Positions 1 to 64,000 of a stretch of 64,000 nt of DNA are shown here, in pieces; the first letter of the stretch is position 1, and every line of letters starts with the position of its first letter. The stretch is from Chloroflexota bacterium (GTDB lineage Bacteria; Chloroflexota; Anaerolineae; Anaerolineales; Villigracilaceae): NCBI GenBank assembly GCA_016234555.1, contig JACRBJ010000045.1:1-64000 (forward strand). Direction: 5' to 3'. Position numbers and translations under genes: made by a program. Under the pieces are notes generated by a model. It was given only the letters and a program-made list of their open reading frames with translations. It searched no databases and had not been told where the DNA came from.

Positions 1-140
1 GACTCTTGGCGTGTGAATACTTTGGCAATGCCTGTTTGGTCAGGCGATATGCAATTTTGGCGACTTTTACATAGCGGCTCTCTCGTTGGTTCATGCCCTT
101 AAATCTACCAGCTCACTCAGATGTTTGCAACAGAGCATTT

Positions 141-184
141 GGAAGTCTTTTCGCTGGAATACGGGGATTTTTGCCCGCTCCTTA
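141..184. repeat. Direct repeat, left copy flanking the first gene
   Basis: A 44-bp stretch beginning GGAAGTCTTTTCGCTGGAAT is repeated in the same orientation at 1246-1289 with three mismatches, so the pair brackets the gene at 355-1128. The rest of 1-354 shows no convincing coding sequence; it holds only the promoter and ribosome-binding region of that gene. Confidence 0.8.
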
Positions 185-354
185 GCCCCTCTCCCCGCAT
201 GGGCAATTGATTGCAAACGATGAAGAAATATCATATACTATTCCTGTCGATCAGCAGGAAAAGATGAAGGACATCCTGCTTCAAGTTTCCTGTAAAAAGA
301 TAAGACAGGGACAAAATAATCAAATCATTTTTCACGATCCGGGAGGCAAATAAA

Positions 355-1128
355 ATGGCGACAAAATCGGAAGATCAAGTAAAAGCTGAAACAACAGAAA
401 CTCAGCTCACAATACCAATCGTTGACAAGGTTTGGATCATTGTGCTCATGCTTTACCTGGTCGCGTTGGGAATCATCTCTGTATGGGCTCTGATTGCATT
501 TTTCCCCTGCGAGACCGCAGCCGAAGCGGCATCGACCTGCTCAAAAGTGGTGGGATTCATGTTCTGGAACTTCTCGGTATCCAGCGAGGTGCGTATGATC
601 CTGCTTGTCCTAATGGCGGGCGCACTTGGAAGCCTCATCCATGGGTTCCGCTCGCTGTTCTGGTACGTAGGCAACCGTGCCTTCGTAAGAAGCTGGATCC
701 TGATGTATTTCCTGCTGCCCTTCATCGGATCATCATTGAGCCTGATCTTCTATTTTGTAATACGGGGCGGATTGTTCTCGCCCAATGCGACCGTTGATGC
801 CACCAGTCCCTTCGGATTCATCGGTCTGGCTGGTCTCGTGGGTATGTTCTCGAATAGGGCAGCGCTCAAATTACAGGAAATTGCTGAAAGCATTTTTTCC
901 ACGAAAGAATCAACCAAGGGCAAGGATAACGTGGACAACGAGGAAATTGCAAGCGCCAATAAGGCTGACAAGGCTACAGCTGCTGCCGAGGTGAAAGCGG
1001 ACAAGGATACAGCCGCTGCCGAAGTACAGGCTGATAAGGATACAGCTGCTGCCGAGGTGAAAGCAAACAAGGAGATAGCTGCCGCCGAAGTACAGGCTGA
1101 TAAAGAAGCAGGTGAAGCAAAAGGCTGA
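355..1128 (+). CDS. Membrane protein with 11-residue C-terminal repeats
   Basis: This 257-residue protein is of unknown function. Hydrophobic segments lie near residues 25-50, 80-95, 112-138 and 150-165, so it is probably a polytopic inner-membrane protein. The C-terminal 55 residues are four and a half copies of an 11-residue unit of the type ADKDTAAAEVK. Hendecad repeats of this kind usually form charged coiled coils, so a cytoplasmic helical tail is likely (inference). The ATG is preceded by a clear GGGAGG site. The gene stands alone, followed by a hairpin terminator and flanked by 44-bp direct repeats, which suggests that it arrived as a single-gene unit. Confidence 0.75.
   Translation: MATKSEDQVKAETTETQLTIPIVDKVWIIVLMLYLVALGIISVWALIAFFPCETAAEAASTCSKVVGFMFWNFSVSSEVRMILLVLMAGALGSLIHGFRSLFWYVGNRAFVRSWILMYFLLPFIGSSLSLIFYFVIRGGLFSPNATVDATSPFGFIGLAGLVGMFSNRAALKLQEIAESIFSTKESTKGKDNVDNEEIASANKADKATAAAEVKADKDTAAAEVQADKDTAAAEVKANKEIAAAEVQADKEAGEAKG
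964..1095 (+). repeat. 33-bp in-frame tandem repeat
   Basis: Four contiguous 33-bp units encode the 11-residue hendecads at the C-terminus of the membrane protein. A shorter degenerate fifth unit runs to the stop codon. The units differ by only a few bases, which points to recent slippage or unequal crossing-over. Confidence 0.85.
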
Positions 1129-1137
1129 TATCGGGAA

Positions 1138-1185
1138 ACTCCGTTGATGGGCGCGCGTCAAGAGACCTGTGCTCATCAACGGAGT
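1138..1185 (+). terminator. Hairpin terminator after first gene
   Basis: A perfect 12-bp stem, ACTCCGTTGATG (1138-1149) with CATCAACGGAGT (1174-1185), is followed by an AT-rich run ten bases past the stop codon. It fits a rho-independent terminator, although the T-run is imperfect. Confidence 0.6.
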
Positions 1186-1245
1186 ATTTAATTAAATCAA
1201 GGGGATTTCGCGGTAACACGACAGGGAAGGGGATGGAAAATATTA

Positions 1246-1289
1246 GGAAGTCTTTTCGCTGGAATACGGGGATTCTTGCCCATTCCTTA
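1246..1289. repeat. Direct repeat, right copy flanking the first gene
   Basis: This is the right-hand copy of the 44-bp direct repeat at 141-184, with 41 of 44 positions identical. It lies between the first gene's terminator and the first attC-like repeat. Confidence 0.8.
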
Positions 1290-1360
1290 CCCCTCGTGTC
1301 CATAACGCAAAAGTGACAGTCGGTCCTACAGAAGACATTTTTCATTATTGGGTTTTTGTT

Positions 1361-1490
1361 CAACGGTTTGCGTCACCGCCCCCGAGCAGAGCGAGTGGGG
1401 TACCCGCTTGGGGTGGGAGCGTGGATTCATCCTCGAAACGGGGAAGCTCAAAGCCATGAAAAACCAGAATAACGCCGCACGTTGTTAGCC
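1361..1490 (+). repeat. attC-like palindromic repeat, copy A
   Basis: This element starts CAACGGTTTGCG, carries the internal block CACCGCCCCCGAGC...GAGTGGGGTACCCGC and a GCGTGGATTC segment, and ends GCACGTTGTTAGCCC. The same modules recur at 2660, 4903 and 5716. Its ends are the most degenerate of the family: the expected GTTGGGC end is replaced by GTTAGCC. No gene is visible between 1129 and 1500. Confidence 0.6.
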
Positions 1491-1500
1491 CTCTGCCTGC

Positions 1501-2048
1501 TTAGGGATATAACCTTTGCAAAGTGTATAGGCTATTATAGCGGTCGCGCGTCATCTTTACCCTGAACACATTGGTTATCTTTGGATCGTGTTCATAACCG
1601 AACTTGAGGAGCGCCTGTTGTCCTGTATGGTTTTCCAGAGCGATATCATCAACCATAACCTTTCCCCCAAGTTGATTGAAAAAGAAGTCGAGAAAGGGAA
1701 GCATGGCTTTCTTTGCATACCCTCTTCCCCGGTACGGGTTGGCGATCTTGACGTTGAATTCTGCGGTCATGGTGGCGGAATGCAGGCGATGGAAACTTAT
1801 TTCTCCCACAGGCTCGTTTTTTCATTGAATATCAGACGATAACAATCTGTTGGACGTCCAGGCTTGATCATTTTGACATACCATTCCTGGGCCTGGCTAT
1901 CGGTTAAATTAATCGGACCACCAACTGGCTTCATGGATTCAGGGTCACTCCAGAGCCAGCGAATGAATTGCAAATCGTCCGGGACTGGCAACCGAAGCTC
2001 GATATCATCACCCTGCATATTTTGCTCCATGTTTACATACTGAACCAT
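1501..2048 (-). pseudogene. GNAT acetyltransferase (RimJ/RimL type), frameshifted
   Basis: Two overlapping reading frames together make one GNAT N-acetyltransferase of about 182 residues. The N-terminal part (2048 to about 1806) contains the LRLPVPDDLQFIRWLW segment; the C-terminal part (about 1809 to 1501) carries the acetyl-CoA loop as NPYRGRGYAKKA. Restoring one A in the A6 run near 1806-1812 gives a continuous FNEKNEPVGEISFH, so the break is a single-base deletion in a homopolymer. That may be a sequencing error rather than true decay. The start has an AAGGATG site. Substrate unknown. Small GNATs are common cassette cargo. Confidence 0.8.
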
Positions 2049-2069
2049 ACTACTATCATCCTTGAAAGA

Positions 2070-2120
2070 GCCTGCCGAAACCCTGCCGAGACATAGCGCC
2101 AGTCAACGCAAACCGTTGGC
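2070..2120 (-). repeat. Truncated attC-like repeat fragment, inverted
   Basis: Read on the minus strand this starts GCCAACGGTTTGCG and ends with a 23-bp block (2070-2092) whose complement occurs exactly at 4963-4985 inside copy C. It lies just upstream of the GNAT gene and looks like a remnant of the same repeat family in opposite orientation. Confidence 0.6.
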
Positions 2121-2129
2121 AGCAGGCAT

Positions 2130-2573
2130 TTATAATTTCTTCTTCAGATAAACCATGTCAATAAGTTGTATTCCGTCTTCAAACATTGGGTGGTCATAAT
2201 TATCGGTAAAAAAATTCTTGATAAGATGAGATTTTTCAAATCCGCAACTTTCATAAAATGACAATATTGTCGGAGTTTCACCTGTTCCGACAAGCATTGT
2301 TTTATAGTTGTTTTTGTAATAATCCGAGACAAACTTTATTAGAGCCCTGGCATACCCTTTACCTTGATATTTTTTATATGTTGCTATGTTTTTCAATTCG
2401 CAGGTTTCTTTGTCTATCGCTGCAACGACACAAACAGTCTTCAAGTCATCATCATATAGCGCAAACATATCGCCACTTTCCAAATATCTGTCAATCATAT
2501 CCTCCTGCTCGTCTGCCAACAGCAATAAATCAAGGTATTGCTTCTTGTTATCGGTAATTTTTTCTATTCTCAT
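2130..2573 (-). CDS. GNAT family N-acetyltransferase
   Basis: This 147-residue single-domain GNAT protein has the acetyl-CoA-binding motif [14 protein letters not shown] around residues 70-83 and a typical C-terminal strand with [10 protein letters not shown]. It should transfer an acetyl group from acetyl-CoA to a small molecule or protein amine, but the substrate cannot be read from the sequence. The start is supported by GAGGAAATA directly before the ATG. The gene stands alone between repeat copies and is unusually AT-rich compared with its neighbours, which suggests separate acquisition. Confidence 0.8.
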
Positions 2574-2659
2574 TATTTCCTCATTTTTTCAATAATACTC
2601 GTTAAAAAACATTTGAGCAAACTGCTTTTATCGTCCAAGTGTGTTGTCGTCCGCTTGCT

Positions 2660-2826
2660 GCTAACGGTTCGCGCAGCGGTCACCGCCCCCAAGCGGAGCG
2701 AGTGGGGTATCTGCGGGTGGACGGGACGAGAGCACGCCGCTTTGGTGGAACCAACCCCAAGCCGCGCACACTGCTTGAAAACGCGGCGACTCCCACTCGT
2801 GAAATAACTTCTTCAAGCATGGACGA
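2660..2826 (+). repeat. attC-like palindromic repeat, copy B
   Basis: The copy begins GCTAACGGTTCGCGCAGCGG and shares the CACCGCCCCCAAGCGGAGCG block with copies A and C. It ends in a segment (2796-2826) that is repeated directly at 4805-4835 with 26 of 31 positions identical. That pair brackets the WYL regulator and hydrolase genes. No complete ORF lies between 2574 and 2831. Confidence 0.6.
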
Positions 2827-2831
2827 ACGCC

Positions 2832-3788
2832 TTACGAAGCGAGATGCTTCAGCACGTCGCGTGCCTTTGCCACAACTGCGTCCTTCAATTCCGTCGGCTC
2901 CACGACTTCGACAAACCCAGCCAGACCGAAAACGAGCATTTTTGCCAGGAGGTCAGAATCCATTGTCAGAGATATTGTCATCCACCCTTTGTCATTTGCA
3001 TCTTCAATAAGTTCCCAACGTCCGGGCATCAGCCATTTAATGAAAGATATCCGCTCAGGATGAATCCGTAGTACACAGCTATACTCGGACGGTAAATTTT
3101 CAAAGCTTTGCGCCTGGGCGCGCCAATATGTTGGCAGGTCAAAATCGGTGCGGCGTGAAAACGACTTATCGAGCAGGCGCACCGAATGTATGCGGGTAAC
3201 GCGATAGGTACGCAGTTCCTTATCCCGTTCAGCAAGCAAATACCACACACTCGATTTACATACCAGACTATATGGGGCTAAAAGACGCTGGGTTATTTTT
3301 CCGTCAAAATTCTCGTACTCCACTTCGATGAGCCTGTCTTCATAAACAGCTTTCTGAATATCATCCCAGAAGGGTGAGATGGAAGCATCATGCCACCACC
3401 ATGTCGGGTCGATCATCAAGCGTTGTCGGATATGATTGGCGGTGGAATGCTGTGTATTCGGCAAGGCAGCCAGCAACTTGAGTAGGAGGCGTTCCCCTGC
3501 GTCGCCCAGACCGACATCACGCAAGGCGTCATTATTATTGGCGACAAACAGACTTTGCACTTCGAACTTATTCAAACCTGTTAACGTAGTGCGATATTCC
3601 TCCACGAGCGCAATCCCACCTCCATGCCCGCCTTCACTATAGACAGGCACGCCTGAAAACGATAGGGCAGTGATGTCGCGCAAAATCGTTCGGCGCGAGA
3701 CCTCCAATTCTTCCGCCAGCGCTTTGGCGGTCATCTTGCCGCGTGTTTGCAATAATAGAATGATCGATAATAGTCGGTCTGCTCGCAT
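2832..3788 (-). CDS. WYL-domain helix-turn-helix transcriptional regulator
   Basis: The 318-residue protein is of the YafY/DeoR-like type. An N-terminal winged helix-turn-helix (MRADRLLSIILLLQTRG..., residues 1-60) is followed by a WYL ligand-binding domain (about residues 130-210, with SSVWYLLAERD) and a WCX-like C-terminus. The ATG at 3788 was chosen because GAGGAAAAC precedes it; an in-frame start 39 bases further upstream lies inside a palindrome and lacks a site. The gene is divergent from an alpha/beta hydrolase, and a perfect 10-bp inverted repeat lies between them, so it probably controls that hydrolase and itself. Confidence 0.88.
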   Translation of the reverse strand: MRADRLLSIILLLQTRGKMTAKALAEELEVSRRTILRDITALSFSGVPVYSEGGHGGGIALVEEYRTTLTGLNKFEVQSLFVANNNDALRDVGLGDAGERLLLKLLAALPNTQHSTANHIRQRLMIDPTWWWHDASISPFWDDIQKAVYEDRLIEVEYENFDGKITQRLLAPYSLVCKSSVWYLLAERDKELRTYRVTRIHSVRLLDKSFSRRTDFDLPTYWRAQAQSFENLPSEYSCVLRIHPERISFIKWLMPGRWELIEDANDKGWMTISLTMDSDLLAKMLVFGLAGFVEVVEPTELKDAVVAKARDVLKHLAS

Positions 3789-3802
3789 CGTTTTCCTCGA
3801 TT

Positions 3803-3827
3803 TTGGGTGACACAAGATGTCACCCAA
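3803..3827. promoter_or_regulatory. Candidate operator of the WYL regulator
   Basis: TTGGGTGACA (3803-3812) and TGTCACCCAA (3818-3827) form a perfect 10-bp inverted repeat with a 5-bp spacer. It lies 15 bases upstream of the regulator start and 46 bases upstream of the divergent hydrolase start. The symmetry suits a dimeric repressor; the assignment is inferred from position. Confidence 0.6.
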
Positions 3828-3873
3828 TGGAATGTATCATCAGAATATATCAGAAAACAAAAGGAGAAACGAA

Positions 3874-4695
3874 ATGATACAGACAAAGAAAGGTCATTTG
3901 AATTTGGGGGACGGGCAGTTGTACTACGAAACGGCAGGCAAGGGAATGCCACTTGTACTGTCACACGCGGCATTCCTAGATAGCAGAATGTTCGATGCGG
4001 TCTGGGAGCCACTGGCAAAACATTTCTGCGTGATTCGATACGATATGCGTGGCTTTGGGCAATCCAGCCCTGTGACGGGTCCGATTTGCCGCCGCGATGA
4101 CCTGAATCAACTTCTCGATCATCTCGAAATCACAGAAGCACATTTGGTTGGATGTTCCAATGGCGGACAGATCAGCCTCGACCTGGCGCTTGAACAGCCT
4201 CACCGCTTCAAATCTTTGACCCTGGTTGGCTCCACCCCGAGCGGCTTTGAATTACACGGAGAGCCTCCCCGCTACCTGCTTGAAATGTTCGATGCGATGC
4301 AAAAAGGTGATATCAATCATTCGAACGAACTTCAAATCCGAATTTGGTTGGATGGCGAAACCCGGGAGCCGGAACAGGTTGACTTAATGTTGCGCAGAAA
4401 GGCTTTGGAAATGAATCGCATTCCCGTATCGCAAAGTACATTTTTCATCGCCGATACGCAGCCGATCAATCCGCTTAACCCACCTGCAATTACTCAATTG
4501 GAATCGATAAACAGTCCAACATTGGTTATTGCTGGAGCGCTTGACCACCCTGAAGTACTGCGCGCGGCTGATGAAATGGTCAGGCGGGTTCCCAATGCCA
4601 AAAAATCCATCATTGCGTCAACTGGGCATGTTCCCAGCTACGAGCAGCCAGATGCTTTTGTTAAACTGTTGCTTGATTTTCTAGGCAGCCTGTAA
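3874..4695 (+). CDS. Alpha/beta fold hydrolase
   Basis: This 273-residue serine hydrolase has the nucleophile elbow GCSNGG (Ser near residue 94), an oxyanion-side LSHAAF segment, and a C-terminal DHPEVLR...GHVPSYEQP region supplying the acid and His. The fold includes esterases, dehalogenases and lactonases; the substrate is unknown. The ATG at 3874 is preceded by AAGGAGAAACGAA. The upstream in-frame start at 3817 falls inside the operator palindrome and is unlikely. The gene is divergent from the WYL regulator and ends in a strong hairpin. Confidence 0.88.
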   Translation: MIQTKKGHLNLGDGQLYYETAGKGMPLVLSHAAFLDSRMFDAVWEPLAKHFCVIRYDMRGFGQSSPVTGPICRRDDLNQLLDHLEITEAHLVGCSNGGQISLDLALEQPHRFKSLTLVGSTPSGFELHGEPPRYLLEMFDAMQKGDINHSNELQIRIWLDGETREPEQVDLMLRRKALEMNRIPVSQSTFFIADTQPINPLNPPAITQLESINSPTLVIAGALDHPEVLRAADEMVRRVPNAKKSIIASTGHVPSYEQPDAFVKLLLDFLGSL

Positions 4696-4715
4696 TAACG
4701 AACTTCCCATTCAAA

Positions 4716-4754
4716 TCGTCACATCCATCTAAATGATACGGATGGATGTGACGA
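4716..4754 (+). terminator. Hairpin terminator after the hydrolase
   Basis: A perfect 14-bp stem, TCGTCACATCCATC with GATGGATGTGACGA, is followed by TTCTTCC. It ends the hydrolase transcript. Confidence 0.7.
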
Positions 4755-4804
4755 TTCTTCCATCTCCACTTCATAACTCGCTCTGAAATCTGCTCATCAC
4801 CCAA

Positions 4805-4835
4805 TTCGTGACATGACTTCTTCAAGCGTGGATGA
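4805..4835. repeat. Direct repeat bracketing the WYL-hydrolase pair
   Basis: This segment, centred on ACTTCTTCAAGC, matches 2796-2826 at 26 of 31 positions in the same orientation. The two copies enclose exactly the regulator-hydrolase module. Confidence 0.6.
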
Positions 4836-4902
4836 TTCTTTTAAATTGCATCCAAGGCAATGCCAATTTGTTTGGATTAACACTTGCGTTTGGCAAGGAA
4901 CT

Positions 4903-5127
4903 GCCCAACGGTTCGCGCAGCGGTCACCGCCCCCGAGCGGAGTGAGTGGGGTACCCGCGTGTGTCTCGGCAGGGTTTCGGCAGGCTCAACCGCCAGCTCA
5001 ACCACCAGCTCGACAACCAGGGTGGGCGTGGATTCTGCTTGGGAGCCCGAAAAACTCGAAGCCACGCTCCGCGAAATGCTTGAAAGTGTGCCAGAATCCC
5101 CAGCGTCCAGTGCACGCTTTGTTGGGC
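4903..5127 (+). repeat. attC-like palindromic repeat, copy C
   Basis: This is the fullest copy with both ends intact: GCCCAAC at 4903-4909 and its exact complement GTTGGGC at 5121-5127, with GTGCACGC just inside the right end. It carries two internal insertions relative to copy D: the CACCGCCCCCGAGCGG block and a GGCAGG/CTCAACC repeat block (4963-5020). Weak ORFs here are frame artefacts of the repeat. Nothing else is seen between 4696 and 5170 besides the terminator and direct repeat. Confidence 0.65.
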
Positions 5128-5170
5128 GGCATGGGAGTATGTGATTGCCAATCATTCGCAAACGGCATTT

Positions 5171-5533
5171 CTAAAAAATTCCGAGAGAGCGCAACACGGT
5201 GATCAGAACGGCGATCAGAAGACCGGCAACTATAAAAAAAATAAGACGGATGTGGCCAATCAACCAGGCGAGAAGACCTACTTTATAGCCCAAGGATTTC
5301 AATTTAGACTGGAGTTCTCCAACAGTTGGCTCAGTCAAAGTGCTGCCATCGGGAAAGACAAGTGTAGGTACGCTTTCATTGCCGTTATTGATGGCGCGGA
5401 CACGAGCAGCGGCAACGCTATCCTGATGAATGTCAATATATTCAAACTTGACCTTCGATTGTGTTAGCAGACCTTTGACTGGCCCGAGATTTGGGCAGGT
5501 TGGGTGACCGTAGACAATAATGGCGTCTTGCAT
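5171..5533 (-). CDS. Glutaredoxin-like membrane-anchored protein
   Basis: The 120-residue protein has a glutaredoxin-like thioredoxin fold (residues 1-80: IIVYGHPTCPNLGPVK, then SVPTLVFPDG with the cis-proline) followed by one transmembrane helix (about 88-112). The active site has a single cysteine, as in monothiol glutaredoxins, with PNL in place of a second cysteine. With the C-terminal anchor, the redox domain probably faces the cytoplasm at the membrane. It sits 11 bases after a 37-residue membrane ORF and overlaps that ORF's end with its GGAGTGGG site, so the two are probably co-transcribed. Confidence 0.75.
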   Translation of the reverse strand: MQDAIIVYGHPTCPNLGPVKGLLTQSKVKFEYIDIHQDSVAAARVRAINNGNESVPTLVFPDGSTLTEPTVGELQSKLKSLGYKVGLLAWLIGHIRLIFFIVAGLLIAVLITVLRSLGIF

Positions 5534-5544
5534 TTATCCCACTC

Positions 5545-5658
5545 CTAATGCAATATCGTTAAGTGCCACACCAAGGCGGCTCCGATTCCAATGACGATTG
5601 CAACTCCTAAATCTAATTTATTCGCACCCATCGGTTGTGAAGGCAGTTTTTGTTTCAT
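5545..5658 (-). CDS. Small membrane protein, 37 residues
   Basis: This short ORF starts MKQKLPSQPMGANKLDLG and continues into one hydrophobic helix (VAIVIGIGAALVWHL). An AAGGAGAAATTAGCC site precedes the ATG, which is better than for many longer genes here. It ends just before the glutaredoxin-like gene, whose ribosome binding site overlaps its stop region. No function is known; co-transcription suggests a small partner of the neighbouring membrane-anchored redox protein. Confidence 0.55.
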   Translation of the reverse strand: MKQKLPSQPMGANKLDLGVAIVIGIGAALVWHLTILH

Positions 5659-5715
5659 GGCTAATTTCTCCTTGTTTTACTTCAAGACTTAAGAAGCGTG
5701 CTGACTGCGCTAGCA

Positions 5716-6014
5716 GCCCAACGAGACTGTCGAAAAACCCCTGGTTCGAAAAATGTTCAAAAAAACTCCCACAACAGGCTAAAAAACAGCCAAAATGTTG
5801 TGCCGAACACCAAAAACCAGACGCTTTTCAGCGTTTCTCTCCCACTTTCCAAAAATTATTTTTGGAAAGTGACTTATTCGACAGTTTCAACGGTTTGCGT
5901 TAGCTGCGTGTGGGCGGGCGTGGACTCTGCTTGAGATGTAGGAAAAACTCGAAGCCAGAAAAATGCTTGTAAATCGCGCAGACTCCCACACGTCAGGTGC
6001 ACGCGGTGTTGGGC
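5716..6014 (+). repeat. attC-like palindromic repeat, copy D, split by a MITE
   Basis: The repeat begins GCCCAACG at 5716 and ends GTTGGGC at 6008-6014. Without the 164-bp insertion and its duplicated CAACG it is about 130 bp. The two halves fold on each other: CGTGTGGG near the left end pairs with CCCACACG at the right, and GCGT with ACGC. This is the cleanest example of the family's long imperfect hairpin. Confidence 0.65.
5724..5887. mobile_element. MITE with 11-bp inverted ends and 5-bp target duplication
   Basis: The element starts AGACTGTCGAA (5724-5734) and ends TTCGACAGTTT (5877-5887), inverted repeats with one mismatch. It is flanked by CAACG at 5719-5723 and again at 5888-5892. Removing element and one CAACG restores GCCCAACGGTTTGCG, the start of the attC-like repeat. 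It has no coding capacity and contains a perfect 12-bp hairpin, ACTTTCCAAAAA...TTTTTGGAAAGT, at 5844-5870. Confidence 0.75.
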
Positions 6015-6046
6015 GTGATTATCATGCGGCAAGCTTACCAGATAAC

Positions 6047-6565
6047 TCATTCAATGATTAGCAGTTGTGCGAACTCGCCCGTATCACCTTCTTTATAAAT
6101 AATGACTGAATTCCCATCATAAAAGGTGATCAAGAAAAGGCATTGTGTAGGGTTTTCTGTGGACGGAATTCCAGAACCCAACGTCAACTGTCCTTCTGAG
6201 ATGATCCCGGCCGCAACAGCTTCATTATGAAAGTCTACCACGACAGATGAACCACCTGCATCAGATCCCTGACACCGAATATTTCCTGATGCGACGAATT
6301 CCTCGAACTGTTCGCGACTCTGAACCGAAGCCGGAGATAAATAACTATCTTTTGTAGGGAATGCGGTATAGGTGGCAGTTAACGTCGGCAAAGAAGTGGG
6401 AGAGGGTGTTGCTGTGGGGATTGGTGTTTCAGACGGAACAGGTGTTATTGTACTGGTTGCGGTCAACGTGGGCGTGGGAGCTAATGCGGTGCATCCCATC
6501 ATACTACTCAGACTCAAAACAATAATCAGCAAAACAAAAGATTTATTAGTAATCTTCGATGTCAT
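6047..6565 (-). CDS. Lipoprotein with Pro/Thr linker, unknown function
   Basis: The 172-residue secreted protein has a signal peptide ending in a lipobox (SSMMGC) and a Thr/Pro/Ser-rich spacer of about 40 residues, the usual arrangement for surface lipoproteins in this lineage. A small C-terminal domain of about 100 residues contains two cysteines (GNIRCQGSD and PTQCLFLITF). The ATG at 6565 was preferred because an AAAGGATG site lies upstream; the in-frame ATG four codons earlier overlaps that site. The domain is not recognised. Confidence 0.75.
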   Translation of the reverse strand: MTSKITNKSFVLLIIVLSLSSMMGCTALAPTPTLTATSTITPVPSETPIPTATPSPTSLPTLTATYTAFPTKDSYLSPASVQSREQFEEFVASGNIRCQGSDAGGSSVVVDFHNEAVAAGIISEGQLTLGSGIPSTENPTQCLFLITFYDGNSVIIYKEGDTGEFAQLLIIE

Positions 6566-6623
6566 TTTGACTTGCATCCTTTTTTGATTGGATTTTCTAC
6601 GTGTTACTTAAACGCCCAACTAT

Positions 6624-6690
6624 GGTTTATACAGCATGCTGCATAAACCCCGATTTGGGGTGTTATACAGCATTTTTGCTGTATAACACC
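6624..6690. repeat. Paired palindromes sharing a TTATACAGCA core
   Basis: A near-perfect palindrome (6624-6649, GGTTTATACAGCATGCTGCA...) is followed by a perfect 14-bp hairpin, GGTGTTATACAGCA / TGCTGTATAACACC (6659-6690, loop TTTT). Both contain the same core, so four half-sites are present in 67 bp. They may be tandem operators or a terminator. A GCCCAAC heptamer lies just left at 6614-6620. The rest of 6566-6747 is featureless. Confidence 0.5.
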
Positions 6691-6747
6691 TTATATATTG
6701 CTTTTGCTAATGCTAATTATAATCAACTAAAAGAACAAAAATATTAT

Positions 6748-6873
6748 AAATTCTGCCAGCAGATACACTGATGGCAGAATTTACTTTATTTTCCTAGCAC
6801 TCACTAAACCCGCAAGCGTAACGCTCTGGGCGCACGTTGCCCGTGCAACCTTCTTCATTGACCACTGCCGCTT
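6748..6873 (-). pseudogene. Displaced copy 1 of the nrdJ 3' end
   Basis: Read on the minus strand this repeats the end of nrd[10 protein letters not shown], then a garbled stretch, then YACGFSEC and a TAG stop, followed by the TTTATTTTCCTAGCAC-type flank and a hairpin (6748-6782) in the position of the nrdJ terminator. It is partly decayed: the RKC part of the zinc ribbon is replaced by eight unrelated residues. The adjacent lipoprotein gene ends inside it in another frame. Confidence 0.8.
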
Positions 6874-7583
6874 GAAGGTATAGTTGTCTTGAGTTTCTTG
6901 CGTCTGCGGACAACGAAGAAAAGCACAATCATGACAATACAAAAGTAGCCTGCCAGTCGTTTGACGGCGCGCAAGTTCGCGCTGGGCACATAGTTCGGAG
7001 TCCGCGCGAGCAATTGGATTTCCTTCTCGAAGAAGTGCAGGGTAAAGGGTTCCAGCGCCTGTTGGGAGGGTAGCATGAACAGATAGGCAAAGTTCTTGAA
7101 TTGCTTCGTGTCCGTGCAGCCAATGCTGGCATTCGCATCGAGGGGAAGCATTTCAAAGGATTGGATGGGGGTGTACCAGAACTCGTCCGACACGCGCAGT
7201 CCGCCAAACCTCCACAAGATCGGCACCAGCCAGCCAAACGCTTCAGACTGCCGATATGCCTGTCCCATCGGCGGGATGTGCTCGTCAGCGCTGGTAACAA
7301 CGTATATGTCGGAAAATGTGATTGCCCGCTTCGTGTCTGCAAGGTTACGCAGGCACATCGGGATGGTGATAAAAGTAAAACCTTCGGTAAGGGTGACTGA
7401 TTGCAGGCTGCCTTCCCGTGTGCCGATATAGGTATCGCGCACTTGTATTTCCCACCTGGTCTCACTTTGAACTGATGGGCTTTTATTTTCCCTGGCGGGA
7501 TAAAATCCAGAACAAGCAACCAATCCAGTCAACACAAAAAGATTGATCACGATAACGAAAAAATTACGAAATATATTCTTCAT
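6855..7583 (-). CDS. Lipoprotein with C-terminal transmembrane helix
   Basis: The 242-residue protein has a signal peptide with lipobox LVAC, an extracytoplasmic domain of about 175 residues resembling DUF4352-type beta-sandwich lipoproteins (RWEIQVRDTYIG..., LRNLADTKRAITFSDIYVV), and one C-terminal helix (YFCIVMIVLFFVV) followed by basic residues. Its last codons read into the displaced nrdJ 3' end in a different frame, so the present C-terminus was made by the insertion event. The family assignment is tentative. Confidence 0.7.
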   Translation of the reverse strand: MKNIFRNFFVIVINLFVLTGLVACSGFYPARENKSPSVQSETRWEIQVRDTYIGTREGSLQSVTLTEGFTFITIPMCLRNLADTKRAITFSDIYVVTSADEHIPPMGQAYRQSEAFGWLVPILWRFGGLRVSDEFWYTPIQSFEMLPLDANASIGCTDTKQFKNFAYLFMLPSQQALEPFTLHFFEKEIQLLARTPNYVPSANLRAVKRLAGYFCIVMIVLFFVVRRRKKLKTTIPSSGSGQ

Positions 7584-7604
7584 TTCTTCCCATTCATTTA
7601 CTCC

Positions 7605-7637
7605 AGGTGACAGTCACCTCGAAGGTGACTGTCACCT
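7605..7637. repeat. Perfect 15-bp palindromic repeat
   Basis: AGGTGACAGTCACCT (7605-7619) and AGGTGACTGTCACCT (7623-7637) form a perfect stem with a CGA loop. A T-run follows on the plus strand. For the minus-strand genes around it the T-run is on the wrong side, so it is a palindromic repeat at an insertion boundary rather than an obvious terminator. Confidence 0.6.
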
Positions 7638-7646
7638 TTTTTATTC

Positions 7647-7742
7647 CTAACACTCACTAAACCCACAAGCGTAACACTTCCTGCATCCCTCTTCATTCAC
7701 CACAGCCGCTTCGCCGCATTCGGGACAAATGTCACCGATCTT
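7647..7742 (-). pseudogene. Displaced copy 2 of the nrdJ 3' end, all-synonymous
   Basis: These 96 bases encode the last 31 residues of nrdJ ([14 protein letters not shown]... to GFSEC) and its TAG stop in an open frame. Compared with the real end (8589-8684), 11 codons differ and every difference is synonymous. The copy therefore evolved as a functional gene end under selection before being displaced; it is not a simple recent duplication. It has no start codon and is not expected to be translated. Confidence 0.88.
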
Positions 7743-7750
7743 CGCAGGAC

Positions 7751-8320
7751 CTACCCCAAGCCGGGTTGTTTGCTTTTGGGTGCGCGGCGAAGGGACAAGA
7801 ACCACCAGACAAACCAGAAAAGAATCCCCTCGAATGCGCCTAACGCACCATTGGCTAAGATGGTTTCCACAATCCTGCGGATCAGAATATTGGTGGACAT
7901 ATAATTTGGGTCATACGACTGGTCGAATGTCATTATCAACAGCGAGGGAATAACGCCAATAAGAGCCCCCGCAATCGTGCTTGAGATCGGAGTAATCCGT
8001 CCGAAGCGCCATCCCAGGATGGCTGTGGGAATGCCGAAGATGGCAAACTGTATACCCACACAGAAGGCCGCAAGACCGCCCGTATATAAAACTGTTGTCA
8101 TCATTATTCCTGCTGTCTCAGCCAACTTTTGTAGAATCCCGGGAGGCGCATTATAGGAAAGTGCGCCAAACAATAACCAAAGTGGGACAGTTAATACCCA
8201 AAAAGGAATGGGTGTCAGGGCAACCGACAGCACGGCAATGACTAGTTTAATTACCGTTTTCGAGACCGGGTTGTGGACACGAACTTCCGAAGTTCCTTGA
8301 TCAATGGGAGTTTCTGACAT
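7751..8320 (-). CDS. Four-helix membrane protein, unknown function
   Basis: The 189-residue protein has about four hydrophobic helices (near residues 22-50, 68-92, 105-130 and 150-175). The ATG at 8320 follows a GAGG site; the in-frame TTG two codons earlier overlaps that spacing. It lies between the real nrdJ 3' end and a displaced copy of it, so it is cargo of a single-gene insertion. No family is recognised. The remaining bases to 8542 hold no gene. Confidence 0.7.
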
Positions 8321-8542
8321 ATTCAACCTCTACTTATAAGTTTTTTCCCAATTCTTCATAAAATTTCTTTATTAGTAAGAAAATCTCTGTATTTGTGTTC
8401 GTCGTTTATCTTCCAACTTTACTTTTATTTTGGTTTTCCTTTTTCCTTTCTTTGTTTTTGGTAATAGCGCTTTCGTCAGCTGAACAAAACCTGGCTGTCT
8501 CGTGCCATAATCACAAATAAAATATCTTTCCTAAATCGCTAC

Positions 8543-8577
8543 AAACTCCGCCAGCAACATATCTGCTGACGGAGTTT
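8543..8577 (-). terminator. nrdJ terminator hairpin
   Basis: A 14-bp stem (AAACTCCGCCAGCA with TGCTGACGGAGTTT, one mismatch) lies 11 bases beyond the nrdJ stop. A diverged counterpart sits in the same place after displaced copy 1. Confidence 0.6.
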
Positions 8578-8588
8578 GATTTATTTTC

Positions 8589-11189
8589 CTAGCACTCGCT
8601 AAACCCACAAGCATAGCACTTGCGGCAGCCTTCCTCGTTCACCACCGCCGCCTCGCCGCATTCGGGACAAATGTCACCGATCTTCATTTTATGCGTGGAC
8701 GGTGATTCCTCGTGATGTTGTCCGTTGCCATTCGACTTAACTTCGTCTGTATCGATGCCGTTCTTCTCGTTCAGGTACTGGTCCAATATCTGTCCGATGC
8801 CATCGGGCAGGGAGCGCACGCGGTTGGGACCGAATCCCAGCGAGCGGCCGCCGCCGATGCCGATCAGTTGGATGATGACCTCGCGCATCCTGTCCAACGG
8901 GGCGACGGGCGAAGCCATGCGCAAAATATACGAGATCAGCCGTCCAATCGCCTCGGAGACCGCGGCAATTTCAGAGCCAGCCTTGGCGGTGTTGATGAAG
9001 ACCTCGAAGGGCTGCGTCCCACCGTTTTCGTTGATGGTGATGAACGCCTTGCCAACGGGGGTGTCGATGTTGTACGTCCTGCCGGGCAGAGCCTTCGGGC
9101 GCGGCTTCTTTGTCCCGTGCCACATGGTGGCTGCGGGGATGGGGGCAGGTTCAGCTGCTGGTTGAGTAGAGCGAGCGTTCTTCTCGCTCGTATCGAAACC
9201 AGGCGCCTTTTTCTCCGCTGTTGCCTTCGTCTCCAGCACCACCTTGTCGCGTGAACCCGTCACGTAAACCGTGATCCCCTTGCAGCCGAGTTCCCACGCC
9301 AGTTGATAGGCAATCGCCACGTCCGCTTCGGTGGCGCCTTCCGAGAAGTTGACCGTCTTCGAGAGCGAATTGTCCACGAAGGCTTGCAGGGCGGCTTGCA
9401 TCCGCACGTGCTCCTCGGCGGTCACATCCGACGAGACCACGAACGTATCGCGGATGCCCTGCGGAAGTTCGGCGACGTGCTGACAGGTCCCCTGGCTCAT
9501 CACCTGCTCGACGATCTCCTGACGCTTCTCCTCTCCCAAACCGAGTTTCTTCAACGCCTCGTCGAAGCGCGGGCTGGCATAGGTGAGTTGCAAATCCTTG
9601 CCGTTGTCGTTCACGTGGCGGATGTATGCTAGCGCGAAGACGGGTTCACAGCCGTAGCCTTCACATCCCGCGACGGTGGCGATGGTGCCAGTGGGGGCGA
9701 CGGTGGTCTGCGCCGCATTGCGGATTCCATGCTGACGGATTCCGTCCGCCACCAAATTCCACTCGACCTCGGGCCTGTTCCAGTTATTCTGATACTTCGC
9801 CAGCGGGTGGGGCGGGGTCCAGCGCATGTCGTCCATATCGTAGATCGAACCTTCGATGGCGGGGAAGGGTCCGCGCTCGATGGCGAGCTCCACGCTGGTC
9901 TTCATCGCATGGAAGCGGACGAACTCCATGATCTGCGCGCCAAACTCCTGACCTTCCTTCGAGCCGTAACGCACGCCCACGTGGTACATCAAATCCGCGA
10001 GACCCATGATTCCAAGTCCGATGCGGCGGGCGCGGTGCGCGGCTTCCTTGAGCTGCGGAACAGACGGCACATACCCGTTCGCCTCCACCACGTCATCGAG
10101 GAAGCGAGTGGCGGTCACAATGGATTGACGCAGGGTTTCCCAGTCCACCGTGTTGTTGGCTCCGCAATGCTCGTTGAGGTTGACCGAACCGAGGCAGCAG
10201 TTCTCGTAAGGTCCAAGCCACTGCTCTCCGCACGGGTTCGTCGACTCCAGCGGATACAAGTGGGGGACAGGGTTGTCCCGATTTGCCGCGTCCAAAAAGA
10301 GGACGCCCGGCTCGCCGTTGTGATGCGCCTGTTTGACGATTCGGTTGAACAGGTCACGCGCGCGGACGGTTCTGTAGGTCTTGATCTTGATGCCTTCGGC
10401 TTCGGCTTGTTCCAGCGTGCCGTCGAAATTCCGCGCCTTCATTTCAGCTAGGTCGGGGAAGCGCAGTTCCCAATCCTCGTCGTTTTCCACGGCGCGCATG
10501 AAGGCATCGGTAATTCCAACCGAGATGTTGAAGTTCGTGATGTGATTCTCATTGGTCTTGCACTCGATGAATTCCTCCACGTCGGGATGGTCAACGCGAA
10601 GAACGCCCATATTCGCGCCGCGTCGTGAGCCGCCCTGCGCCACCTCGCCGAAGGCATGGTCGTAGACTCGCAGAAAACCGACGGGTCCCGTGGCGCGTCC
10701 CGCCGAGGTATTGACGAGGGAATCCTTGGGGCGCAGGCGCGAAAAGGAGAATCCGTTCCCGCCGCCCGTCTGCTGGATCAACGCCGCATCGCGCAAGGTT
10801 TGGAAAATCCCGGAGCTTTTACGTCCCATGTCATCGGAGATCGGGAGAACAAAACAAGCCGCAAGCTGTCCCAGCGGAGTTCCCGCACCGGTAAAAGTAG
10901 GAGAGTTCGGGAAAAACTTCTTGCTGGAAAGCAGGTGATAGTATTCGACGGTGCGTTCGGCGACGTCGGCTCCCCATCCTTCCTCGACCTTCGCCACGTG
11001 ATACGCTACGCGCCAGAACATTTCCTCCACCGTTTCGGCAGGTTTCCCTTCATCGTCACGGCGGACATAACGCTTCGTCAACACCTGGCGGGCGTTATCG
11101 GTCAACGTCGCCTTGGGAAGTCCCTTCGGCATGGGCAGGGTGGGCAGCAAGCCGTTTTTGGTTTTTGTGTCAGCGGATTTCGTTGCCAT
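8589..11189 (-). CDS. nrdJ: Vitamin B12-dependent ribonucleotide reductase (class II)
   Basis: This 866-residue adenosylcobalamin-dependent enzyme reduces ribonucleotides to deoxyribonucleotides without needing oxygen. The N-terminal segment (residues 30-110) is followed by the alpha/beta barrel with [20 protein letters not shown], whose Cys and Glu form the catalytic radical site, and by [18 protein letters not shown]. After a TSCPD-like domain (about 700-790), a zinc ribbon ([10 protein letters not shown]...[12 protein letters not shown]) ends the protein and probably relays electrons to the active site. An AGGAGAG site precedes the ATG. It follows nrdR in the same direction. Its 3' end is duplicated twice downstream. 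Confidence 0.97.
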
Positions 11190-11228
11190 CTTTTACTCTC
11201 CTATAAAATTTATTCTGTCTCTGGCTTT

Positions 11229-11257
11229 GCTCTGTCGGGGGCTAACTCCGGCAGAGC
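11229..11257. repeat. Palindromic repeat between nrdR and nrdJ
   Basis: GCTCTG...CAGAGC encloses TCGGGGGCTAACTCCGG, a variant of the GGGGGCTTAGCCCCC palindromes at 15505 and 61049. It lies in the 135-bp gap between nrdR and nrdJ and could act as a weak terminator or RNA-processing site. Confidence 0.5.
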
Positions 11258-11324
11258 GATAAAATTGGAAACAAAACGGCAAAGACACTTCCCCCTTTGA
11301 GGGGGCGTCCCTGCCGTACATTAA

Positions 11325-11774
11325 CTAGTCTTCGAGTAACTGGTCTATTTCGGTGCGGATGGACTGCAAATCGTCCAGTCCCAAATACACGATGGCGTAA
11401 CGGATGTATGCGATCTGGTCCACTTCCTTCAAGGTCGCCATGACCAGGTCGCCGACCACGCGGGAGGAGACTTCAGCCTTGCCAGCTTTTTGCAATTGCG
11501 CTTCCACCTGCCCGATCATGCGCTCGATGTCCGCCGCGGAAACGGGACGTTTGGCGCAGGAGATGCGAATCCCGCGCGCCATCTTCTCGCGGTCGAACTC
11601 CTCACGTGTCCCATCCTGCTTGACGATGAGCGGAACCGCCAGAATCGGGCGTTCGTAACTGCTGAACCGCTGACGGCATTTCAGGCATTCGCGGCGGCGT
11701 CTAATCCCACCGTGACTGTCGTGGGAGGTATCCAGCACTTTCGAATCATGGTGTTTACAGTAGGGACAACGCAT
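11325..11774 (-). CDS. nrdR: Transcriptional repressor NrdR
   Basis: The 149-residue ATP/dATP-sensing repressor of ribonucleotide reductase genes has its zinc ribbon at the N-terminus (MRCPYCKHHDSKVLDT...RRRRECLKC) and an ATP-cone domain (about 49-139). Length and both domains match the family exactly. A GGAG site precedes the ATG. Its position directly upstream of nrdJ makes that gene its likely target, although no convincing pair of NrdR boxes was found upstream. Confidence 0.96.
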   Translation of the reverse strand: MRCPYCKHHDSKVLDTSHDSHGGIRRRRECLKCRQRFSSYERPILAVPLIVKQDGTREEFDREKMARGIRISCAKRPVSAADIERMIGQVEAQLQKAGKAEVSSRVVGDLVMATLKEVDQIAYIRYAIVYLGLDDLQSIRTEIDQLLED

Positions 11775-11972
11775 TAAAACTACTCCGAAGTTAGAACAAA
11801 TGTTAGAGCCAAATATGGGCGTTCGGGCGCTGCATCCCCGTATATCTGGCTAAAGTGTTCGGCATTTTAGCATCATCCCCATGGGCTGACAAGAGGGACT
11901 TTTGTTCACTCCTTTCTTAAAATATCCACAAGTTTTATTTTTTAAGTTTGAGATTTAATTCCAGGGAAGGGT

Positions 11973-11999
11973 TTGTAATCTCAAAGGCAAAGTTATAAT
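11973..11999 (+). promoter_or_regulatory. Promoter with -10 six bases before the DUF58 start
   Basis: TATAAT (11994-11999) stands exactly six bases before the ATG at 12006, with a weak -35 (TTGTAA, 11973-11978). No ribosome binding site is present. Transcription would start at or next to the ATG, giving a leaderless message. Confidence 0.55.
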
Positions 12000-12005
12000 C
12001 ATTCA

Positions 12006-13268
12006 ATGATACGTTTGCGTAAACCGATATTTCCGATTCTGATCGCCTTCCTGCTCGGTCTGCAAGTGATGGATCCCTCGGAAGTGTGGACCATCCTGCT
12101 GGTGGGCTTTGGCGGCACATTGGTCATTGCATACGTCTGGGCGCGCTCGCTTGGCAGGGACATCGAACTGCGCAGGGAAACTCGCTTGAGGTGGATTCAA
12201 GTCGGCGGACAAATCGAAGAACGAATCACTTTATCCAATGGGTTTTCTTTGCCGGCGGCGCAGGTTGAGTTCATGGATCAATCCACGCTGCCCGGCTTCG
12301 ACGCGAGCAGGTCAACCAGCATCAACGCGGGATACTTCGACCAGTGGACTCTTTCCGCCACCTGCAAACAGCGCGGACTCTTTTACCTCGGCGGCGCGGT
12401 GATTTCGACGGGCGACCCATTTGGGATCTTCGAAGTGACTATCCGCGATTCCAAACGGACCTCGATTCTGGTCCTGCCCCAAATAGCATCCCTCCCCGAA
12501 TTGCGGATTGCGCCATCCGGCTCGCAGGGAGATGGTCAGCCGCGAAGGAACGCCTCCGAGAAAACCATCCATGCGGCGACGGTGCGCGAATACGTCCATG
12601 GTGACAGTATGCGCATGATTCACTGGCGGACCACCGCGCGCATGAATGAACTCTTCGTGCGTTTGATGGAAAGCACACCCGAAGGCGACTGGTGGATTTT
12701 GCTCGACCTCGATAAAAAATACATGCTCGGTGAAGGCTGGGACTCGGTCGAAGAGCAGTGCGTCACGCTTGCGGCTTCGCTTACTGACCGTGGTCTGCGC
12801 TTGCGGAAATCCGTCGGGATGATCGGCAACAGCGGGGAATTGATCTGGCTGACACCACAAAAAGGCGAAGGTCAACGCTGGGAGATCATGCGGTCACTTG
12901 CCACCGCCAGTCCCAGTGACCTTGATCTGGGCTCCGTGCTTGAACGTATCCAGCCCTCGCTTGGCAGACAGCACAGCCTGATCATCGTCACCGCATCCAC
13001 CCAATTGGATTGGACCAGAACCCTGCTGCCTGTGACCAAACGCAGCAGCGTCCCCACCGTAATGCTGCTTGACCTCTCTCCTTATGGTGAGACATCTGCC
13101 GAACACACGGCGGCATTTTTGGAAGAGCGCGGCGTGACTTGTCATGTCATCCCGCCCGGAATCATGGAATTGCCCAAAACGGACCAGGCTGTCCCAGTTA
13201 AAGGGGCATGGCAAACGACACCTACAGGCGACCTCATTCCGCTGCCCGCAGGCAAGGTGGCAGGATGA
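12006..13268 (+). CDS. DUF58 domain-containing protein
   Basis: The 420-residue protein has two N-terminal membrane helices (residues 1-45), a beta-rich segment, and the DUF58 signature around REYVHGDSMRMIHWRTTAR (about 195-215) followed by a von Willebrand A-like region. DUF58 proteins usually work with a MoxR ATPase and a membrane transglutaminase in envelope protein maturation; here the transglutaminase follows directly with a 4-bp ATGA overlap, but no MoxR gene is in view. The start is supported by the promoter geometry rather than by a ribosome binding site. Confidence 0.9.
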   Translation: MIRLRKPIFPILIAFLLGLQVMDPSEVWTILLVGFGGTLVIAYVWARSLGRDIELRRETRLRWIQVGGQIEERITLSNGFSLPAAQVEFMDQSTLPGFDASRSTSINAGYFDQWTLSATCKQRGLFYLGGAVISTGDPFGIFEVTIRDSKRTSILVLPQIASLPELRIAPSGSQGDGQPRRNASEKTIHAATVREYVHGDSMRMIHWRTTARMNELFVRLMESTPEGDWWILLDLDKKYMLGEGWDSVEEQCVTLAASLTDRGLRLRKSVGMIGNSGELIWLTPQKGEGQRWEIMRSLATASPSDLDLGSVLERIQPSLGRQHSLIIVTASTQLDWTRTLLPVTKRSSVPTVMLLDLSPYGETSAEHTAAFLEERGVTCHVIPPGIMELPKTDQAVPVKGAWQTTPTGDLIPLPAGKVAG

Positions 13269-15568
13269 AGAAAATCCTCACATTGCTACTGCTGATAATT
13301 GCCTTGAGCGCATTGGTCGCGGGAGTCAAAGCCAGCGTGAAGAGTCTCGAAGATGCACGACTGGTCCCTGTCGCCATTTTTGCGGTAACGGCTGGTTATA
13401 CATTTGGTTTCAGACACACATCCGCACGGTGGGCGTGGAGCGTCTTCATTCTCAGCGGCTTGTTCGTCATTTTCATTGAAGCATCCAGACTCGATGAAGT
13501 CTTTTGGAAAACCATACAAGGCATTCCACAATTTCAACTCCAGTCCATTCAAAGCCTGCTAAAACGGGAAGCGCCTGACCTTTCCTTTTTTCGAGGACAA
13601 TTCTCAGAGATTGCCGCGCGCGCGTCCGCCTTCTTCAACCGCCTGTTGGGTGGAAATACCCAAAACTCAACTGTCCGCGAGACCATCTGGGACATCCCAA
13701 TTCTGTTGATTGCATCATGGGCAGGCTGGCAGACAGGCAGACGCGGTGACGTGGTCACCGTGCTTTTGCCTTCCATCGCCCTGCATGGATTTATCCTCAA
13801 CTACACGGGCGCGAGCACGTTCTCTTTGCAAATTGCAGTCTTTGCCTTAATCTGTTTAATGGGTGTTCAAAAAATTTGGGGTCTTGCTCCGCAAGAAGAC
13901 AGGAGAGTCAATGAAGCGCAAAGAGACACTTTCCTGGCAGTGGTCACCATCTCCTTTGCGCTCGGACTCGTCGCAGGGTTGACACCAGTCATCTCGGTGC
14001 GGGATATCGCGAGGAAGATCAACGGGAACGACAGCCTAAACACAATGCTTGGATTGGAAGCAAAGCCAGTCAGGACTTCGTGGGCTGCGCCTGCGGGACT
14101 TCCGCTCGAACACCTGATCGACCCGCAAAGGATTCCCTCCGAATCAATTGTGTTCACTGTCAAGACAGGAGAACTTCCAACTTCGGATAAAAGAATTACC
14201 GATGAAGAAGCACCGCGTCACTACTGGCGGTTGCTGACCTATGACCTGTACAATGGACAGGGCTGGTCAAGTTCACCGACGGAGAACCTTTCCTACAGGG
14301 CAAAACAAGTTGTGTTCCAGTTCAATAGCGAAAGATACAAGGTTGTTCACCAGCAGGTGGAAAAAACTTCAAAGCAGGATGACCGCCTGTATTGGACAGG
14401 CTCGTTGATGCGCGCCAGCCAGCCCATCAACGTGAATTGGCGTACGTCGCCTGAGTCCCTGCCCAAAGGCGTGACCCCAATCCTCAGCGCCGACATGCTT
14501 GGCGCGCTCACCAGGAAACAAAGTTATGAGGTTGATTCGCTCGTCCCCATCGTCAGCGCGAATCAGTTGCGCAATTCGTCGCAGACCTACCCGGAGGAAA
14601 TCCGCAAAAGATATTTGACCCTGCCCGAGTCCATTCCGCAGCGCGTGCTCGACCTCGCCTCCCAACTGACAGCGGATGCGACCAATCCCTACGACAAGGC
14701 GAAGGCAATCGAAGCCTATTTGCGGACATATCCATATTCACTGGATGTCTCCGCTCCCCCAGCGGGTCAGGACGCGGCGGATTATTTTCTCTTCGACTTG
14801 AAGACGGGGTACTGCGATTACTACGCCACCTCGATGGTTGTTCTGGCGCGGACGGTTGGTCTGCCGTCCCTACTGGTGATCGGCTACTCGAGCGGAATCT
14901 ACAACCCGCTGACGGCGGAGTACGTCGTCCGCGAGTTGAACGCCCATAGCTGGGTGGAGGTGTACTTCTCGGGCGTCGGCTGGGTGGAATTCGAACCGAC
15001 AGCGAATCAACCAGCGATTACTCTGCCTGAAAAGTTGCCGCAGGAAGTCGGTACTTCCATCGTTTCCCCAACCACTTTCGGACTCGAAGTCAGCACCGAG
15101 GCAAGGCTGGGATATTCCATCCGACAGGATTTGTATCTGCTCGCGGCGTTGCTGATTTTCATTGCGGCATTGGCAGGCGTTTGGTTCCTACGCACACAGG
15201 GACTCCTGCACGCCCATGAGACCATCGGCTCGATCTATCGCCATGTTTATCGTCATGGGAAAAGGATTTACAAAAATGCGCCGCTGCATGAAACCCCTTC
15301 TGTTTTTGCGTCCAATTTACAGGAGAAGATTGACATCACTCATCGCTGGCTCGTCTCCGCGCCAGATGAAATCAATTTGCTTACCCGCCTTTATTTGCAG
15401 GAAATCTACAGCCCTCGTCCAATCTCAAAGGATGAGCGCGCCCATGCCGTAAAAGTCTGGAGAAAACTATTTTGGAGATTGTTGTTCGCGCGAGCTATTC
15501 TTGCTTTTCGGGGGCTTAGCCCCCGAAAGAACCCAGACTATTCAAAAACTTCATCACATGCGGGTTGA
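13265..15568 (+). CDS. Membrane transglutaminase-like protein
   Basis: The 767-residue protein has several N-terminal membrane helices (residues 1-230), an extracytoplasmic region, and a transglutaminase-like core with the Cys-His-Asp triad in TGYCDYYATSMVVLAR, NAHSWVEVYF and GWVEFEPT (about residues 520-590). One more helix (about 635) and a cytoplasmic tail follow. The ATG at 13265 overlaps the DUF58 stop, so translation is coupled. The last codons run through a palindromic repeat (15505-15529) and overlap the convergent hydrolase by 53 bp, so the C-terminal tail is probably repeat-derived. Confidence 0.9.
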   Translation: MKKILTLLLLIIALSALVAGVKASVKSLEDARLVPVAIFAVTAGYTFGFRHTSARWAWSVFILSGLFVIFIEASRLDEVFWKTIQGIPQFQLQSIQSLLKREAPDLSFFRGQFSEIAARASAFFNRLLGGNTQNSTVRETIWDIPILLIASWAGWQTGRRGDVVTVLLPSIALHGFILNYTGASTFSLQIAVFALICLMGVQKIWGLAPQEDRRVNEAQRDTFLAVVTISFALGLVAGLTPVISVRDIARKINGNDSLNTMLGLEAKPVRTSWAAPAGLPLEHLIDPQRIPSESIVFTVKTGELPTSDKRITDEEAPRHYWRLLTYDLYNGQGWSSSPTENLSYRAKQVVFQFNSERYKVVHQQVEKTSKQDDRLYWTGSLMRASQPINVNWRTSPESLPKGVTPILSADMLGALTRKQSYEVDSLVPIVSANQLRNSSQTYPEEIRKRYLTLPESIPQRVLDLASQLTADATNPYDKAKAIEAYLRTYPYSLDVSAPPAGQDAADYFLFDLKTGYCDYYATSMVVLARTVGLPSLLVIGYSSGIYNPLTAEYVVRELNAHSWVEVYFSGVGWVEFEPTANQPAITLPEKLPQEVGTSIVSPTTFGLEVSTEARLGYSIRQDLYLLAALLIFIAALAGVWFLRTQGLLHAHETIGSIYRHVYRHGKRIYKNAPLHETPSVFASNLQEKIDITHRWLVSAPDEINLLTRLYLQEIYSPRPISKDERAHAVKVWRKLFWRLLFARAILAFRGLSPRKNPDYSKTSSHAG
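15505..15529. repeat. Palindromic repeat in overlapping gene ends
   Basis: TTTTCGGGGGC-TTA-GCCCCCGAAAG lies inside the transglutaminase 3' end and also supplies the TAA stop of the convergent hydrolase (15516-15518). The same core recurs at 61049-61081, with variants at 11229 and 63756. Confidence 0.75.
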
Positions 15569-16376
15569 GTTGTTCGGGATGGCACTGATGCGGCACATGC
15601 CCGCAGATGGGGAAATGGTGCGACGCCACAATGTTCGGGAGCAAATCCCTGATTTTTGGAAATGATCGTGGATCGAGGCTTTGGTCGCGCCCGCCCCAGA
15701 GGAGGAGAGTCGGCTGGTGGATGCGTGACAGGTTTGAGGTCAAATCCGGCAGCGTGCGCGGGATGTTGTAGATCCCCGAAGCGGCGCGGGTGTAATCCAG
15801 CGCGGTCTGGTAGCGGATATGCTCTGGCAGGATGTGAGTCTCGCGGCTTCCCATGTGAAAGCTGACGCTGGACATATCCACAAAAAAGCGGAACAGGCGG
15901 TAGGGCGTGCGTTCGATCAATGTCGTGTTAATCAACTGACGGCGAAACGCGAGTTGCAAAATGGGTGGTAATTGGTGAATGCTGTAAAACGGGTTGATCA
16001 AGACCAAAGCTCGCACGCGTTCTGGGTAACGCAGAGCATACTGCAAAGATATTCCCCCGCCGAGAGAGTGACCCACGAGAATCAGCGAGTCGGAGCGAGT
16101 CAGCGATTCAGCGAGAGTCAGCGAATCAATCCAATTAGAGAAATGCTCGAAGACTGACTCGAAGATGTATTCGCGAGCATGAGCGGGCTTGAAGCTGTCG
16201 CCGTGACCGAGCAGGTCAAGGGCATAGCCTGCGTAGCCAGCACCCGCCAATTCAGGCAGAAGGTCATCCCAATCATGGAGGGAGGCGGCAAGTCCATGCG
16301 TGAGAATAACGGGACTCCCCACACCCTGCTGAACAAAATTCACAACCCCGCTTGTTGCTTTGATTTCATCCTTCAT
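15516..16376 (-). CDS. Alpha/beta fold hydrolase
   Basis: The 286-residue serine hydrolase has an N-terminal HGLAASLHDWDDLLP oxyanion region, the nucleophile elbow GHSLGG (Ser near residue 103) and the acid/His region LLWGGRDQSLDP...ICGHVPHQCHPE. It resembles the BphD/haloalkane dehalogenase-type group, but the substrate is unknown. It lies 23 bases after the hydrolase-ligase fusion gene on the same strand and may be co-transcribed with it. Its stop codon is provided by a palindromic repeat. Confidence 0.87.
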   Translation of the reverse strand: MKDEIKATSGVVNFVQQGVGSPVILTHGLAASLHDWDDLLPELAGAGYAGYALDLLGHGDSFKPAHAREYIFESVFEHFSNWIDSLTLAESLTRSDSLILVGHSLGGGISLQYALRYPERVRALVLINPFYSIHQLPPILQLAFRRQLINTTLIERTPYRLFRFFVDMSSVSFHMGSRETHILPEHIRYQTALDYTRAASGIYNIPRTLPDLTSNLSRIHQPTLLLWGGRDQSLDPRSFPKIRDLLPNIVASHHFPICGHVPHQCHPEQLNPHVMKFLNSLGSFGG

Positions 16377-16399
16377 CTTTCAGCCTTCATCCTTTCCCC

Positions 16400-18865
16400 C
16401 TACTCTCCTGCAATCTGCTTTCCATATCGCTTCGCCAGTTCTCGCCGCAGCACCTTGCCGATGAACGTGCGCGGAAAGTCATCCATGAAAATCACGAAGC
16501 GCGGAATCAACTGCGGCGGAAGTCTGCGCTTGCAGTAGGCGATGACCGCCTCGGCGGTGGGACGTTCGCGCCCCGCGATGACGAAGGCAAAGGGATGTCC
16601 CGCGACAGCAACGACCACCGCTTCCTTGATTTGCGGAATTTCGTAAATGACCTCCTCCACGTCACGCGGGAAGGCGGGCTTGCCAGGTTTTTCGGGATAC
16701 CACATATCGGCTTTGCGCGCGATGATGCGGAAATAGCCGTCCTCGTCCATTTGAGCCACGTCGCCAGTGAGCAGCCAGCCATCGTCCATGAGGACCGCAC
16801 GGGTGGATTCTTCATCCTTCCAGTAGCCCATCATCACCTGCGGACCGCGAATCGCCAACTCGCCGATTTGCCCTGGTTCCACTTCCTTGCGGGCGCGGGC
16901 GAGGTCCACCACCACTGCCTGCGTGGACGGCAGCGGAATCCCAATCGAGCCAACCTTGCGATTTCCGCCAAGCGGATTGGCATGAGTCACGGGCGAAGCC
17001 TCGGTCAGACCGTAGCCTTCGACCAGCCTGCCTTTGGTTAGTTTCTCGAAAGACTCCTGCACTTCCACATGCAAAGGCGCGGAGCCGCTGATGCACGCCT
17101 TGATGGATTTGATGCCATACTTTCTCACGCCGCGAAAATTGCTGATGGCGTTGTACATACTCGGCACACCCGTGAAAATGGTCGGCTTGTATTTTTTGAC
17201 TGTCTTGAGAATGTCCTTGATCTGGAACTGCGGCTTCAAAATCAACGATGCGCCAAGGGAAACGGGAACATTCAAAGATGTGGTCAAGCCATAACTATGT
17301 GAGAACGGAACCGCGCACAAAAAGCGTTCCCTGCCCTCCTCCGCCTTTGGCATCCAATGACGGGTTTGCAGTGCATTTGCCACAAGGTTTCGATGCGAAA
17401 GCATCACACCTTTGGCATTGCCGGTCGTGCCGCCCGTGAATTGAATCACCGCCAGGTCTTCGGGAGCGACCTCCACCGTCGGCGATTGGTCGCTCTGCCC
17501 AGATATCCAGCGGCGGAAACGCATCGCGCCCGCCACGTTCAAGCCGCGATTGCGCCAGCGCGAGATCAGCCGTTTGGGAAGCGAGAGGTATTCGCCCGCG
17601 TCGGTCAACACCAGCAGGGGCAATCCGCTGTTTTGTTGCACCTGTCCCGCCATGCCCGCCCACAAATTCAACGTGACCAGCGCGCGCGCCTCCACCAGTT
17701 TCACTTGACGGGTCAACTCTTCGGCGTCGGTCATCGGCGGAGCAAAGACCGCCACCGCACCCGCTTTGATGACGCCGTAAAACGCAATCACCGCCTGCGG
17801 GATGTTCGGCAGATACAAAACCACGCGTGCGCCCTTGCCGATTCCCAGAGCGGTCAGGGCGTTGGCAAAACGGTTGGCTTCGTGATTCAACCTGCGGTAT
17901 GAAATTTGCGCGCCTTCAAAATAAAGCGCCGTCCGCGTTGGAAATCTCCGCACCGCCGAACGCAGCAGATGATGCGCGGGGATGCGCGGAATGCCAACCG
18001 TGTACGGCACGCCTTCTTCGTAATGCCGCAGCCAGGGACGTTCCGCGGTCAGTTCATCGCGCTCCGATTTGACAGCGACCAAATCATCGCGCCACGATTT
18101 TTTGACACCGCCTTCGAGGAAGCGTGAGATCGCTCGGTTGACCGCTTCGCGCCGCTCGAGCATGACCATGTGACCCGAGACTCCGATATCCTCCTCTTCC
18201 GCCCCGACGATTGACCCTGCCACTTTCTCGAAGAGTGGTCGCTCGAAGACGGCGTCCCGATGTCCGCGGATGACGAGGGTTGGCACGGTCAATTTCGCAA
18301 ACTTATCCCAGCCCACCCAACGGGACAGGTTGTTCAAATAAAACGGTTTGAGCGCGTGTGGTGGACCCGAAAGCCAGTTCCGCGTGAAAGGCTCAATCAG
18401 GCGCAGCGACCAGGTGGGAAGGTGCAGCCCAAGCCTGAACAGCGGATTCAGTTTGAACTCGCCAGCAGTGGCGATCAAAACCAGCCGCTCGATCCTTTCG
18501 GGGTGGTTGAGCGCAAAGTCGGTGACGATGGCGCCGCCGAAGGAATGTCCCACCAAAACCATCGGCGTGGACACTCTCAACTGGTCAAGGGCAGTTTCGA
18601 GGTCGAGTTGAATGCGCGACATCTCGTAGCCAGTCGAAGGCTTGTCCGAGAGGCCATGTCCGCGCATATCCAGCGCGATGACTCGATTCTTCAAGGCGAA
18701 TTTATGCAACTGATATTTCCACTGCATGGCTTGCCCGCCAAAGCCGTGGATAAAAACAAAAGTCCGCTCGGGGCGTTCGGGCGAGATGTCGATTGCCGAG
18801 AGACGCACCAGCGGGTTGGATGAGACTCGAATTTCGTGACGATAAAGGTCGAGGTCTATGTCCAT
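16400..18865 (-). CDS. Fused alpha/beta hydrolase and long-chain acyl-CoA ligase
   Basis: The 821-residue protein joins two enzymes. Residues about 15-255 are an alpha/beta hydrolase (FVFIHGFGGQAMQW, nucleophile elbow GHSFGG, GHMVMLERREAV). Residues about 290-815 are an AMP-forming acyl-CoA synthetase, with the phosphate-binding motif TGGTTGNAKGVMLSH, VEGYGLTEASPV and GWLLTGDVAQMDEDGYF; the C-terminal catalytic lysine is in FIGKVLRREL. The fusion could release a fatty acid and activate it to the CoA thioester in one polypeptide (inference). The start matches a promoter whose -10 lies six bases upstream, with no ribosome binding site. Confidence 0.9.
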   Translation of the reverse strand: MDIDLDLYRHEIRVSSNPLVRLSAIDISPERPERTFVFIHGFGGQAMQWKYQLHKFALKNRVIALDMRGHGLSDKPSTGYEMSRIQLDLETALDQLRVSTPMVLVGHSFGGAIVTDFALNHPERIERLVLIATAGEFKLNPLFRLGLHLPTWSLRLIEPFTRNWLSGPPHALKPFYLNNLSRWVGWDKFAKLTVPTLVIRGHRDAVFERPLFEKVAGSIVGAEEEDIGVSGHMVMLERREAVNRAISRFLEGGVKKSWRDDLVAVKSERDELTAERPWLRHYEEGVPYTVGIPRIPAHHLLRSAVRRFPTRTALYFEGAQISYRRLNHEANRFANALTALGIGKGARVVLYLPNIPQAVIAFYGVIKAGAVAVFAPPMTDAEELTRQVKLVEARALVTLNLWAGMAGQVQQNSGLPLLVLTDAGEYLSLPKRLISRWRNRGLNVAGAMRFRRWISGQSDQSPTVEVAPEDLAVIQFTGGTTGNAKGVMLSHRNLVANALQTRHWMPKAEEGRERFLCAVPFSHSYGLTTSLNVPVSLGASLILKPQFQIKDILKTVKKYKPTIFTGVPSMYNAISNFRGVRKYGIKSIKACISGSAPLHVEVQESFEKLTKGRLVEGYGLTEASPVTHANPLGGNRKVGSIGIPLPSTQAVVVDLARARKEVEPGQIGELAIRGPQVMMGYWKDEESTRAVLMDDGWLLTGDVAQMDEDGYFRIIARKADMWYPEKPGKPAFPRDVEEVIYEIPQIKEAVVVAVAGHPFAFVIAGRERPTAEAVIAYCKRRLPPQLIPRFVIFMDDFPRTFIGKVLRRELAKRYGKQIAGE

Positions 18866-18871
18866 TGACGA

Positions 18872-18900
18872 AGTTTACAAGAGTTGACCTTAATTGTCAA
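18872..18900 (-). promoter_or_regulatory. Near-consensus promoter of the hydrolase-ligase gene
   Basis: On the minus strand TTGACA (18900-18895), a 17-bp spacer and TAAACT (18877-18872) end exactly six bases before the ATG at 18865. The predicted start of transcription falls on the ATG, implying a leaderless message. Confidence 0.65.
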
Positions 18901-18959
18901 ATTTGGAATGAAATTTGGGAGGTTGGAAGTGTTCGTAAGGATAGGCGCCCGCTCCTCCC

Positions 18960-19071
18960 CACCACCTTCCCCGCGGACCTCAACTCGTGTTCCCACACGC
19001 GGACTACCACCCAGCCCATCTTCCGCAATTCGCGGTTGACAAACCTGTCACGGACCTTGCTCCCTCGCAAC
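18960..19071 (-). pseudogene. Fragment of a second vsr 3' end
   Basis: About 112 bases repeat the 3' part of the neighbouring vsr gene (19183-19293) with roughly 85% identity. They encode KVRDRFVNRELRKMGWVVVR and a variant of the tail. It has no start and is the remnant of another vsr allele, separated from the intact gene by a 16-bp hairpin at 19092-19129. Confidence 0.8.
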
Positions 19072-19091
19072 AGAAAACGCCCAAAGCGCAG

Positions 19092-19129
19092 CCTCCCCCA
19101 AATTCCAAGCTTGTGGAATTTGGGGGAGG
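19092..19129. terminator. 16-bp hairpin behind the restriction operon
   Basis: CCTCCCCCAAATTCCA and TGGAATTTGGGGGAGG form a perfect stem with loop AGCTTG. It lies 25 bases after the vsr stop and probably ends the restriction-modification transcript; no T-run follows. Confidence 0.55.
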
Positions 19130-19154
19130 TGTCCAACGGACGGAGGGGGCAGAT

Positions 19155-19559
19155 TTACCCCAACGCCTTCCGCACTTTCCCCGCCACCTTCCCAGCGGAC
19201 TTCAACTCATGTTCCCACACGCGGACAACCACCCAGCCCATCTTCCGCAACTCACGGTTGACATACCTGTCGCGGACCTTGTTCCCCTGCAATTTCTTCG
19301 CCCAAAACTCCTGATTGTTCCTCGGCATATTCGAATGTTTGGGACATCCATGCCAGAAACAGCCGTCCACAAACAAGGCGACCTTTTGTTTCGGGAAAAC
19401 AAAATCAGGCTTGCCCAACACAGCCTGATTTCTTCGCCAGCCCGAAATGTGATGTTTCCGCAAAATTTGAATCATCGCCAGTTCCGTATCCTTGTTTCCC
19501 TTCCCCTTGATACGGGACATGACTTCGGAGCGTTTTTCTTTCGTGAATACGTCGGGCAT
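19155..19559 (-). CDS. vsr: Very short patch repair endonuclease
   Basis: The 134-residue Vsr-type nickase cuts next to T:G mismatches formed when 5-methylcytosine deaminates, protecting Dcm-like sites from mutation. Visible features are FTKEKRSEVMSRIKGKGNKD, the catalytic Asp in KPDFVFPKQKVALFVDGCFW, and HGCPKHSN with zinc-binding residues. It is the last gene of the C-methylase-endonuclease-vsr operon. It begins nine bases after the endonuclease stop with no clear ribosome binding site, so translation may be coupled. Confidence 0.93.
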   Translation of the reverse strand: MPDVFTKEKRSEVMSRIKGKGNKDTELAMIQILRKHHISGWRRNQAVLGKPDFVFPKQKVALFVDGCFWHGCPKHSNMPRNNQEFWAKKLQGNKVRDRYVNRELRKMGWVVVRVWEHELKSAGKVAGKVRKALG

Positions 19560-19568
19560 GACTATAAA

Positions 19569-20792
19569 TCAATTTCTGGTTTGCTTGAATTTTACAAAAT
19601 CGATAAACTGGTTAACTGTCCACAGGTTTTTTCTTTGGGCAGTGGTGTATGTGCTGTGAAGTATGCTCGGAATAACCAAGGTAACTTTTCTGTCAATCAT
19701 CACTGATGTTTGATCAACTGATATTGCCTGTTCCAAAGTGCACAGGTGTTTGTTCGTAATTCTTTCGGCTTCGTCAAGTATTTGGCGCCATCGTTCTTTA
19801 CAGCTTGATTTTGCAGCAAGCATTACAAGCAAATCGGTCTTATATTTCTTGTCGTGATATTGCTTTTCTCCTGGGAAAATAAAGTCTGGTTTGCTTTTTC
19901 CTTCCGTCAAAACTTGAGCCTCAAAAATCAATTTGTTTTCGGTAAACAATTTAGCAAGGTGGTTTTGTAAAGCATATCCCATTCGGGATTTTCTTCTGTT
20001 TTGCACCGACAATGAATATTCAATAAAATCATCCACCGATAAAAAGCCCTGTTTGAGCTTTTTGTCAACAAGGATTTTTTCTATGGCACGAAAAATCCTC
20101 TCCTCCCTGTCAATGTATGCAATTAAAGTCGAGTCGTTATTCATGATGTCAACATCAACAAACGTATGAGCCAATTCCGCCATTCTTTTTGTGGAAGGAA
20201 AAGACCTCCCTTCTTTGTTGGCTAATGCCAGTTCCCTCACAGCAATTTCATTGTCATCAATAGATAAAGGAACGGACACCTCAAGACCTAATTCTTCAAG
20301 GATTTGGCGCTTGGCAAATTCCAGCTTTTGCCCTTGTAAATCGTCGCTGGTTATAAGTTGTAACCTAGGGGTGGCACCTTCAAATTGAAATAAAACTTGA
20401 GCAGCTCTAAGCCAGCCTGATCCATTCTGGAAAATCAAGCCAAAAATTGTCCCGCTCAGAGTTCGAGCCAGTATCAATACATCTCCAGGGTTGGCACGGC
20501 TCAAAAAATCACCGCTGTAATACATCCTCCATTCAGTTCTTCCAGTACGGGATGCACTTTTTGCTCTAGCATCATAAAATGTAAAGTTGCCTGAACTCTG
20601 CAAAGGATCAGAGTCGTCTGTAAAATAATGCCAGCTAATTGTGCCAGAGACTTGCTGCTCTGTTTCAAAAAAATCTTTTAACGCAGCAACACCATTTATT
20701 TCATGTTGATTAGAACCTCGTTCGGGTAAGTCAACCTGCGCTAAGGTTTTGAAAATTACGGCACTGAAAATTGAGTTAAGGCTGTAAGACAT
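19569..20792 (-). CDS. EcoRII-type restriction endonuclease
   Basis: The 407-residue protein resembles EcoRII in length and layout. The N-terminal effector domain (residues 1-150) includes HYFTDDSDP and RTEWRMYYSGDF. The C-terminal PD-(D/E)xK catalytic domain has KPDFIFPG and DLLVMLAAKSSCKERWRQI (about 290-330). EcoRII cuts CCWGG; the same specificity is likely but inferred. The start at 20792 was chosen because GAGGAGATTAC precedes it; the in-frame start 13 codons upstream lacks a site. It is preceded by the C5 methylase. Confidence 0.9.
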   Translation of the reverse strand: MSYSLNSIFSAVIFKTLAQVDLPERGSNQHEINGVAALKDFFETEQQVSGTISWHYFTDDSDPLQSSGNFTFYDARAKSASRTGRTEWRMYYSGDFLSRANPGDVLILARTLSGTIFGLIFQNGSGWLRAAQVLFQFEGATPRLQLITSDDLQGQKLEFAKRQILEELGLEVSVPLSIDDNEIAVRELALANKEGRSFPSTKRMAELAHTFVDVDIMNNDSTLIAYIDREERIFRAIEKILVDKKLKQGFLSVDDFIEYSLSVQNRRKSRMGYALQNHLAKLFTENKLIFEAQVLTEGKSKPDFIFPGEKQYHDKKYKTDLLVMLAAKSSCKERWRQILDEAERITNKHLCTLEQAISVDQTSVMIDRKVTLVIPSILHSTYTTAQRKNLWTVNQFIDFVKFKQTRN

Positions 20793-20836
20793 GTAATCTC
20801 CTCGAAATAATGTCTGGCTTTTATTCTCCAAGCAAG

Positions 20837-21934
20837 TTAGGAGTTGTCTATTTTTTCAAATAACTTATAGTTGGATATTTGGTATATATCTTTTTCTGGA
20901 TTTTTCAAGCAATCCAAAATTTTTGCTGCTATTTGTTGAACAACCGGAACGACAACGGAGTTCCCAAATTGTTTATACGCTCTGGTATCACTACAAACAA
21001 TTTTGAAATCATCAGGGTAGCCCATAAGCCTCGCGCACTCTCTTGGCGTTAAACGCCTTGGGTTTTTATTGTCCTGAGCAATTAAGACTTCCGAGCCGTC
21101 TTTGTAATATCGGGCGCTCAATGTACGCGAAACTCCATTCATGTCAGCAATTCCATATCCAAATCCATTGCCTTTGGCTTTATGTTTTGCTGCATAGTTT
21201 TGAAGATAATTCCATAGATTGTTAGTTAATGTGTATTTTTCAGGAACATTCTTTTCAAGTATGGTTTTGAATTTTGGTTTCAAATCTGGCAATTCTGGAA
21301 ATTCAAAATATGTTGGTTCTCGAAAACCGACAATGTAAATTCTTTCCCTATGCTGAGGAACCATTGTTCGAGCGTCAAGCACCTTGGCGTAAACTGTGTA
21401 GCCAAGTTCTTCAACAAGCGTCTGAAGAATTACTTTGAAAGTTTTTCCTTTATCATGACCTTTTAGGTTTTTTACATTTTCCAGCAGAAATGCTTTTGGG
21501 CGTTTCTTGTCAATTATTCTTGCCACGTCAAAAAACAAAGTGCCTTGTGTGGCATGCTCAAATCCATGCGCATTGCCGAGAGCATTGTTTTTGGAGACTC
21601 CTGCAATACTAAAAGGTTGGCATGGGAAGCCCGCTGTCAAAATATCATGATCTGGAATATCTTCCGCATTTATTTTTGTAATATCCCCTTCGGGTTTTTC
21701 GCCAAAGTTCGCTTCATAAGTTTCCTGTGCTTTCTCATCCCATTCAGATGAAAAGACACACCTTGTAGTTCCTGCTCCTGCGTTTTCAAAAGCAAGTCGA
21801 ATGCCACCAATACCTGCAAATAAATCAATAAAGGTAAAGTTCTTTTGTTTTTTCTTTATATTGGTTGCCGAATTGCCATTGCTTTCAGCAATTCGTTTTG
21901 TTTTTTTGCTCTTAACAATAACTTTTTTAGCCAT
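20837..21934 (-). CDS. DNA (cytosine-5)-methyltransferase
   Basis: The 365-residue enzyme methylates cytosine C5 using S-adenosylmethionine. The motifs are present in the usual order: I ([19 protein letters not shown]), IV ([11 protein letters not shown], catalytic Cys), VI (LLENVKNL), VIII ([11 protein letters not shown]) and X ([15 protein letters not shown]). A lysine-rich N-terminal extension of about 30 residues is unusual. With the EcoRII-like nuclease and vsr next to it, a Dcm-like CCWGG specificity is likely. AAAGGTATAA precedes the ATG. The operon is low in GC compared with its surroundings, a sign of transfer. Confidence 0.95.
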
Positions 21935-21964
21935 TTATACCTTTGAGAGGGAAATTGAAATGAG

Positions 21965-22174
21965 TTACTCGGATTTGAGTAACTTGTCAGGTGTAATGCC
22001 AAGCGCTTTTGCAAGCGCGTAAATATTGATAAGGCTTACATTTCTTTTGCCGAGTTCAAGAGAACTGATGTAGGTTCTATGCAACCCCGATAATTCGGCT
22101 AATTGTTCCTGCGACAACCCCTTTTTTGTTCTTATTTCTCTTACTCGCTCACCAAATTTTTTTAGTGTGTCCAT
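21965..22174 (-). CDS. Controller (C) protein of the restriction-modification system
   Basis: The 69-residue protein is a single XRE-type helix-turn-helix domain (RTKKGLSQEQLAELSGLHRT, then YISSLELGKRNVS), the usual size of C proteins that time restriction gene expression. It is the first gene of the operon, 30 bases before the methylase. A C-box-like double operator lies about 24 bases upstream. No ribosome binding site is seen, in line with the leaderless messages known for several C genes. Confidence 0.88.
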   Translation of the reverse strand: MDTLKKFGERVREIRTKKGLSQEQLAELSGLHRTYISSLELGKRNVSLINIYALAKALGITPDKLLKSE

Positions 22175-22197
22175 GTCTGAAAGATTAATGCCTTGCA

Positions 22198-22223
22198 GAC
22201 AATAGGTCTACACACTATGAGTA
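22198..22223 (-). promoter_or_regulatory. C-box-like operator of the controller gene
   Basis: On the minus strand ACTCATAGT, five bases, then GACCTATTGTC form two half-symmetric sites of the C-box type (ACTnnnAGT and GACnnnnnGTC). Position and spacing fit autoregulation by the controller protein. Confidence 0.6.
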
Positions 22224-22332
22224 ACATTATCCAGAAATAAAGTTACAATCTTGCTCTTTTCTATTCTTCATACTCCCTATCGCATAAAACTGTACCAAAG
22301 CGAAACAACCTGAAAACCCCGTGAAAGTCAGA

Positions 22333-22458
22333 TTAAGCCAACAAATCCCAAAATTAAGCCAAGAAACTTTGAAATTAAGCCAACAAACTTTCAAGTTAAG
22401 CCAGGAAACTTTTGGATTAAGCCAACAAATTTCCATGTTAAGCCAGTAAACTCCCAAC
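22333..22458. repeat. Six tandem 21-bp repeats
   Basis: The unit TTAAGCCAACAAACTTTnnAA occurs six times with exact 21-bp period (starts at 22333, 22354, 22375, 22396, 22417 and 22438). The core TTAAGCCA is invariant, while the rest varies. It lies between the restriction operon and the flavodoxin gene. The array could be iteron-like protein-binding sites. An open minus-strand frame gives repeated WLN heptads but no credible start. Nothing else is seen in 22224-22532. Confidence 0.85.
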
Positions 22459-22532
22459 CCAAACCGCCCAACCCTCCACTTGCCCACCAGGGTATTAAAC
22501 TGTGTTCATAAAACAGACACAGGAAACCACCC

Positions 22533-23336
22533 ATGAAAATCCTTTTTTGTTACCACTCTCAATCTGGCAATACCGCGCTTGCCTGTCGCGCCCTCGGTCA
22601 AAGACTAAACTCCGCCTCGTGGGATTTTTTCGACGTGGCAAAAGGCAGCCTCCCAGACCTTCATTCATACGACCTCATCGGCTTTGCCACCTGGACGTAT
22701 TACCTCGCGCTTCCGCCCTTCTTTGAAGAATTCCTCTCCCGCCTGCCCGAACAAAACGGGAAACCCGCCTTCATGTTTAGCACTTTCGGGGTGATGGCGG
22801 GTCAGGTTTTGGTCAGGATGAAAAAGATGCTCACAGCCAAAGGTTTCGTGGTTTTGGACGGATATTCCCTCCACGTCCCCGAAAGTTATCCCGTCTACAT
22901 TGCTCAGGATGTCCACAGTCTCGAAGCGCCCACCCCGCAGGAGATGACCGGGTTCGACGGCTTTGCCGCGCGGATGGCGGGTCGTCTGGAACGCATCCGC
23001 GCTGGAGCCGCTCCACAACCCGCCAAAATCAAACTCGATATTTTCAGCCGCTTGATTTCGCCGGCATCCCTGAAAAAAATCCGCCGCGATATGGGTCCGC
23101 TGACGGTGGATTCAGCCCTCTGCGACGGATGCGGAATCTGTCGGCAGGTCTGCTTGTACGACGCGATTGATTCTGCCATGCCGCCTGTTTTTCTCCCCGA
23201 CAAATGCAAAGGCTGTTGGGCTTGTTTCAGTCACTGTCCGCAGAAAGCCATCTACACGGGCAAGGTCCGCGGGCAGGGACATTATCCGCAGCCAGCCGCC
23301 GCCCTGACCGCCAAACTGACGATGACAGAACAATAG
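22533..23336 (+). CDS. EFR1-type flavodoxin-ferredoxin protein
   Basis: The 267-residue electron-transfer protein has an N-terminal flavodoxin-like domain (residues 1-150, FMN loop YHSQSGNTALACRALG) and a C-terminal pair of [4Fe-4S] motifs, CDGCGICRQVC and CKGCWACFSHC (about 205-250). Such proteins move electrons between flavin and iron-sulfur carriers in anaerobes; the partner is unknown. AGGAAACCACCC precedes the ATG. It lies 11 bases before the ABC transporter ATPase, so it may share its operon. Confidence 0.88.
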   Translation: MKILFCYHSQSGNTALACRALGQRLNSASWDFFDVAKGSLPDLHSYDLIGFATWTYYLALPPFFEEFLSRLPEQNGKPAFMFSTFGVMAGQVLVRMKKMLTAKGFVVLDGYSLHVPESYPVYIAQDVHSLEAPTPQEMTGFDGFAARMAGRLERIRAGAAPQPAKIKLDIFSRLISPASLKKIRRDMGPLTVDSALCDGCGICRQVCLYDAIDSAMPPVFLPDKCKGCWACFSHCPQKAIYTGKVRGQGHYPQPAAALTAKLTMTEQ

Positions 23337-23347
23337 GATTTATACCC

Positions 23348-24355
23348 ATGACCCAACCCCTTATCCAAGTCCAACACCTGACCAAAACCTACCGCGTCCC
23401 CGTCCGCCCCGAGGGACTCTCCGCCTCGTTGAAGAGCCTGCTCAACCCGCAGTACAGCGAAGTCACCGCCGTGCAGGATGTCAGCTTTGACATCGAAGCG
23501 GGAGCCATGGTCGGCTTGATCGGTCCCAACGGCGCGGGCAAGACCACCACCCTCAAGATGCTCTCTGGTTTGCTGCATCCCACCTCGGGCACGGCGACCG
23601 TCGCGGGGCACACGCCCTGGGAACGTCATCCCAGCTACCTGCGGCGCATCAGCATGGTGATGGGCAACAAAAGCCAGATGCTGTGGGACATCCCGCCGAT
23701 GGATTCCTTCCGCGTGCTGGGCGAGATCTACGCCGTGCCGCCCGCCGAGTTCCGCCGCACCGTGGATGAACTCATCGCCCTGCTCGACATGCAGGAACTG
23801 CTCACCAAGCCCGTCCGCAACCTGTCGCTGGGCGAACGTATGAAGTGCGAACTGACCGCCAGCCTGCTGCATCGTCCCGCCGTCCTGTTCCTCGACGAAC
23901 CCACCCTCGGCTTGGACGTCTCGATGCAGTTGCGCCTGCGCCGCTTCCTTGCCGAGTACAACCAGCGCAGCGGCGTGACCGTCATCCTCACCAGCCACTA
24001 CATGGCGGACGTGCTGGCGCTCTGCCCGCGCGTGATCCTCATCCACCACGGCAAACTGCTCTACGACGGCGAACTCAACGGACTCGCCCGACAACTGCTC
24101 CCCTTCAAAATGCTTCGGATTACCCTCAATCAGGAGACTGATTCCCCTCTCCCGCTTGTGGGAGAGGGGTTAGGGGTGAGGGGAGTAGAGATCATCGAAC
24201 AAGACGCCAACTCCCTCACCCTGCGCGTCCCCCGCGCCGACGCACCCGCAGTTACCGCGCAGTTGCTCCAAACCCTGCCCGTCGCCGACCTGACGGTGGA
24301 AGACCCGCCCATCGAAGCCGTCATCGACCAGGTCTACTCGGAAGGTGCGGCATGA
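23348..24355 (+). CDS. ABC-2 type transporter ATP-binding protein
   Basis: The 335-residue ATPase of an exporter has Walker A GPNGAGKTTT, the signature LSLGERMKCEL, Walker B AVLFLDEPTLGLD and an H-loop SHYMAD. It belongs to the group paired with two unlike ABC-2 permeases, which follow. The ATG at 23348 is supported by AGGATTTATACCC. In its C-terminal part an in-frame palindromic repeat (24144-24186) adds about 13 residues, PLPLVGEGLGVRG, between NQETDS and VEIIEQ. The transported substrate is unknown. Confidence 0.92.
   Translation: MTQPLIQVQHLTKTYRVPVRPEGLSASLKSLLNPQYSEVTAVQDVSFDIEAGAMVGLIGPNGAGKTTTLKMLSGLLHPTSGTATVAGHTPWERHPSYLRRISMVMGNKSQMLWDIPPMDSFRVLGEIYAVPPAEFRRTVDELIALLDMQELLTKPVRNLSLGERMKCELTASLLHRPAVLFLDEPTLGLDVSMQLRLRRFLAEYNQRSGVTVILTSHYMADVLALCPRVILIHHGKLLYDGELNGLARQLLPFKMLRITLNQETDSPLPLVGEGLGVRGVEIIEQDANSLTLRVPRADAPAVTAQLLQTLPVADLTVEDPPIEAVIDQVYSEGAA
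24144..24186. repeat. Palindromic repeat inserted in-frame in the ATPase
   Basis: CCCCTCTCCC (24144-24153) pairs perfectly with GGGAGAGGGG (24160-24169) and is followed by TTAGGGGTGAGGGG. It is translated as PLPLVGEGLGVRG, a type of repeat peptide seen within proteins of many genomes, and keeps the reading frame. Confidence 0.75.
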
Positions 24356-25139
24356 CGCGCGGCGGCTTTGCCCTTGTGCGCGGACTGTGGCTCTCGTGGC
24401 TGCAATACCGCAGTTTCTTTTTTATCCTTGCCTTCGGCTGGATGATTCCGCCGCTGATCTATCTGCTGGTCTGGTCCACGGCGGCGGGGGACGGCGCCAT
24501 TGCGGGGCTGACTCGCGGCGAGTTCGTCGCCTACTACCTCGTTCTGATTCTGGTCAACCAGATCACCTACGCCCAAACCAACTGGACCGTCGGCGACCTG
24601 ATCCGCTACGGGCAGATGAACCCATCCTGCTGCGTCCCATCCCGCCGATCTATGACGCGCTGGCTTCGGAGTTTGCGGGCAAGGTGGTCTATCTCGTCTT
24701 CGACCTGCCGATCCTCGCCGTCCTCGCGCTGATTCTTCGTCCCGAAATGGATTTCCGACTCGAGAACGGACTGGCGTTCATCCCCGCCTTGGTGCTGGCT
24801 TGGGCGCTGAGATTTTTCTGGGGCTACTGGCTGGCTCTGCTGGCGTTCTGGGCGACCCGCGCCGACGCCCTGCTCGCCCTGCAGGACTCGCTGATCTTCC
24901 TGCTGGCGGGTCAGGTCGCGCCCATCGTCCTCCTCCCCGACGCCATGCAGACCGCAGCGAAGATTCTCCCCTTCCGCTACATGGTGGCTTTCCCCGTCGA
25001 GGTGCTGACCAATCAACTGTCCGCGCCCGACCTGTTGACTGGCTTCGTCGCCCAAATCGGCTGGCTGGTCTTTGCCTTCGCGCTGTACGCCGTCCTCTGG
25101 CGTGTGGGCGTCCGACGTTATTCCGCGATTGGAGGTTGA
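24352..25139 (+). pseudogene. ABC-2 type permease, frameshifted
   Basis: Two frames together encode one permease of about 262 residues with six helices. The first (from ATG 24352, overlapping the ATPase stop) reads to GDLIRYGQMNP at about 24620. The second continues from there as PILLRPIPPIYDALA to the TGA at 25137. Adding one C to the CCC run near 24621 restores GQMNPILLRP, so the break is a single-base loss in a homopolymer, possibly a sequencing error. It should form the membrane channel with the next gene. Confidence 0.87.
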
Positions 25140-25140
25140 G

Positions 25141-25932
25141 ATGAGACCGTTCCGTTTGGTCGCCGCTTTCATGCGTGCCTCGTTTCAGGAGGAAGCCGCC
25201 TACCGCGCCAACTTCTTTATCAGCCTGTTGACTTCCATCCTCAATCTGGCGACGGGAGTCCTCGGCATCGTCGTCCTCTTCGAGCAAATCGACTCCGTCC
25301 AGGGCTGGGACCTCCCATCGACTCTGGCTCTGCTCGGGGTTTATCTCACCGTCAGCGCCCTGCGTGGACTGTTCATCGGTCCCAGTCTCGAAGCGCTCTC
25401 TGGCATGGACGGCGAAATCTGGACGGGCGCCTTCGACTTCACCGTGCTGCGTCCCGTGGATACCCAGTTCATGGTCAGCCTGCGGAAGTGGCGCTGGTTC
25501 GCTTCGATTGACTTGTTGTTGGGGTTGGGTGTGCTGGTCGCGGCGGTGATTCAGCTCGGTGTGACTCTGTCCCTCTGGCAGATTCTCACCTTCCTGCTGA
25601 CCCTCCTCGCAGGGACTCTCATCCTGTACGCCATCCTGCTCATCTTCGCCGCGCTGATCTTCTGGTCTCCTGGCGTGCTCTTCACCTGGGTCTTCGACGG
25701 CATCTTCCAGATGGCTCGCTATCCGCTGGGGATGTACCCTGGCTGGCTGCGCCTCGTGCTGACGTGGATCGTCCCCGTTGGCGTCATCACCACGGTCCCC
25801 GCCCAGGCGTTGACGGGTTCACTCACTATCCAAAGCTTGATTCTGAGTCTGGGTCTCGCCGCCGCTTTGGTGCTGATCGCGTCCGCCCTCTTCCGCTTTG
25901 GGTTGAAACGCTACGCAAGCGCATCAAGTTAA
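25141..25932 (+). CDS. ABC-2 type transporter permease
   Basis: The 263-residue inner-membrane protein has about six helices and a conserved cytoplasmic segment (DFTVLRPVDTQFMVSLRKW) typical of the second permease of this exporter type. The ATG follows the preceding stop by one base and has GGAGGTTGAG before it. It completes an ATPase-permease-permease operon and ends in a strong palindromic terminator shared with the convergent merR-type gene. Confidence 0.88.
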   Translation: MRPFRLVAAFMRASFQEEAAYRANFFISLLTSILNLATGVLGIVVLFEQIDSVQGWDLPSTLALLGVYLTVSALRGLFIGPSLEALSGMDGEIWTGAFDFTVLRPVDTQFMVSLRKWRWFASIDLLLGLGVLVAAVIQLGVTLSLWQILTFLLTLLAGTLILYAILLIFAALIFWSPGVLFTWVFDGIFQMARYPLGMYPGWLRLVLTWIVPVGVITTVPAQALTGSLTIQSLILSLGLAAALVLIASALFRFGLKRYASASS

Positions 25933-25937
25933 ATCAT

Positions 25938-25965
25938 GTAGGGGCGGACGGCCGTCCGCCCCTAC
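25938..25965. terminator. Perfect 28-bp palindrome between convergent genes
   Basis: GTAGGGGCGGACGG is followed directly by its complement CCGTCCGCCCCTAC. It ends the ABC operon and supplies the TAG stop of the convergent MerR gene (25962-25964). It looks like a dispersed palindromic repeat used as a bidirectional terminator. Confidence 0.75.
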
Positions 25966-26753
25966 ACTTTTGCTTTGATGATCTCTCCAATCATCTTGAT
26001 GACATGTCTCGCCAGTTTTTCCTGAGCGTGCAAGGTGGTCAGCCAGTGGTCGGCCGCGGTGAAGATGTCTTCATCCGGGCGCGGCGTGTCGAGGACTTTT
26101 TTCAAATCGCGCGTATTTCCCCCGTCCAGTTCGATAAACATGCGCAGGATTGCCATGTGGCTGTAGCCTGCCCTGCTCAACATGCGGATGACCCGCAGGC
26201 GTTCGATCTCACTTTTGCCGAAGAGACGGTAATTGTTGTACGAGTTGCGTCGCACGCTGATGAGTCCGTTGCGCTCCCAGTTGCGGATCACGTCATGGCT
26301 GACGCCAAGCAATTTGGACACCTCGCGAATCGCCAGTGGTTCTTCATCTGAACCTATGTCCATATTTCCCTGGCACCGCCCGCCAGGGCAGGTGTGCGCC
26401 CAATGCTCCAACAGGTCCGCGGCGGCATCCGCCTGTTTCAGTTCGGCCTTGACCGCGGCAAGATGTACATGAGCTTTTTCCAATGCGCCCTGCCAATCGT
26501 CCACAACGGCGCACTGGATGATCTCGTTCCCCAAAGCGCGCAAGTCTCTGCCCGGATAGGCGGCGGCGTAGATCGCGCGCGCCAGACTCAAACAATCGAG
26601 ATGCCTTTGCGTGAAAATTCGATACCCCGACTCATTCCGCTCGACGGGCGGAATCAACCCCCAGTCCACATACAAGCGGACGGTGTTGGGATGAATCCCC
26701 ACGGCGCGGGCAAGGTCTGAGGTGCGGAGGGGTTTTTGGGAGGGGGCTTTCAT
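25962..26753 (-). CDS. MerR family regulator with two DNA-binding domains
   Basis: This 263-residue protein carries two MerR-type helix-turn-helix domains. The first is at residues 8-75 (LRTSDLARAVGIHPNTVRLY, WGLIPPVERNESGYRIF); the second at about 140-205 (LAIREVSKLLGVSHDVIRNW, NGLISVRRNSYNNYRLF). A Cys pair (CPGGRC) lies in the linker. Single MerR proteins dimerise; a double-headed one may bind as a monomer. The ATG at 26753 opens the first domain. Its 5' end is duplicated at about 28200-28371. Its target is unknown; the ABC operon and the glycosyltransferases are candidates. Confidence 0.85.
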   Translation of the reverse strand: MKAPSQKPLRTSDLARAVGIHPNTVRLYVDWGLIPPVERNESGYRIFTQRHLDCLSLARAIYAAAYPGRDLRALGNEIIQCAVVDDWQGALEKAHVHLAAVKAELKQADAAADLLEHWAHTCPGGRCQGNMDIGSDEEPLAIREVSKLLGVSHDVIRNWERNGLISVRRNSYNNYRLFGKSEIERLRVIRMLSRAGYSHMAILRMFIELDGGNTRDLKKVLDTPRPDEDIFTAADHWLTTLHAQEKLARHVIKMIGEIIKAKV

Positions 26754-26885
26754 TTCCAGGATAAGCGAGTGATGTTGAACGCAGGGTTTCGCGAAAGCCA
26801 AACATCTGTGTCTTTTGCGATTTTGCCAACACAAATATATGAGCCGACAAATCCTGAAGTGCCGTTAATCAATATGCGCTGCATG

Positions 26886-28034
26886 TCAACTCATCAGCCC
26901 GGCGACAATTTCACGGATTCGGATTCCATTCATTTCAGCGTTCAACGCCAGCGCGGCTTGGTGCGATTTTTGTTTGAGTACCGTAATTTTGCCGTCGTCG
27001 AGTTTGTTCAATTCCTGCGCCAGCGATTGAGGCGAAAAATCCTGCGAGACAATACCGCATTCATATTTTTCCACAATTGTCTTCATCTCCACGCTGGGAC
27101 CAATCGCCACCGCCAGACGCGCCTGGATAAACTCGAATAGTTTGTTGGGCAGCATATATGCCACATTGAAGTTGGTAGGAAACGCAAGGTACAAGCCGAC
27201 ATCATATTGATTAATGGTCTTTACGATATCCGTCATTGGCACAGGTGGAATAATTCGAACATTTGCCCGTTTTTTTGCCATGTCTACAATCTTATTCCAA
27301 TAAACCACGTCAGTAACCATCATCATCAGATCTAATGTAAAACGATCATCCAGATAATCCATTAGTTCCAGCATCAGTTCGGTCTTCCGCGACGGATTTG
27401 CGTATCCATGATGAATCATGCGAATGGCACCGGCCTGCGTCAGGCTGGGCAGCAAATCATGGCGGGCGGGGAGACTCATCACAACCTCGGCTTCAATTCC
27501 AAATTCGCGGCGATATTCCTCCGCTAGGCCGGGGCTGACCGTAATTACCTTGTTGCACATTTTCAGATAAGTCTTGCACAGGTGCTCGTTGACCGGCCTT
27601 CTTGTCATCCGCCAGAACCAATTATCGTTGAAGTTGCGCGGATAATATTCCCGCGCATCCAGCATCACTTTTGCGACTTTCGTTTTGACCAGAAAAGCCA
27701 GCGGCAGAAGCATGAGGTCATGAGAAATTATCAGGTCTGCTTTTTCAGCGACAAGTTCGGGAATTAAATCTCGCGCACCGGGCAGGCTTTGCCAGTTGAC
27801 TTCTTCGTAACGTCCTAATAAAAGGTGAAAATACCTCAAAGCCGCCCGCAGGAGCGCATCGATGTATTTATTCGTGCGCGCGGTTTGATACACCAGTGAC
27901 CTTACGCCTTCGATTTTCGCTTCATTTGGAGAGACTATCAGGACATCGAAATCGTCCTTCAGCCAGCGCATCATACGGTTGGGACGTGGGCTTACATTGG
28001 GATTGACATGGCATAGGATTAGTATTTTTTTCAT
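26886..28034 (-). CDS. Glycosyltransferase, GT-B fold, paralogue 1
   Basis: The 382-residue enzyme is one of four closely related glycosyltransferases in the window. It starts MKKILILCHVNPNVSPRPNR, has the mid-protein VITVSPGLAEEYRREFGIEA, and a GT4-like donor-binding C-terminus (LPNKLFEFIQARLAVAIGPS, then the Glu in VEKYECGIVSQDFSP). It should transfer a sugar from a nucleotide donor to a surface polysaccharide or lipid-linked acceptor. It shares about 1.6 kb of tandem duplication with the next gene, including a merR fragment. Confidence 0.85.
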   Translation of the reverse strand: MKKILILCHVNPNVSPRPNRMMRWLKDDFDVLIVSPNEAKIEGVRSLVYQTARTNKYIDALLRAALRYFHLLLGRYEEVNWQSLPGARDLIPELVAEKADLIISHDLMLLPLAFLVKTKVAKVMLDAREYYPRNFNDNWFWRMTRRPVNEHLCKTYLKMCNKVITVSPGLAEEYRREFGIEAEVVMSLPARHDLLPSLTQAGAIRMIHHGYANPSRKTELMLELMDYLDDRFTLDLMMMVTDVVYWNKIVDMAKKRANVRIIPPVPMTDIVKTINQYDVGLYLAFPTNFNVAYMLPNKLFEFIQARLAVAIGPSVEMKTIVEKYECGIVSQDFSPQSLAQELNKLDDGKITVLKQKSHQAALALNAEMNGIRIREIVAGLMS

Positions 28035-28174
28035 GGGTTTTCTCGTAGCAGTTTGGGGTAGACTATTCTCGAAGGTTTGTGAAAAAATGGGTGCATGGCA
28101 GGAGGCGCGCTACTTTGCATTGCGCTCAATTCGGAAACGACTTGCGAGCAGGTTTCCGTTCACTTCCCAAAATT

Positions 28175-28371
28175 GAGTGGCATAGATGGCCCGCGCCAGA
28201 CATGGGCAGTCGAGGTGATGCTGGGTAAAGAGGTGGTTGGTATCCGCTAGGCTTTGCTCAACAGGTGGGGAATCACCCTCCAATCCGCAGACAAACGGAC
28301 GGTGTTGGGATGAATTCCACGGCGCGGGCAAGGTCTGAGGTGTGGAGGGGTTTTTGGGCTGGGGATTTCAT
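28175..28371 (-). pseudogene. Decayed 5' fragment of the double-MerR gene
   Basis: The ATG position (28371) and the first codons match the intact regulator at 26753, including the ARAVGIHPNTVRL stretch. Further on it decays, with FTQHHLDCPCLARAIYA still visible in another frame. The 130-bp spacer to the following glycosyltransferase is also conserved, so this is the second copy of a 1618-bp tandem duplication. The stretch from 28035 to 28174 has no gene. Confidence 0.8.
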
Positions 28372-28500
28372 TTCCAGGTTAAACGAGTGATGCTGAACGC
28401 AGGATTTCGTGAAAGCCAAACATCTGTGTGCTCGATTTTGCCAACACAAATATATGAGCCGACAAACCCTGAAATTCCGGTAATCAATATGCGCTGTGTA

Positions 28501-29706
28501 TCAATCCATCAGCCCCGCGACAATTTCACGGATTCGGATGCCATTCGTTTCAGCGTTCAACGCCAGCGCGGCTTGGTGCGATTTTTGTTTGAGTGCCATA
28601 ATTTTGTCGTTGTCGAGTTTGTTCAATTCCTGCGCCAGCGATTGAGGCGAAAAATCCTGTGAGACAATACCGCATTCATATTTTTCCACAACCGTCTTCA
28701 TGTCCACGCTGGGACCAATTGCCACCGCCAGACGCGCCTGGATAAACTCGAATAGTTTGTTGGGCAGCGTATGCTCCAGGTTGAAATTGGTGGGCGGGAC
28801 AAGAAACAATCCAATATCATACTGGTTTATCGTCGTTACGATTTTCGGCATTGGTACAGAGGGAACAATGCAGACATTTGCCCGTTTTTTTGCCATGCCT
28901 ACAATTTTATTCCAATAAACCACGTCGGTAACTAGCATCATCAAGTCTAATGTAAAACGATCATCCAAATAATCCATTAACTCCAGCATCAGTTCGGTCT
29001 TCCGTGACGGATTCGCACTCCCGTGGTGAATCATGCGAATGACACCGGGTAACAACGGGGTCGGATGAAAATCCTGACGCGACGGGAGACTCATTATAAT
29101 CTCTGCGTCGATTCCGTATTCACGCTTGTATTCACCCGATAAACCCGGACTAACCGTGATTACCTTATCACAAATCTTAAGGTAAGCATTGCAGAGGTGA
29201 ATATTGACCGGTTTTTTTGTAACCCGCCAGACCCAGCTATCATCAAGATTGCGTGGATAATATTCCCGCGCATCCAGCATCACTTTTGTCGATTTTCCCT
29301 TTACTTGAAAAGCAAGAGGCAGAAGTGTCAAATCATGTGAAATGATCAGGTTAAATTTTTCTTTTGCAAGTTTAGGAATCAAGGTGCGTGCGCCAACCAT
29401 GCTTAGCCAGTTCACTTCTTCATAGCGCCGCAATACAAGGTTGATAAACCGCAAAACGACTCTGGTGAGCGCCCCGAAATAATCTCCATTCACTTTTTGC
29501 AGGATCGATTTAATGTAGCCAACTTTATGCATTGACCGCTTCAACAAAGGCACAGGATTGTAGGCGTATGAGGTCACGCCAGCCATAATAAACTCATTGC
29601 GCGAGACCACCGAGACCTCGAATTCATCCTTTAACCAGTGAATCATCCGATTCGGTCTTGGACTGGTATTGGGGTCAACATTGCATAGGATTAGTATTTT
29701 TTTCAT
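28501..29706 (-). CDS. Glycosyltransferase, GT-B fold, paralogue 2
   Basis: The 401-residue protein is closely similar to paralogue 1, especially over its C-terminal half, where the donor-site segment LPNKLFEFIQARLAVAIGPS is identical. It differs mainly in a 20-residue insertion near residue 70. Its 3' flank is the duplicated spacer and merR fragment. It should act on the same surface polysaccharide. The divergence of the N-terminal acceptor side with a conserved donor side suggests a new acceptor with the same donor (inference). Confidence 0.85.
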   Translation of the reverse strand: MKKILILCNVDPNTSPRPNRMIHWLKDEFEVSVVSRNEFIMAGVTSYAYNPVPLLKRSMHKVGYIKSILQKVNGDYFGALTRVVLRFINLVLRRYEEVNWLSMVGARTLIPKLAKEKFNLIISHDLTLLPLAFQVKGKSTKVMLDAREYYPRNLDDSWVWRVTKKPVNIHLCNAYLKICDKVITVSPGLSGEYKREYGIDAEIIMSLPSRQDFHPTPLLPGVIRMIHHGSANPSRKTELMLELMDYLDDRFTLDLMMLVTDVVYWNKIVGMAKKRANVCIVPSVPMPKIVTTINQYDIGLFLVPPTNFNLEHTLPNKLFEFIQARLAVAIGPSVDMKTVVEKYECGIVSQDFSPQSLAQELNKLDNDKIMALKQKSHQAALALNAETNGIRIREIVAGLMD

Positions 29707-30091
29707 GGTTTTCTCTCGGGATGCTTATATAATAGTTCTGATTATCCTACACTTTCAAAATCGGAACGCTGATTCACGCTGAAAGCGCAGATTTTGGTTT
29801 TTGGCAGTGATATATAGCGAACTCCTTCGGATAGCTGTCACTCTCCATGCGCCATGACGTTAACTTGATAGCGTTTGCGCGCGGATTCAATTTGACGCTG
29901 CACGTGGAAGTCAAACGCAATATTTGCGAAACCAATATGCATATTCTTTTTTTGTTTTCAGCGCCCGGCATCTTTGATAATAGACAAATAATCTCACCGC
30001 CGGCCATGGCGGTTTATAAAATCAATGGTTTTATGCGGCTTATCATAAGTCTTTCATCAACTATGTAATAAAGGAATGTAAACTCTGCTTT
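29707..30091. other. Intergenic region without a clear gene
   Basis: The 385-bp gap between two glycosyltransferase paralogues contains two overlapping small ORFs (plus 29847-30068, minus 29774-30007). Neither has a ribosome binding site or a recognisable motif. A short GATTCACGCTGAAAGCGCAGA stretch resembles the dispersed repeat at 58142. It may be the remains of a decayed gene. Confidence 0.4.
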
Positions 30092-31261
30092 TCACTGACT
30101 AATTTCCGTTAAATCCTGCACAATTTGCATGACCCGTTTAGCATTTGCTTCCGCGTTTAATTCCTGTGCTGCTTTATGGGAGTTCTCTTTCAGTTGCATA
30201 AGCTTTTCAGGGGTTAGGCGGTTTAATTCACGTGCCAAGGAAAGGGAACTGAAGTCTTTCGAAACAATACCACAGTCATATTTTTCAACGATCTTTCTCA
30301 TCTCGATACTAGGTCCAATCGCTACTGCCAAGCGGGCTTGTATGAACTCGAACAACTTATTGGGCAGGGTGAACTCGAGATTGAAATTCGTGGGCGGCAC
30401 CAGAAAAAGCCCAATATCATATTGATTTATCGTACGGACAATCTCCTGCATCGGTACGGGTGGAATGACGCGAACATTCTTCCTTTTTTCTGCCATGGAA
30501 ACAAGCTTCTTATAGTATCTCCGGTTATGCCACACCAGCATCAGATCAAGCGAAAAACGGTCGTCCACGTAATCCATTATTTCTATCATGCGCTCTGTTT
30601 TCCGCGATCTTCCAGCCACCCCATGATGGATGATCCTGATGCGATCTGACTGTGGGGGTGAAGGCTGCATATCCCGCGAGGCAGGCAGACTCATTATGAC
30701 CTCCGCTTGTACGCCATATACCCTTCTATACTCGCTCGCAAGACCATCACTGACCGTTATGATCATGTCACAACGAGGGAGATACTCCCTGCATAAATAT
30801 TCATTCACGGGTTTCCTTTGGATACGCCACAGCCACTGATCGTTGAAGTTCATTGGATAATATTCGCGGGCATCCAGCATAGCCCGGGTCGCCTTGCCTT
30901 TTATCATAAAGACCAGAGGCAGAAGGACCAGGTCGTGGGATATGATCAAGTCATAGTTTTTCCCCGCAAGTTCATCAACCAAGTTTCTGGCGCTACCTAA
31001 TCTTGACCAATTAACCTCCTCATAGTTTCCCGTTAACAGATTGAAATTTCTTAGGATAATCCTTCTTAATAGTATAAAAAGATCCCGGATGCTTCTCGCT
31101 CGCGGGAAGGATTCAATGGCATGAGATTTGATCCCTTCCACACGAAGCTTGTTGAGCCCAACCACCTCAACTTCGTAATGATCCTTCAACCAGTTGATCA
31201 TGCGGTTCTGCCGGGGGTTGGAATTGGGGTCGGTTTTGCTAAGAATAAGTATTTTTTTCAT
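30092..31261 (-). CDS. Glycosyltransferase, GT-B fold, paralogue 3
   Basis: This 389-residue paralogue has the same start (MKKILILSKTDPNSNPRQNR) and donor-site region (LPNKLFEFIQARLAVAIGPS, VEKYDCGIVSKDFS) but is more diverged from 1 and 2 than they are from each other. The middle carries VITVSDGLASEYRRVYGVQA. It probably adds a sugar during assembly of the polysaccharide encoded by the following genes on the same strand. No regulator fragment adjoins it. Confidence 0.85.
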   Translation of the reverse strand: MKKILILSKTDPNSNPRQNRMINWLKDHYEVEVVGLNKLRVEGIKSHAIESFPRARSIRDLFILLRRIILRNFNLLTGNYEEVNWSRLGSARNLVDELAGKNYDLIISHDLVLLPLVFMIKGKATRAMLDAREYYPMNFNDQWLWRIQRKPVNEYLCREYLPRCDMIITVSDGLASEYRRVYGVQAEVIMSLPASRDMQPSPPQSDRIRIIHHGVAGRSRKTERMIEIMDYVDDRFSLDLMLVWHNRRYYKKLVSMAEKRKNVRVIPPVPMQEIVRTINQYDIGLFLVPPTNFNLEFTLPNKLFEFIQARLAVAIGPSIEMRKIVEKYDCGIVSKDFSSLSLARELNRLTPEKLMQLKENSHKAAQELNAEANAKRVMQIVQDLTEISQ

Positions 31262-31355
31262 TGCTTCTCGATTTGGGAATAAACAACTAACATCATAAGA
31301 AACTCAAATTCATACGCGAGCCTGACTTTCGCACTTCTTTTCTTGGTGGTATCGG

Positions 31356-31447
31356 ATAAGTGATGGATTTGCGTAGTAACGACTTTAGTCGTGTTTTTAC
31401 GGTACAAAAACGACTGAATTCGCCACTACCAGTAGAACATCACTTAT
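31356..31447. repeat. Nested 92-bp palindromic repeat
   Basis: Outer arms ATAAGTGATG (31356-31365) and CATCACTTAT (31438-31447) enclose an inner imperfect palindrome (31373-31429, GTAGTAACGACTTTAGTCGT ... CGCCACTAC). It lies in the 219-bp gap between paralogue 3 and the next gene and looks like a dispersed non-coding repeat rather than a simple terminator. Confidence 0.6.
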
Positions 31448-31480
31448 ATTGAACCACTCCCTTTTTCTTTTGTATGAAGG

Positions 31481-33067
31481 CTAAGACTTCGGGGCCTCCA
31501 GTAGCCACCAGTCTGGCAATAGACCCTCGTATGCATTCTGTAACTCTTCTGTATAATCTGACCAGGCGAACTTTCCTACTTGTCGGAAACCTGCTTCTTC
31601 CCATTTTGGCTCCAACTCAGTACCACTTTCCTGGTATATAACCAAAAAATCCACTTTCCACTGTTTGATGTTTCTGAGTGCCGATGGTATATCACGTCCC
31701 CAAAAGTCAGGTGCGCCTTCATAGTTAAGTTCAAATACACCCCACCAATCGGGCATAAAGTGAATACCTTTCACCGTTGATGCATAACTTGGTAATTCCA
31801 ACAGGATACGATAACCATCAAAAATCTTTTCGTAAGAGCCCATCGGGTTATCGAATGCCATCAATATCCGTTGACCTTTATGAACGGGGGTCAGGAATTT
31901 CTCCATGCCAGCCAGGAGTGGCTGGATATTGAACGGGGAAATAGGAGGCACCATATCATTTACATTGGCAAAGGAAGGGAAGCTGAGAAAACGAGGAGGC
32001 GGGGAAACAAGAAGCCAATAAAATACCAAAATGGACGGGTGGGATATTGTTATTGCTACAACTGTTCCCAGGCTAAACATGAGCATGGACATCGATTGCT
32101 CATCGGCAAAACGAAACGAAGTCGAATTGACCAAGTATATTAGCATCCCCATCAAAAAGATCAACGATGTTTCTCCGCCTAAAAGATATGCCGCGGCCAA
32201 AAACTGGATATAGGTCAATGAAAGATAGATCTGTTTCAGATTAATCTTTTTGGATTTAGTACGCTTATATTTGGCTTTCCCCTCCACCAACCCAATTGCT
32301 TTGGCTACTCCTAAGGTTACTTTACTAAAGTTGCGCTGATCTATTAACGGCAAAAAATGAGCTGCCAGTTTTAAACCGGCTGGCAGGATTGCCAGTATGG
32401 GAAATATTGTCCAGCTAAAAACTGAGAAAACAAGGGAAAACAAACCTCCCAAAACAACAACTGTAAAGCTTCCAAAACTGGCAGCCAGCCAGGCGACGCC
32501 TGTGATCGCCCATCGCCCTGTCATCAAGCCATATAAACCGATGGGGAAAAAGACCCAGCCGAGAACATTGTAGTTTTGGCGCACAAGGTTGTAATAAAAA
32601 AGCGGGCTGATCAAGGCAAGTCCCATGACTCCCGCCACTATCGTTTTATCTGCTGTATTGATCCAAATTAAGTGTGACAACCACCAACCGGCCAAGCCAG
32701 CCAGAATCGTTGGGACGCCAGCAATCCAGTAAGCATAAAGAGATGGGAATGAGTAATGAAAAGTCCGCGATAAATGATAATCGCCCAATCCAAGATAGGG
32801 ACTGCGTCCAGAACGGCCAAATCGATATAAATTCAGCGCCCTTGTCGAATAGAACAAACTGTTTATTGCCGTGTGAGGGGAGAAGTGAGGATAATCTCCC
32901 CATTTACCATCAGCCAACACCCTGCAACTCCAAAGAGCCTGGAACAAGCGGACAGGAGTTGTAAATAGTGTGGTCAGAGGATAAAAACAAATACGAACAA
33001 GCCCAAACCAGCCCAATTTTCGAAGCGCTTTTTGAAATGCAGTGATTAATCTGCGAATGAAAAACAT
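31481..33067 (-). CDS. Polytopic membrane protein of the polysaccharide cluster
   Basis: The 528-residue protein has about ten transmembrane helices and a C-terminal extracytoplasmic domain (residues about 400-528) rich in aromatic residues. The layout resembles GT-C glycosyltransferases or polymerase-like proteins, but no defining motif was recognised. The ATG overlaps the stop of the flippase gene (TAATG), and the ribosome binding site GGAGG is within the flippase codons, so the two are translationally coupled. A role in export or polymerisation of the repeat unit is inferred from context. Confidence 0.75.
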   Translation of the reverse strand: MFFIRRLITAFQKALRKLGWFGLVRICFYPLTTLFTTPVRLFQALWSCRVLADGKWGDYPHFSPHTAINSLFYSTRALNLYRFGRSGRSPYLGLGDYHLSRTFHYSFPSLYAYWIAGVPTILAGLAGWWLSHLIWINTADKTIVAGVMGLALISPLFYYNLVRQNYNVLGWVFFPIGLYGLMTGRWAITGVAWLAASFGSFTVVVLGGLFSLVFSVFSWTIFPILAILPAGLKLAAHFLPLIDQRNFSKVTLGVAKAIGLVEGKAKYKRTKSKKINLKQIYLSLTYIQFLAAAYLLGGETSLIFLMGMLIYLVNSTSFRFADEQSMSMLMFSLGTVVAITISHPSILVFYWLLVSPPPRFLSFPSFANVNDMVPPISPFNIQPLLAGMEKFLTPVHKGQRILMAFDNPMGSYEKIFDGYRILLELPSYASTVKGIHFMPDWWGVFELNYEGAPDFWGRDIPSALRNIKQWKVDFLVIYQESGTELEPKWEEAGFRQVGKFAWSDYTEELQNAYEGLLPDWWLLEAPKS

Positions 33068-34536
33068 TAATTACCTCCTGCTATCGAAAACCGCCGCTCC
33101 CCGATCTTTTTGAGCAGCCACTTTATATGAGCGCGTTCCAGTGTCATTCCCAGGATCACACCGCATGTAATCAGAGTTGCAAGGACCACTTTCCATATTT
33201 CCTGATTCTGGGCATATAACAGCAGAATAGCAGTTTCCGCCAGAATGCCAACTCCAATTTGCAAACCAAACAAGCCGAGCGGATAGTGCACAGGCCACAA
33301 GCGCTCACTAATGGCGAGTGAAAAAATATTCCATCCTAGATATGCCAATCCGGTTGAGGCGGCGGCGCCAAACAACTTATATTCAGGCACAAGCAGGACG
33401 GCAAAAATAATATTTATTGTGATGGCCACTGCCATTCCGATCGGTGCCCAGTTGGTTTTTTCGCGTTTCCATAAGCCCCCAGAACTGATCAAATAAAACC
33501 CGTAGAATAAAGGCTGCCATGCCAGAACCCCGACAACAGTATAGGCGGAATAGTAAGGCAGGGTTGTCAATAATCGGATCAGCCAGGGGGATATTGCAGT
33601 AATGAGAATGATCCCTGTAACTCCGATGCCCATATAAAGGCGCCCCACCATTCGGAATAACTGAGGACCGTCATCGCTGTTCAGGGCATCCATCGCCACG
33701 GGCCACCAGGCTTGACGAAAAGAGGTCACCACCATGGCAAACAATGTCACGAATTTTGCCGCAACCGAATATAACCCGAGAAGCTCCGTTCCGTGATATT
33801 GGACGATGGCCCAGCGATCTATCGTGTTCAATAAATACATCGACAAACCGGCCGGAACCAACGGTGCGCCAAAACGCAGAAGTCTGGGCCACCAATCCCG
33901 ATGCCATTTTGACCAATCCAGATAGCCTCGAATCGACCACCAACCAATTACTGCCGCCACCAAAGATCCCGTGGTATTTCCTATAAAAAAACCCAGAATC
34001 CCCCCATCCAACACGACTACAAATATGAGCGTCAGTGCGGCTGTGGCAACTGTGTTGGTTACGGTAACACGAATATAAGACCAGGGACGATACAATAATC
34101 GATAGACCTCTGCACTTTGCAAAGCAATCTGGGTGATCAGGGTCCCGATGAAGCTGATCGCAAAATACTCCCATGAGAGCCGTCCTTCAAAGAGAAGGGT
34201 GTTTAATAACGGGGAGACCAGAATTGCGAGAGCTACGATCAGCGAACCCCAGGCCAGACGCCATTGAACCACCCCTGAAATCATCCTTCCCTGCGCTGAC
34301 GCGCCGTTCTCCTTTTGCTCGAAAAAGTAAAAGGACTGAGCCGAGTCCATGCCCATTACCAGGAGTGAGCCAAGCAGGCTGCTGACGAGACTCAACGTTT
34401 CAATGGTGCCGTAATCAGACGGCGTGAAAACCCGTGTATAGATCGGCAAAAGGAAAAAGCCAAGCCCTCTGGCGATCACACCGCTAAGACCATAAACAAA
34501 TGAGTCTTTACCTAATTGTTTTAATCGAGATTTCAT
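33067..34536 (-). CDS. Polysaccharide flippase (Wzx-like, MVF/MATE superfamily)
   Basis: This 489-residue membrane protein has 12-14 helices and starts with the family pattern SFVYGLSGVIARGLGFFLLP and YTRVFTPSDYGTIETL. It should flip lipid-linked oligosaccharide repeat units across the cytoplasmic membrane. The start overlaps the sulfotransferase stop by 4 bp (ATGA), and its own end overlaps the next gene, so three genes are translationally coupled. Confidence 0.9.
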   Translation of the reverse strand: MKSRLKQLGKDSFVYGLSGVIARGLGFFLLPIYTRVFTPSDYGTIETLSLVSSLLGSLLVMGMDSAQSFYFFEQKENGASAQGRMISGVVQWRLAWGSLIVALAILVSPLLNTLLFEGRLSWEYFAISFIGTLITQIALQSAEVYRLLYRPWSYIRVTVTNTVATAALTLIFVVVLDGGILGFFIGNTTGSLVAAVIGWWSIRGYLDWSKWHRDWWPRLLRFGAPLVPAGLSMYLLNTIDRWAIVQYHGTELLGLYSVAAKFVTLFAMVVTSFRQAWWPVAMDALNSDDGPQLFRMVGRLYMGIGVTGIILITAISPWLIRLLTTLPYYSAYTVVGVLAWQPLFYGFYLISSGGLWKREKTNWAPIGMAVAITINIIFAVLLVPEYKLFGAAASTGLAYLGWNIFSLAISERLWPVHYPLGLFGLQIGVGILAETAILLLYAQNQEIWKVVLATLITCGVILGMTLERAHIKWLLKKIGERRFSIAGGN

Positions 34537-35525
34537 AACCCATTCCGATAAGCATCAATTTCTGAATAATGTTGCAAGAGGCTCCTTATTTTTCGCGCAT
34601 CGTCCTGACTCACCTTCGAACGTGTCGATACCTGTAATTCTGGCACGGCATTTCGTCGAAGGCGTACCAGATCGATTCCCAGGCGGTTTACAGCCAGGTC
34701 TTCAATCACTGGCCAGGGATCGCGGCAAAAATCCTCATAGGCAAATTCAACCCACGACTTCGAAACTATATGTTTTTTTTGCGCATCTATGACCCGCTCG
34801 ATCTCCATTACCTGGCGGACCGCAAATTCAACCGGATCGGTTATATCGCTGTTCAGAAGCGCTTCAGGGATTGGGTTAAAACCACCAAGCTCATGATATG
34901 CCCGTACAACCGATTGCACGATCTGTTCAGGGTCCCGCTGTACCCTTAAAAAAACAACTTCGGGCACCGCCTCATGCAAACATGCCAGACGCCAATATGC
35001 GCTTGCATTCTTGAATATTAAGGGCCGTCCTTCAATAGCCTGCATGTTCCTGACAAAGGAAATAAATCTCTGGCGAATCTGACCAGGCGTGGGGGTTCCG
35101 CGAAATATATCATCTATGAATTCATTACCTTCATTGACATCACGGATAGAGGCTGTATGCCCATAGTAATTATGAAAACCTCCCAAATTCACGCTAAAGA
35201 GGTTGTTTTTTAGCATATATCGCGAGGCACCACGAGGAAAGATCGAATGTATGTTACTTATGTATACGGAGGGGATTGCCCTAGCCAATACCTGATAAAT
35301 AATAGTACTGCCGGAACGCGGGGGGCCGACTATTAACAGACAGGCAGGTATCTCTTTCTCATTATCCACAATTGAAAAGGATAAAGAAAACACTTTATCC
35401 AGCAGATTGGCAAACGGTTTAATCGCCTTCAACATCATTCCGAGGCGTGCTGCAGGGCTGCCAGATCGCCACGCTCCATTAATGCGTCTTATCTGCCCTT
35501 CAAAACTATTATATTTGTCGACCAT
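34533..35525 (-). CDS. Sulfotransferase family protein
   Basis: This 330-residue PAPS-dependent sulfotransferase has the 5'-phosphosulfate loop in LLIVGPPRSGSTIIYQVLA (about 60-75) and the 3'-phosphate site in VVFLRVQRDPEQIVQSV (about 195-210). It may sulfate a sugar of the surface polysaccharide or a lipid head group. The ATG at 35525 is supported by GGAGATTTGACC; an in-frame start 11 codons upstream would overlap the methyltransferase gene. Confidence 0.85.
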   Translation of the reverse strand: MVDKYNSFEGQIRRINGAWRSGSPAARLGMMLKAIKPFANLLDKVFSLSFSIVDNEKEIPACLLIVGPPRSGSTIIYQVLARAIPSVYISNIHSIFPRGASRYMLKNNLFSVNLGGFHNYYGHTASIRDVNEGNEFIDDIFRGTPTPGQIRQRFISFVRNMQAIEGRPLIFKNASAYWRLACLHEAVPEVVFLRVQRDPEQIVQSVVRAYHELGGFNPIPEALLNSDITDPVEFAVRQVMEIERVIDAQKKHIVSKSWVEFAYEDFCRDPWPVIEDLAVNRLGIDLVRLRRNAVPELQVSTRSKVSQDDARKIRSLLQHYSEIDAYRNGL

Positions 35526-35542
35526 GGTCAAATCTCCAGAAA

Positions 35543-36373
35543 TTAAACTTGCGCCCACACCGCAATGGGACGCTCTTTATCGATAAAACGAACATCAAGG
35601 TTCCGTTTGCTAAACCATCCCAACACATCTTTTAGAGTATAGAAACCAAGTTCCTCAGGCAACAAGTTTATCTCAACCACTTCAATGCATTGCTGCCATG
35701 TTGAATTAGATAAGTTAATACCTGAGCGGACAGGCAGCACCGGAAGCATCAAAACAATGGGATAAATTATGATCTTCGACCACCGCCTTCCTAATCGGCG
35801 GCATAAAAATCGCGTAAATTCAAAAAGACTCCCAACAATCCCTTCCATTTTTGGATATAACCAAATACCCAGCAGGCCGCCTGGTCTGCATACTCGTACC
35901 ATTTCATCGATTGCATCCTCAGGCGAACCGGTGTATGCGATGACGCCATAGGAAAAGACAACATCAAAAGTATTCGAACAATAGGGCAATAAAAGTGCGT
36001 CTCCTGTTTGAAAGTTAAACATATGTTCGGAGTGCATCTTTGGTCTTTTCGATGCCAGTCTTGCTGCTTCCAAAGAAACGTCCATTCCAGAATAGGTGAA
36101 TGGCCCCACTTCAGCTTGCGCTAAAACGGCCGTATGCACACCGTCGCCACAGCCAACATCCAGGATGCGGACCGGGCGCTTTGATTTCTCGATTTGCTTA
36201 AAAGCGATCTGCAAAAAGCTCCTGGCTTCCGTTAATTTGCTGACGCCAATTTCCGGAAGAACATTTGTCTGCCAGTGTTCCTCAAATTCGGAACGGGTTC
36301 TGAACGAGGTTGATTTATTATCGAGAAGTGAATCTGACTTCTCTGGATCGTGTATGGATTGCCTTTTCAACAA
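35543..36373 (-). CDS. Class I SAM-dependent methyltransferase
   Basis: The 276-residue protein has a Rossmann-fold methyltransferase core with motif I VRILDVGCGDGVHTAVLA (about 62-80) and the post-motif FDVVFSYGVIAYTG. The start is a TTG at 36373 with a good AGGAG site six bases before it; no better ATG lies near. The substrate is unknown; in this cluster a sugar or lipid intermediate is likely. It precedes the sulfotransferase by 17 bases. Confidence 0.85.
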   Translation of the reverse strand: MLKRQSIHDPEKSDSLLDNKSTSFRTRSEFEEHWQTNVLPEIGVSKLTEARSFLQIAFKQIEKSKRPVRILDVGCGDGVHTAVLAQAEVGPFTYSGMDVSLEAARLASKRPKMHSEHMFNFQTGDALLLPYCSNTFDVVFSYGVIAYTGSPEDAIDEMVRVCRPGGLLGIWLYPKMEGIVGSLFEFTRFLCRRLGRRWSKIIIYPIVLMLPVLPVRSGINLSNSTWQQCIEVVEINLLPEELGFYTLKDVLGWFSKRNLDVRFIDKERPIAVWAQV

Positions 36374-36442
36374 AGACTCCTGTAACTTGGTATGAAAATA
36401 TTGTTATAAACTGATGCCGAATCAAGGATCAATAACATGCGG

Positions 36443-36742
36443 TCAAATTAACTTGATAACGATTTCAAGTTTTTCCATCGACGCCACGTCAGAATTATCT
36501 TGTCTTTCGACAAAAGTCTGTTTTTCGGTGTAATATTTTATTCGCTCACCAACGATTGCGTCCCATTTTTCAAACGTGGGGCTTGAGTAGATCGCATCCG
36601 AAAGATGCGTTTTTCGAGGGGCTAACAGCAACACGCCCGAATCTGTCGTTTTATAACTAATTCCCCCATCAGACTTTAGATTTTCTCGTATGGGTGTTCC
36701 ATCATCCGGGGAAAGTAATATTTCAACAATCTTTGTATTCAT
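36443..36742 (-). CDS. Small Trm112-like protein lacking the zinc cysteines
   Basis: The 99-residue protein has a first half (VEILLSPDDGTPIRENLKS, then GVLLLAPRKTHLSD) that follows the Trm112/YcaR pattern of small methyltransferase partners, but SPDDG stands where CPxCG would bind zinc, and no other cysteines are present. AAAGGAACATGC precedes the ATG. It lies just upstream of the methyltransferase at 35543 and may be its activator subunit (inference). A zinc-free Trm112-like fold is unproven. Confidence 0.55.
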   Translation of the reverse strand: MNTKIVEILLSPDDGTPIRENLKSDGGISYKTTDSGVLLLAPRKTHLSDAIYSSPTFEKWDAIVGERIKYYTEKQTFVERQDNSDVASMEKLEIVIKLI

Positions 36743-36815
36743 GCATGTTCCTTTATTGATATCATGGGATTAATCGGTATTTACTTGCTCTTCGCTTTGA
36801 TAAAAACATGAAAGG

Positions 36816-38045
36816 TCACGTTGGTTTGGGCGTTGCGCCCAAACAGGCCCATCTCATGGATGCTGCTATTTTTTCCCTGTCACCCACTGTAAGGGCAGGA
36901 TGGATCGGTATATTAATTGTTTTTTGACTGCTTAAAAAAGAGTTCGCAAATTCGTTATCAGAATATCTTTTATACATTTCCATGTGTGGGATACTGTAGT
37001 CAATTAACTGGCCGAGTTGGATGCCCTTTTGTGCCAGTGATCTCATAATGGGCTTGCGATCAGCGACACGAACAACAAAATGAGAATAAGTGGCGCCGTC
37101 CACAAGCGGCGGTAATATCAGGTTCCCCGTCCCCTGCAATTGCCTTACATAATATTCAGCATTTTCCCGGCGGCGGCGCACAATTTCAGAATATTTTTGC
37201 AATTGTGCCAGCCCAATTTTTGCCTCCAGGTTCAGCATCTGGTCCAGATAATCCGGTGGAAAATGGATTTTGTTATCCAAATGATAAGCTTTGGTAAAGT
37301 AATTCAACAGAGGGGTCTCTTCCTGCAGCCAGTGCACAACCCCATACACCGCCTCATTAAAAGCCGGATATACCGCAAACAAGTAAAGCATCCTTCGCAG
37401 GGATTTGATAAATCCTGCGGGAGAAAAATGCCTGTCCCGCCACTGCCGTATGCGGTCTGCCAGGGACGGATCATTCATCGTCAACATCCCGCCAAAGATG
37501 GACGTCATCTGTTTGCTGATATTCAACCCAAACAAGGCAGCGTCGCCTTCATTACAGACAAGTTTTCCATGCCAGCGTGCTCCAAAGGAATGGGCACAGT
37601 CCTGAACCACCCAGATTTTGTGTTCAAACCGTGCTTCGGCCATTCTTACAATCTCTTTCAAGCGCTCAACATTCAAAGGGTATCCGAACAGATGTGTGGC
37701 AATAATGACCTGGGTACGCTCATTGATTGCATCCTCCACTTGATCCAAATCCATGTTGTAGTCGAACAATTTAATATCCACGAATTTGGGTATGTTTCCG
37801 CTCAGCACAACGGCATGTGCCACAACATCGCAAGTGTAAGCGGGTAAGACCACCTCGGCACCTTCAATACCCAGGGCTTTAAAAAAGGCCCAAAGGGCGC
37901 TGCGCCCATACGGGAAAGCAACGGCATCTTTGGCATCGAAGGTACGGGCAAATTCAGCCTCAAAGCGAACCCGGGCGTCCGGCAAAGGCTGAAGTAACAT
38001 TGCGATTTCCTCCCCGCCCAGATAGGGTTTGAAACGTGGGATCAT
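36816..38045 (-). CDS. DegT/DnrJ/EryC1/StrS-type aminotransferase
   Basis: The 409-residue protein is a PLP-dependent fold-type I enzyme. The cofactor lysine is probably in FGLNISKQMTS (about 185), with VVQDCAHSFGA before it and YGRSALWAFFKALG near the N-terminus. Such enzymes aminate keto-sugars on nucleotide carriers. It is longer and less typical than the aminotransferase at 44276, so a different sugar or an alternative acceptor is likely. The ATG overlaps the preceding methyltransferase stop (ATGA). Confidence 0.85.
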   Translation of the reverse strand: MIPRFKPYLGGEEIAMLLQPLPDARVRFEAEFARTFDAKDAVAFPYGRSALWAFFKALGIEGAEVVLPAYTCDVVAHAVVLSGNIPKFVDIKLFDYNMDLDQVEDAINERTQVIIATHLFGYPLNVERLKEIVRMAEARFEHKIWVVQDCAHSFGARWHGKLVCNEGDAALFGLNISKQMTSIFGGMLTMNDPSLADRIRQWRDRHFSPAGFIKSLRRMLYLFAVYPAFNEAVYGVVHWLQEETPLLNYFTKAYHLDNKIHFPPDYLDQMLNLEAKIGLAQLQKYSEIVRRRRENAEYYVRQLQGTGNLILPPLVDGATYSHFVVRVADRKPIMRSLAQKGIQLGQLIDYSIPHMEMYKRYSDNEFANSFLSSQKTINIPIHPALTVGDREKIAASMRWACLGATPKPT

Positions 38046-38887
38046 TTACGCGCCTCAATTACCTGGTAAAACCCCCACATGTGCTCCGTGAACTGATCCA
38101 CCCGGTTAAGAAATGACCTGATGGGCTTTAACCACGGCAGGATATCCACCAAACGCAGAAAACCGGGTAATTGATTGGTGATGCGCACCTCTGTAAAGCT
38201 TGCGAACATTTTGCGCGATTCACGATTGCTGAATGCCTTCAATATAGGGACGCCAAATAATTCAAGAAGTGCGGTTCCCGAGGAAGAATCTCGTTGCTGG
38301 CGGGCGCGCAGGCTTTCCAGCAGCACATTTGGTTTTCCGCTTATGAAATCCACCAACCTTGAGAAAGCGCGCAGCAAGCTGGTCATCCACCACTTGGGGT
38401 TGCCTGAGCGATATAACATCACCACTGCCTGCCCGCCGGGTTTTAATAACCTGTATATCTGGCTGATACTCCCAGCTGTATCAGCAGTGTGGTGTAACAC
38501 ACCTATTGATAGGACAATGTCATAAGCATTGCTGGAAAAAGGGAGGTTTTCCGCATCCGCTTGAAGCAGGCTTACCATCGAAGCACTGCCTAATTCGGCT
38601 GCTCCAACTCGAGCCTGCCTTAACGATTGCAGTGACATATCGAGTCCATAAATAAATGCGCCGAATGATGAGATGTAATTCAATGTGCTTCCCTGACCAC
38701 ATCCGACCTCCAATACCTTTTTATCATGCCATTCGTAGTTATCCAATATCTTGTAAAGAGACGGCTCCGTACGCTGATACCATTCCATGAACTCTTGATA
38801 GGTGGACCAGGAGCCGCCGCACGGATTGGCATCCCAGAATTTCGAGCCATCTTTTTTTAACGAGTGGGTTTGTTCCATTGCTTTCAC
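38042..38887 (-). CDS. Class I SAM-dependent methyltransferase
   Basis: The 281-residue protein has motif I KKVLEVGCGQGSTLNYIS (about 53-70), FDIVLSIG-like YDIVLSIGVLHHTADT (about 118-133) and a hydrophobic C-terminal tail. The start is a GTG at 38887 with AAAGGATAAGAC in good spacing. It is sandwiched by coupling: it begins three bases after the deacetylase stop, and its own stop overlaps the aminotransferase start. It probably methylates a cluster sugar or lipid; the substrate is unknown. Confidence 0.85.
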   Translation of the reverse strand: MKAMEQTHSLKKDGSKFWDANPCGGSWSTYQEFMEWYQRTEPSLYKILDNYEWHDKKVLEVGCGQGSTLNYISSFGAFIYGLDMSLQSLRQARVGAAELGSASMVSLLQADAENLPFSSNAYDIVLSIGVLHHTADTAGSISQIYRLLKPGGQAVVMLYRSGNPKWWMTSLLRAFSRLVDFISGKPNVLLESLRARQQRDSSSGTALLELFGVPILKAFSNRESRKMFASFTEVRITNQLPGFLRLVDILPWLKPIRSFLNRVDQFTEHMWGFYQVIEARK

Positions 38888-38890
38888 GTC

Positions 38891-39865
38891 TTATCCTTTC
38901 GCCAGATGAAGGTGAGTGTAGCCCACCTTTACAGACCATTCTTTCAATGTGATAAATGTGTAGTCTTTCATAAGCATATCCATGACCTCCCGGAACAATC
39001 TCAGTTTATTTGCCAGGGGAATACGCAGGGCACGCGGCACATATTGGCCGTGCCCACCCAGCGGCACCTGATCAGCGAGGTCAGGATGGTTGTAATCTAC
39101 AAAATCAGAAAGATGGAATTGAAATTGCAAAGGATAGCCAAATGCTTTCAACGAGCACAAACTGGCGCGGAACAATTCCATGCCAGTGGAAACCAAAAAC
39201 GTGGCAAAAAAAGGCAGTCGCAAAACGGGCGTCACAGTTATTGGAAATTCAACGATTCCATTCTGTCCTTTTTGAGCAAGGCTGCGCGTACTGGTTCGAT
39301 AGGGTGCAACAGGTGCAAACATATAGCGCAGGCTTCCCATGGTTGTACGATCTGCAGCGCTTCTATCACGCATGGTATACCAATGCATAATCTTCAATAT
39401 CGGCATTAAGGAGGTTGGGTGAACAGAGGAGTCGTAAATATATCCGCGTCTTTTCAAAATGGGCAAGGCATCATCACCCACGTTCCAACCCGGAGAACGA
39501 AATCCCACAGGACGCACGCCAGTTACCTGCAAACATATCTCCTCCATGCCTGCAAGTTCTGCCTCCTTTTCCTGTTCAGAAAGTAGTCGAAATCCCTGGG
39601 CATGGGTCATTGAATGATTGGCGATTTCATGACCAGCGTCTGCCATTGCTTTCATGGACGGTTGGTTGACAGGGTATTTCATGTCATTTCCCACCATGAA
39701 CAGAGTTGCAAGTACCTGATAGGGTTCCAGAAACTTATGAAAATTCTCCAGCCCCATTCGCATTTCAACACGGGTATATCCGCCCTCACGGCGACATCCC
39801 TGGCCTTTGTATATCGACTCGAGGCTGTCAATATCACTTGTAATGGCTGCCAATAGTTTACTCAA
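38891..39865 (-). CDS. Polysaccharide deacetylase (NodB homology domain)
   Basis: This 324-residue carbohydrate esterase family 4-type protein has the metal/catalytic Asp motif in ITSDIDSLE (residues 8-16), the metal His pair in HEIANHSMTH (about 79-88) and FRSPGWNVGDDALP (about 118-131). It removes N-acetyl groups from amino sugars. The start is a TTG overlapping the preceding stop (TTGA), with AGGTGAAGA before it. No signal peptide is present, so it probably acts on cytoplasmic lipid- or nucleotide-linked intermediates. Confidence 0.88.
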   Translation of the reverse strand: MSKLLAAITSDIDSLESIYKGQGCRREGGYTRVEMRMGLENFHKFLEPYQVLATLFMVGNDMKYPVNQPSMKAMADAGHEIANHSMTHAQGFRLLSEQEKEAELAGMEEICLQVTGVRPVGFRSPGWNVGDDALPILKRRGYIYDSSVHPTSLMPILKIMHWYTMRDRSAADRTTMGSLRYMFAPVAPYRTSTRSLAQKGQNGIVEFPITVTPVLRLPFFATFLVSTGMELFRASLCSLKAFGYPLQFQFHLSDFVDYNHPDLADQVPLGGHGQYVPRALRIPLANKLRLFREVMDMLMKDYTFITLKEWSVKVGYTHLHLAKG

Positions 39866-41487
39866 ATCTTCACCTGCATTTCGACAACCTGACTTTTGTT
39901 CAATTTTTCCACAGGCACCTGAACACCAGAAAAATTCACGTTGCCTTCATTTTCAAAATATTTTGCCGATGCCATATGGATCGAGACAAAAGGCTGTCCG
40001 TAAGACAACCATTTAAGCCTGAACGAAGGTTTGCTGCGGATCGAATCGTTGACCTCAATAATATCTGCGCCAAACTTGACGGTCCGCTTCAGGCTTAAAG
40101 GAAGCCTGTTCTTTCCAACAATGAGCATATTCGCTAAAATGGCTTTTACCCAATTCCCCAAGGTCACGTTTATCATGGCCGTCAGGTTGAGCAGACGGAG
40201 AAGAACAAAACGCCACGGGTTGGGCAGTTGACGACCCATTGCATAAAAAGGAGCGTCCAAAGAAATCGAGTCTTCAGTCACGTGCGCTTTGTTGTCAAGC
40301 ACTGTCATCTGGGTAGTGCCCCAGCTACCTTTTAGATCCTGTCCGACAAAGCCCGCATCATTCCACAATACTTTGCGGGTGCTTCGATCAAATACTTTGA
40401 GCACGCCCCCATTGGATGCGCCTAATACGGAATAATAACGGGTATTGCCACGAATAAATAACCCAGCCTCAGCAAAATTTGTTTTTACAGAATCAAGTTC
40501 ACAGGGAAGAAGCGGCGCATCTATATTCCTCTTGTTATGCGCGCTGATGGCAAGCACATAACTTGAAAGCAGCGGAGCGATATTCCCCATATCTACATCC
40601 TGAATGGTGACCGTGCGGCGTGAAAGGATTGAATCCACCATAAAACGGGTCATGCTGGCCGCCATTGGAATTTCATTGGCAAGAAGCGCCAACCCACCAG
40701 GGTAATATACCGCAGTACGGCGGCTGCCATATTCACCGCCATACGTTCCATCGGGATGTATAAAATGGGAGAGGAAATTTACCGCACTTTCCAAAGACTG
40801 CTTCAATTGAGCAGAAGGACGCAGGCGATACACCTGCGCCAGGTAGTAAACACACAGGGATTGATAGCCAGGGTCAGCGCCTTCATATTCTACAAACCAG
40901 CCCTCAGAAGACTGATGCGAGAGAATTTTTTCCACAATCAGGTCTGCTCGCACCGCAAATTTAGGTTCGGAAAACATATCAGATGCGGAATATAAGGAAA
41001 GCGCCCCGCCAGCAAGATGATTGGCAATATGTCCATGTGTTTCGTTATAGGCGCTCAGGAACTCGCCAGCACGATAAAAAGACTGTTGATTTTTTTTCTG
41101 TTCCTGCTCAGGTAAAAACTCCGCAATGGTCTTGAAGGCTTCAAGCATGGGATGCAGCAGAAATGCAGTCGCGCCAAAGCTAAATTCATTTGGGAATGCC
41201 TGATCAAAAGACCCATTTTTATGTTGAATTTTTTCAGCAAAGCTCAAGCCAGCAGAAATGGACTTGACCAACACAGCTTCCATTTGTGAGCCAGATTGAC
41301 TCTTTAAATACCAAGCCAGTGGATACACATTACGCTGGAAGGTGGCCTCGGGAAAATCAACCAATTTCCAAGCCCAGTAACGGCGATCAAAACAGCCGTA
41401 AGTGGGGCTGAATGGGTCGCGGTCCTGGGCGCTTAATAAATGCCTACATGCAGTTTCAGCGAGAGGCAAAAGAGCGGTAGTTTCCAT
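39862..41487 (-). CDS. Heparinase/terpenoid-cyclase-like alpha-barrel protein
   Basis: The 541-residue protein has an N-terminal alpha/alpha toroid-like region (about residues 1-310, with repeated aromatic helices such as RRYWAWKLVDFPEATFQR) and a C-terminal beta-rich part. The layout resembles heparinase II/III-type lyases, but catalytic residues could not be assigned, so an enzymatic role is uncertain. The ATG at 41487 lies within the asnB 3' end (31-bp overlap); longer versions of the frame run further into asnB and are unlikely. It is coupled to the deacetylase. Confidence 0.65.
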   Translation of the reverse strand: METTALLPLAETACRHLLSAQDRDPFSPTYGCFDRRYWAWKLVDFPEATFQRNVYPLAWYLKSQSGSQMEAVLVKSISAGLSFAEKIQHKNGSFDQAFPNEFSFGATAFLLHPMLEAFKTIAEFLPEQEQKKNQQSFYRAGEFLSAYNETHGHIANHLAGGALSLYSASDMFSEPKFAVRADLIVEKILSHQSSEGWFVEYEGADPGYQSLCVYYLAQVYRLRPSAQLKQSLESAVNFLSHFIHPDGTYGGEYGSRRTAVYYPGGLALLANEIPMAASMTRFMVDSILSRRTVTIQDVDMGNIAPLLSSYVLAISAHNKRNIDAPLLPCELDSVKTNFAEAGLFIRGNTRYYSVLGASNGGVLKVFDRSTRKVLWNDAGFVGQDLKGSWGTTQMTVLDNKAHVTEDSISLDAPFYAMGRQLPNPWRFVLLRLLNLTAMINVTLGNWVKAILANMLIVGKNRLPLSLKRTVKFGADIIEVNDSIRSKPSFRLKWLSYGQPFVSIHMASAKYFENEGNVNFSGVQVPVEKLNKSQVVEMQVKI

Positions 41488-43372
41488 CAAGAAAATTTTC
41501 CATCCATAGTTCAAGGGAGAGCAATCCCCATATATTACGCCCAAATGCGCGCTCCGACGTGACCAAATTGTCAACTGAAACATCTTGCAGAAAGCCATTA
41601 CGACGCGCTTTCAAACTGGAGATTGTATCCATAACAAAGCCGCGGACCGGCTCCTTTTGATACCACTCATTGAGCGGTACGGGGAAGCCCATCTTGTCCT
41701 TTCGATCATATATCTGCGTGGGGACAATATTCTGCACGATCTTCCTGAAAATGTGTTTGGAACGCCCGCCTTTATATTTGATCTTGGGCGGCATGGACGC
41801 AACCAGTTCAGCAATGCGATGATCGAGCAACGGTACGCGTGATTCAAGAGAAACCGCCATACTGGTACGATCCTCCACATGCAGCAGGGCAGGCAGCAGG
41901 GTGAGCATGTCGAAGCGGGTCATCTTGTTAATGTATGAACCAATCTGTCCCTCATTGAAAAGATCACTAAATGCCTCCTCGGGTTTGTATCCGGTTTTGC
42001 CCGCAGTTAGCGATATATCCACATAATTGTGCATTTCGTTACCCCGATGAATCAGGCGCAGGTAGCGCTGGTCGGGAGTATCGAAGACGCCATCTGCCCA
42101 AAAATTCTGCAGCATGGGCTGATATCCCTGCAACTGCGGCAGGTTGGGAAGGATGGACTCAAACGTGACAACGTACTTATCATCCTCCTGGTTCCCCTGT
42201 ATACCGCCACGGATACATTCTTCAAGATACGCAACCAGATAACGGGTATAGCCGCCAAAGATTTCATCACCGCCCTGCCCGCCCAACACAACCTTGACAT
42301 TTTCACTAGCCAATTTGGAAACATAATATTGCGGGAACAAGCCAGGACCAGCGGCAGGCTCATCCATATGATAGATCAGTCGTGGCAGGATATCCACAAA
42401 GTCACGGTCGGTTGGATATACCTCATGATGAAGTGTGTGATGCAGGTCTGCCACTAGGCGCGCATGGTGTGTTTCATCGTAACGTGCGTCATCCTTGAAG
42501 CCGCCGCTAAAGGTGTGGATGGGCGAATCTAAGAGGGATGAGGCAAGCGCGGCCACAGTGGATGAATCCAGCCCGCCACTGAGATGTGCGCCAACAGGCA
42601 CGTCAGCACGCAATTGAATGCGGACAGAGTCCTCGAGCAGACGCAGCAGTTGGTGCTCAAAATAATTTTCGGTGTGATCGGTGTCAATATGAAAATCCAG
42701 CCCCCAGTATTTCTGCAGCTGCACTGATTGGCCGGGTTTAATCGTCAGACAATAACCGGGCAAAAGTTTTTGAACGCCATCAAAAAGTGTTTTCTTCCCC
42801 AAAGTAAACTGGAGCGCGAGGTAATCGGCAAGGGCATCGTAATGAATGGCAACCGGGAACTCCCCATATGCAAGCAGAGCCTTGATCTCAGACCCAAAGA
42901 GAAATGTATTATCGTAAAGTGAGTAATAAAAAGGCTTTACCCCAAAACGATCACGCGCAGCAAAAAGGGTCTGCTCTTTTGTGTCCCAAATGACAAAACT
43001 GAACATGCCGTTCAATTTGGCAAGGCATTTTGCGCCTTCGTCTTCATACAAGTGAAGGATGACCTCGGTATCCGAGTTCGACCGCATTTTATGCCCGCGT
43101 TGAATGACCTGCTGTCGCAGTTCCTGATAGTTGTAGATTTCACCGTTGAAAATGATCCAGTAGCGCCCATCTTCGTTGGTCATGGGCTGATGCCCCGCCT
43201 CCGAAAGATCGATGATGCTCAAACGCTTGTGGGCGAGACCAACGGGCCCATCCACATAATACCCCTCGTCGTCTGGACCGCGATGGCGGATCACATCCGC
43301 CATACGCTCGACAACGTTATGTTCCGCTGTGCGCGTTGAATCCAAATGAAGAATGCCGCAAATACCACACAT
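41456..43372 (-). CDS. asnB: Asparagine synthase (glutamine-hydrolysing)
   Basis: The 638-residue protein has an N-terminal class II glutamine amidotransferase domain with catalytic Cys2 (MCGICGILHLD) and a C-terminal synthetase domain with the pyrophosphate loop HLSGGLDSSTVAAL (about 265-278). Within polysaccharide clusters such AsnB paralogues often amidate uronic acids instead of aspartate. With the wbp genes next door making a diacetamido-uronic acid, amidation of that sugar is plausible (inference). Confidence 0.93.
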   Translation of the reverse strand: MCGICGILHLDSTRTAEHNVVERMADVIRHRGPDDEGYYVDGPVGLAHKRLSIIDLSEAGHQPMTNEDGRYWIIFNGEIYNYQELRQQVIQRGHKMRSNSDTEVILHLYEDEGAKCLAKLNGMFSFVIWDTKEQTLFAARDRFGVKPFYYSLYDNTFLFGSEIKALLAYGEFPVAIHYDALADYLALQFTLGKKTLFDGVQKLLPGYCLTIKPGQSVQLQKYWGLDFHIDTDHTENYFEHQLLRLLEDSVRIQLRADVPVGAHLSGGLDSSTVAALASSLLDSPIHTFSGGFKDDARYDETHHARLVADLHHTLHHEVYPTDRDFVDILPRLIYHMDEPAAGPGLFPQYYVSKLASENVKVVLGGQGGDEIFGGYTRYLVAYLEECIRGGIQGNQEDDKYVVTFESILPNLPQLQGYQPMLQNFWADGVFDTPDQRYLRLIHRGNEMHNYVDISLTAGKTGYKPEEAFSDLFNEGQIGSYINKMTRFDMLTLLPALLHVEDRTSMAVSLESRVPLLDHRIAELVASMPPKIKYKGGRSKHIFRKIVQNIVPTQIYDRKDKMGFPVPLNEWYQKEPVRGFVMDTISSLKARRNGFLQDVSVDNLVTSERAFGRNIWGLLSLELWMENFLDGNYRSFASR

Positions 43373-43387
43373 AAGAAATCCAGCTGC

Positions 43388-44248
43388 CTATAAACTGATT
43401 CTACTTACACTGCGCCGCCGCAAGGCTTGTGAGTTATACATTTCCACCGCCTGTTTGGGGTCTTTTCTGTACAAGTCACGCAGTCCGCGGTATTGACTGA
43501 TCCACCCACCAAAGGGCCAGTGATAGAGCAGCGCCATCAACAGATACCCCAGTGTGGTCACACTGCCTATCATTTTACTGTAACCTGTCTTTTGATCGTA
43601 TCGCAACACAAAAGGCACTTCAACAAATCTGGCACCTAGGATGTGAAGTTTTACAATCATTTCCAGCGTGGACGTAAACCCTAACCCACGCAGTTGGATG
43701 AAATTATTTCCAAATATACCGATGGCATCCTGAATTACCTGTGCGCGATAGGCTCGATACCCGCATGAGTAATCGCGCGTTCCCTGGATGCGAAATATAA
43801 AGTGCATAAAAGAATTCGCAGCACGGCTGATGAACGCCCGATAGCCATCCACACCTATTTGCCCGCCGCCAGGTTGAAAGCGCGATGTGTTAACTACATC
43901 GTAACCTTCATTCAGTTTTGCAAGCAGGTCAAAGATATAACTTGGTTCATGGGTGTTATCCGCTTCTACACGCACAATTACATCTTCAGGGGAGCAGCGC
44001 ATGGCAATGAATTCGAAACCATCGCGTTCTGTCTCACCCAAACCGCGGTTAATCTGATGTGTCACTATGTCCAAAGGAAGCATTTTTTGAAACTCGTTTA
44101 ATATTTCACCAGTGCGATCCACGCTTCCATCATTAACTACAACAATCCTGTGGTCTTGCACTTTTTGCTTTAAGACACCATGAATTTTAGGCAGTAGGGC
44201 TGGTAAATCCTGTTCTTCGTTATACGCGGGGACAAAAATCCAAATCAT
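43388..44248 (-). CDS. Family 2 glycosyltransferase, dolichyl-phosphate mannose synthase type
   Basis: The 286-residue enzyme has the GT2 start WIFVPAYNEEQDLPALLPK, the VVVNDGSVDRTGEIL motif (about 38-52) and a DxD-equivalent VEADNTHEP (about 95-103). The C-terminus has one weak hydrophobic stretch and no membrane domain. It probably makes a polyprenyl-phosphate sugar or adds the first sugar. The ATG at 44248 has GAGG six bases upstream; the in-frame TTG four codons earlier lies inside that site. Confidence 0.88.
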   Translation of the reverse strand: MIWIFVPAYNEEQDLPALLPKIHGVLKQKVQDHRIVVVNDGSVDRTGEILNEFQKMLPLDIVTHQINRGLGETERDGFEFIAMRCSPEDVIVRVEADNTHEPSYIFDLLAKLNEGYDVVNTSRFQPGGGQIGVDGYRAFISRAANSFMHFIFRIQGTRDYSCGYRAYRAQVIQDAIGIFGNNFIQLRGLGFTSTLEMIVKLHILGARFVEVPFVLRYDQKTGYSKMIGSVTTLGYLLMALLYHWPFGGWISQYRGLRDLYRKDPKQAVEMYNSQALRRRSVSRISL

Positions 44249-44275
44249 AAATAACCTCAAATCTCAGAAAGATTC

Positions 44276-45370
44276 TTAATGTGCAAATTCTTTTACTGCC
44301 ATAATTACCCCATCCTGCTGGGATAAGGTCAACTCGGGGTACAACGGAAGCGCAAACGTCTCACGTGATGCAAGTTCGGCATGGGGGAAGTCGCCTTCCT
44401 TGTATCCAAACTTGCGGCAGGGTGTGGCGAGATGCGGCGGCAGCGGATAATACACCTCCGAGGCAATTCCCTTTTGCTTCAAAAATGCCTGTAGTCCATC
44501 CCGTTTTGCAGAGCGGACAATATACAGGTGATAAACATGTTTCCCCCACTCACGCTCAATTGGGGTAACAAGATATGAACCAAGTTTTTCGGTGTAGCGG
44601 TGTGCAAGTTCACGCCGCTTATCATTCCAGGAATCGACGTAAGGTAGTTTGGCTTGCAGAATGGCAGCTTGCAACGCGTCGAGGCGGCTGTTGTAACCAA
44701 CCTCTTCCGAGTAATATTTCTTCTTCCAGCCGTGAGCCCTTAACATTCGCATTCGCTCTGCCAAAGCAGGGTCATTTGTCACCACCATGCCGGCATCGCC
44801 AAATGCGCCGAGGTTTTTGGTGGGGAAGAAACTCAAACAGCCGACGTCGCCAAACGAGCCGGTTTTCCTTCCGAGATATTCCGCGCCAAACCCTTGTGCG
44901 TTGTCCTCGATCACTTTCAGACCATGTTCGCGTGCAATTTCAAGGATCGGATTCATCTCGGCTGGATGACCGTACAAATGGACGGGGATGATCGCCTTTG
45001 TCTTTGAGGTGATCGCCTCCCTGATTTTGTTCACGTCAATTTGATAGCTCTGCGGATCGACATCCACGAAGACGGGTTTTGCGCCGACGGACATCACCGT
45101 TCCCGCCGTCGCAAAAAACGTGTAGGCGGGAACGATCACCTCATCGCCCGCGCTAATATTCAAGGCGCGCAGGGCAATTACCAGCGCGTCAGTTCCTGAC
45201 GCAAGCCCAATGGCGTGTTTCATTCCAAGGTAAGCGGCGACATTCTCTTCGAATTTTGTCACCTGCGGACCGAGAATAAAATGTCCCGAAGCTAGGGTGG
45301 CAAGCACAGCCTCATCGATTTCCTTTTTGATGGAATGATATTGGGCGGTCAGGTCAACCAGTGGGATCAT
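44276..45370 (-). CDS. DegT-family aminotransferase (WbpE-like)
   Basis: This 364-residue PLP enzyme has LASGTDALVIALRAL (cofactor-phosphate binding), VIEDNAQGFGAEYLGRKTG, and the Schiff-base lysine in SFFPTKNLGAFGDAGMV. With the adjacent WbpB-like dehydrogenase and WbpD-like acetyltransferase it should install the 3-amino group on UDP-2-acetamido-3-oxo-glucuronic acid. Gene order is dehydrogenase, acetyltransferase, aminotransferase, with the last two overlapping by 4 bp (ATGA). AAAGGAGACAAGGC precedes the start. Confidence 0.9.
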   Translation of the reverse strand: MIPLVDLTAQYHSIKKEIDEAVLATLASGHFILGPQVTKFEENVAAYLGMKHAIGLASGTDALVIALRALNISAGDEVIVPAYTFFATAGTVMSVGAKPVFVDVDPQSYQIDVNKIREAITSKTKAIIPVHLYGHPAEMNPILEIAREHGLKVIEDNAQGFGAEYLGRKTGSFGDVGCLSFFPTKNLGAFGDAGMVVTNDPALAERMRMLRAHGWKKKYYSEEVGYNSRLDALQAAILQAKLPYVDSWNDKRRELAHRYTEKLGSYLVTPIEREWGKHVYHLYIVRSAKRDGLQAFLKQKGIASEVYYPLPPHLATPCRKFGYKEGDFPHAELASRETFALPLYPELTLSQQDGVIMAVKEFAH

Positions 45371-45948
45371 GCCTTGTCTCCTTTAGGTGTCACAATTAGG
45401 TCTTCTTTTTGGTAGGAATCGCCGCATACTTTGCAAGTTGCACGGTCATTGTCAAACTGCAACTGCTCGCCGCACTGGCACATCCATCCGTGCACACGGG
45501 CAGGGGAGCCGTAGACCAGAGCGTAATCGGGGACATCACGCGTGACGACAGAGCCTGCGCCGACAAAACAATACCTTCCAAGCGTCACCCCACACACAAT
45601 GGTGGCGTTTGCTCCAATGGACGCACCTTTACGGACAAGTGTGCTTTTATACTCATCCTTGCGATTGACATGGCTGCGCGGGTTAACGACATTGGTAAAA
45701 ACCATCGAAGGTCCGAGGAAGGCATCATCTTCGACAATGACGCCTGTGTACAACGAGACATTATTTTGGATTTTTACGTTATTTCCGATTATCACATCAG
45801 ATGACACCAATACATTCTGCCCAATGTTACAGCGCTCACCAATTCGGGCACGCGGCATGACATGGCAAAAGTGCCATATCTTCGTTCCCAAACCGATTTC
45901 GACACCTTCATCAATATAACTGGATTCATGAACAAAGTAATCAGCCAT
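45367..45948 (-). CDS. wbpD: WbpD-like sugar N-acetyltransferase, left-handed beta helix
   Basis: The 193-residue protein has hexapeptide repeats forming a left-handed beta helix (VEIGLGTKIWHFCHV, IGENCNIG-type coils, VIIGNNVKIQNNVSLY) and the WbpD-like segment PSMVFTNVVNPRS. It should acetylate the 3-amino group made by the aminotransferase, giving the 2,3-diacetamido-uronic acid. A C-terminal extension has two Cys pairs (CQCGEQL and CKVCGDS) that look like a zinc ribbon, not found in every family member. Confidence 0.9.
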   Translation of the reverse strand: MADYFVHESSYIDEGVEIGLGTKIWHFCHVMPRARIGERCNIGQNVLVSSDVIIGNNVKIQNNVSLYTGVIVEDDAFLGPSMVFTNVVNPRSHVNRKDEYKSTLVRKGASIGANATIVCGVTLGRYCFVGAGSVVTRDVPDYALVYGSPARVHGWMCQCGEQLQFDNDRATCKVCGDSYQKEDLIVTPKGDKA

Positions 45949-45958
45949 GACTCACACC

Positions 45959-46900
45959 TTATTTCCTCAGTAGTGGATGGACTAGGTCATCCTTCGGCGA
46001 AATTTCGGCGGTTCGGATGGTGTGGGTCAACTGGATGGACGGACGCGCATCCTTGATTCCAAATCCACGTCCAGCCAGCGTTTCTTCATAGACATGGGTG
46101 TGAAGATCGGTGAAACCCTCCGAAAACTCAACTGCCTTTCCGTCCACAGTGATGGAGCGATAGGTCGTCTTGCCACCAGCCTTTGCCGAGGTGGGAAGGT
46201 CGTTTTTATCAACCGAGAGGAACCAGCGTACCCGCGCATGTTCCAGTTCGATGAATCCGGACATACGGTTTCCGTCCGAATGATATACCCTGACGCCTTG
46301 CGCGGAACCGAAGAGCCATATCAAAAGGTCGAAGAAATGGACGCCAATATTGGTTGCTACTCCGCCTGATTTATCCTGTTGCCCCTTCCATGAAACCTGA
46401 TACCACGGTCCACGGCTGGTGATATAGGTCAGCTCGACATCGTGCATGCCACCGGCTTGCTGCAACTCTTCACGAAGTTTGATGAGCGCAGGATGTACCC
46501 GCAACTGGAGGATGGTGTAGATACGATGTCCTGTCTCCGCTTCCAACTCCTCGAGCGCATCAAAGTTCCATGGGTTGATTACCAGTGGCTTTTCGCAAAT
46601 TGCATCTGCTCCAACGCGCAAGGCAAGGCGACAATGCGCATCGTGCAGGTAATTGGGGGAACATATGGTGACGTAATGAGTGCGATTTTCCTCGGGTCCA
46701 CGCCGTAGTTTTTCCAAATGACGGTCAAAACGCTCGATCTCTGTAAAAAACTTTACATTGAAGGAATACTGGTCGAGCAAACCAACGGAGTCTTTGGGAT
46801 CCACTGCGGCAAGCAACACATTGCCGGTATCCCGAATGGCGCGCAAATGGCGGGGAGCAATGTAACCACCGACACCAATCACAGCAAAGTTTTTAGGCAT
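45959..46900 (-). CDS. wbpB: WbpB-like UDP-sugar 3-dehydrogenase (Gfo/Idh/MocA family)
   Basis: The 313-residue NAD-dependent oxidoreductase has N-terminal FAVIGVGGYIAPRHLRAIRD, the EKPLV motif in ICEKPLVINPWN (about 100-111) and the WbpB-type LTYITSRGPWYQVSWKG (about 157-173). It should oxidise C3 of UDP-N-acetylglucosaminuronic acid, feeding the aminotransferase. GGAAGGAAAATAAAC precedes the ATG and overlaps the MarR-like gene's stop. WbpA, which would make its substrate, is not in the window. Confidence 0.93.
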   Translation of the reverse strand: MPKNFAVIGVGGYIAPRHLRAIRDTGNVLLAAVDPKDSVGLLDQYSFNVKFFTEIERFDRHLEKLRRGPEENRTHYVTICSPNYLHDAHCRLALRVGADAICEKPLVINPWNFDALEELEAETGHRIYTILQLRVHPALIKLREELQQAGGMHDVELTYITSRGPWYQVSWKGQQDKSGGVATNIGVHFFDLLIWLFGSAQGVRVYHSDGNRMSGFIELEHARVRWFLSVDKNDLPTSAKAGGKTTYRSITVDGKAVEFSEGFTDLHTHVYEETLAGRGFGIKDARPSIQLTHTIRTAEISPKDDLVHPLLRK

Positions 46901-46902
46901 GT

Positions 46903-47436
46903 TTATTTTCCTTCCGTGTTTTTAATCTCATAATTCGTGCCATTTACCCCAATCACGCACTTGCCAGGGGAATCGCTGATTTGCAATCCCGCTTCAAGGC
47001 AGGTCAAACGCAAAATATCAACGACCTCATCCTCGCCCTCTAGGTAAACCTGCCGGATACCTGCCTGCTTTAAGTCCTTTACAAGGTTTTTTGCTTTTTT
47101 CCGATAGTCACCATAAACTTTCAGCGAGTCCCGCGCATACAACACGGCGCGTTGTGTAAAAACCCTCATTCCCGCGGGAGTCAGGTCATATTTCAGGCGG
47201 GTGCGATCAAGATGCGATACTTTTACCCAGCCTCGGGTGATAAGTCGTTTGATGTACCAGTTGACGCTGCCAACGGCAATTCCCAGCCGGTCAGACAGAT
47301 TTGCCTGGGTGACCATCGAGTCCTGGGCAATTTCATTGAGAAGGGCGTATTCGTGCTGTTTCATCTCTGTCATGTTTGAGCATTCAGTTTTTGAATTCTC
47401 ACACAAAAAACGATTCACGTCAAGAGAAAAGCACAC
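46903..47436 (-). CDS. MarR-like winged-helix regulator of the polysaccharide operon
   Basis: The protein is 177 residues from the first start (GTG at 47436); an ATG at 47373 would give 156. The winged-helix domain (about residues 26-90 of the long form: LNEIAQDSMVTQANLSDRLG, SVNWYIKRLITRGWVKVS) is followed by a helix-rich linker and a small alpha/beta domain ending IKNTEGK. It resembles EPS-associated MarR-type regulators found inside exopolysaccharide operons, so it probably controls this cluster. Its 5' region is duplicated at about 48936-49160 beyond the next glycosyltransferase. Confidence 0.78.
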   Translation of the reverse strand: MCFSLDVNRFLCENSKTECSNMTEMKQHEYALLNEIAQDSMVTQANLSDRLGIAVGSVNWYIKRLITRGWVKVSHLDRTRLKYDLTPAGMRVFTQRAVLYARDSLKVYGDYRKKAKNLVKDLKQAGIRQVYLEGEDEVVDILRLTCLEAGLQISDSPGKCVIGVNGTNYEIKNTEGK

Positions 47437-47528
47437 CTTTTTTCACTTCAACGTGGTGACCGAGAAATCACCTTCACTACTAACAAATTAGAGGTTTGCC
47501 GCGACAGACATCAGGACATGGACGCTTG

Positions 47529-48734
47529 CTATTTTCCGATCAGATTTTCAATGATTTCAAGGATTCTCTTTCCATTCACGTCGGCATTTAATTTCAGCGC
47601 AGCCTGGTGTGAGTTCTGTTTCAAGGAGACAATTTGTTCGGGCGTCAGCTTATTTAGTTCTAGCGCCAGTGATTGCGGAGAAAAATCCTGAGACACAATT
47701 CCACAATTATATTGTTCAACCATCTTTTTCATATCCATATTGGGACTAATTGCCACCGCCAGTCGGGCTTGAATAAACTCAAATAACTTGTTTGGCAACA
47801 TATATGTCATATTAAAATTGCTGGGAAAGGCAAGGTATAAACCAATGTCATATCGATTAATAGTCTTTACGATATTCGGCATAGCAACTGGCGGAATGAT
47901 TTGTACATTCGCACGCTTTTTCGCCATGTTTGTAATTTTGTTCCAGTAAATTGCATCTGTCGCCACCATCATCAAGTCCAATGTGAAGCGGTCGTCGAGA
48001 TAATCCATCAACTCAAGCATTAACTCTATTCTTCGTGATGAGGTTGCGTTTCCGTGATGGATCATGCGAATCCTGTCCGGCAACACAATACCTGGCAGTA
48101 GATCCTCGCGTGACGGAAGACTCATAACAACTTCTGCATTGATCCCATATTCTCGCCGATATTCTTCTGATAACCCCGGGCTGACTGTTATTACCTTGTC
48201 GCATTTGGCGAGATATGTGCGGCTTAAGTATTCATTCACGGGTTTTTGTGCAAATCGCCAAATCCAATTGTCGTCAAAGTGCCTGGTATAGTATTCGCGC
48301 GCGTCCAGCAGCACCTTTGCGCTGCCCATTCCAATTCGATAAGCAAGAGGCAAAAGAACCAGATCATGTGAAATAACTAAATCAAATTTCTCCTTCGCGA
48401 GCTCGGGTATGGCCGTATGTGCTCCTCCAAGATAAAGCCAGTTTGCTTCTTCATATCTTCCAAACAGAAGGTTTGCGAGCCGCAACACAAACCTTACAAA
48501 CACGCGTAATTTATCAAGTCCTGCCTTTTGCAAAATTATTCTTAAAAAACCGTCTCTGTTTGTGGCGCGATTCGATATGCGCGGGTTATAAACATGGGAC
48601 TTCACATCATTGATGGAAACTTCACTTCGCGATAACACCGTAACCTCAAAATCGTCTTTTAACCAACGGATCATACGGTTCGGACGTGGATTTGAGTTAG
48701 GGTCAGCATGACACATGATTAATATTTTTTTCAT
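47529..48734 (-). CDS. Glycosyltransferase, GT-B fold, paralogue 4
   Basis: The 401-residue protein is the fourth member of the paralogous set, 16 kb from the others, starting MKKILIMCHADPNSNPRPNR. Donor-site residues are conserved (LPNKLFEFIQARLAVAISPN, VEQYNCGIVSQDFSP). It is closest in overall layout to paralogue 2. The gene sits exactly between an intact MarR-type regulator and a decayed copy of that regulator's 5' end, so it was inserted with duplication of its target or carried a regulator fragment with it. Confidence 0.85.
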   Translation of the reverse strand: MKKILIMCHADPNSNPRPNRMIRWLKDDFEVTVLSRSEVSINDVKSHVYNPRISNRATNRDGFLRIILQKAGLDKLRVFVRFVLRLANLLFGRYEEANWLYLGGAHTAIPELAKEKFDLVISHDLVLLPLAYRIGMGSAKVLLDAREYYTRHFDDNWIWRFAQKPVNEYLSRTYLAKCDKVITVSPGLSEEYRREYGINAEVVMSLPSREDLLPGIVLPDRIRMIHHGNATSSRRIELMLELMDYLDDRFTLDLMMVATDAIYWNKITNMAKKRANVQIIPPVAMPNIVKTINRYDIGLYLAFPSNFNMTYMLPNKLFEFIQARLAVAISPNMDMKKMVEQYNCGIVSQDFSPQSLALELNKLTPEQIVSLKQNSHQAALKLNADVNGKRILEIIENLIGK

Positions 48735-48935
48735 ATCAAGACATCCTTGTAGGGTTTCATCATCCTTGCGGTAATGGCAAATGATTCAGATAATTTGGCT
48801 CGGTTACCCTGTTTTCAGTAAAAAAGCTCTTGGTAACTATACTGCTTCTGTACCAACCAAACAATCTCCTCCTGGGGCGATTCCTGGCCAGGTTACTGCC
48901 TTGGTCTCCAACCAGTAGGCTTTACTATGTGGGCA

Positions 48936-49160
48936 GTCGAGATGTGATACTTTTACTCACCCTCGGGTGATAAGCCGTTTGATGTGCCGGTTGACATTAT
49001 CAACAGCATCTTAGTTGGTCGGATAGATTTGCCTGGGTTACTATTGAATACTGGTGATCTCATTTGGAAGAGCGTGTTCGTGTTGTTCTAATCAGGCATA
49101 ACTTGAGCATTCTTTTTTGAATTCTCGCACAGAAAATGACTTCCGTCAAAAAACATGCCT
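48936..49160 (-). pseudogene. Decayed 5' copy of the MarR-like regulator
   Basis: From CATACTTTTACTCACCC-like sequence on, this region matches 47200-47455 over about 225 bp, including the CTCGGGTGATAAG and AGATTTGCCTGGGT stretches and the upstream flank CTTCAAC. Numerous substitutions and small deletions break the frame. It lies between paralogue 4 and the 2-epimerase gene. The rest of 48735-48935 carries no gene; GGGCAGTCGAG at its end also occurs in the merR fragment at 28203. Confidence 0.75.
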
Positions 49161-49162
49161 TT

Positions 49163-50233
49163 TTACTTCAACATGATAGAGAGCGCATCACGAATTTGCT
49201 CCGCGGAATGTCCGTCTCCATATAAGGGCTTGCGTTCCTCCTGAGGGAACCAATTTTCGAACAAGTCAACGATTCTTTGCTCATCCACGCCGGCCAGTTG
49301 ATTCCAGCCTGAGGAAACGGTCTCCACCCACTCGGTTTCCTCCCGCAATGTGATGCAGCGCACCCCCACAAGGTAAGCCTCCTTTTGTACTCCGCCGGAA
49401 TCCGTCAGAATGCAATTGGCCCCCTCCTGTAACATCAGCATGTCAAAATGACCAACCGGTTCGATGGCCAGTATATTCGAAGCAACGGATATGCCCCATT
49501 CCTGCATCATCTTGCGTGTACGCGGGTGCACGGGAAACACCACGGGCGAGGACAACCTTCCAAGTGCGCCCAGTATCGAAGACATACGCTTCCGGTCATC
49601 GGTATTTGCGGCACGGTGAACCGTCGCCAGGGCGTATTTTCCTTCTTCCAAACCAAGTTTTTGCCGAATCTGCGACTTGCCATGTGCGACCTTCAAATTG
49701 TGGAGTAATGCATCGTACATCACATCTCCAACCCGGTGAACGCCTTTCGTGATTCCTTCTCCGGCAAGATTTTCAACAGCCGCATCTGTGGGGCAAAATA
49801 AAAGGGTGGAAACATGATCTGTCAAAACACGGTTGATCTCTTCGGGCATTGCCCTGTTAAATGACCTTAAGCCTGCCTCCACATGGGCAAGTGAAATTTG
49901 CCCCTTGGCGGCTGCAAGGGCGCCAGCCAGGGTCGAATTTGTATCGCCATAGACCAGCACACACTCAGGTTTTACTTCGCCAAGAATCTTTTCGATTTCA
50001 ATTAACATTCTTCCTGTTTGTTCCCCATGCGAACCGCCCCCGATTCCCAGGTTGAAATCAGGCGGACGCATTTCCATTTCAGAAAAGAATACCTCGGACA
50101 TTCCATAATCATAGTGCTGTCCTGTATGGATAAAAACCTCCCTGAATTCGGAAACGAGTGCGCGTGAGACTGGCGCAGCTTTTATAAATTGAGGTCGCGC
50201 GCCTACAATAGAAACGATGGTTTTTGTTCTCAT
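49163..50233 (-). CDS. wecB: UDP-N-acetylglucosamine 2-epimerase family (WecB/WbpI)
   Basis: This 356-residue GT-B-fold enzyme has VGARPQFIKAAPVSRAL at the start, HTGQHYDYGMSEVFF, HVEAGLRSFNRAMPEEINR (about 120-138) and CILTDSGGVQKEAYL (about 275-290). It inverts C2 of UDP-N-acetyl sugars. Given wbpB, wbpD and the WbpE-like gene in the same operon, its natural substrate may be the diacetamido-uronic acid (WbpI reaction) giving the manno form; WecB activity on UDP-GlcNAc is the alternative. Confidence 0.92.
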   Translation of the reverse strand: MRTKTIVSIVGARPQFIKAAPVSRALVSEFREVFIHTGQHYDYGMSEVFFSEMEMRPPDFNLGIGGGSHGEQTGRMLIEIEKILGEVKPECVLVYGDTNSTLAGALAAAKGQISLAHVEAGLRSFNRAMPEEINRVLTDHVSTLLFCPTDAAVENLAGEGITKGVHRVGDVMYDALLHNLKVAHGKSQIRQKLGLEEGKYALATVHRAANTDDRKRMSSILGALGRLSSPVVFPVHPRTRKMMQEWGISVASNILAIEPVGHFDMLMLQEGANCILTDSGGVQKEAYLVGVRCITLREETEWVETVSSGWNQLAGVDEQRIVDLFENWFPQEERKPLYGDGHSAEQIRDALSIMLK

Positions 50234-50307
50234 TTACATACCTTGTTTTGCAGATTTTGAATTCTAATATAAAACAACCTGTGCCATGCAGCAACCCCAG
50301 GAAGGAA

Positions 50308-50329
50308 ACAGCCGCCCACGGGCGGCTGT
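50308..50329 (-). terminator. Hairpin ahead of the polysaccharide operon
   Basis: ACAGCCGCC and GGCGGCTGT form a perfect 9-bp stem with loop CACG. It lies between a decayed gene and the start of the 2-epimerase gene and may insulate the operon; no T-run is present. Confidence 0.5.
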
Positions 50330-50338
50330 CCATTGCAC

Positions 50339-50700
50339 CTACTCCACCGTCACCTGTGTGTACACGGGATATTGATTCCCGTCCAAATCTTCTATGATGA
50401 AGCCGACCATGTAATCACCTGCAGCGGCGTAGAGTTGTTCCCACTTGAGGGGCTGGTCGCCAAACGTGAGAGTTTTCCCTTCCAGATAGGTTGTGGACAT
50501 GCCGCCCGATGACGACGGCTCCAGCCATTTGTCGAGCAAGGTGAAGGTGTCGCCTTGCTGTGGGGTGATCTCACGCGGAGCGCCCGTATCGTCCGTGCCC
50601 GCCATGCCAAAGACCTAGACCAGATTCCCGTTCTGAAAGATCAGCCGCCCTTTGACCGAGTCTCCTGAAGCGGCAAAGATGTAAACGCCGTCCACCGCAT
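50339..50700 (-). pseudogene. Remnant of an extracytoplasmic protein gene
   Basis: An open stretch (50339-50605) encodes DKWLEPSSSGGMSTTYLEG and ends VYTQVTVE. Upstream in the same frame the reading continues (IHAVDGVYIFAASGDSVKG, LIFQNGNLV) but is broken by a TAG before VFGMAG and by another stop further up. It is the C-terminal part of a beta-rich, probably secreted domain. No start or signal sequence remains. Nothing is seen from 50701 to 50816. Confidence 0.6.
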
Positions 50701-50816
50701 GGATGGTCTCTTCAAAGGATTCCCCCTACGATGCCTCTGTGATTCGACTTCATCATGTTTGGTCACCTTGACTCTCCTTTTCTCTTTTCAACATTGTACA
50801 ACTATTTGCGCATCGT

Positions 50817-51164
50817 TTATCGAGCCTGCCACATTGCCTCTGCCACACCAATCGAAACCAGCAGGGACACAAACGCCAGTCCGTCGCCAAGAACCGTCGT
50901 GATCGCCACGGAAACAATCACCGACAGTGCCTTGTTCCAGTTGAATTTCTGGACAAGGAGTTTGGTCAGCCACCACGCCAGCACAGCGCAAGCAAGTATC
51001 TCCACACCCTGACAAGTAAATGCGGTGGCGAAGGACGCATTCCCCTCCCTCTCGCTAAAGCCGTTGAGCACGATGACCTGTCCGATGGTGAGAAGAAACC
51101 CGAAGATAGTGAGGAGGATAACGGTAAGAACGGATGAAATGATGGATGGGATTTTGCCTGGCAT
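50817..51164 (-). CDS. Small three-helix membrane protein
   Basis: The 115-residue protein has hydrophobic segments at about residues 8-32, 45-65 and 80-108. The ATG at 51164 is decided by an AGGAGACCAACCT site; the longer in-frame versions have none. No family was recognised. It follows the HAD gene at a distance of about 120 bases on the same strand. Confidence 0.65.
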   Translation of the reverse strand: MPGKIPSIISSVLTVILLTIFGFLLTIGQVIVLNGFSEREGNASFATAFTCQGVEILACAVLAWWLTKLLVQKFNWNKALSVIVSVAITTVLGDGLAFVSLLVSIGVAEAMWQAR

Positions 51165-51283
51165 AGGTTGGTCTCCTGCGGAGATTTTACCTTCTTCCGT
51201 GCCAATCGGGTTCGCCATTTCATCTGCGACGACATGGCTTGATGCGCGGTGTGCCACGTAGCAAACGTGACTCTACGAGCAAA

Positions 51284-52030
51284 TTAGCGCGGAAGGTTGA
51301 TCCGCTCAAGGGTGGGAAGAAGCTCATTGAGACTGACCACGCTAAAGCTGGGATGGATATCCCGTTCCTTGTCCGCAGTGACCTTGGCGCGGCGGCTGAT
51401 CCAGATCCCCTTCATCCCCAAACTCTGTGCGCCGAAAATATCCGCCTGCAAACTGTCGCCGACCATGATGGCTTCTTCGGGCTGGATATTCCAGCGGGCG
51501 AGGGCGATCTCGAAGGCGCGGGCGTGCGGTTTGCGGTAGAAACAGGCGGCGGATGTCAGCACAAAATCGAAGTAGGGGCGGATGCCGAAGCCCTCGACCT
51601 GTTCCTGCACGTCCTTGTCGTCTCCAGCGTTCGAGAAGATGCCGAGGTTGTAATTTTGCGATTTTAATTGCCGGAGGGTTTCCATCGCGTCATCTTCGAG
51701 GACCCAGTTCGATTGGGTGACCTCGAACATCGCATCCAGCGCCGACCTGATCACTGCTTCGGGGATTTCGGCATGACCCAATTTTTCGAGCAGTTCGCGC
51801 AGGACGAAGTGATAGGTGGTTTCGTAAAAATCCTTGTCGCGTTGGGCATAGTATTCATGCAGGCGGGCGCGGAAGACCTTTGCGTCCAGTTCGATGGAAT
51901 ACGCCCGCAGGGTATCTGTCAGTGCCTGGTCGGACTGTTCGAAGATCGAAGCCCAGTCACCGCGCGAGTGCATGAGCGTGCCGCCGAGGTCGAAGAGGAT
52001 ATGACGAATGGGAGATGCGTTCATGTTCAT
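51284..52030 (-). CDS. HAD family hydrolase
   Basis: The 248-residue phosphatase-like protein has HAD motif I ILFDLGGTLMH (nucleophile Asp near residue 13; the second Asp of the usual DxD is replaced by Gly), motif II GIFSNAGDDK, motif III around YRKPHARAF and motif IV MVGDSLQADIFGA. The Gly in place of the general-acid Asp in motif I is unusual and may lower phosphatase activity or point to another HAD reaction. The ATG at 52030 has no clear binding site; an ATG two codons on is an alternative. Confidence 0.85.
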   Translation of the reverse strand: MNMNASPIRHILFDLGGTLMHSRGDWASIFEQSDQALTDTLRAYSIELDAKVFRARLHEYYAQRDKDFYETTYHFVLRELLEKLGHAEIPEAVIRSALDAMFEVTQSNWVLEDDAMETLRQLKSQNYNLGIFSNAGDDKDVQEQVEGFGIRPYFDFVLTSAACFYRKPHARAFEIALARWNIQPEEAIMVGDSLQADIFGAQSLGMKGIWISRRAKVTADKERDIHPSFSVVSLNELLPTLERINLPR

Positions 52031-52043
52031 CAGCTTGGTATAC

Positions 52044-52081
52044 CCCCACAAATGTTCCCCGTAAAGGGGGACTTTGTGGGG
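52044..52081. terminator. Nested hairpin between HAD and GT-C-like genes
   Basis: Outer arms CCCCACAAA (52044-52052) and TTTGTGGGG (52073-52081) enclose an inner GTTCCCC/GGGGGAC stem. It separates two minus-strand genes only 56 bp apart. Confidence 0.65.
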
Positions 52082-52086
52082 AAGAA

Positions 52087-53976
52087 TCAGATCGAGGCGT
52101 AGAAAGGAGCGAGCGCCCGCAGAATGGTGAAGATGAACCAGAAGTTGTTGGTCATCAGAATCAATAAAAAGATTGCCAGCGCGGTCTCGAACCATGTTTT
52201 GCCAGCGAAGTCTGCAAGTGCAAGGGCAACGAAGAAGACCAGCGCATAAGTCCAGAAGATGGAGTAAAGGAAAAGTTCCGTGCCGTAGTTCATGTGCAGG
52301 AAAAAGTTGAAGGCGAGACTGCCCAGCAGACCGAGAATCAGTGGCAGGCGGGGGGATGTGCGCCAGCCTTTTATCAAAAAGACAAAAGAGCCTGCAAGCA
52401 AAATCAGCCATAGCGCGAGCGGAAGGTTTCCCAGCCCTTTGTAGGATGCCAGTTTGTCGGTGCGGACATCGTAGGTCTTGAGGTCGATGGTGGGATGCGG
52501 CGGCTTGTCTGCTGTGACTTCGAGCGGCTTGGGGGCGGCGACTCCGTACAGGAGCATTGTGCGGCTGACGACTTCGGCTTTTCGCTTCAAACTCTCGACG
52601 GCTGATTCGCGCACGGGCTTGACGAAGTTCCCTTCGAAGGCGATGTCGCCGGGGACGAAGAAAAGGGTCTGCCGGTTTGGGAATAGGGCGCTGGTGACGA
52701 AGGTCAGCGTGACGGCGGCGGCGGCGAGGGTTAAGCCGTAGCGGATCAGGCGTTTGAATCCGAACCGGTTGAAAAGTAATCCGATCACGCTTTGGGCAAT
52801 GTTGGTGATGGTAACGCCAAAGACCAGCAGTCCCGCCGGGACGAGAATCGAGAAGCGGGTTTCCCTTGCCTGAATGAGAAGGAGGAAGAAAATCAGCGAG
52901 GTTGCGCCGAAGATATAGGTGTCGGTCAGCGAGCCGAAGACGAGATGCGCCGCCGTCGAGCCGAGCATGACCGCGAAGATGAAGGCGTACGTCGGCTGTG
53001 ACGCGGCGCGTTTGACGAAGAACCATGCCATGAACACGCACAGTCCGCTCATGGCGGCAACGACCAGAATCGGCGCGAGCTGCCATTGATCCGCCGTAAA
53101 CAGGGTCACGAAACGCACGAGGGGACGCAGTGTGATCAACACCAGCGGATGCACCGAGCGGTTGATGACATCCTCCGTTGGGCTGCCCAAAATGGACAGC
53201 CACGGTCCCGCATCTGATTCAAAGAGGACGGAGTTGACGGTCAGTGCGGGATGGTTGAGCGCCCGTGCGATGACGAGGTTGATGAGGAAAAACATGCCGC
53301 CGGCGTACACGCCGGGAAGGTTTTCGTCGAGGAAGCTGAAAAGCCGTGTTTGTTTGAACTGTGAAAGCCAGCGGGTTTCAAACTGAAGCAAGGCTGTTAT
53401 CCCGACCAATCCCGAAATCAGGGCGGCGACGATAAACCATCCGCGCCATTCAGCAGGGACGGTGATATCGTCGAGGGTGAACATCACGGGGAATTGCAAC
53501 ACGGCGACGAGAAACGCCAGCAGGAAAACGGGCAGGCTCAGGCTGAGGAGGAAATTCAGCGGCTTGTTCAAAAATCCGTTTTTCAGGGATTTTGCTACGC
53601 GGCGGACGAGGATGTACCCGGCGACGCTCCCGGCTAGAGCCAAGCCCGCAGTAAACAGAATCAGGTTGAGGGGCGTGCGGATGGCTTCGCGGAAAAAGCC
53701 AACAGCGGCGGAAGTCAAAATCAGGGTCAACAAAAAGCCGATGGCATACATCCCAATCGAATGGCTTTCCCGAAACTGCGACGATTTTTGTCCCAGCGAT
53801 GGGATGACTTTGAATATCAACCAGGCAATCGAAAACGTCGGGATGAGGACGAGGGAGACGCGGTCTGTCAGGTTGCGGCTCGAGTAGTCGAAGACAGCCA
53901 TTGCCAGCCAAAAACTGACGAGGAAGGCGATGAGCAGGCTGACGCCCGCGCGAAACAGGGTTGGAAGGATTTTCAC
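52087..53976 (-). CDS. Polytopic membrane protein, GT-C-like
   Basis: The 629-residue protein has roughly 13 transmembrane helices and a periplasmic loop near residues 215-245 containing FESDAGPWLSILGSPTEDVI, a layout like GT-C glycosyltransferases or mannosyltransferase-like proteins. No catalytic motif can be assigned with certainty. The GTG at 53976 was chosen because GGGAG lies nine bases upstream; an in-frame TTG at 54003 is the alternative. It is divergent from the kinase gene. Confidence 0.72.
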   Translation of the reverse strand: MKILPTLFRAGVSLLIAFLVSFWLAMAVFDYSSRNLTDRVSLVLIPTFSIAWLIFKVIPSLGQKSSQFRESHSIGMYAIGFLLTLILTSAAVGFFREAIRTPLNLILFTAGLALAGSVAGYILVRRVAKSLKNGFLNKPLNFLLSLSLPVFLLAFLVAVLQFPVMFTLDDITVPAEWRGWFIVAALISGLVGITALLQFETRWLSQFKQTRLFSFLDENLPGVYAGGMFFLINLVIARALNHPALTVNSVLFESDAGPWLSILGSPTEDVINRSVHPLVLITLRPLVRFVTLFTADQWQLAPILVVAAMSGLCVFMAWFFVKRAASQPTYAFIFAVMLGSTAAHLVFGSLTDTYIFGATSLIFFLLLIQARETRFSILVPAGLLVFGVTITNIAQSVIGLLFNRFGFKRLIRYGLTLAAAAVTLTFVTSALFPNRQTLFFVPGDIAFEGNFVKPVRESAVESLKRKAEVVSRTMLLYGVAAPKPLEVTADKPPHPTIDLKTYDVRTDKLASYKGLGNLPLALWLILLAGSFVFLIKGWRTSPRLPLILGLLGSLAFNFFLHMNYGTELFLYSIFWTYALVFFVALALADFAGKTWFETALAIFLLILMTNNFWFIFTILRALAPFYASI

Positions 53977-54070
53977 TCGGCGAGTCTCCCGGATACGACG
54001 CAACCGTATTTTACCTGAGACGCGGAAAGCTGCGCCCGGATTTTGCCATGTGTTTTCAATGAGGCATTAA

Positions 54071-54100
54071 TTGACTTGCTTAAGACATTCGGCATATAAT
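54071..54100 (+). promoter_or_regulatory. Promoter of kinase gene 1
   Basis: TTGACT (54071-54076), an 18-bp spacer and TATAAT (54095-54100) form a near-consensus sigma-70 promoter 42 bases before the ATG of the first kinase. Confidence 0.65.
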
Positions 54101-54142
54101 GAATATCATCCGTTTAATCGTTCTGCCAAAGAGGAAAAGATT

Positions 54143-56083
54143 ATGTCAGGGTTGATTGGGCAAAGTTTTGGGCGTTACGAAATCATCGAGTTTATCGGAC
54201 AGGGTGGAATGGCGACGGTTTACAAAGCGCACGATACACATCTTGACCGCGTGGTCGCGTTGAAGATCATCCGCCGGGAGGTTTTTCCGCCCGACCAACT
54301 GGAAGTCATCCTCAAACGCTTCGAGCGGGAAGCCAAATCGCTGGGCGGACTTTCGCACCCGAACATCGTTGGGGTGATGGACTATGGTGAGCATGAAGGT
54401 TCGCCATACATTGTGATGGAGTACCTGCCCGGCGGCACGCTCAAAGACAAACTTGGCGCGCCCATGCCCTGGCGTACCGCCGTGCGGCTGCTAATTCCCG
54501 TTGCGCGTGCGCTGGCATATACTCATGAACATAACATTCTCAACCGCGATGTTAAGCCCTCGAATATCCTGTTGACGGAGAAGGGTCAACCGATGCTGAC
54601 CGATTTTGGGCTGGCAAAGATATTCGACGCCAAGGGCGTCACCAGCCTGACGGCTTCCGGGGCGGGGCTTGGCACGCCCGATTACATGGCTCCCGAACAG
54701 TGGACCGGCGATGCCACCGAGCTTTCCGACCTGTATTCCCTGGGGGTGGTCCTTTACGAAATGATAACGGGTCACCGACCGTACGTCTCCGATACCCCGG
54801 CGGGTATTTTGCTCAAACAGATCAATGAACCCCTGCCATTGCCCAAGACGTATGTGCCGGACCTCCCGCAAAACGTGGAGTCGGTCATGCTCAAGGCGCT
54901 TGCCAGAAAGCCCGAAGACCGTTACCTGAATATGGAGACTTTTTCCCTCGAGCTGCAAAATTTGATGGAAGGCAGGGAGTTGATTACTTCCACCATGAAA
55001 ATCAAGACGCTGCGCGAACAAATGGCGGGCATCATCGAGCAAAACAAGGCGGAAAAAACTCAGCCTTTACCGCCACCGCAGACCGACGCTACACTGGTGA
55101 ATCCTGTGTCCTCGGCTGTTGTCCTGCCGCCTGTGCCGGCTAAAAAGAAATTTCCCGTGTGGGGCGCGGTTTTGGGATTGTTTGGACTTATCGCTGCTTG
55201 TGGAGTGTGCTGGTTTATCGGTTCGAGAATCCTTCCGCTGGTTGTTGCCCCAACCTCCACCGAACAGGCGTGGACGTCCACCCCGACCAGAGCTGTCCCT
55301 ACCGAAGAAGACGTCCCGACGGCTGTTCCGCCGACCGACATCCCAGCCACCGTTGAGATTTCCCTCCCGGCTGAAATCACCGATGAGAAAAACGTCCCCA
55401 TGCGGCTCATCCCCGGCGGGGAATTTACCATGGGCAACGACGACGACAAGACAGGGGGAAGTCCCGCCAGTTTGATCAATGTGGACACGTTTTACATCGA
55501 CAAGTTCGAAGTCACAAACGTGATGTATGCCGCCTGCGTGAAGGATGGGGTTTGCAGGTCGCCCAGGAATCCTGGTTCTCCCACGCGACCCTCCTATTTC
55601 AATCACCCGAACTTTGCGAACTATCCCGTGATCTACGTGGATTGGAGGATGGCGAAGACATATTGCGAGTGGAGGGGAGCGCGCCTGCCGACCGAAGCCG
55701 AATGGGAGAAAGCCGCGCGCGGCACGGAGGATAAACGTTCCCAACCCTGGGGCAACAATTTCGATTGCAGCTACGCAAACCATTTCGGCTGTGTCGGCGA
55801 CACGGTGGCGGTCAATCAATATGACAGGGGACAAAGCCCTTACGGCGTGTATGGCATGTCGGGCAATGTCCTGGAATGGACCAACAGCCTGTACTCGTTT
55901 TATCCATACAATGCGGCGGACGGGCGTGAAGACCCTGATGCGTCCGGCAAACGCGTTGCGCGCGGCGGTTCATGGGACATTTTCGGAAGCCCCGGCGGAA
56001 CCATCCGCATCGACATGCGCTTCAAACTGGACCCGGTTTATTATGGGGCTTACGTTGGCATCCGTTGCGCGTTGACCAAATAA
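54143..56083 (+). CDS. Ser/Thr protein kinase with SUMF1 (FGE-sulfatase) domain, 1
   Basis: The 646-residue receptor-like kinase has a kinase domain (about 12-275: GQGGMATVYKA, catalytic Lys in VALKIIRR, NRDVKPSNILL, DFGLAKIF, APEQW), a linker, one transmembrane helix (about 337-360), a Thr/Pro spacer, and an extracytoplasmic formylglycine-generating-enzyme-like domain (about 413-646: FTMGNDDDKTGG, LPTEAEWEKAARG, NVLEWTNSLY, VARGGSWDI). The catalytic loop has NRD rather than HRD. SUMF1-like domains in kinases more often sense ligands than modify sulfatases. AGAGGAAAAGATT precedes the ATG. A paralogue follows directly. Confidence 0.92.
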   Translation: MSGLIGQSFGRYEIIEFIGQGGMATVYKAHDTHLDRVVALKIIRREVFPPDQLEVILKRFEREAKSLGGLSHPNIVGVMDYGEHEGSPYIVMEYLPGGTLKDKLGAPMPWRTAVRLLIPVARALAYTHEHNILNRDVKPSNILLTEKGQPMLTDFGLAKIFDAKGVTSLTASGAGLGTPDYMAPEQWTGDATELSDLYSLGVVLYEMITGHRPYVSDTPAGILLKQINEPLPLPKTYVPDLPQNVESVMLKALARKPEDRYLNMETFSLELQNLMEGRELITSTMKIKTLREQMAGIIEQNKAEKTQPLPPPQTDATLVNPVSSAVVLPPVPAKKKFPVWGAVLGLFGLIAACGVCWFIGSRILPLVVAPTSTEQAWTSTPTRAVPTEEDVPTAVPPTDIPATVEISLPAEITDEKNVPMRLIPGGEFTMGNDDDKTGGSPASLINVDTFYIDKFEVTNVMYAACVKDGVCRSPRNPGSPTRPSYFNHPNFANYPVIYVDWRMAKTYCEWRGARLPTEAEWEKAARGTEDKRSQPWGNNFDCSYANHFGCVGDTVAVNQYDRGQSPYGVYGMSGNVLEWTNSLYSFYPYNAADGREDPDASGKRVARGGSWDIFGSPGGTIRIDMRFKLDPVYYGAYVGIRCALTK

Positions 56084-56109
56084 TAAACTTCTCCCCTGCC
56101 TGAAACAAA

Positions 56110-56157
56110 CATCCCGCAGGATGAAAAAACTGCGGGATGTTGTTTTCATCCTGCGGG
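56110..56157 (+). promoter_or_regulatory. Mutually exclusive hairpins between the kinase genes
   Basis: CATCCCGCAG (56110-56119) can pair with CTGCGGGATG (56130-56139), giving a hairpin followed by TTGTTTT. Alternatively CCCGCAGGATGAAAA (56113-56127) can pair perfectly over 15 bp with TTTTCATCCTGCGGG (56143-56157). The first stem looks like a terminator and the second would prevent it. A TATAAT at 56165-56170 follows and could start the second kinase's own transcript. Confidence 0.5.
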
Positions 56158-56213
56158 TTTCGCGTATAATTGGCGCACAAGCAAAGCCAACCACCGTTAT
56201 AAAGGAAAAATCT

Positions 56214-58115
56214 ATGTCAGGGCTGATTGGTCAAAACCTGGGACGTTATAAAATTCTTGAATTGCTTGGGGAAGGGGGCATGGCAACCGTATACAAGGCT
56301 TATGATACCCGCCTTGAACGTGAGGTCGCGGTCAAGGTAATCCGTCGCGATGCGTTTCCCCCCGGTGAAATGGTTATGCTGCTCAAACGCTTCGAGCGCG
56401 AATCCAAATCGCTGGGCAGGCTTTCGCACCCGAATATTGTCGGCGTGATCGATTATGGCGATTTTGAAGGTTTGCCGTATCTGGTCATGGTTTACCTGGC
56501 TGGCGGCACGCTCAAGGATCGCCTTGGACAACCCATCGCCTGGCGCAACGCAATACAGATGATCCTTCCCATCGCCCACGCCTTGGAATATGTGCACGGA
56601 CAGAATATCATTAACCGCGATGTAAAGCCCTCGAACATCCTCCTGACGGAAAGCGGTCAGCCCATGTTGACCGACTTCGGTCTGGTGAAAATATTTGGCG
56701 ACCAGGAAAAGGATGCGACGCACCTGACCAGTTCCGGTACCGGGCTTGGCACGCCCGATTATATGGCTCCCGAACAGTGGACAGGGGAACCAACAGCCCA
56801 ATCGGACCTTTATTCGCTTGGGGTCGTGCTTTATGAAATGATCACCGGGCACAGACCCTATACTGCCGATACCCCGGCGGGCGTCCTGCTGAAACAGGCG
56901 ACCGAACCCCTGCCGCTTCCCAAAAGATACGTTCCCGACCTGCCCAGGGATGTGGAATCTGTCCTGCTCAAGGCGCTTGCCAAGGAACCGAAGGACCGCT
57001 ATCCCGACATGCACACCTTTATCGACGAGTTGCAGAGCCTGCTTGCCGGCAGGGAGGTGATGGCATCCTCCGTTAGCACCGCACAGCTGCGGGACCAGAT
57101 GACCGGTAAGGTGAAACGTTCCGATCTCCCAACCACCAACCTGCCTCCAACCAGTGGCAGGACGTTTCCGGTTCTTCTTGTGCTTGCGGGCTTGCTTGTG
57201 CTTGCCACCATCGCGGGCGGCGGATATTGGCTCCTGACCACACCGGGGATATTTGCCCCTGTGGCCACCCCCACGCAACAGCAGGTTGTTGTGATCCCAT
57301 CGTCGACGGAAGCTCCCCCCACCCAAACCGTCGCACCGACGATCACCCCAACGGCGGAGCCATCCCAACCCATGGAGACGCCCATCCCCAGCGAGTTCAG
57401 GGATCAGAAAAATGTCCCGATGATCCTGATCCCCGCAGGCACGTTTACCATGGGCAGCGATGAGACCGGTGATGTCGGTTCCCGTCCCGCTCATGAAGTG
57501 AACGTCGATGCGTTCTACATCGACAAATTTGAAGTTACCAATGAAATGTACGACGCGTGTGTCTATGCCGTCGAGTGCAGGAAACCCCAGCAGGGCGGTT
57601 CCGCCACGCGGAATACCTACTTTGCCAATCCGGTCTATGCAAAATTCCCGGTGCTTTATGTGGATTGGAAGATGGCAAATGCCTATTGCGAGTGGAGAGG
57701 GGCGCGCCTGCCCACCGAGGCGGAATGGGAAAAAGCCGCTCGCGGCTCAGAGGATGCGCGTTTATATCCATGGGGGAATCAGGAACCTGATTGCAGCCTG
57801 GCAAACAAAGTTGGTTGTGTGGCTGATACCACCCCCGTGGACCAGCATACCGCTGGGGTAAGCCCCTACGGGGTTTTCGGCATGTCGGGCAATGTGTGGG
57901 AGTGGACCAGCACCCTGTTCAAAGCCTATCCCTATAAAGTCGATGACGGGCGCGAGGACCCGAAGGCAAGCGGAGAACGCATCGCCCGCGGCGGCTCGTG
58001 GCACGTGTTCGGCGGCAATAGCGGCAATGTGCGGGTCGATACGCGCTTCAAGCTCGACCCCGGTTATTTCGGCGGGTATGTCGGATTTCGATGCGCCGTA
58101 TCGGTCGATCAATAA
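56214..58115 (+). CDS. Ser/Thr protein kinase with SUMF1 (FGE-sulfatase) domain, 2
   Basis: This 633-residue paralogue has the same architecture: kinase domain (about 12-270: GEGGMATVYKAYD, VAVKVIRRD, NRDVKPSNILL, DFGLVKIF), one helix (about 319-341), spacer, and SUMF1-like domain (about 396-633: FTMGSDETGDVGS, LPTEAEWEKAARG, NVWEWTSTLF, IARGGSWHVF). It also has NRD in place of HRD. The AAAGGAAAAA site precedes the ATG. High similarity throughout indicates tandem duplication; the domains outside the cell differ most around the linker, consistent with different ligands. Confidence 0.92.
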   Translation: MSGLIGQNLGRYKILELLGEGGMATVYKAYDTRLEREVAVKVIRRDAFPPGEMVMLLKRFERESKSLGRLSHPNIVGVIDYGDFEGLPYLVMVYLAGGTLKDRLGQPIAWRNAIQMILPIAHALEYVHGQNIINRDVKPSNILLTESGQPMLTDFGLVKIFGDQEKDATHLTSSGTGLGTPDYMAPEQWTGEPTAQSDLYSLGVVLYEMITGHRPYTADTPAGVLLKQATEPLPLPKRYVPDLPRDVESVLLKALAKEPKDRYPDMHTFIDELQSLLAGREVMASSVSTAQLRDQMTGKVKRSDLPTTNLPPTSGRTFPVLLVLAGLLVLATIAGGGYWLLTTPGIFAPVATPTQQQVVVIPSSTEAPPTQTVAPTITPTAEPSQPMETPIPSEFRDQKNVPMILIPAGTFTMGSDETGDVGSRPAHEVNVDAFYIDKFEVTNEMYDACVYAVECRKPQQGGSATRNTYFANPVYAKFPVLYVDWKMANAYCEWRGARLPTEAEWEKAARGSEDARLYPWGNQEPDCSLANKVGCVADTTPVDQHTAGVSPYGVFGMSGNVWEWTSTLFKAYPYKVDDGREDPKASGERIARGGSWHVFGGNSGNVRVDTRFKLDPGYFGGYVGFRCAVSVDQ

Positions 58116-58141
58116 ACGTGATTATTCGCAAATTCAATCTG

Positions 58142-58210
58142 GACGCAGATGAACGCTGATTTTCGCTGATCGGGAGAAGAAATCCGCGTTTATCTGCGTG
58201 AATCAGCGTC
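58142..58210. repeat. Dispersed palindromic repeat
   Basis: GACGCAGATGAACGCTGATT and, in inverted form, AATCCGCGTTTATCTGCGTG with AATCAGCGTC make an imperfect palindrome. It has no coding content and follows the second kinase gene. Confidence 0.6.
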
Positions 58211-58221
58211 CCAACGCCTTT

Positions 58222-58270
58222 AAAACACGGTTCACCGACGAAAGATTAATTTCGGGGTGAACCGTGTTTT
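58222..58270. terminator. Bidirectional terminator
   Basis: AAAACACGGTTCACC (58222-58236) and GGTGAACCGTGTTTT (58256-58270) form a perfect 15-bp stem with A and T runs on both sides. It lies between convergent genes, and the CoA-transferase stop codon starts in its right arm. Confidence 0.8.
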
Positions 58271-59037
58271 TATGCCGCGCTTTTCAAGTAAATTCCAGTT
58301 GGATCGAGTTCCTCGCGCAAAATACGCAATTCGTTTTCGGTGACAGGTTCCGTCTCTTTCACCTGCGCCGCAGTCTTCAAATCCCAGCCGGTGTTGGCTT
58401 TGGCATCCTCCACTGTCTTGCCGGGATGCAGCGCCGTCAGGATCATTTCACCGTCCTCGTTTGGTTCGAGGATGCCGATGTCCGTCACCACCGCCAGCAT
58501 CCCGCCGCCGCGCAAGCCGGCAGACTCGCGATCACCCTTTCCGCCGATGAATCCGGCGGAGGTCATGAATTCGACTTTTTCGGGGAAGCGGCGTTTCTGA
58601 TGTGGAGTCATGATGTAGCAGCGGTTTGCCCACGCAGCGATTTCCTGCGACCCGCCCGAGCCTGGCAGTCGAACTTTGGGGTGGTCGTACCCGCCGATGA
58701 CGGTGGCATTGATGTTGCCGTGTTTATCGATTTGCGCGCCGCCCATGAATCCCACATCTACGTTGCCGCGCTGGAGATAGTTGGCGAAGATATCGTACAT
58801 GCTCACCACCGAGAGCGATCCGCTGACGAGGGTTGGGTCGCCAATGGACAGTGGAAGCCGCGCCGGTTCCGCGCCGATCACACCGGCTTCGTAGATCATC
58901 ACCAGGTTGGGAGCGTGCGTCCGCTTTGCAAGATTGCAGGCAAGGTTGGGCTGACCCACGCCCACGAAAACAACGTCGCCATCGCGCAACAAACGCGCGG
59001 CATTTATGATCATCAACTCGGCTGAAGAATAATTCAT
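58270..59037 (-). CDS. CoA-transferase subunit beta
   Basis: The 255-residue protein is of the family I CoA-transferase type. The active-site region VGVGQPNLACNLAKRTHAPN with the Glu in MIYEAGVIGAEP places it with glutaconate/3-oxoacid CoA-transferase beta subunits. It transfers CoA between carboxylic acids together with the alpha subunit at 61093-61995. The two genes lie 2 kb apart with two unrelated genes between, although they normally adjoin. GAGGAAAA precedes the ATG. Confidence 0.88.
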   Translation of the reverse strand: MNYSSAELMIINAARLLRDGDVVFVGVGQPNLACNLAKRTHAPNLVMIYEAGVIGAEPARLPLSIGDPTLVSGSLSVVSMYDIFANYLQRGNVDVGFMGGAQIDKHGNINATVIGGYDHPKVRLPGSGGSQEIAAWANRCYIMTPHQKRRFPEKVEFMTSAGFIGGKGDRESAGLRGGGMLAVVTDIGILEPNEDGEMILTALHPGKTVEDAKANTGWDLKTAAQVKETEPVTENELRILREELDPTGIYLKSAA

Positions 59038-59171
59038 TTTTCCTCGGGTATTTTGGTTTGAGTTTTCAAGATAAGGCTATTGTGCCTGAACTTTGCGCGT
59101 CTGGCAAGGGACTCGAATTCCTATTGATTTGACGGGGAAAAGGAATGATAATTGCCGCGAGGAGAGAACCC

Positions 59172-60167
59172 ATGAAAAAGAACAATTCCATTTTTATTTT
59201 TAGTTTGCTTCTTGTTGTCGTCATGCTGGCGTGCAACCTGCCAAATCTGCAGGGTGCGCAGCCTACTGCCATACCTCCTTCCAACACCCCCGTTATGGAT
59301 GCCGCTTCTCCCACACCGGAGACCCCGGCGCTCCCAACGGATACTCCTCAGCCAACGGCTGAACTGCCCACTCCCACAATCGAAGTGCTCCATTCGCTGG
59401 TCCCGTCCACCATTATAAAGCCGGGTACGTTGATTCTGGACGTGGTCTCGGTGGATACTGCCATCGAGAAGCGCGCCCCCTATGGCGATTCATATTCCAT
59501 CAACCGTCTTGAACGACCCTTTACACAGGATATGACCTACGTGCCAGACTTGGATATCGTCAGCTTCAACCTGACGCATGACGAAAAGTTTTTCTACGTT
59601 TCGATTGAGCTGGTCGGAACGAATCCCAACAACGAGATGGGAATCAATTACGGCGTGGAGCTGGACTTCAACGCGGACGGCTTCGGCGACAAAATAATCA
59701 TTGCCCGTCCGCCCTACAGCGTGGACTGGTCGACGGACAATGTGCAAATCTTGGAGGATACCAACCGCGATACAGGCGGACTCTCTGCCGAGAAAGCTGA
59801 AGCTCCCCTGCCCGGTGACGGCTACGATGAGGTCATCTTTGACGGCGGGCGTGGTCCGAACGACACCGATCCCGACCTTGCCTGGGTGCGCGTGAATGCG
59901 GGAAACAAAGCCACCGTGCAGTTTGCGTTTAAAAAATCATTTGCGGGTGTGGCATTCATGTATGGCGTGATTGTGGATGGCGGCTTGAAGAGCGTTGCCG
60001 ACCTGGATTATGTGGACCGCTTTACCAAGGAGGAGGCTGGCTCGCCTGTGCGCGACCAGGAAAATTATCCGCTCAAAGCTTTGTACGCCGTGGATAACGT
60101 CTGTCGCGAGGTCTTTGGGTTTACAGGGACGAAGCAGGAACCGCAGCGCTGTACCCCGATCAAATAG
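59172..60167 (+). CDS. Surface lipoprotein with Pro/Thr linker
   Basis: The 331-residue protein has a signal peptide with lipobox (VVMLAC), a Pro/Thr spacer of about 55 residues, and a beta-rich extracytoplasmic domain (about 80-310) with Asp-rich loops such as LDFNADGFGDK and GRGPNDTDPDLAW. These may bind calcium, but no family was recognised. GGAGAG precedes the ATG at 59172. It is on the opposite strand to its neighbours and separates the CoA-transferase beta gene from the hydrolase. Confidence 0.75.
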   Translation: MKKNNSIFIFSLLLVVVMLACNLPNLQGAQPTAIPPSNTPVMDAASPTPETPALPTDTPQPTAELPTPTIEVLHSLVPSTIIKPGTLILDVVSVDTAIEKRAPYGDSYSINRLERPFTQDMTYVPDLDIVSFNLTHDEKFFYVSIELVGTNPNNEMGINYGVELDFNADGFGDKIIIARPPYSVDWSTDNVQILEDTNRDTGGLSAEKAEAPLPGDGYDEVIFDGGRGPNDTDPDLAWVRVNAGNKATVQFAFKKSFAGVAFMYGVIVDGGLKSVADLDYVDRFTKEEAGSPVRDQENYPLKALYAVDNVCREVFGFTGTKQEPQRCTPIK

Positions 60168-60185
60168 AAAAAACATCCAAGCGGA

Positions 60186-61034
60186 TCAAACCTTCGGGAT
60201 GCTGTCCAGAAATTCCCGCATCATTTCAACCACCTCCTGTGGACGTTCCAAGGGCAGGAGGTGCGTTGTTTTATTCAACACTTTAACCTGTATCTTTGGG
60301 TTTTTCTTTTTCACCAGTTCCCCGGCATTTTGCAGGAAGGTGTCGGTCTCCGCGCCGCGAATGATGAGGGTGGGGACTTGCAGGCTGGGCAGTCCGCGCC
60401 AGAGGTCGAAGTCACGCAGACCGGTCAGGTAGATGCGAGATTCCCATTCGGGGGAATACGCCAGTTCGAAGCCGCCGTCTGCTTTGGGTTTTGTGATGCC
60501 GTCGATATATGCGCGCAGGTTTTCGTCGCTGATGTATCTGAAAACCTTGCGCGTGCGGTAGCCTCGAAATGCAAGTTCCAAATCGTCAAAGGTGCGCCTG
60601 CGTTTTTGTGAGCCTAGGATTTTGGGATGCAGCATGTTCCCCAACCCCATTGCGCGGACAAGGTTCCAGATTATCAGAATCGATGGGACAAAAAGCACGG
60701 GATCAAGCAGAATCAACGCGCGGAATTTGGATGGATTACGCAACGCCGCCCGCAGGGTGACAATTGCTCCGACGGAATGCCCAACTCCGATGGTTGGAGT
60801 CAGCCCGCCCGTTGTCAAAAATTGCAGCAAGTCGTCTGAGAGGGGATGCCAGTCATCCAAGTCTTCAGGTTGCGCGCCATCCCAAAGCGGGCGAAGCTTC
60901 ATCCCGAAGACGTGATAGTCCGCCTTCAATAACTCGCACAACGGTGAATAACATTCGGGCGGATAGCCGTTGGCATGGAGAAAATGAAGCGGCGCCCCCT
61001 CGCCGCCGTAATCGAAAGATGGAATTCGGTTCAT
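60186..61034 (-). CDS. Alpha/beta fold hydrolase
   Basis: The 282-residue serine hydrolase has LHFLHANGYPPECYSPLC, nucleophile elbow GHSVGA (Ser near residue 87; GxSxG with Ala at the last position), and TLIIRGAETDTF with TTHLLPLERP supplying the acid and His. The substrate is unknown. Between it and the upstream CoA-transferase alpha gene is a 15-bp palindromic repeat. Confidence 0.87.
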   Translation of the reverse strand: MNRIPSFDYGGEGAPLHFLHANGYPPECYSPLCELLKADYHVFGMKLRPLWDGAQPEDLDDWHPLSDDLLQFLTTGGLTPTIGVGHSVGAIVTLRAALRNPSKFRALILLDPVLFVPSILIIWNLVRAMGLGNMLHPKILGSQKRRRTFDDLELAFRGYRTRKVFRYISDENLRAYIDGITKPKADGGFELAYSPEWESRIYLTGLRDFDLWRGLPSLQVPTLIIRGAETDTFLQNAGELVKKKNPKIQVKVLNKTTHLLPLERPQEVVEMMREFLDSIPKV

Positions 61035-61048
61035 CCGCTGGCCTGCAC

Positions 61049-61081
61049 CGCTCTTTCGGGGGCTTAGCCCCCGAAAGAGCG
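61049..61081. repeat. Palindromic repeat between CoA-transferase alpha and hydrolase
   Basis: CGCTCTTTCGGGGGC (61049-61063), TTA, GCCCCCGAAAGAGCG (61067-61081) form a perfect 15-bp stem. The core is identical to that at 15505 and related to those at 11229 and 63756. It lies directly behind the alpha-subunit stop. Confidence 0.75.
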
Positions 61082-61092
61082 TATTTGTCCGA

Positions 61093-61995
61093 TTAGTACT
61101 TCCCGTAGTTGATCTTCTCGCTGTACTTCGCCTTGACCTTCAATCGCTTGTGGACTTTCGCGCCGAGTTTTTGCCAATACTCCTCGCGGTCTTTGACGCC
61201 GAAGACCCACTCATCGAGATACGCCTGCACGCTTTCCTTCGACTCGCTGATCTTGTCCCACGCGAGATAGAACTCGTTGTCGCGGTCGTAATAGCCCTGC
61301 GAGTACGATGGGTGACTGGCGAACGGGACGTGACAGACTGCGTCCACGATGTTGGCGGAGATCATGGTGCGGTTCGGGTCGGAGCGGATGACGGATTCGT
61401 CCACGATTTCTTCGGCAGTGAGGATGACCTTCTTCGCGGCGAAGGCGGCTTCCTTTTGCTCGCCGATGATGCCCCACAAATGCGCATTGCCGTTTTCGTC
61501 CGCCCGCTGCACGTGGACAATTGCCACATCGGGATTCAGCGCGGGGACGACGATCACATCCTTGCCGCCGTACGGGTCGGGGATGCGCTTGATGAGCGGG
61601 TTGACTTGTTCGAGGCTGGTCGCGCCGGTCTGCTTCATCGGCAGGAAGGGCAGTCCCGATGCGCCCGCTTGCAGACGGGTGATCATGCCGAAGTGGGAAT
61701 ATTCTTCCCATTCCAGTTCGCCCTTTTCGATGGCGGCGCGGACAATTCTCAGCGAGCCGACGCCGGGATTTCCCATGTACGAGAAGATGACCTTCTTCGC
61801 GCAGCCCGCCGCTACCATCTGGTCATAGATCAGGTCGGGCGTGGCGCGGGCAAGGGTGAGGTTCTTCTTGCCCTGACGGATGATCTCATGCCCGGCGGCA
61901 AAGGGGATGAGGTGGGTGAACCCTGCGGCGTAGACCACATCGCCGTCGCTGACAAAATCTGCAATTGCCTGTTTGAGTGAAGTGAGTTTTGACAT
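61093..61995 (-). CDS. CoA-transferase subunit alpha
   Basis: The 300-residue protein is a family I CoA-transferase alpha subunit, with VSDGDVVYAAGFTHLIPFAA, VIFSYMGNPGVGSL and GKDVIVVPALNPDVAIVHVQ. It should form the enzyme with the beta subunit at 58270. The ATG at 61995 follows the stop of a small membrane-protein gene by one base, so translation is probably coupled. Longer in-frame versions run antisense through that gene and were rejected. Confidence 0.88.
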   Translation of the reverse strand: MSKLTSLKQAIADFVSDGDVVYAAGFTHLIPFAAGHEIIRQGKKNLTLARATPDLIYDQMVAAGCAKKVIFSYMGNPGVGSLRIVRAAIEKGELEWEEYSHFGMITRLQAGASGLPFLPMKQTGATSLEQVNPLIKRIPDPYGGKDVIVVPALNPDVAIVHVQRADENGNAHLWGIIGEQKEAAFAAKKVILTAEEIVDESVIRSDPNRTMISANIVDAVCHVPFASHPSYSQGYYDRDNEFYLAWDKISESKESVQAYLDEWVFGVKDREEYWQKLGAKVHKRLKVKAKYSEKINYGKY

Positions 61996-61996
61996 G

Positions 61997-62260
61997 TTAT
62001 TTTTTCTTTTCGTCCTTGCCTTTTTTATTCTTTCTCTCGTCGATTGTTTTCCTGAACCATGCGAAACGCCCGGCGGATGGAGGGGCTGGTCTGCCCCGAC
62101 GGAGAATCCCGCCGACAACAAACATCGCCAGCGCCGTGAAGAAGAAATCGTAATCCGGCTTCTTGGCAAAATCCGAGACGACGAACAGCACAAATGCCCC
62201 CCCGCCGATGACGTAAAAGAACAGTCCCACGCGGTAGATGAGAGGTTCGTCGTTTTCCAT
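61997..62260 (-). CDS. Small two-helix membrane protein
   Basis: The 87-residue protein has two hydrophobic helices (about residues 10-28 and 40-55) and a strongly basic C-terminus ending KKGKDEKKK. The ATG at 62260 is supported by GGAG nine bases upstream; the in-frame TTG five codons earlier overlaps this site. It adjoins the CoA-transferase alpha gene by one base. No family was recognised. Confidence 0.65.
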   Translation of the reverse strand: MENDEPLIYRVGLFFYVIGGGAFVLFVVSDFAKKPDYDFFFTALAMFVVGGILRRGRPAPPSAGRFAWFRKTIDERKNKKGKDEKKK

Positions 62261-62295
62261 TTGCGGGGTCTCCAATAGTACCTGTCCTGACGGCG

Positions 62296-63057
62296 TTATG
62301 ACTTCGCGGCTGAAAATAATATCCTGCGGAAGGGATACAGCAGGGGGCTTTCCGGTAAAGCCTTTTTCATCTTTTTGCGAAGCGCTTCGAGGAATTCGGG
62401 TTTATGTTCCCCAAGCCTTTCGAAATAAGGGACAAGCGCGGTGCCGGAAATCCACTCGACCACCGCGTCCGAGTTTTCCAAAACGTGCGGATATACTTTT
62501 TCAAAGACGGTAATGTTCGCTGCGCTTTGCTCAAACAATATCCTTGTGTATTGGTCAATGGACAGGACTGGCGAAACCCGCTCGAAACCGTTCAGGATTT
62601 TGTCGAACGGCGCCTCCCTTGCCGTCTCGCGGATGAGCATGTGTGAAATATGATTGTGATTCGATGGGACTTGCACGCACAGTTGTCCGCCGGGGTTGAG
62701 CTTCGAGAAAAGATGCGGAATCAGCCTTTCGTGATCTTCGCACCATTGGATTGCGGCGTTGCTGAAGATGAGGTCCCAACTCCCGCTCAACTCGGATAAA
62801 TCTCCCTGCTCGAACCGCAAATTCGAGCTTGCATATAAAGCCGCCCGCGCAGCGTCCAGCATTGCGGGGGACGAATCCAGCCCGGTTACATCGCCTTCCG
62901 GCAGGGCATCGGCTAGCGCGCGGGTTAACTCGCCCGTGCCGCATCCCAGGTCAACCGCCTTGATGCGCGGGCGAATCTCCACGAGCTTCAACAGGTCGTA
63001 AAACGGCGCGGAGCGTTCCGATTGAAATTTATGATATTGTTCGGGGTTCCATGGCAT
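62296..63057 (-). CDS. tam: Methyltransferase, trans-aconitate 2-methyltransferase type
   Basis: The 253-residue class I methyltransferase has NPEQYHKFQSERSAPFYDLL at the start, motif I IKAVDLGCGTGELTRAL (about 32-48), LDSSPAMLDAARAAL, and LIFSNAAIQWCEDHERLIPH (about 95-115), the arrangement typical of Tam. Tam methylates trans-aconitate, an inhibitor by-product of the citrate cycle. Length and motifs agree with that family, but the substrate is not proven. No ribosome binding site is seen; the promoter fits a leaderless message. Confidence 0.8.
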   Translation of the reverse strand: MPWNPEQYHKFQSERSAPFYDLLKLVEIRPRIKAVDLGCGTGELTRALADALPEGDVTGLDSSPAMLDAARAALYASSNLRFEQGDLSELSGSWDLIFSNAAIQWCEDHERLIPHLFSKLNPGGQLCVQVPSNHNHISHMLIRETAREAPFDKILNGFERVSPVLSIDQYTRILFEQSAANITVFEKVYPHVLENSDAVVEWISGTALVPYFERLGEHKPEFLEALRKKMKKALPESPLLYPFRRILFSAAKS

Positions 63058-63063
63058 GAATTT

Positions 63064-63093
63064 ATTTTACCATCTGGCGCTGTGAGGGGACAA
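63064..63093 (-). promoter_or_regulatory. Promoter of the Tam-like gene
   Basis: On the minus strand TAAAAT (63069-63064) ends exactly six bases before the ATG at 63057. A weak -35, TTGTCC (63093-63088), lies 18 bp upstream. The geometry implies a leaderless message. Confidence 0.5.
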
Positions 63094-63163
63094 AACGTCT
63101 AAATTTTGGACTACGCGTCGTCTATCAAAATACGAGACCAAATTATTTTAGAAGGAGATTTAG

Positions 63164-63724
63164 ATGAGATCCCGTTTTCTTTTTCTGACGATGGGACTGG
63201 TCGCCGCTCTGACGGTTGTATCCTGTTCCCCAACTGCCGCCCCGATAGCATCCCCTTCGGGGGCAGTTGATTCGGCTCCCCAAGCCTCTGCTCCCACCGC
63301 GGCTTTGGCGCCGCAACCCACAGCCCCAGCCGAGCCGACAGCTGCCGTCCCCACCCAAGCCGCTGAAGTTCAACCCGTCCCCGTCCCCACCTCGCGCGGG
63401 CCCAAGCTCGAAGCCACCGACCCCGCTACGGTGAGTCTGGCATCGGGTCAATTGCAACTTGTGGAATTTTTCCGCTTCACCTGAAGTACCTGCCGATCCA
63501 TGGCGCCCATGGTTCATGGGCTTGAAGCAGAGTATTCAGGCAAAATCAAATTCTCCTATCTTGATGCCGACGACCCCAACACCGATGAATTTCAGAGCGC
63601 GCTCGGCTTTCAGTATCAACCTGAGTTCTACCTGTTGGACGCCGACGGCAACGTAATTGGAAAGCTGATCGGGTTTGCCTCTGAAGACGAATTCAGAAAT
63701 TTGTTCAATCAGCAGTTGCAATAA
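63164..63724 (+). CDS. Thioredoxin-like lipoprotein, candidate selenoprotein (UxxC)
   Basis: A single 186-residue frame is interrupted by one TGA (63482-63484, residue 107). The N-terminus is a signal peptide with lipobox VVSC and a long Pro/Ala/Thr linker. The thioredoxin fold begins at about residue 97 (QLQLVEFFRFT) and continues after the TGA with STCRSMAPMVHGLEAEY, KFSYLDADDP, cis-Pro region FQYQPEFYLLDADGNV. The TGA occupies the first Cys of CxxC, giving U-S-T-C if read as selenocysteine. A hairpin with a GG-starting loop lies 26 bases downstream. AAGGAG precedes the ATG. A nonsense mutation or sequencing error (TGC to TGA) is the alternative. Confidence 0.8.
63505..63521 (+). promoter_or_regulatory. 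Candidate bacterial SECIS hairpin
   Basis: GCCCAT (63505-63510) pairs with ATGGGC (63516-63521) around the loop GGTTC. The loop begins with GG and starts 26 bases after the in-frame TGA, within the known 16-37 base window for bacterial SECIS elements. The stem is part of the coding sequence, as expected for bacteria. Confidence 0.6.
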
Positions 63725-63755
63725 ATTAGCTTGCCAAAGGATTTTAGATATCATC

Positions 63756-63790
63756 CCGCTCCGTCGGAGGCTTGGTCCCCGACGGAGCGG
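63756..63790. repeat. Palindromic repeat after the thioredoxin-like gene
   Basis: CCGCTCCGTCGG (63756-63767) and CCGACGGAGCGG (63779-63790) form a perfect 12-bp stem around AGGCTTGGTCC, a variant of the GGGGGCTTAGCCCCC family. It probably ends the transcript 31 bases after the stop. Confidence 0.65.
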
Positions 63791-63834
63791 TTAAGTCTGT
63801 CATTTCAACCATCCACTTATCGTCAGGCATACCG

Positions 63835-63840
63835 TATAAT
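63835..63840 (+). promoter_or_regulatory. -10 element six bases before the last gene
   Basis: TATAAT is followed by six bases and the ATG at 63847. No -35 match and no ribosome binding site are evident. The spacing equals that before the DUF58, ligase and Tam-like genes. Confidence 0.5.
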
Positions 63841-63846
63841 TTTCAG

Positions 63847-64000
63847 ATGGATTCCTTCATTCACGTTATCTCCATTATGGTTGGGACGGTTATTGTCATA
63901 TCAACCATTTTTTCAGCCATATCCACCTTTGTCCTGCCGCGCAGTGCGCGCAGCCGATTGAATCGACTCGTCTTTGGGTTGTTGCGCCGTATATTCGAAC
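63847..64000 (+). CDS. Membrane protein, truncated by the window end
   Basis: Only the first 51 codons are in view. They encode one long hydrophobic helix (HVISIMVGTVIVISTIFSAI) followed by a basic stretch (PRSARSRLNR). The protein cannot be assigned. The start is supported by a TATAAT exactly six bases upstream and the absence of other ATG codons nearby. Confidence 0.5.
   Translation, partial: MDSFIHVISIMVGTVIVISTIFSAISTFVLPRSARSRLNRLVFGLLRRIFE

Follow-up and report, generated by a model that had tools for sequence, protein, structure and literature searches.

The gene studied here lies at positions 63164-63724 of the 64,000-nt stretch of a Chloroflexota genome that we analyzed (hereafter the window). 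Its frame opens with an ATG at 63164 on the + strand, ends with a TAA at 63722-63724 and is interrupted by one in-frame TGA, at 63482-63484. An initial annotation had described the frame as open but for a single TGA at the first active-site Cys of a thioredoxin-like lipoprotein, and re-reading of 63164-63724 confirmed it. Around the TGA the read-through protein is ...LVEFFRFT-U-STCRSMAPMVHGLE..., with the active site FT-U-STCR and the TGA in its first position (UxxC). The features of the locus are as follows.

63164..63724, + strand: putative Sec thioredoxin-like lipoprotein gene, 186 residues with TGA as Sec, TAA stop (homologues)
63152..63157, + strand: Shine-Dalgarno-like AAGGAG, 6 nt 5' of the ATG (read by eye)
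63164..63226, + strand: predicted signal peptide and lipobox VVS-C21, with the codon of the lipid-attachment Cys21 at 63224-63226
63227..63388, + strand: Pro/Ala/Thr-rich linker (low confidence in the AlphaFold2 model)
63389..63721, + strand: thioredoxin domain, residues 76-186 (Pfam; AlphaFold2 model; Z about 16 to thioredoxins)
63482..63484, + strand: TGA as probable selenocysteine, residue 107 (TGA in 31/31 close genus homologues)
63491..63493, + strand: Cys110, putative resolving residue of UxxC (no variation in the 29 aligned rows)
63505..63521, + strand: predicted bSECIS hairpin, stem GCCCAU/AUGGGC, loop GGUUC (conservation and covariation across homologues)
63620..63622, + strand: Pro153, taken by analogy as the thioredoxin cis-Pro position (invariant in 29 aligned rows)
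63756..63790, + strand: strong hairpin 3' of the gene, possible transcription end (fold prediction)

The last hairpin has no T run after it and a terminator scan returned no hit, so its reading as a transcription end is weak. The lipobox pattern occurs in 38 of 41 homologue rows, for which start codons were picked with the lipobox in mind, and Cys21 is invariant in the 29 rows of alignment A1, drawn from those 41. By its lipobox and conserved Cys21, the product is predicted to be a bacterial lipoprotein. Elsewhere in the window, the ORFs at 58270-59037 (-) and 61093-62193 (-) resemble, by eye, two CoA-transferase subunits, with a lipoprotein-like and a hydrolase-like ORF between them (also by eye).

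Translation table 11 divides the gene into two ORFs (63164-63484 and 63500-63724), which is what one would see if a nonsense mutation, an assembly error or pseudogene formation had made the TGA a real stop and left the remainder to decay. Yet the 79 codons 3' of the TGA are open and conserved as protein among homologues. Codon-position differences relative to five homologues are dominated by the third position (e.g., 13/8/28 for the first, second and third positions against L095). We searched the window genome and 60 relatives (61 genomes, 37 of them from the genus). Matches at 1e-5, part of them weak, were found in 52 of the 61; a close homologue (E at most 1.3e-55) is present in 31 of the 37 genus genomes and absent from 6. 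All of these 31, from separate assemblies of which two are single-contig, have exactly one internal stop, and it is a TGA. A gene broken by mutation or by assembly is hard to reconcile with this pattern, and we give that explanation a negligible probability, even counting the apparent active-site frameshift in one relative, G050.

In the rest of the order, TGA homologues occur in nine genomes, eight from the search and G050, where the frameshift had hidden the gene, and a verified Cys homologue in two (G044 and G057). G050 was at one point taken for a Cys homologue; this was rejected, as the apparent frameshift puts its active-site region into a different frame, where it reads YYUGACRQ. The frameshift itself (L061, 801-1313, - strand) may be a sequencing error or decay. 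Among 400 genomes drawn from the phylum, 31 matched the profile at 1e-15, in part through ordinary Cys thioredoxins. When contigs of named genomes were scanned, 80 of 90 loci were retained, mostly from MAGs of Anaerolineales, Anaerolineae or Chloroflexi, with one locus each from Candidatus Villigracilaceae, Herpetosiphon sp., Brevefilum fermentans and Anaerolinea sp. Two loci with another residue at the site (L113 and L138) proved by eye to be unrelated frames. In the resulting alignment, which the initial annotation had proposed, the site is TGA or Cys, the only two states admitted by the final filter. The in-frame TGA is thus conserved across homologues at a redox-active Cys position.

For the hairpin and Sec/Cys counts given below (91 TGA and 15 Cys homologues), identical 150-nt contexts were counted once, and rows without the search motif or at contig ends were dropped. 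The loci dropped from the named-contig scan were L100 and L116, which occur in none of the remaining rows, as well as L108, L113, L115, L120 and L121, which lie on the same contigs as loci already counted. Those dropped from two other sets were L056, L061, L085, L087, L089 and the paralogues L063-L069, while L070 and L090-L094 were removed as ordinary thioredoxins.

Downstream of the TGA, the window stem GCCCAT/ATGGGC pairs 63505-63510 with 63516-63521 around the loop GGTTC (63511-63515), with 26 nt from TGA to loop; an alternative reading has 7 bp and the loop GUU. The energy of 63503-63523 is -11.3 kcal/mol. As given in a 2026 review (PMC13188914), the bSECIS model has a loop of 3-9 nt with a G in its first two bases, an upper stem of 4-16 bp, a distance of 16-37 nt from the UGA and an energy of -7.5 or lower. 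The 6-bp stem, GGTTC loop and 26-nt distance that the initial annotation had singled out as a bSECIS fall within these published constraints. In isolation, the window hairpin looks modest. The fold of a 59-nt segment has z = -1.69, and a fold at least as good arises in 12 of 200 shuffles; the lowest-energy fold of the segment competes with the SECIS stem, whose pairs have a probability near 0.24. When the window gene is considered by itself, all five core pairs arise in 5% of synonymous randomisations.

Across the family, all five core pairs (G-U allowed) are kept in 91 of 91 distinct TGA homologues versus 1 of 15 distinct Cys homologues (1/9 in an earlier Cys set), and when synonymous codons were randomised in 500 runs the five pairs occurred in a mean of 5.3 of the 91 rows and a maximum of 12. 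An alignment of 90 distinct rows shows pairing in 99.4% of cells, and in five of the six pairs both partners have changed: G-C replaces A-U in 21 rows, U-A replaces C-G in 10 rows at one pair and 6 at another, and two other pairs have fewer such rows. None of 500 shuffles reached the observed percentage paired, the doubly changed pairs or cells, or the covariation score; the number of further pair types was within the shuffle range (463/500 as high). Such column shuffles ignore relatedness, which alone can exceed them, but sliding the partners by 1-3 columns nonetheless left far fewer cells paired (at most 48%). Some stem changes also alter the protein, as in CCC..GGG to CCT..AGG, which swaps Gly for Arg, and protein constraint is no explanation for them. 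That the hairpin at 63505-63521 behaves as a bSECIS is thus a well-supported prediction.

The window genome (5.8 Mb, 101 contigs, 99.4% complete, 7.7% estimated contamination) was searched for selA, selB, selD and tRNA-Sec, as the initial annotation had suggested, and all are present above their cut-offs: SelA with 535.1 bits (cut-off 268), SelB with 347.8 (242), SelD with 353.2 (125) and tRNA-Sec with 67.1 (47), the latter being the only one of ten matches above the cut-off. ARAGORN also reports a SeC tRNA with anticodon tca. The selD gene (L018, G000:C8:26068-27000) has its own in-frame TGA at AGUASK, which we take as the SelD catalytic loop, followed by a hairpin with the loop GTC. The initial annotation had held absence of the machinery, or homologues lacking Cys at the site, to be fatal to its proposal; the machinery is encoded and the homologues carry Cys or TGA there.

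The UGA could also be reassigned or suppressed as Cys or Trp, by an altered code or a tRNA with a UCA anticodon, and the occurrence of Cys homologues at the site would suit such a reading. However, the UCA tRNA matches tRNA-Sec above the cut-off, the genome encodes SelA, SelB and SelD, and the hairpin accompanies TGA throughout and Cys codons rarely. In addition, TGA serves as an ordinary stop elsewhere, as the initial annotation had stated: it ends one of the six neighbouring window ORFs looked at and is the stop of a second Sec gene of the same genome (L193). We regard reassignment as very improbable. The UGA at 63482 is best read as Sec because it is conserved in frame, is followed by a covarying SECIS-type hairpin, and lies in a genome encoding SelA, SelB, SelD and tRNA-Sec. 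The proposal of a candidate selenoprotein is thus upheld by the machinery, by the TGA in all 31 close genus homologues and by the hairpin counts (91/91 versus 1/15).

The second Sec gene (L193, G000:C64:72353-72748, - strand) encodes a thioredoxin-like protein with hydrophobic N-terminal segments and the motif ...FQSPY-U-ITC.... Its homologues, matched in 40 of the 61 genomes, include TGA and TGA-free forms. Between L193 and L185 the stem 3' of the TGA differs compensatorily, and L188 has a mismatch.

We then compared the presence of the TGA gene with that of the machinery. The 39 TGA genomes have tRNA-Sec in 33 cases, SelB in 35 and at least one of them in 37, versus 9, 14 and 14 of the other 22 genomes (Fisher p 0.003 for at least one, 37/39 vs 14/22, with genomes treated as unrelated). 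Moving G050, which has SelB and no tRNA-Sec match, to the TGA side by hand gives 33, 36 and 38 of 40. With stricter filters, a tRNA-Sec match is absent in 7 of the 40 TGA genomes (G013, G016, G030, G034, G035, G043 and G050). Five of these are assemblies of at least 210 contigs; G016 has 2 contigs and is 78% complete, and G050 has 30 contigs and is 95% complete. SelB is absent in four of the 40 (G003, G013, G016 and G054), such that G013 and G016, 71% and 78% complete, have neither. The two Cys genomes checked, G044 and G057, also have neither.

A quick tree of 106 domains, made without the U/C column, requires at least four Sec/Cys changes (shuffled mean 14.3), of which the starred branches force two; 46 of its 103 inner branches are left open and long branches join one another, and the tree does not show the direction of change. 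One Cys homologue, L161 (6367-6423), has an intact SECIS-like stem, and the full stem is absent from the other 14 of the 15 Cys members. This stem is likely a fossil of a Sec-to-Cys change, and its persistence beside Cys suggests at least one change in that direction. A family with Sec and Cys members, in which the stem is mostly absent beside Cys, offers a natural series for the study of Sec/Cys exchange.

The protein passes the gathering cut-off of the Pfam Thioredoxin family (PF00085; 37.6 vs 23.5 bits). Its AlphaFold2 model has a mean pLDDT of 82.2, with ten-residue means of at least 96 from residue 81 onward, and a structure search with the model returned solved thioredoxins (e.g., 7c3f_I, Z 16.1, rmsd 1.9, 103 residues aligned). 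Thioredoxins typically have WCGPC at the active site. More specific models fit poorly: the protein is well under the cut-off of the NCBIfam thioredoxin equivalog TIGR01068 (35.6 vs 96.8 bits), its scores with the TlpA and Redoxin models are far too low, and a scan of four family members found no NCBIfam model at or over its cut-off.

The closest precedent by name is NF041057, the Rcas_1661 family of thioredoxin-like (seleno)lipoproteins able to carry Sec, whose tag stands for Roseiflexus castenholzii, another member of the Chloroflexota. By score the protein is separate from it (16.4 bits vs a cut-off of 190). The window genome has four matches to this model, and the best two (127.9 and 121.4 bits) are other genes, below the cut-off and without in-frame stops. 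The initial annotation had called a surface-exposed Sec thioredoxin-like lipoprotein unusual. That holds only in part, given the precedent in NF041057, and the surface exposure is a prediction from the lipobox. Membrane-anchored extracytoplasmic thioredoxin domains with a plausible CcdA partner, a likeness that we draw here, are also found among the TlpA/ResA/CcdA-linked thioredoxins and pneumococcal Etrx, the latter being extracytoplasmic thioredoxin lipoproteins; these use CxxC, and the TlpA and Redoxin scores set the present protein apart from them.

Sec-containing thioredoxins with UxxC are themselves known, as an experimentally verified family (PF00085) in Table 1 of the 2026 review, which also enters the NF041057 accession as DsbG-like UxxC (PMC13188914). 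The present protein shares with that family the thioredoxin fold, Sec as first active-site residue and Cys three positions on. By domain alone, having passed the PF00085 cut-off, it would be included there, and the general thioredoxin entry of the catalogue, as far as its text is available, would include its domain. It differs in its lipobox, its long Pro/Ala/Thr linker and its active site FT-U-xTCR. The available part of the catalogue, which covers 119 prokaryotic selenoprotein families, names no thioredoxin lipoprotein of this clade (PMC13188914), and among the papers listed in our literature search none points to this protein by its title or the start of its abstract. We thus place its novelty at the level of a subfamily, since NF041057 is a precedent yet the score is 16.4 vs 190 bits and no NCBIfam cut-off is reached. 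That it represents a new subfamily is well supported by these comparisons.

What would the protein do? With the UGA at 63482 decoded as Sec, the product would be a lipoprotein precursor of 186 residues that contains a UxxC thioredoxin domain. This precursor would be exported and lipidated at Cys21, and the domain would be held outside the membrane, a position that the lipobox points to, on the flexible linker. Sec107 would attack and Cys110 resolve in thiol-disulfide exchange. Its most probable role is that of a lipid-anchored, extracytoplasmic thiol-disulfide oxidoreductase, with a predicted location and a putative partner and substrate. Five DsbD_TM (CcdA-type) matches over the cut-off in the window genome, one of them (L179) adjoining by eye a TlpA-like lipoprotein, mean that reducing power could cross the membrane, and the protein would most likely be a reductase fed by such transporters. 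The genome also has a VKOR match (88.5 bits), so an oxidising role is possible too: the selenoprotein would then be a PDI- or DsbA-like oxidant paired with VKOR and not fed by CcdA. Its presumed extracytoplasmic location and the protein disulfide isomerases among the sequence matches fit such a role. Still, thioredoxins make up most of the top matches by sequence and by fold, and a selenolate as the attacking group would favour reduction, such that we find an oxidant unlikely, if worth keeping in mind. Taken together, 63164-63724 is very probably a genuine selenoprotein gene of Anaerolineales (Chloroflexota), in which UGA would encode the Sec of an exported UxxC thioredoxin lipoprotein acting as a CcdA-fed reductase. 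Because standard annotation splits the gene at its active site, this conserved redox protein of the envelope has probably been missed or called broken in a clade of mostly uncultured Chloroflexota.

The gene neighbourhood was compared across homologues typed by active-site motif, the RFT-type being the clade of the window and the FW-type an outgroup. No conserved operon was found in the genus. The commonest cluster of upstream neighbours (43 ORFs among 106 rows) lies on the opposite strand; in L119, the single member tested, it encodes an aldehyde dehydrogenase, and a methyltransferase takes that place in the window. The gene downstream of the window gene has no Pfam match. CsoR or copper-ATPase/HMA genes on the same strand, starting within 1.6 kb downstream and labelled by motif, accompany 10 of 12 Cys rows and 5 of 25 Sec rows of the FW-type, and none of 55 RFT-type rows or 5 distant rows. 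A copper function for the window gene was rejected as unsupported in its clade, on that count of 0/55. By motif labels, 3 of 14 Cys rows and 8 of 24 Sec rows of the FW-type also have an upstream TlpA-like gene, and none of 48 RFT-type rows does.

The association of some outgroup relatives with TlpA-like, CsoR- and CopA-type genes raises the speculative and rather improbable scenario of an extracytoplasmic selenothioredoxin of copper-neighbourhood origin, the Sec form of which the window clade would have moved away to serve as a general envelope reductant. If this were true, the substrates of the family may be thiols of copper sites, or thiols damaged by copper, outside the membrane. L143 is the sole row in which Pfam bore out the motif labels, with CsoR-type, P-type ATPase, AhpC-TSA and LGT genes; there, a hairpin and a palindromic GC box, seen by eye between the lipoprotein gene and csoR, make a single operon doubtful even in this case. 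Finally, one relative carries two Sec thioredoxin lipoproteins in tandem (L052, G041:C719), with their TGA at 1698 and 2163.
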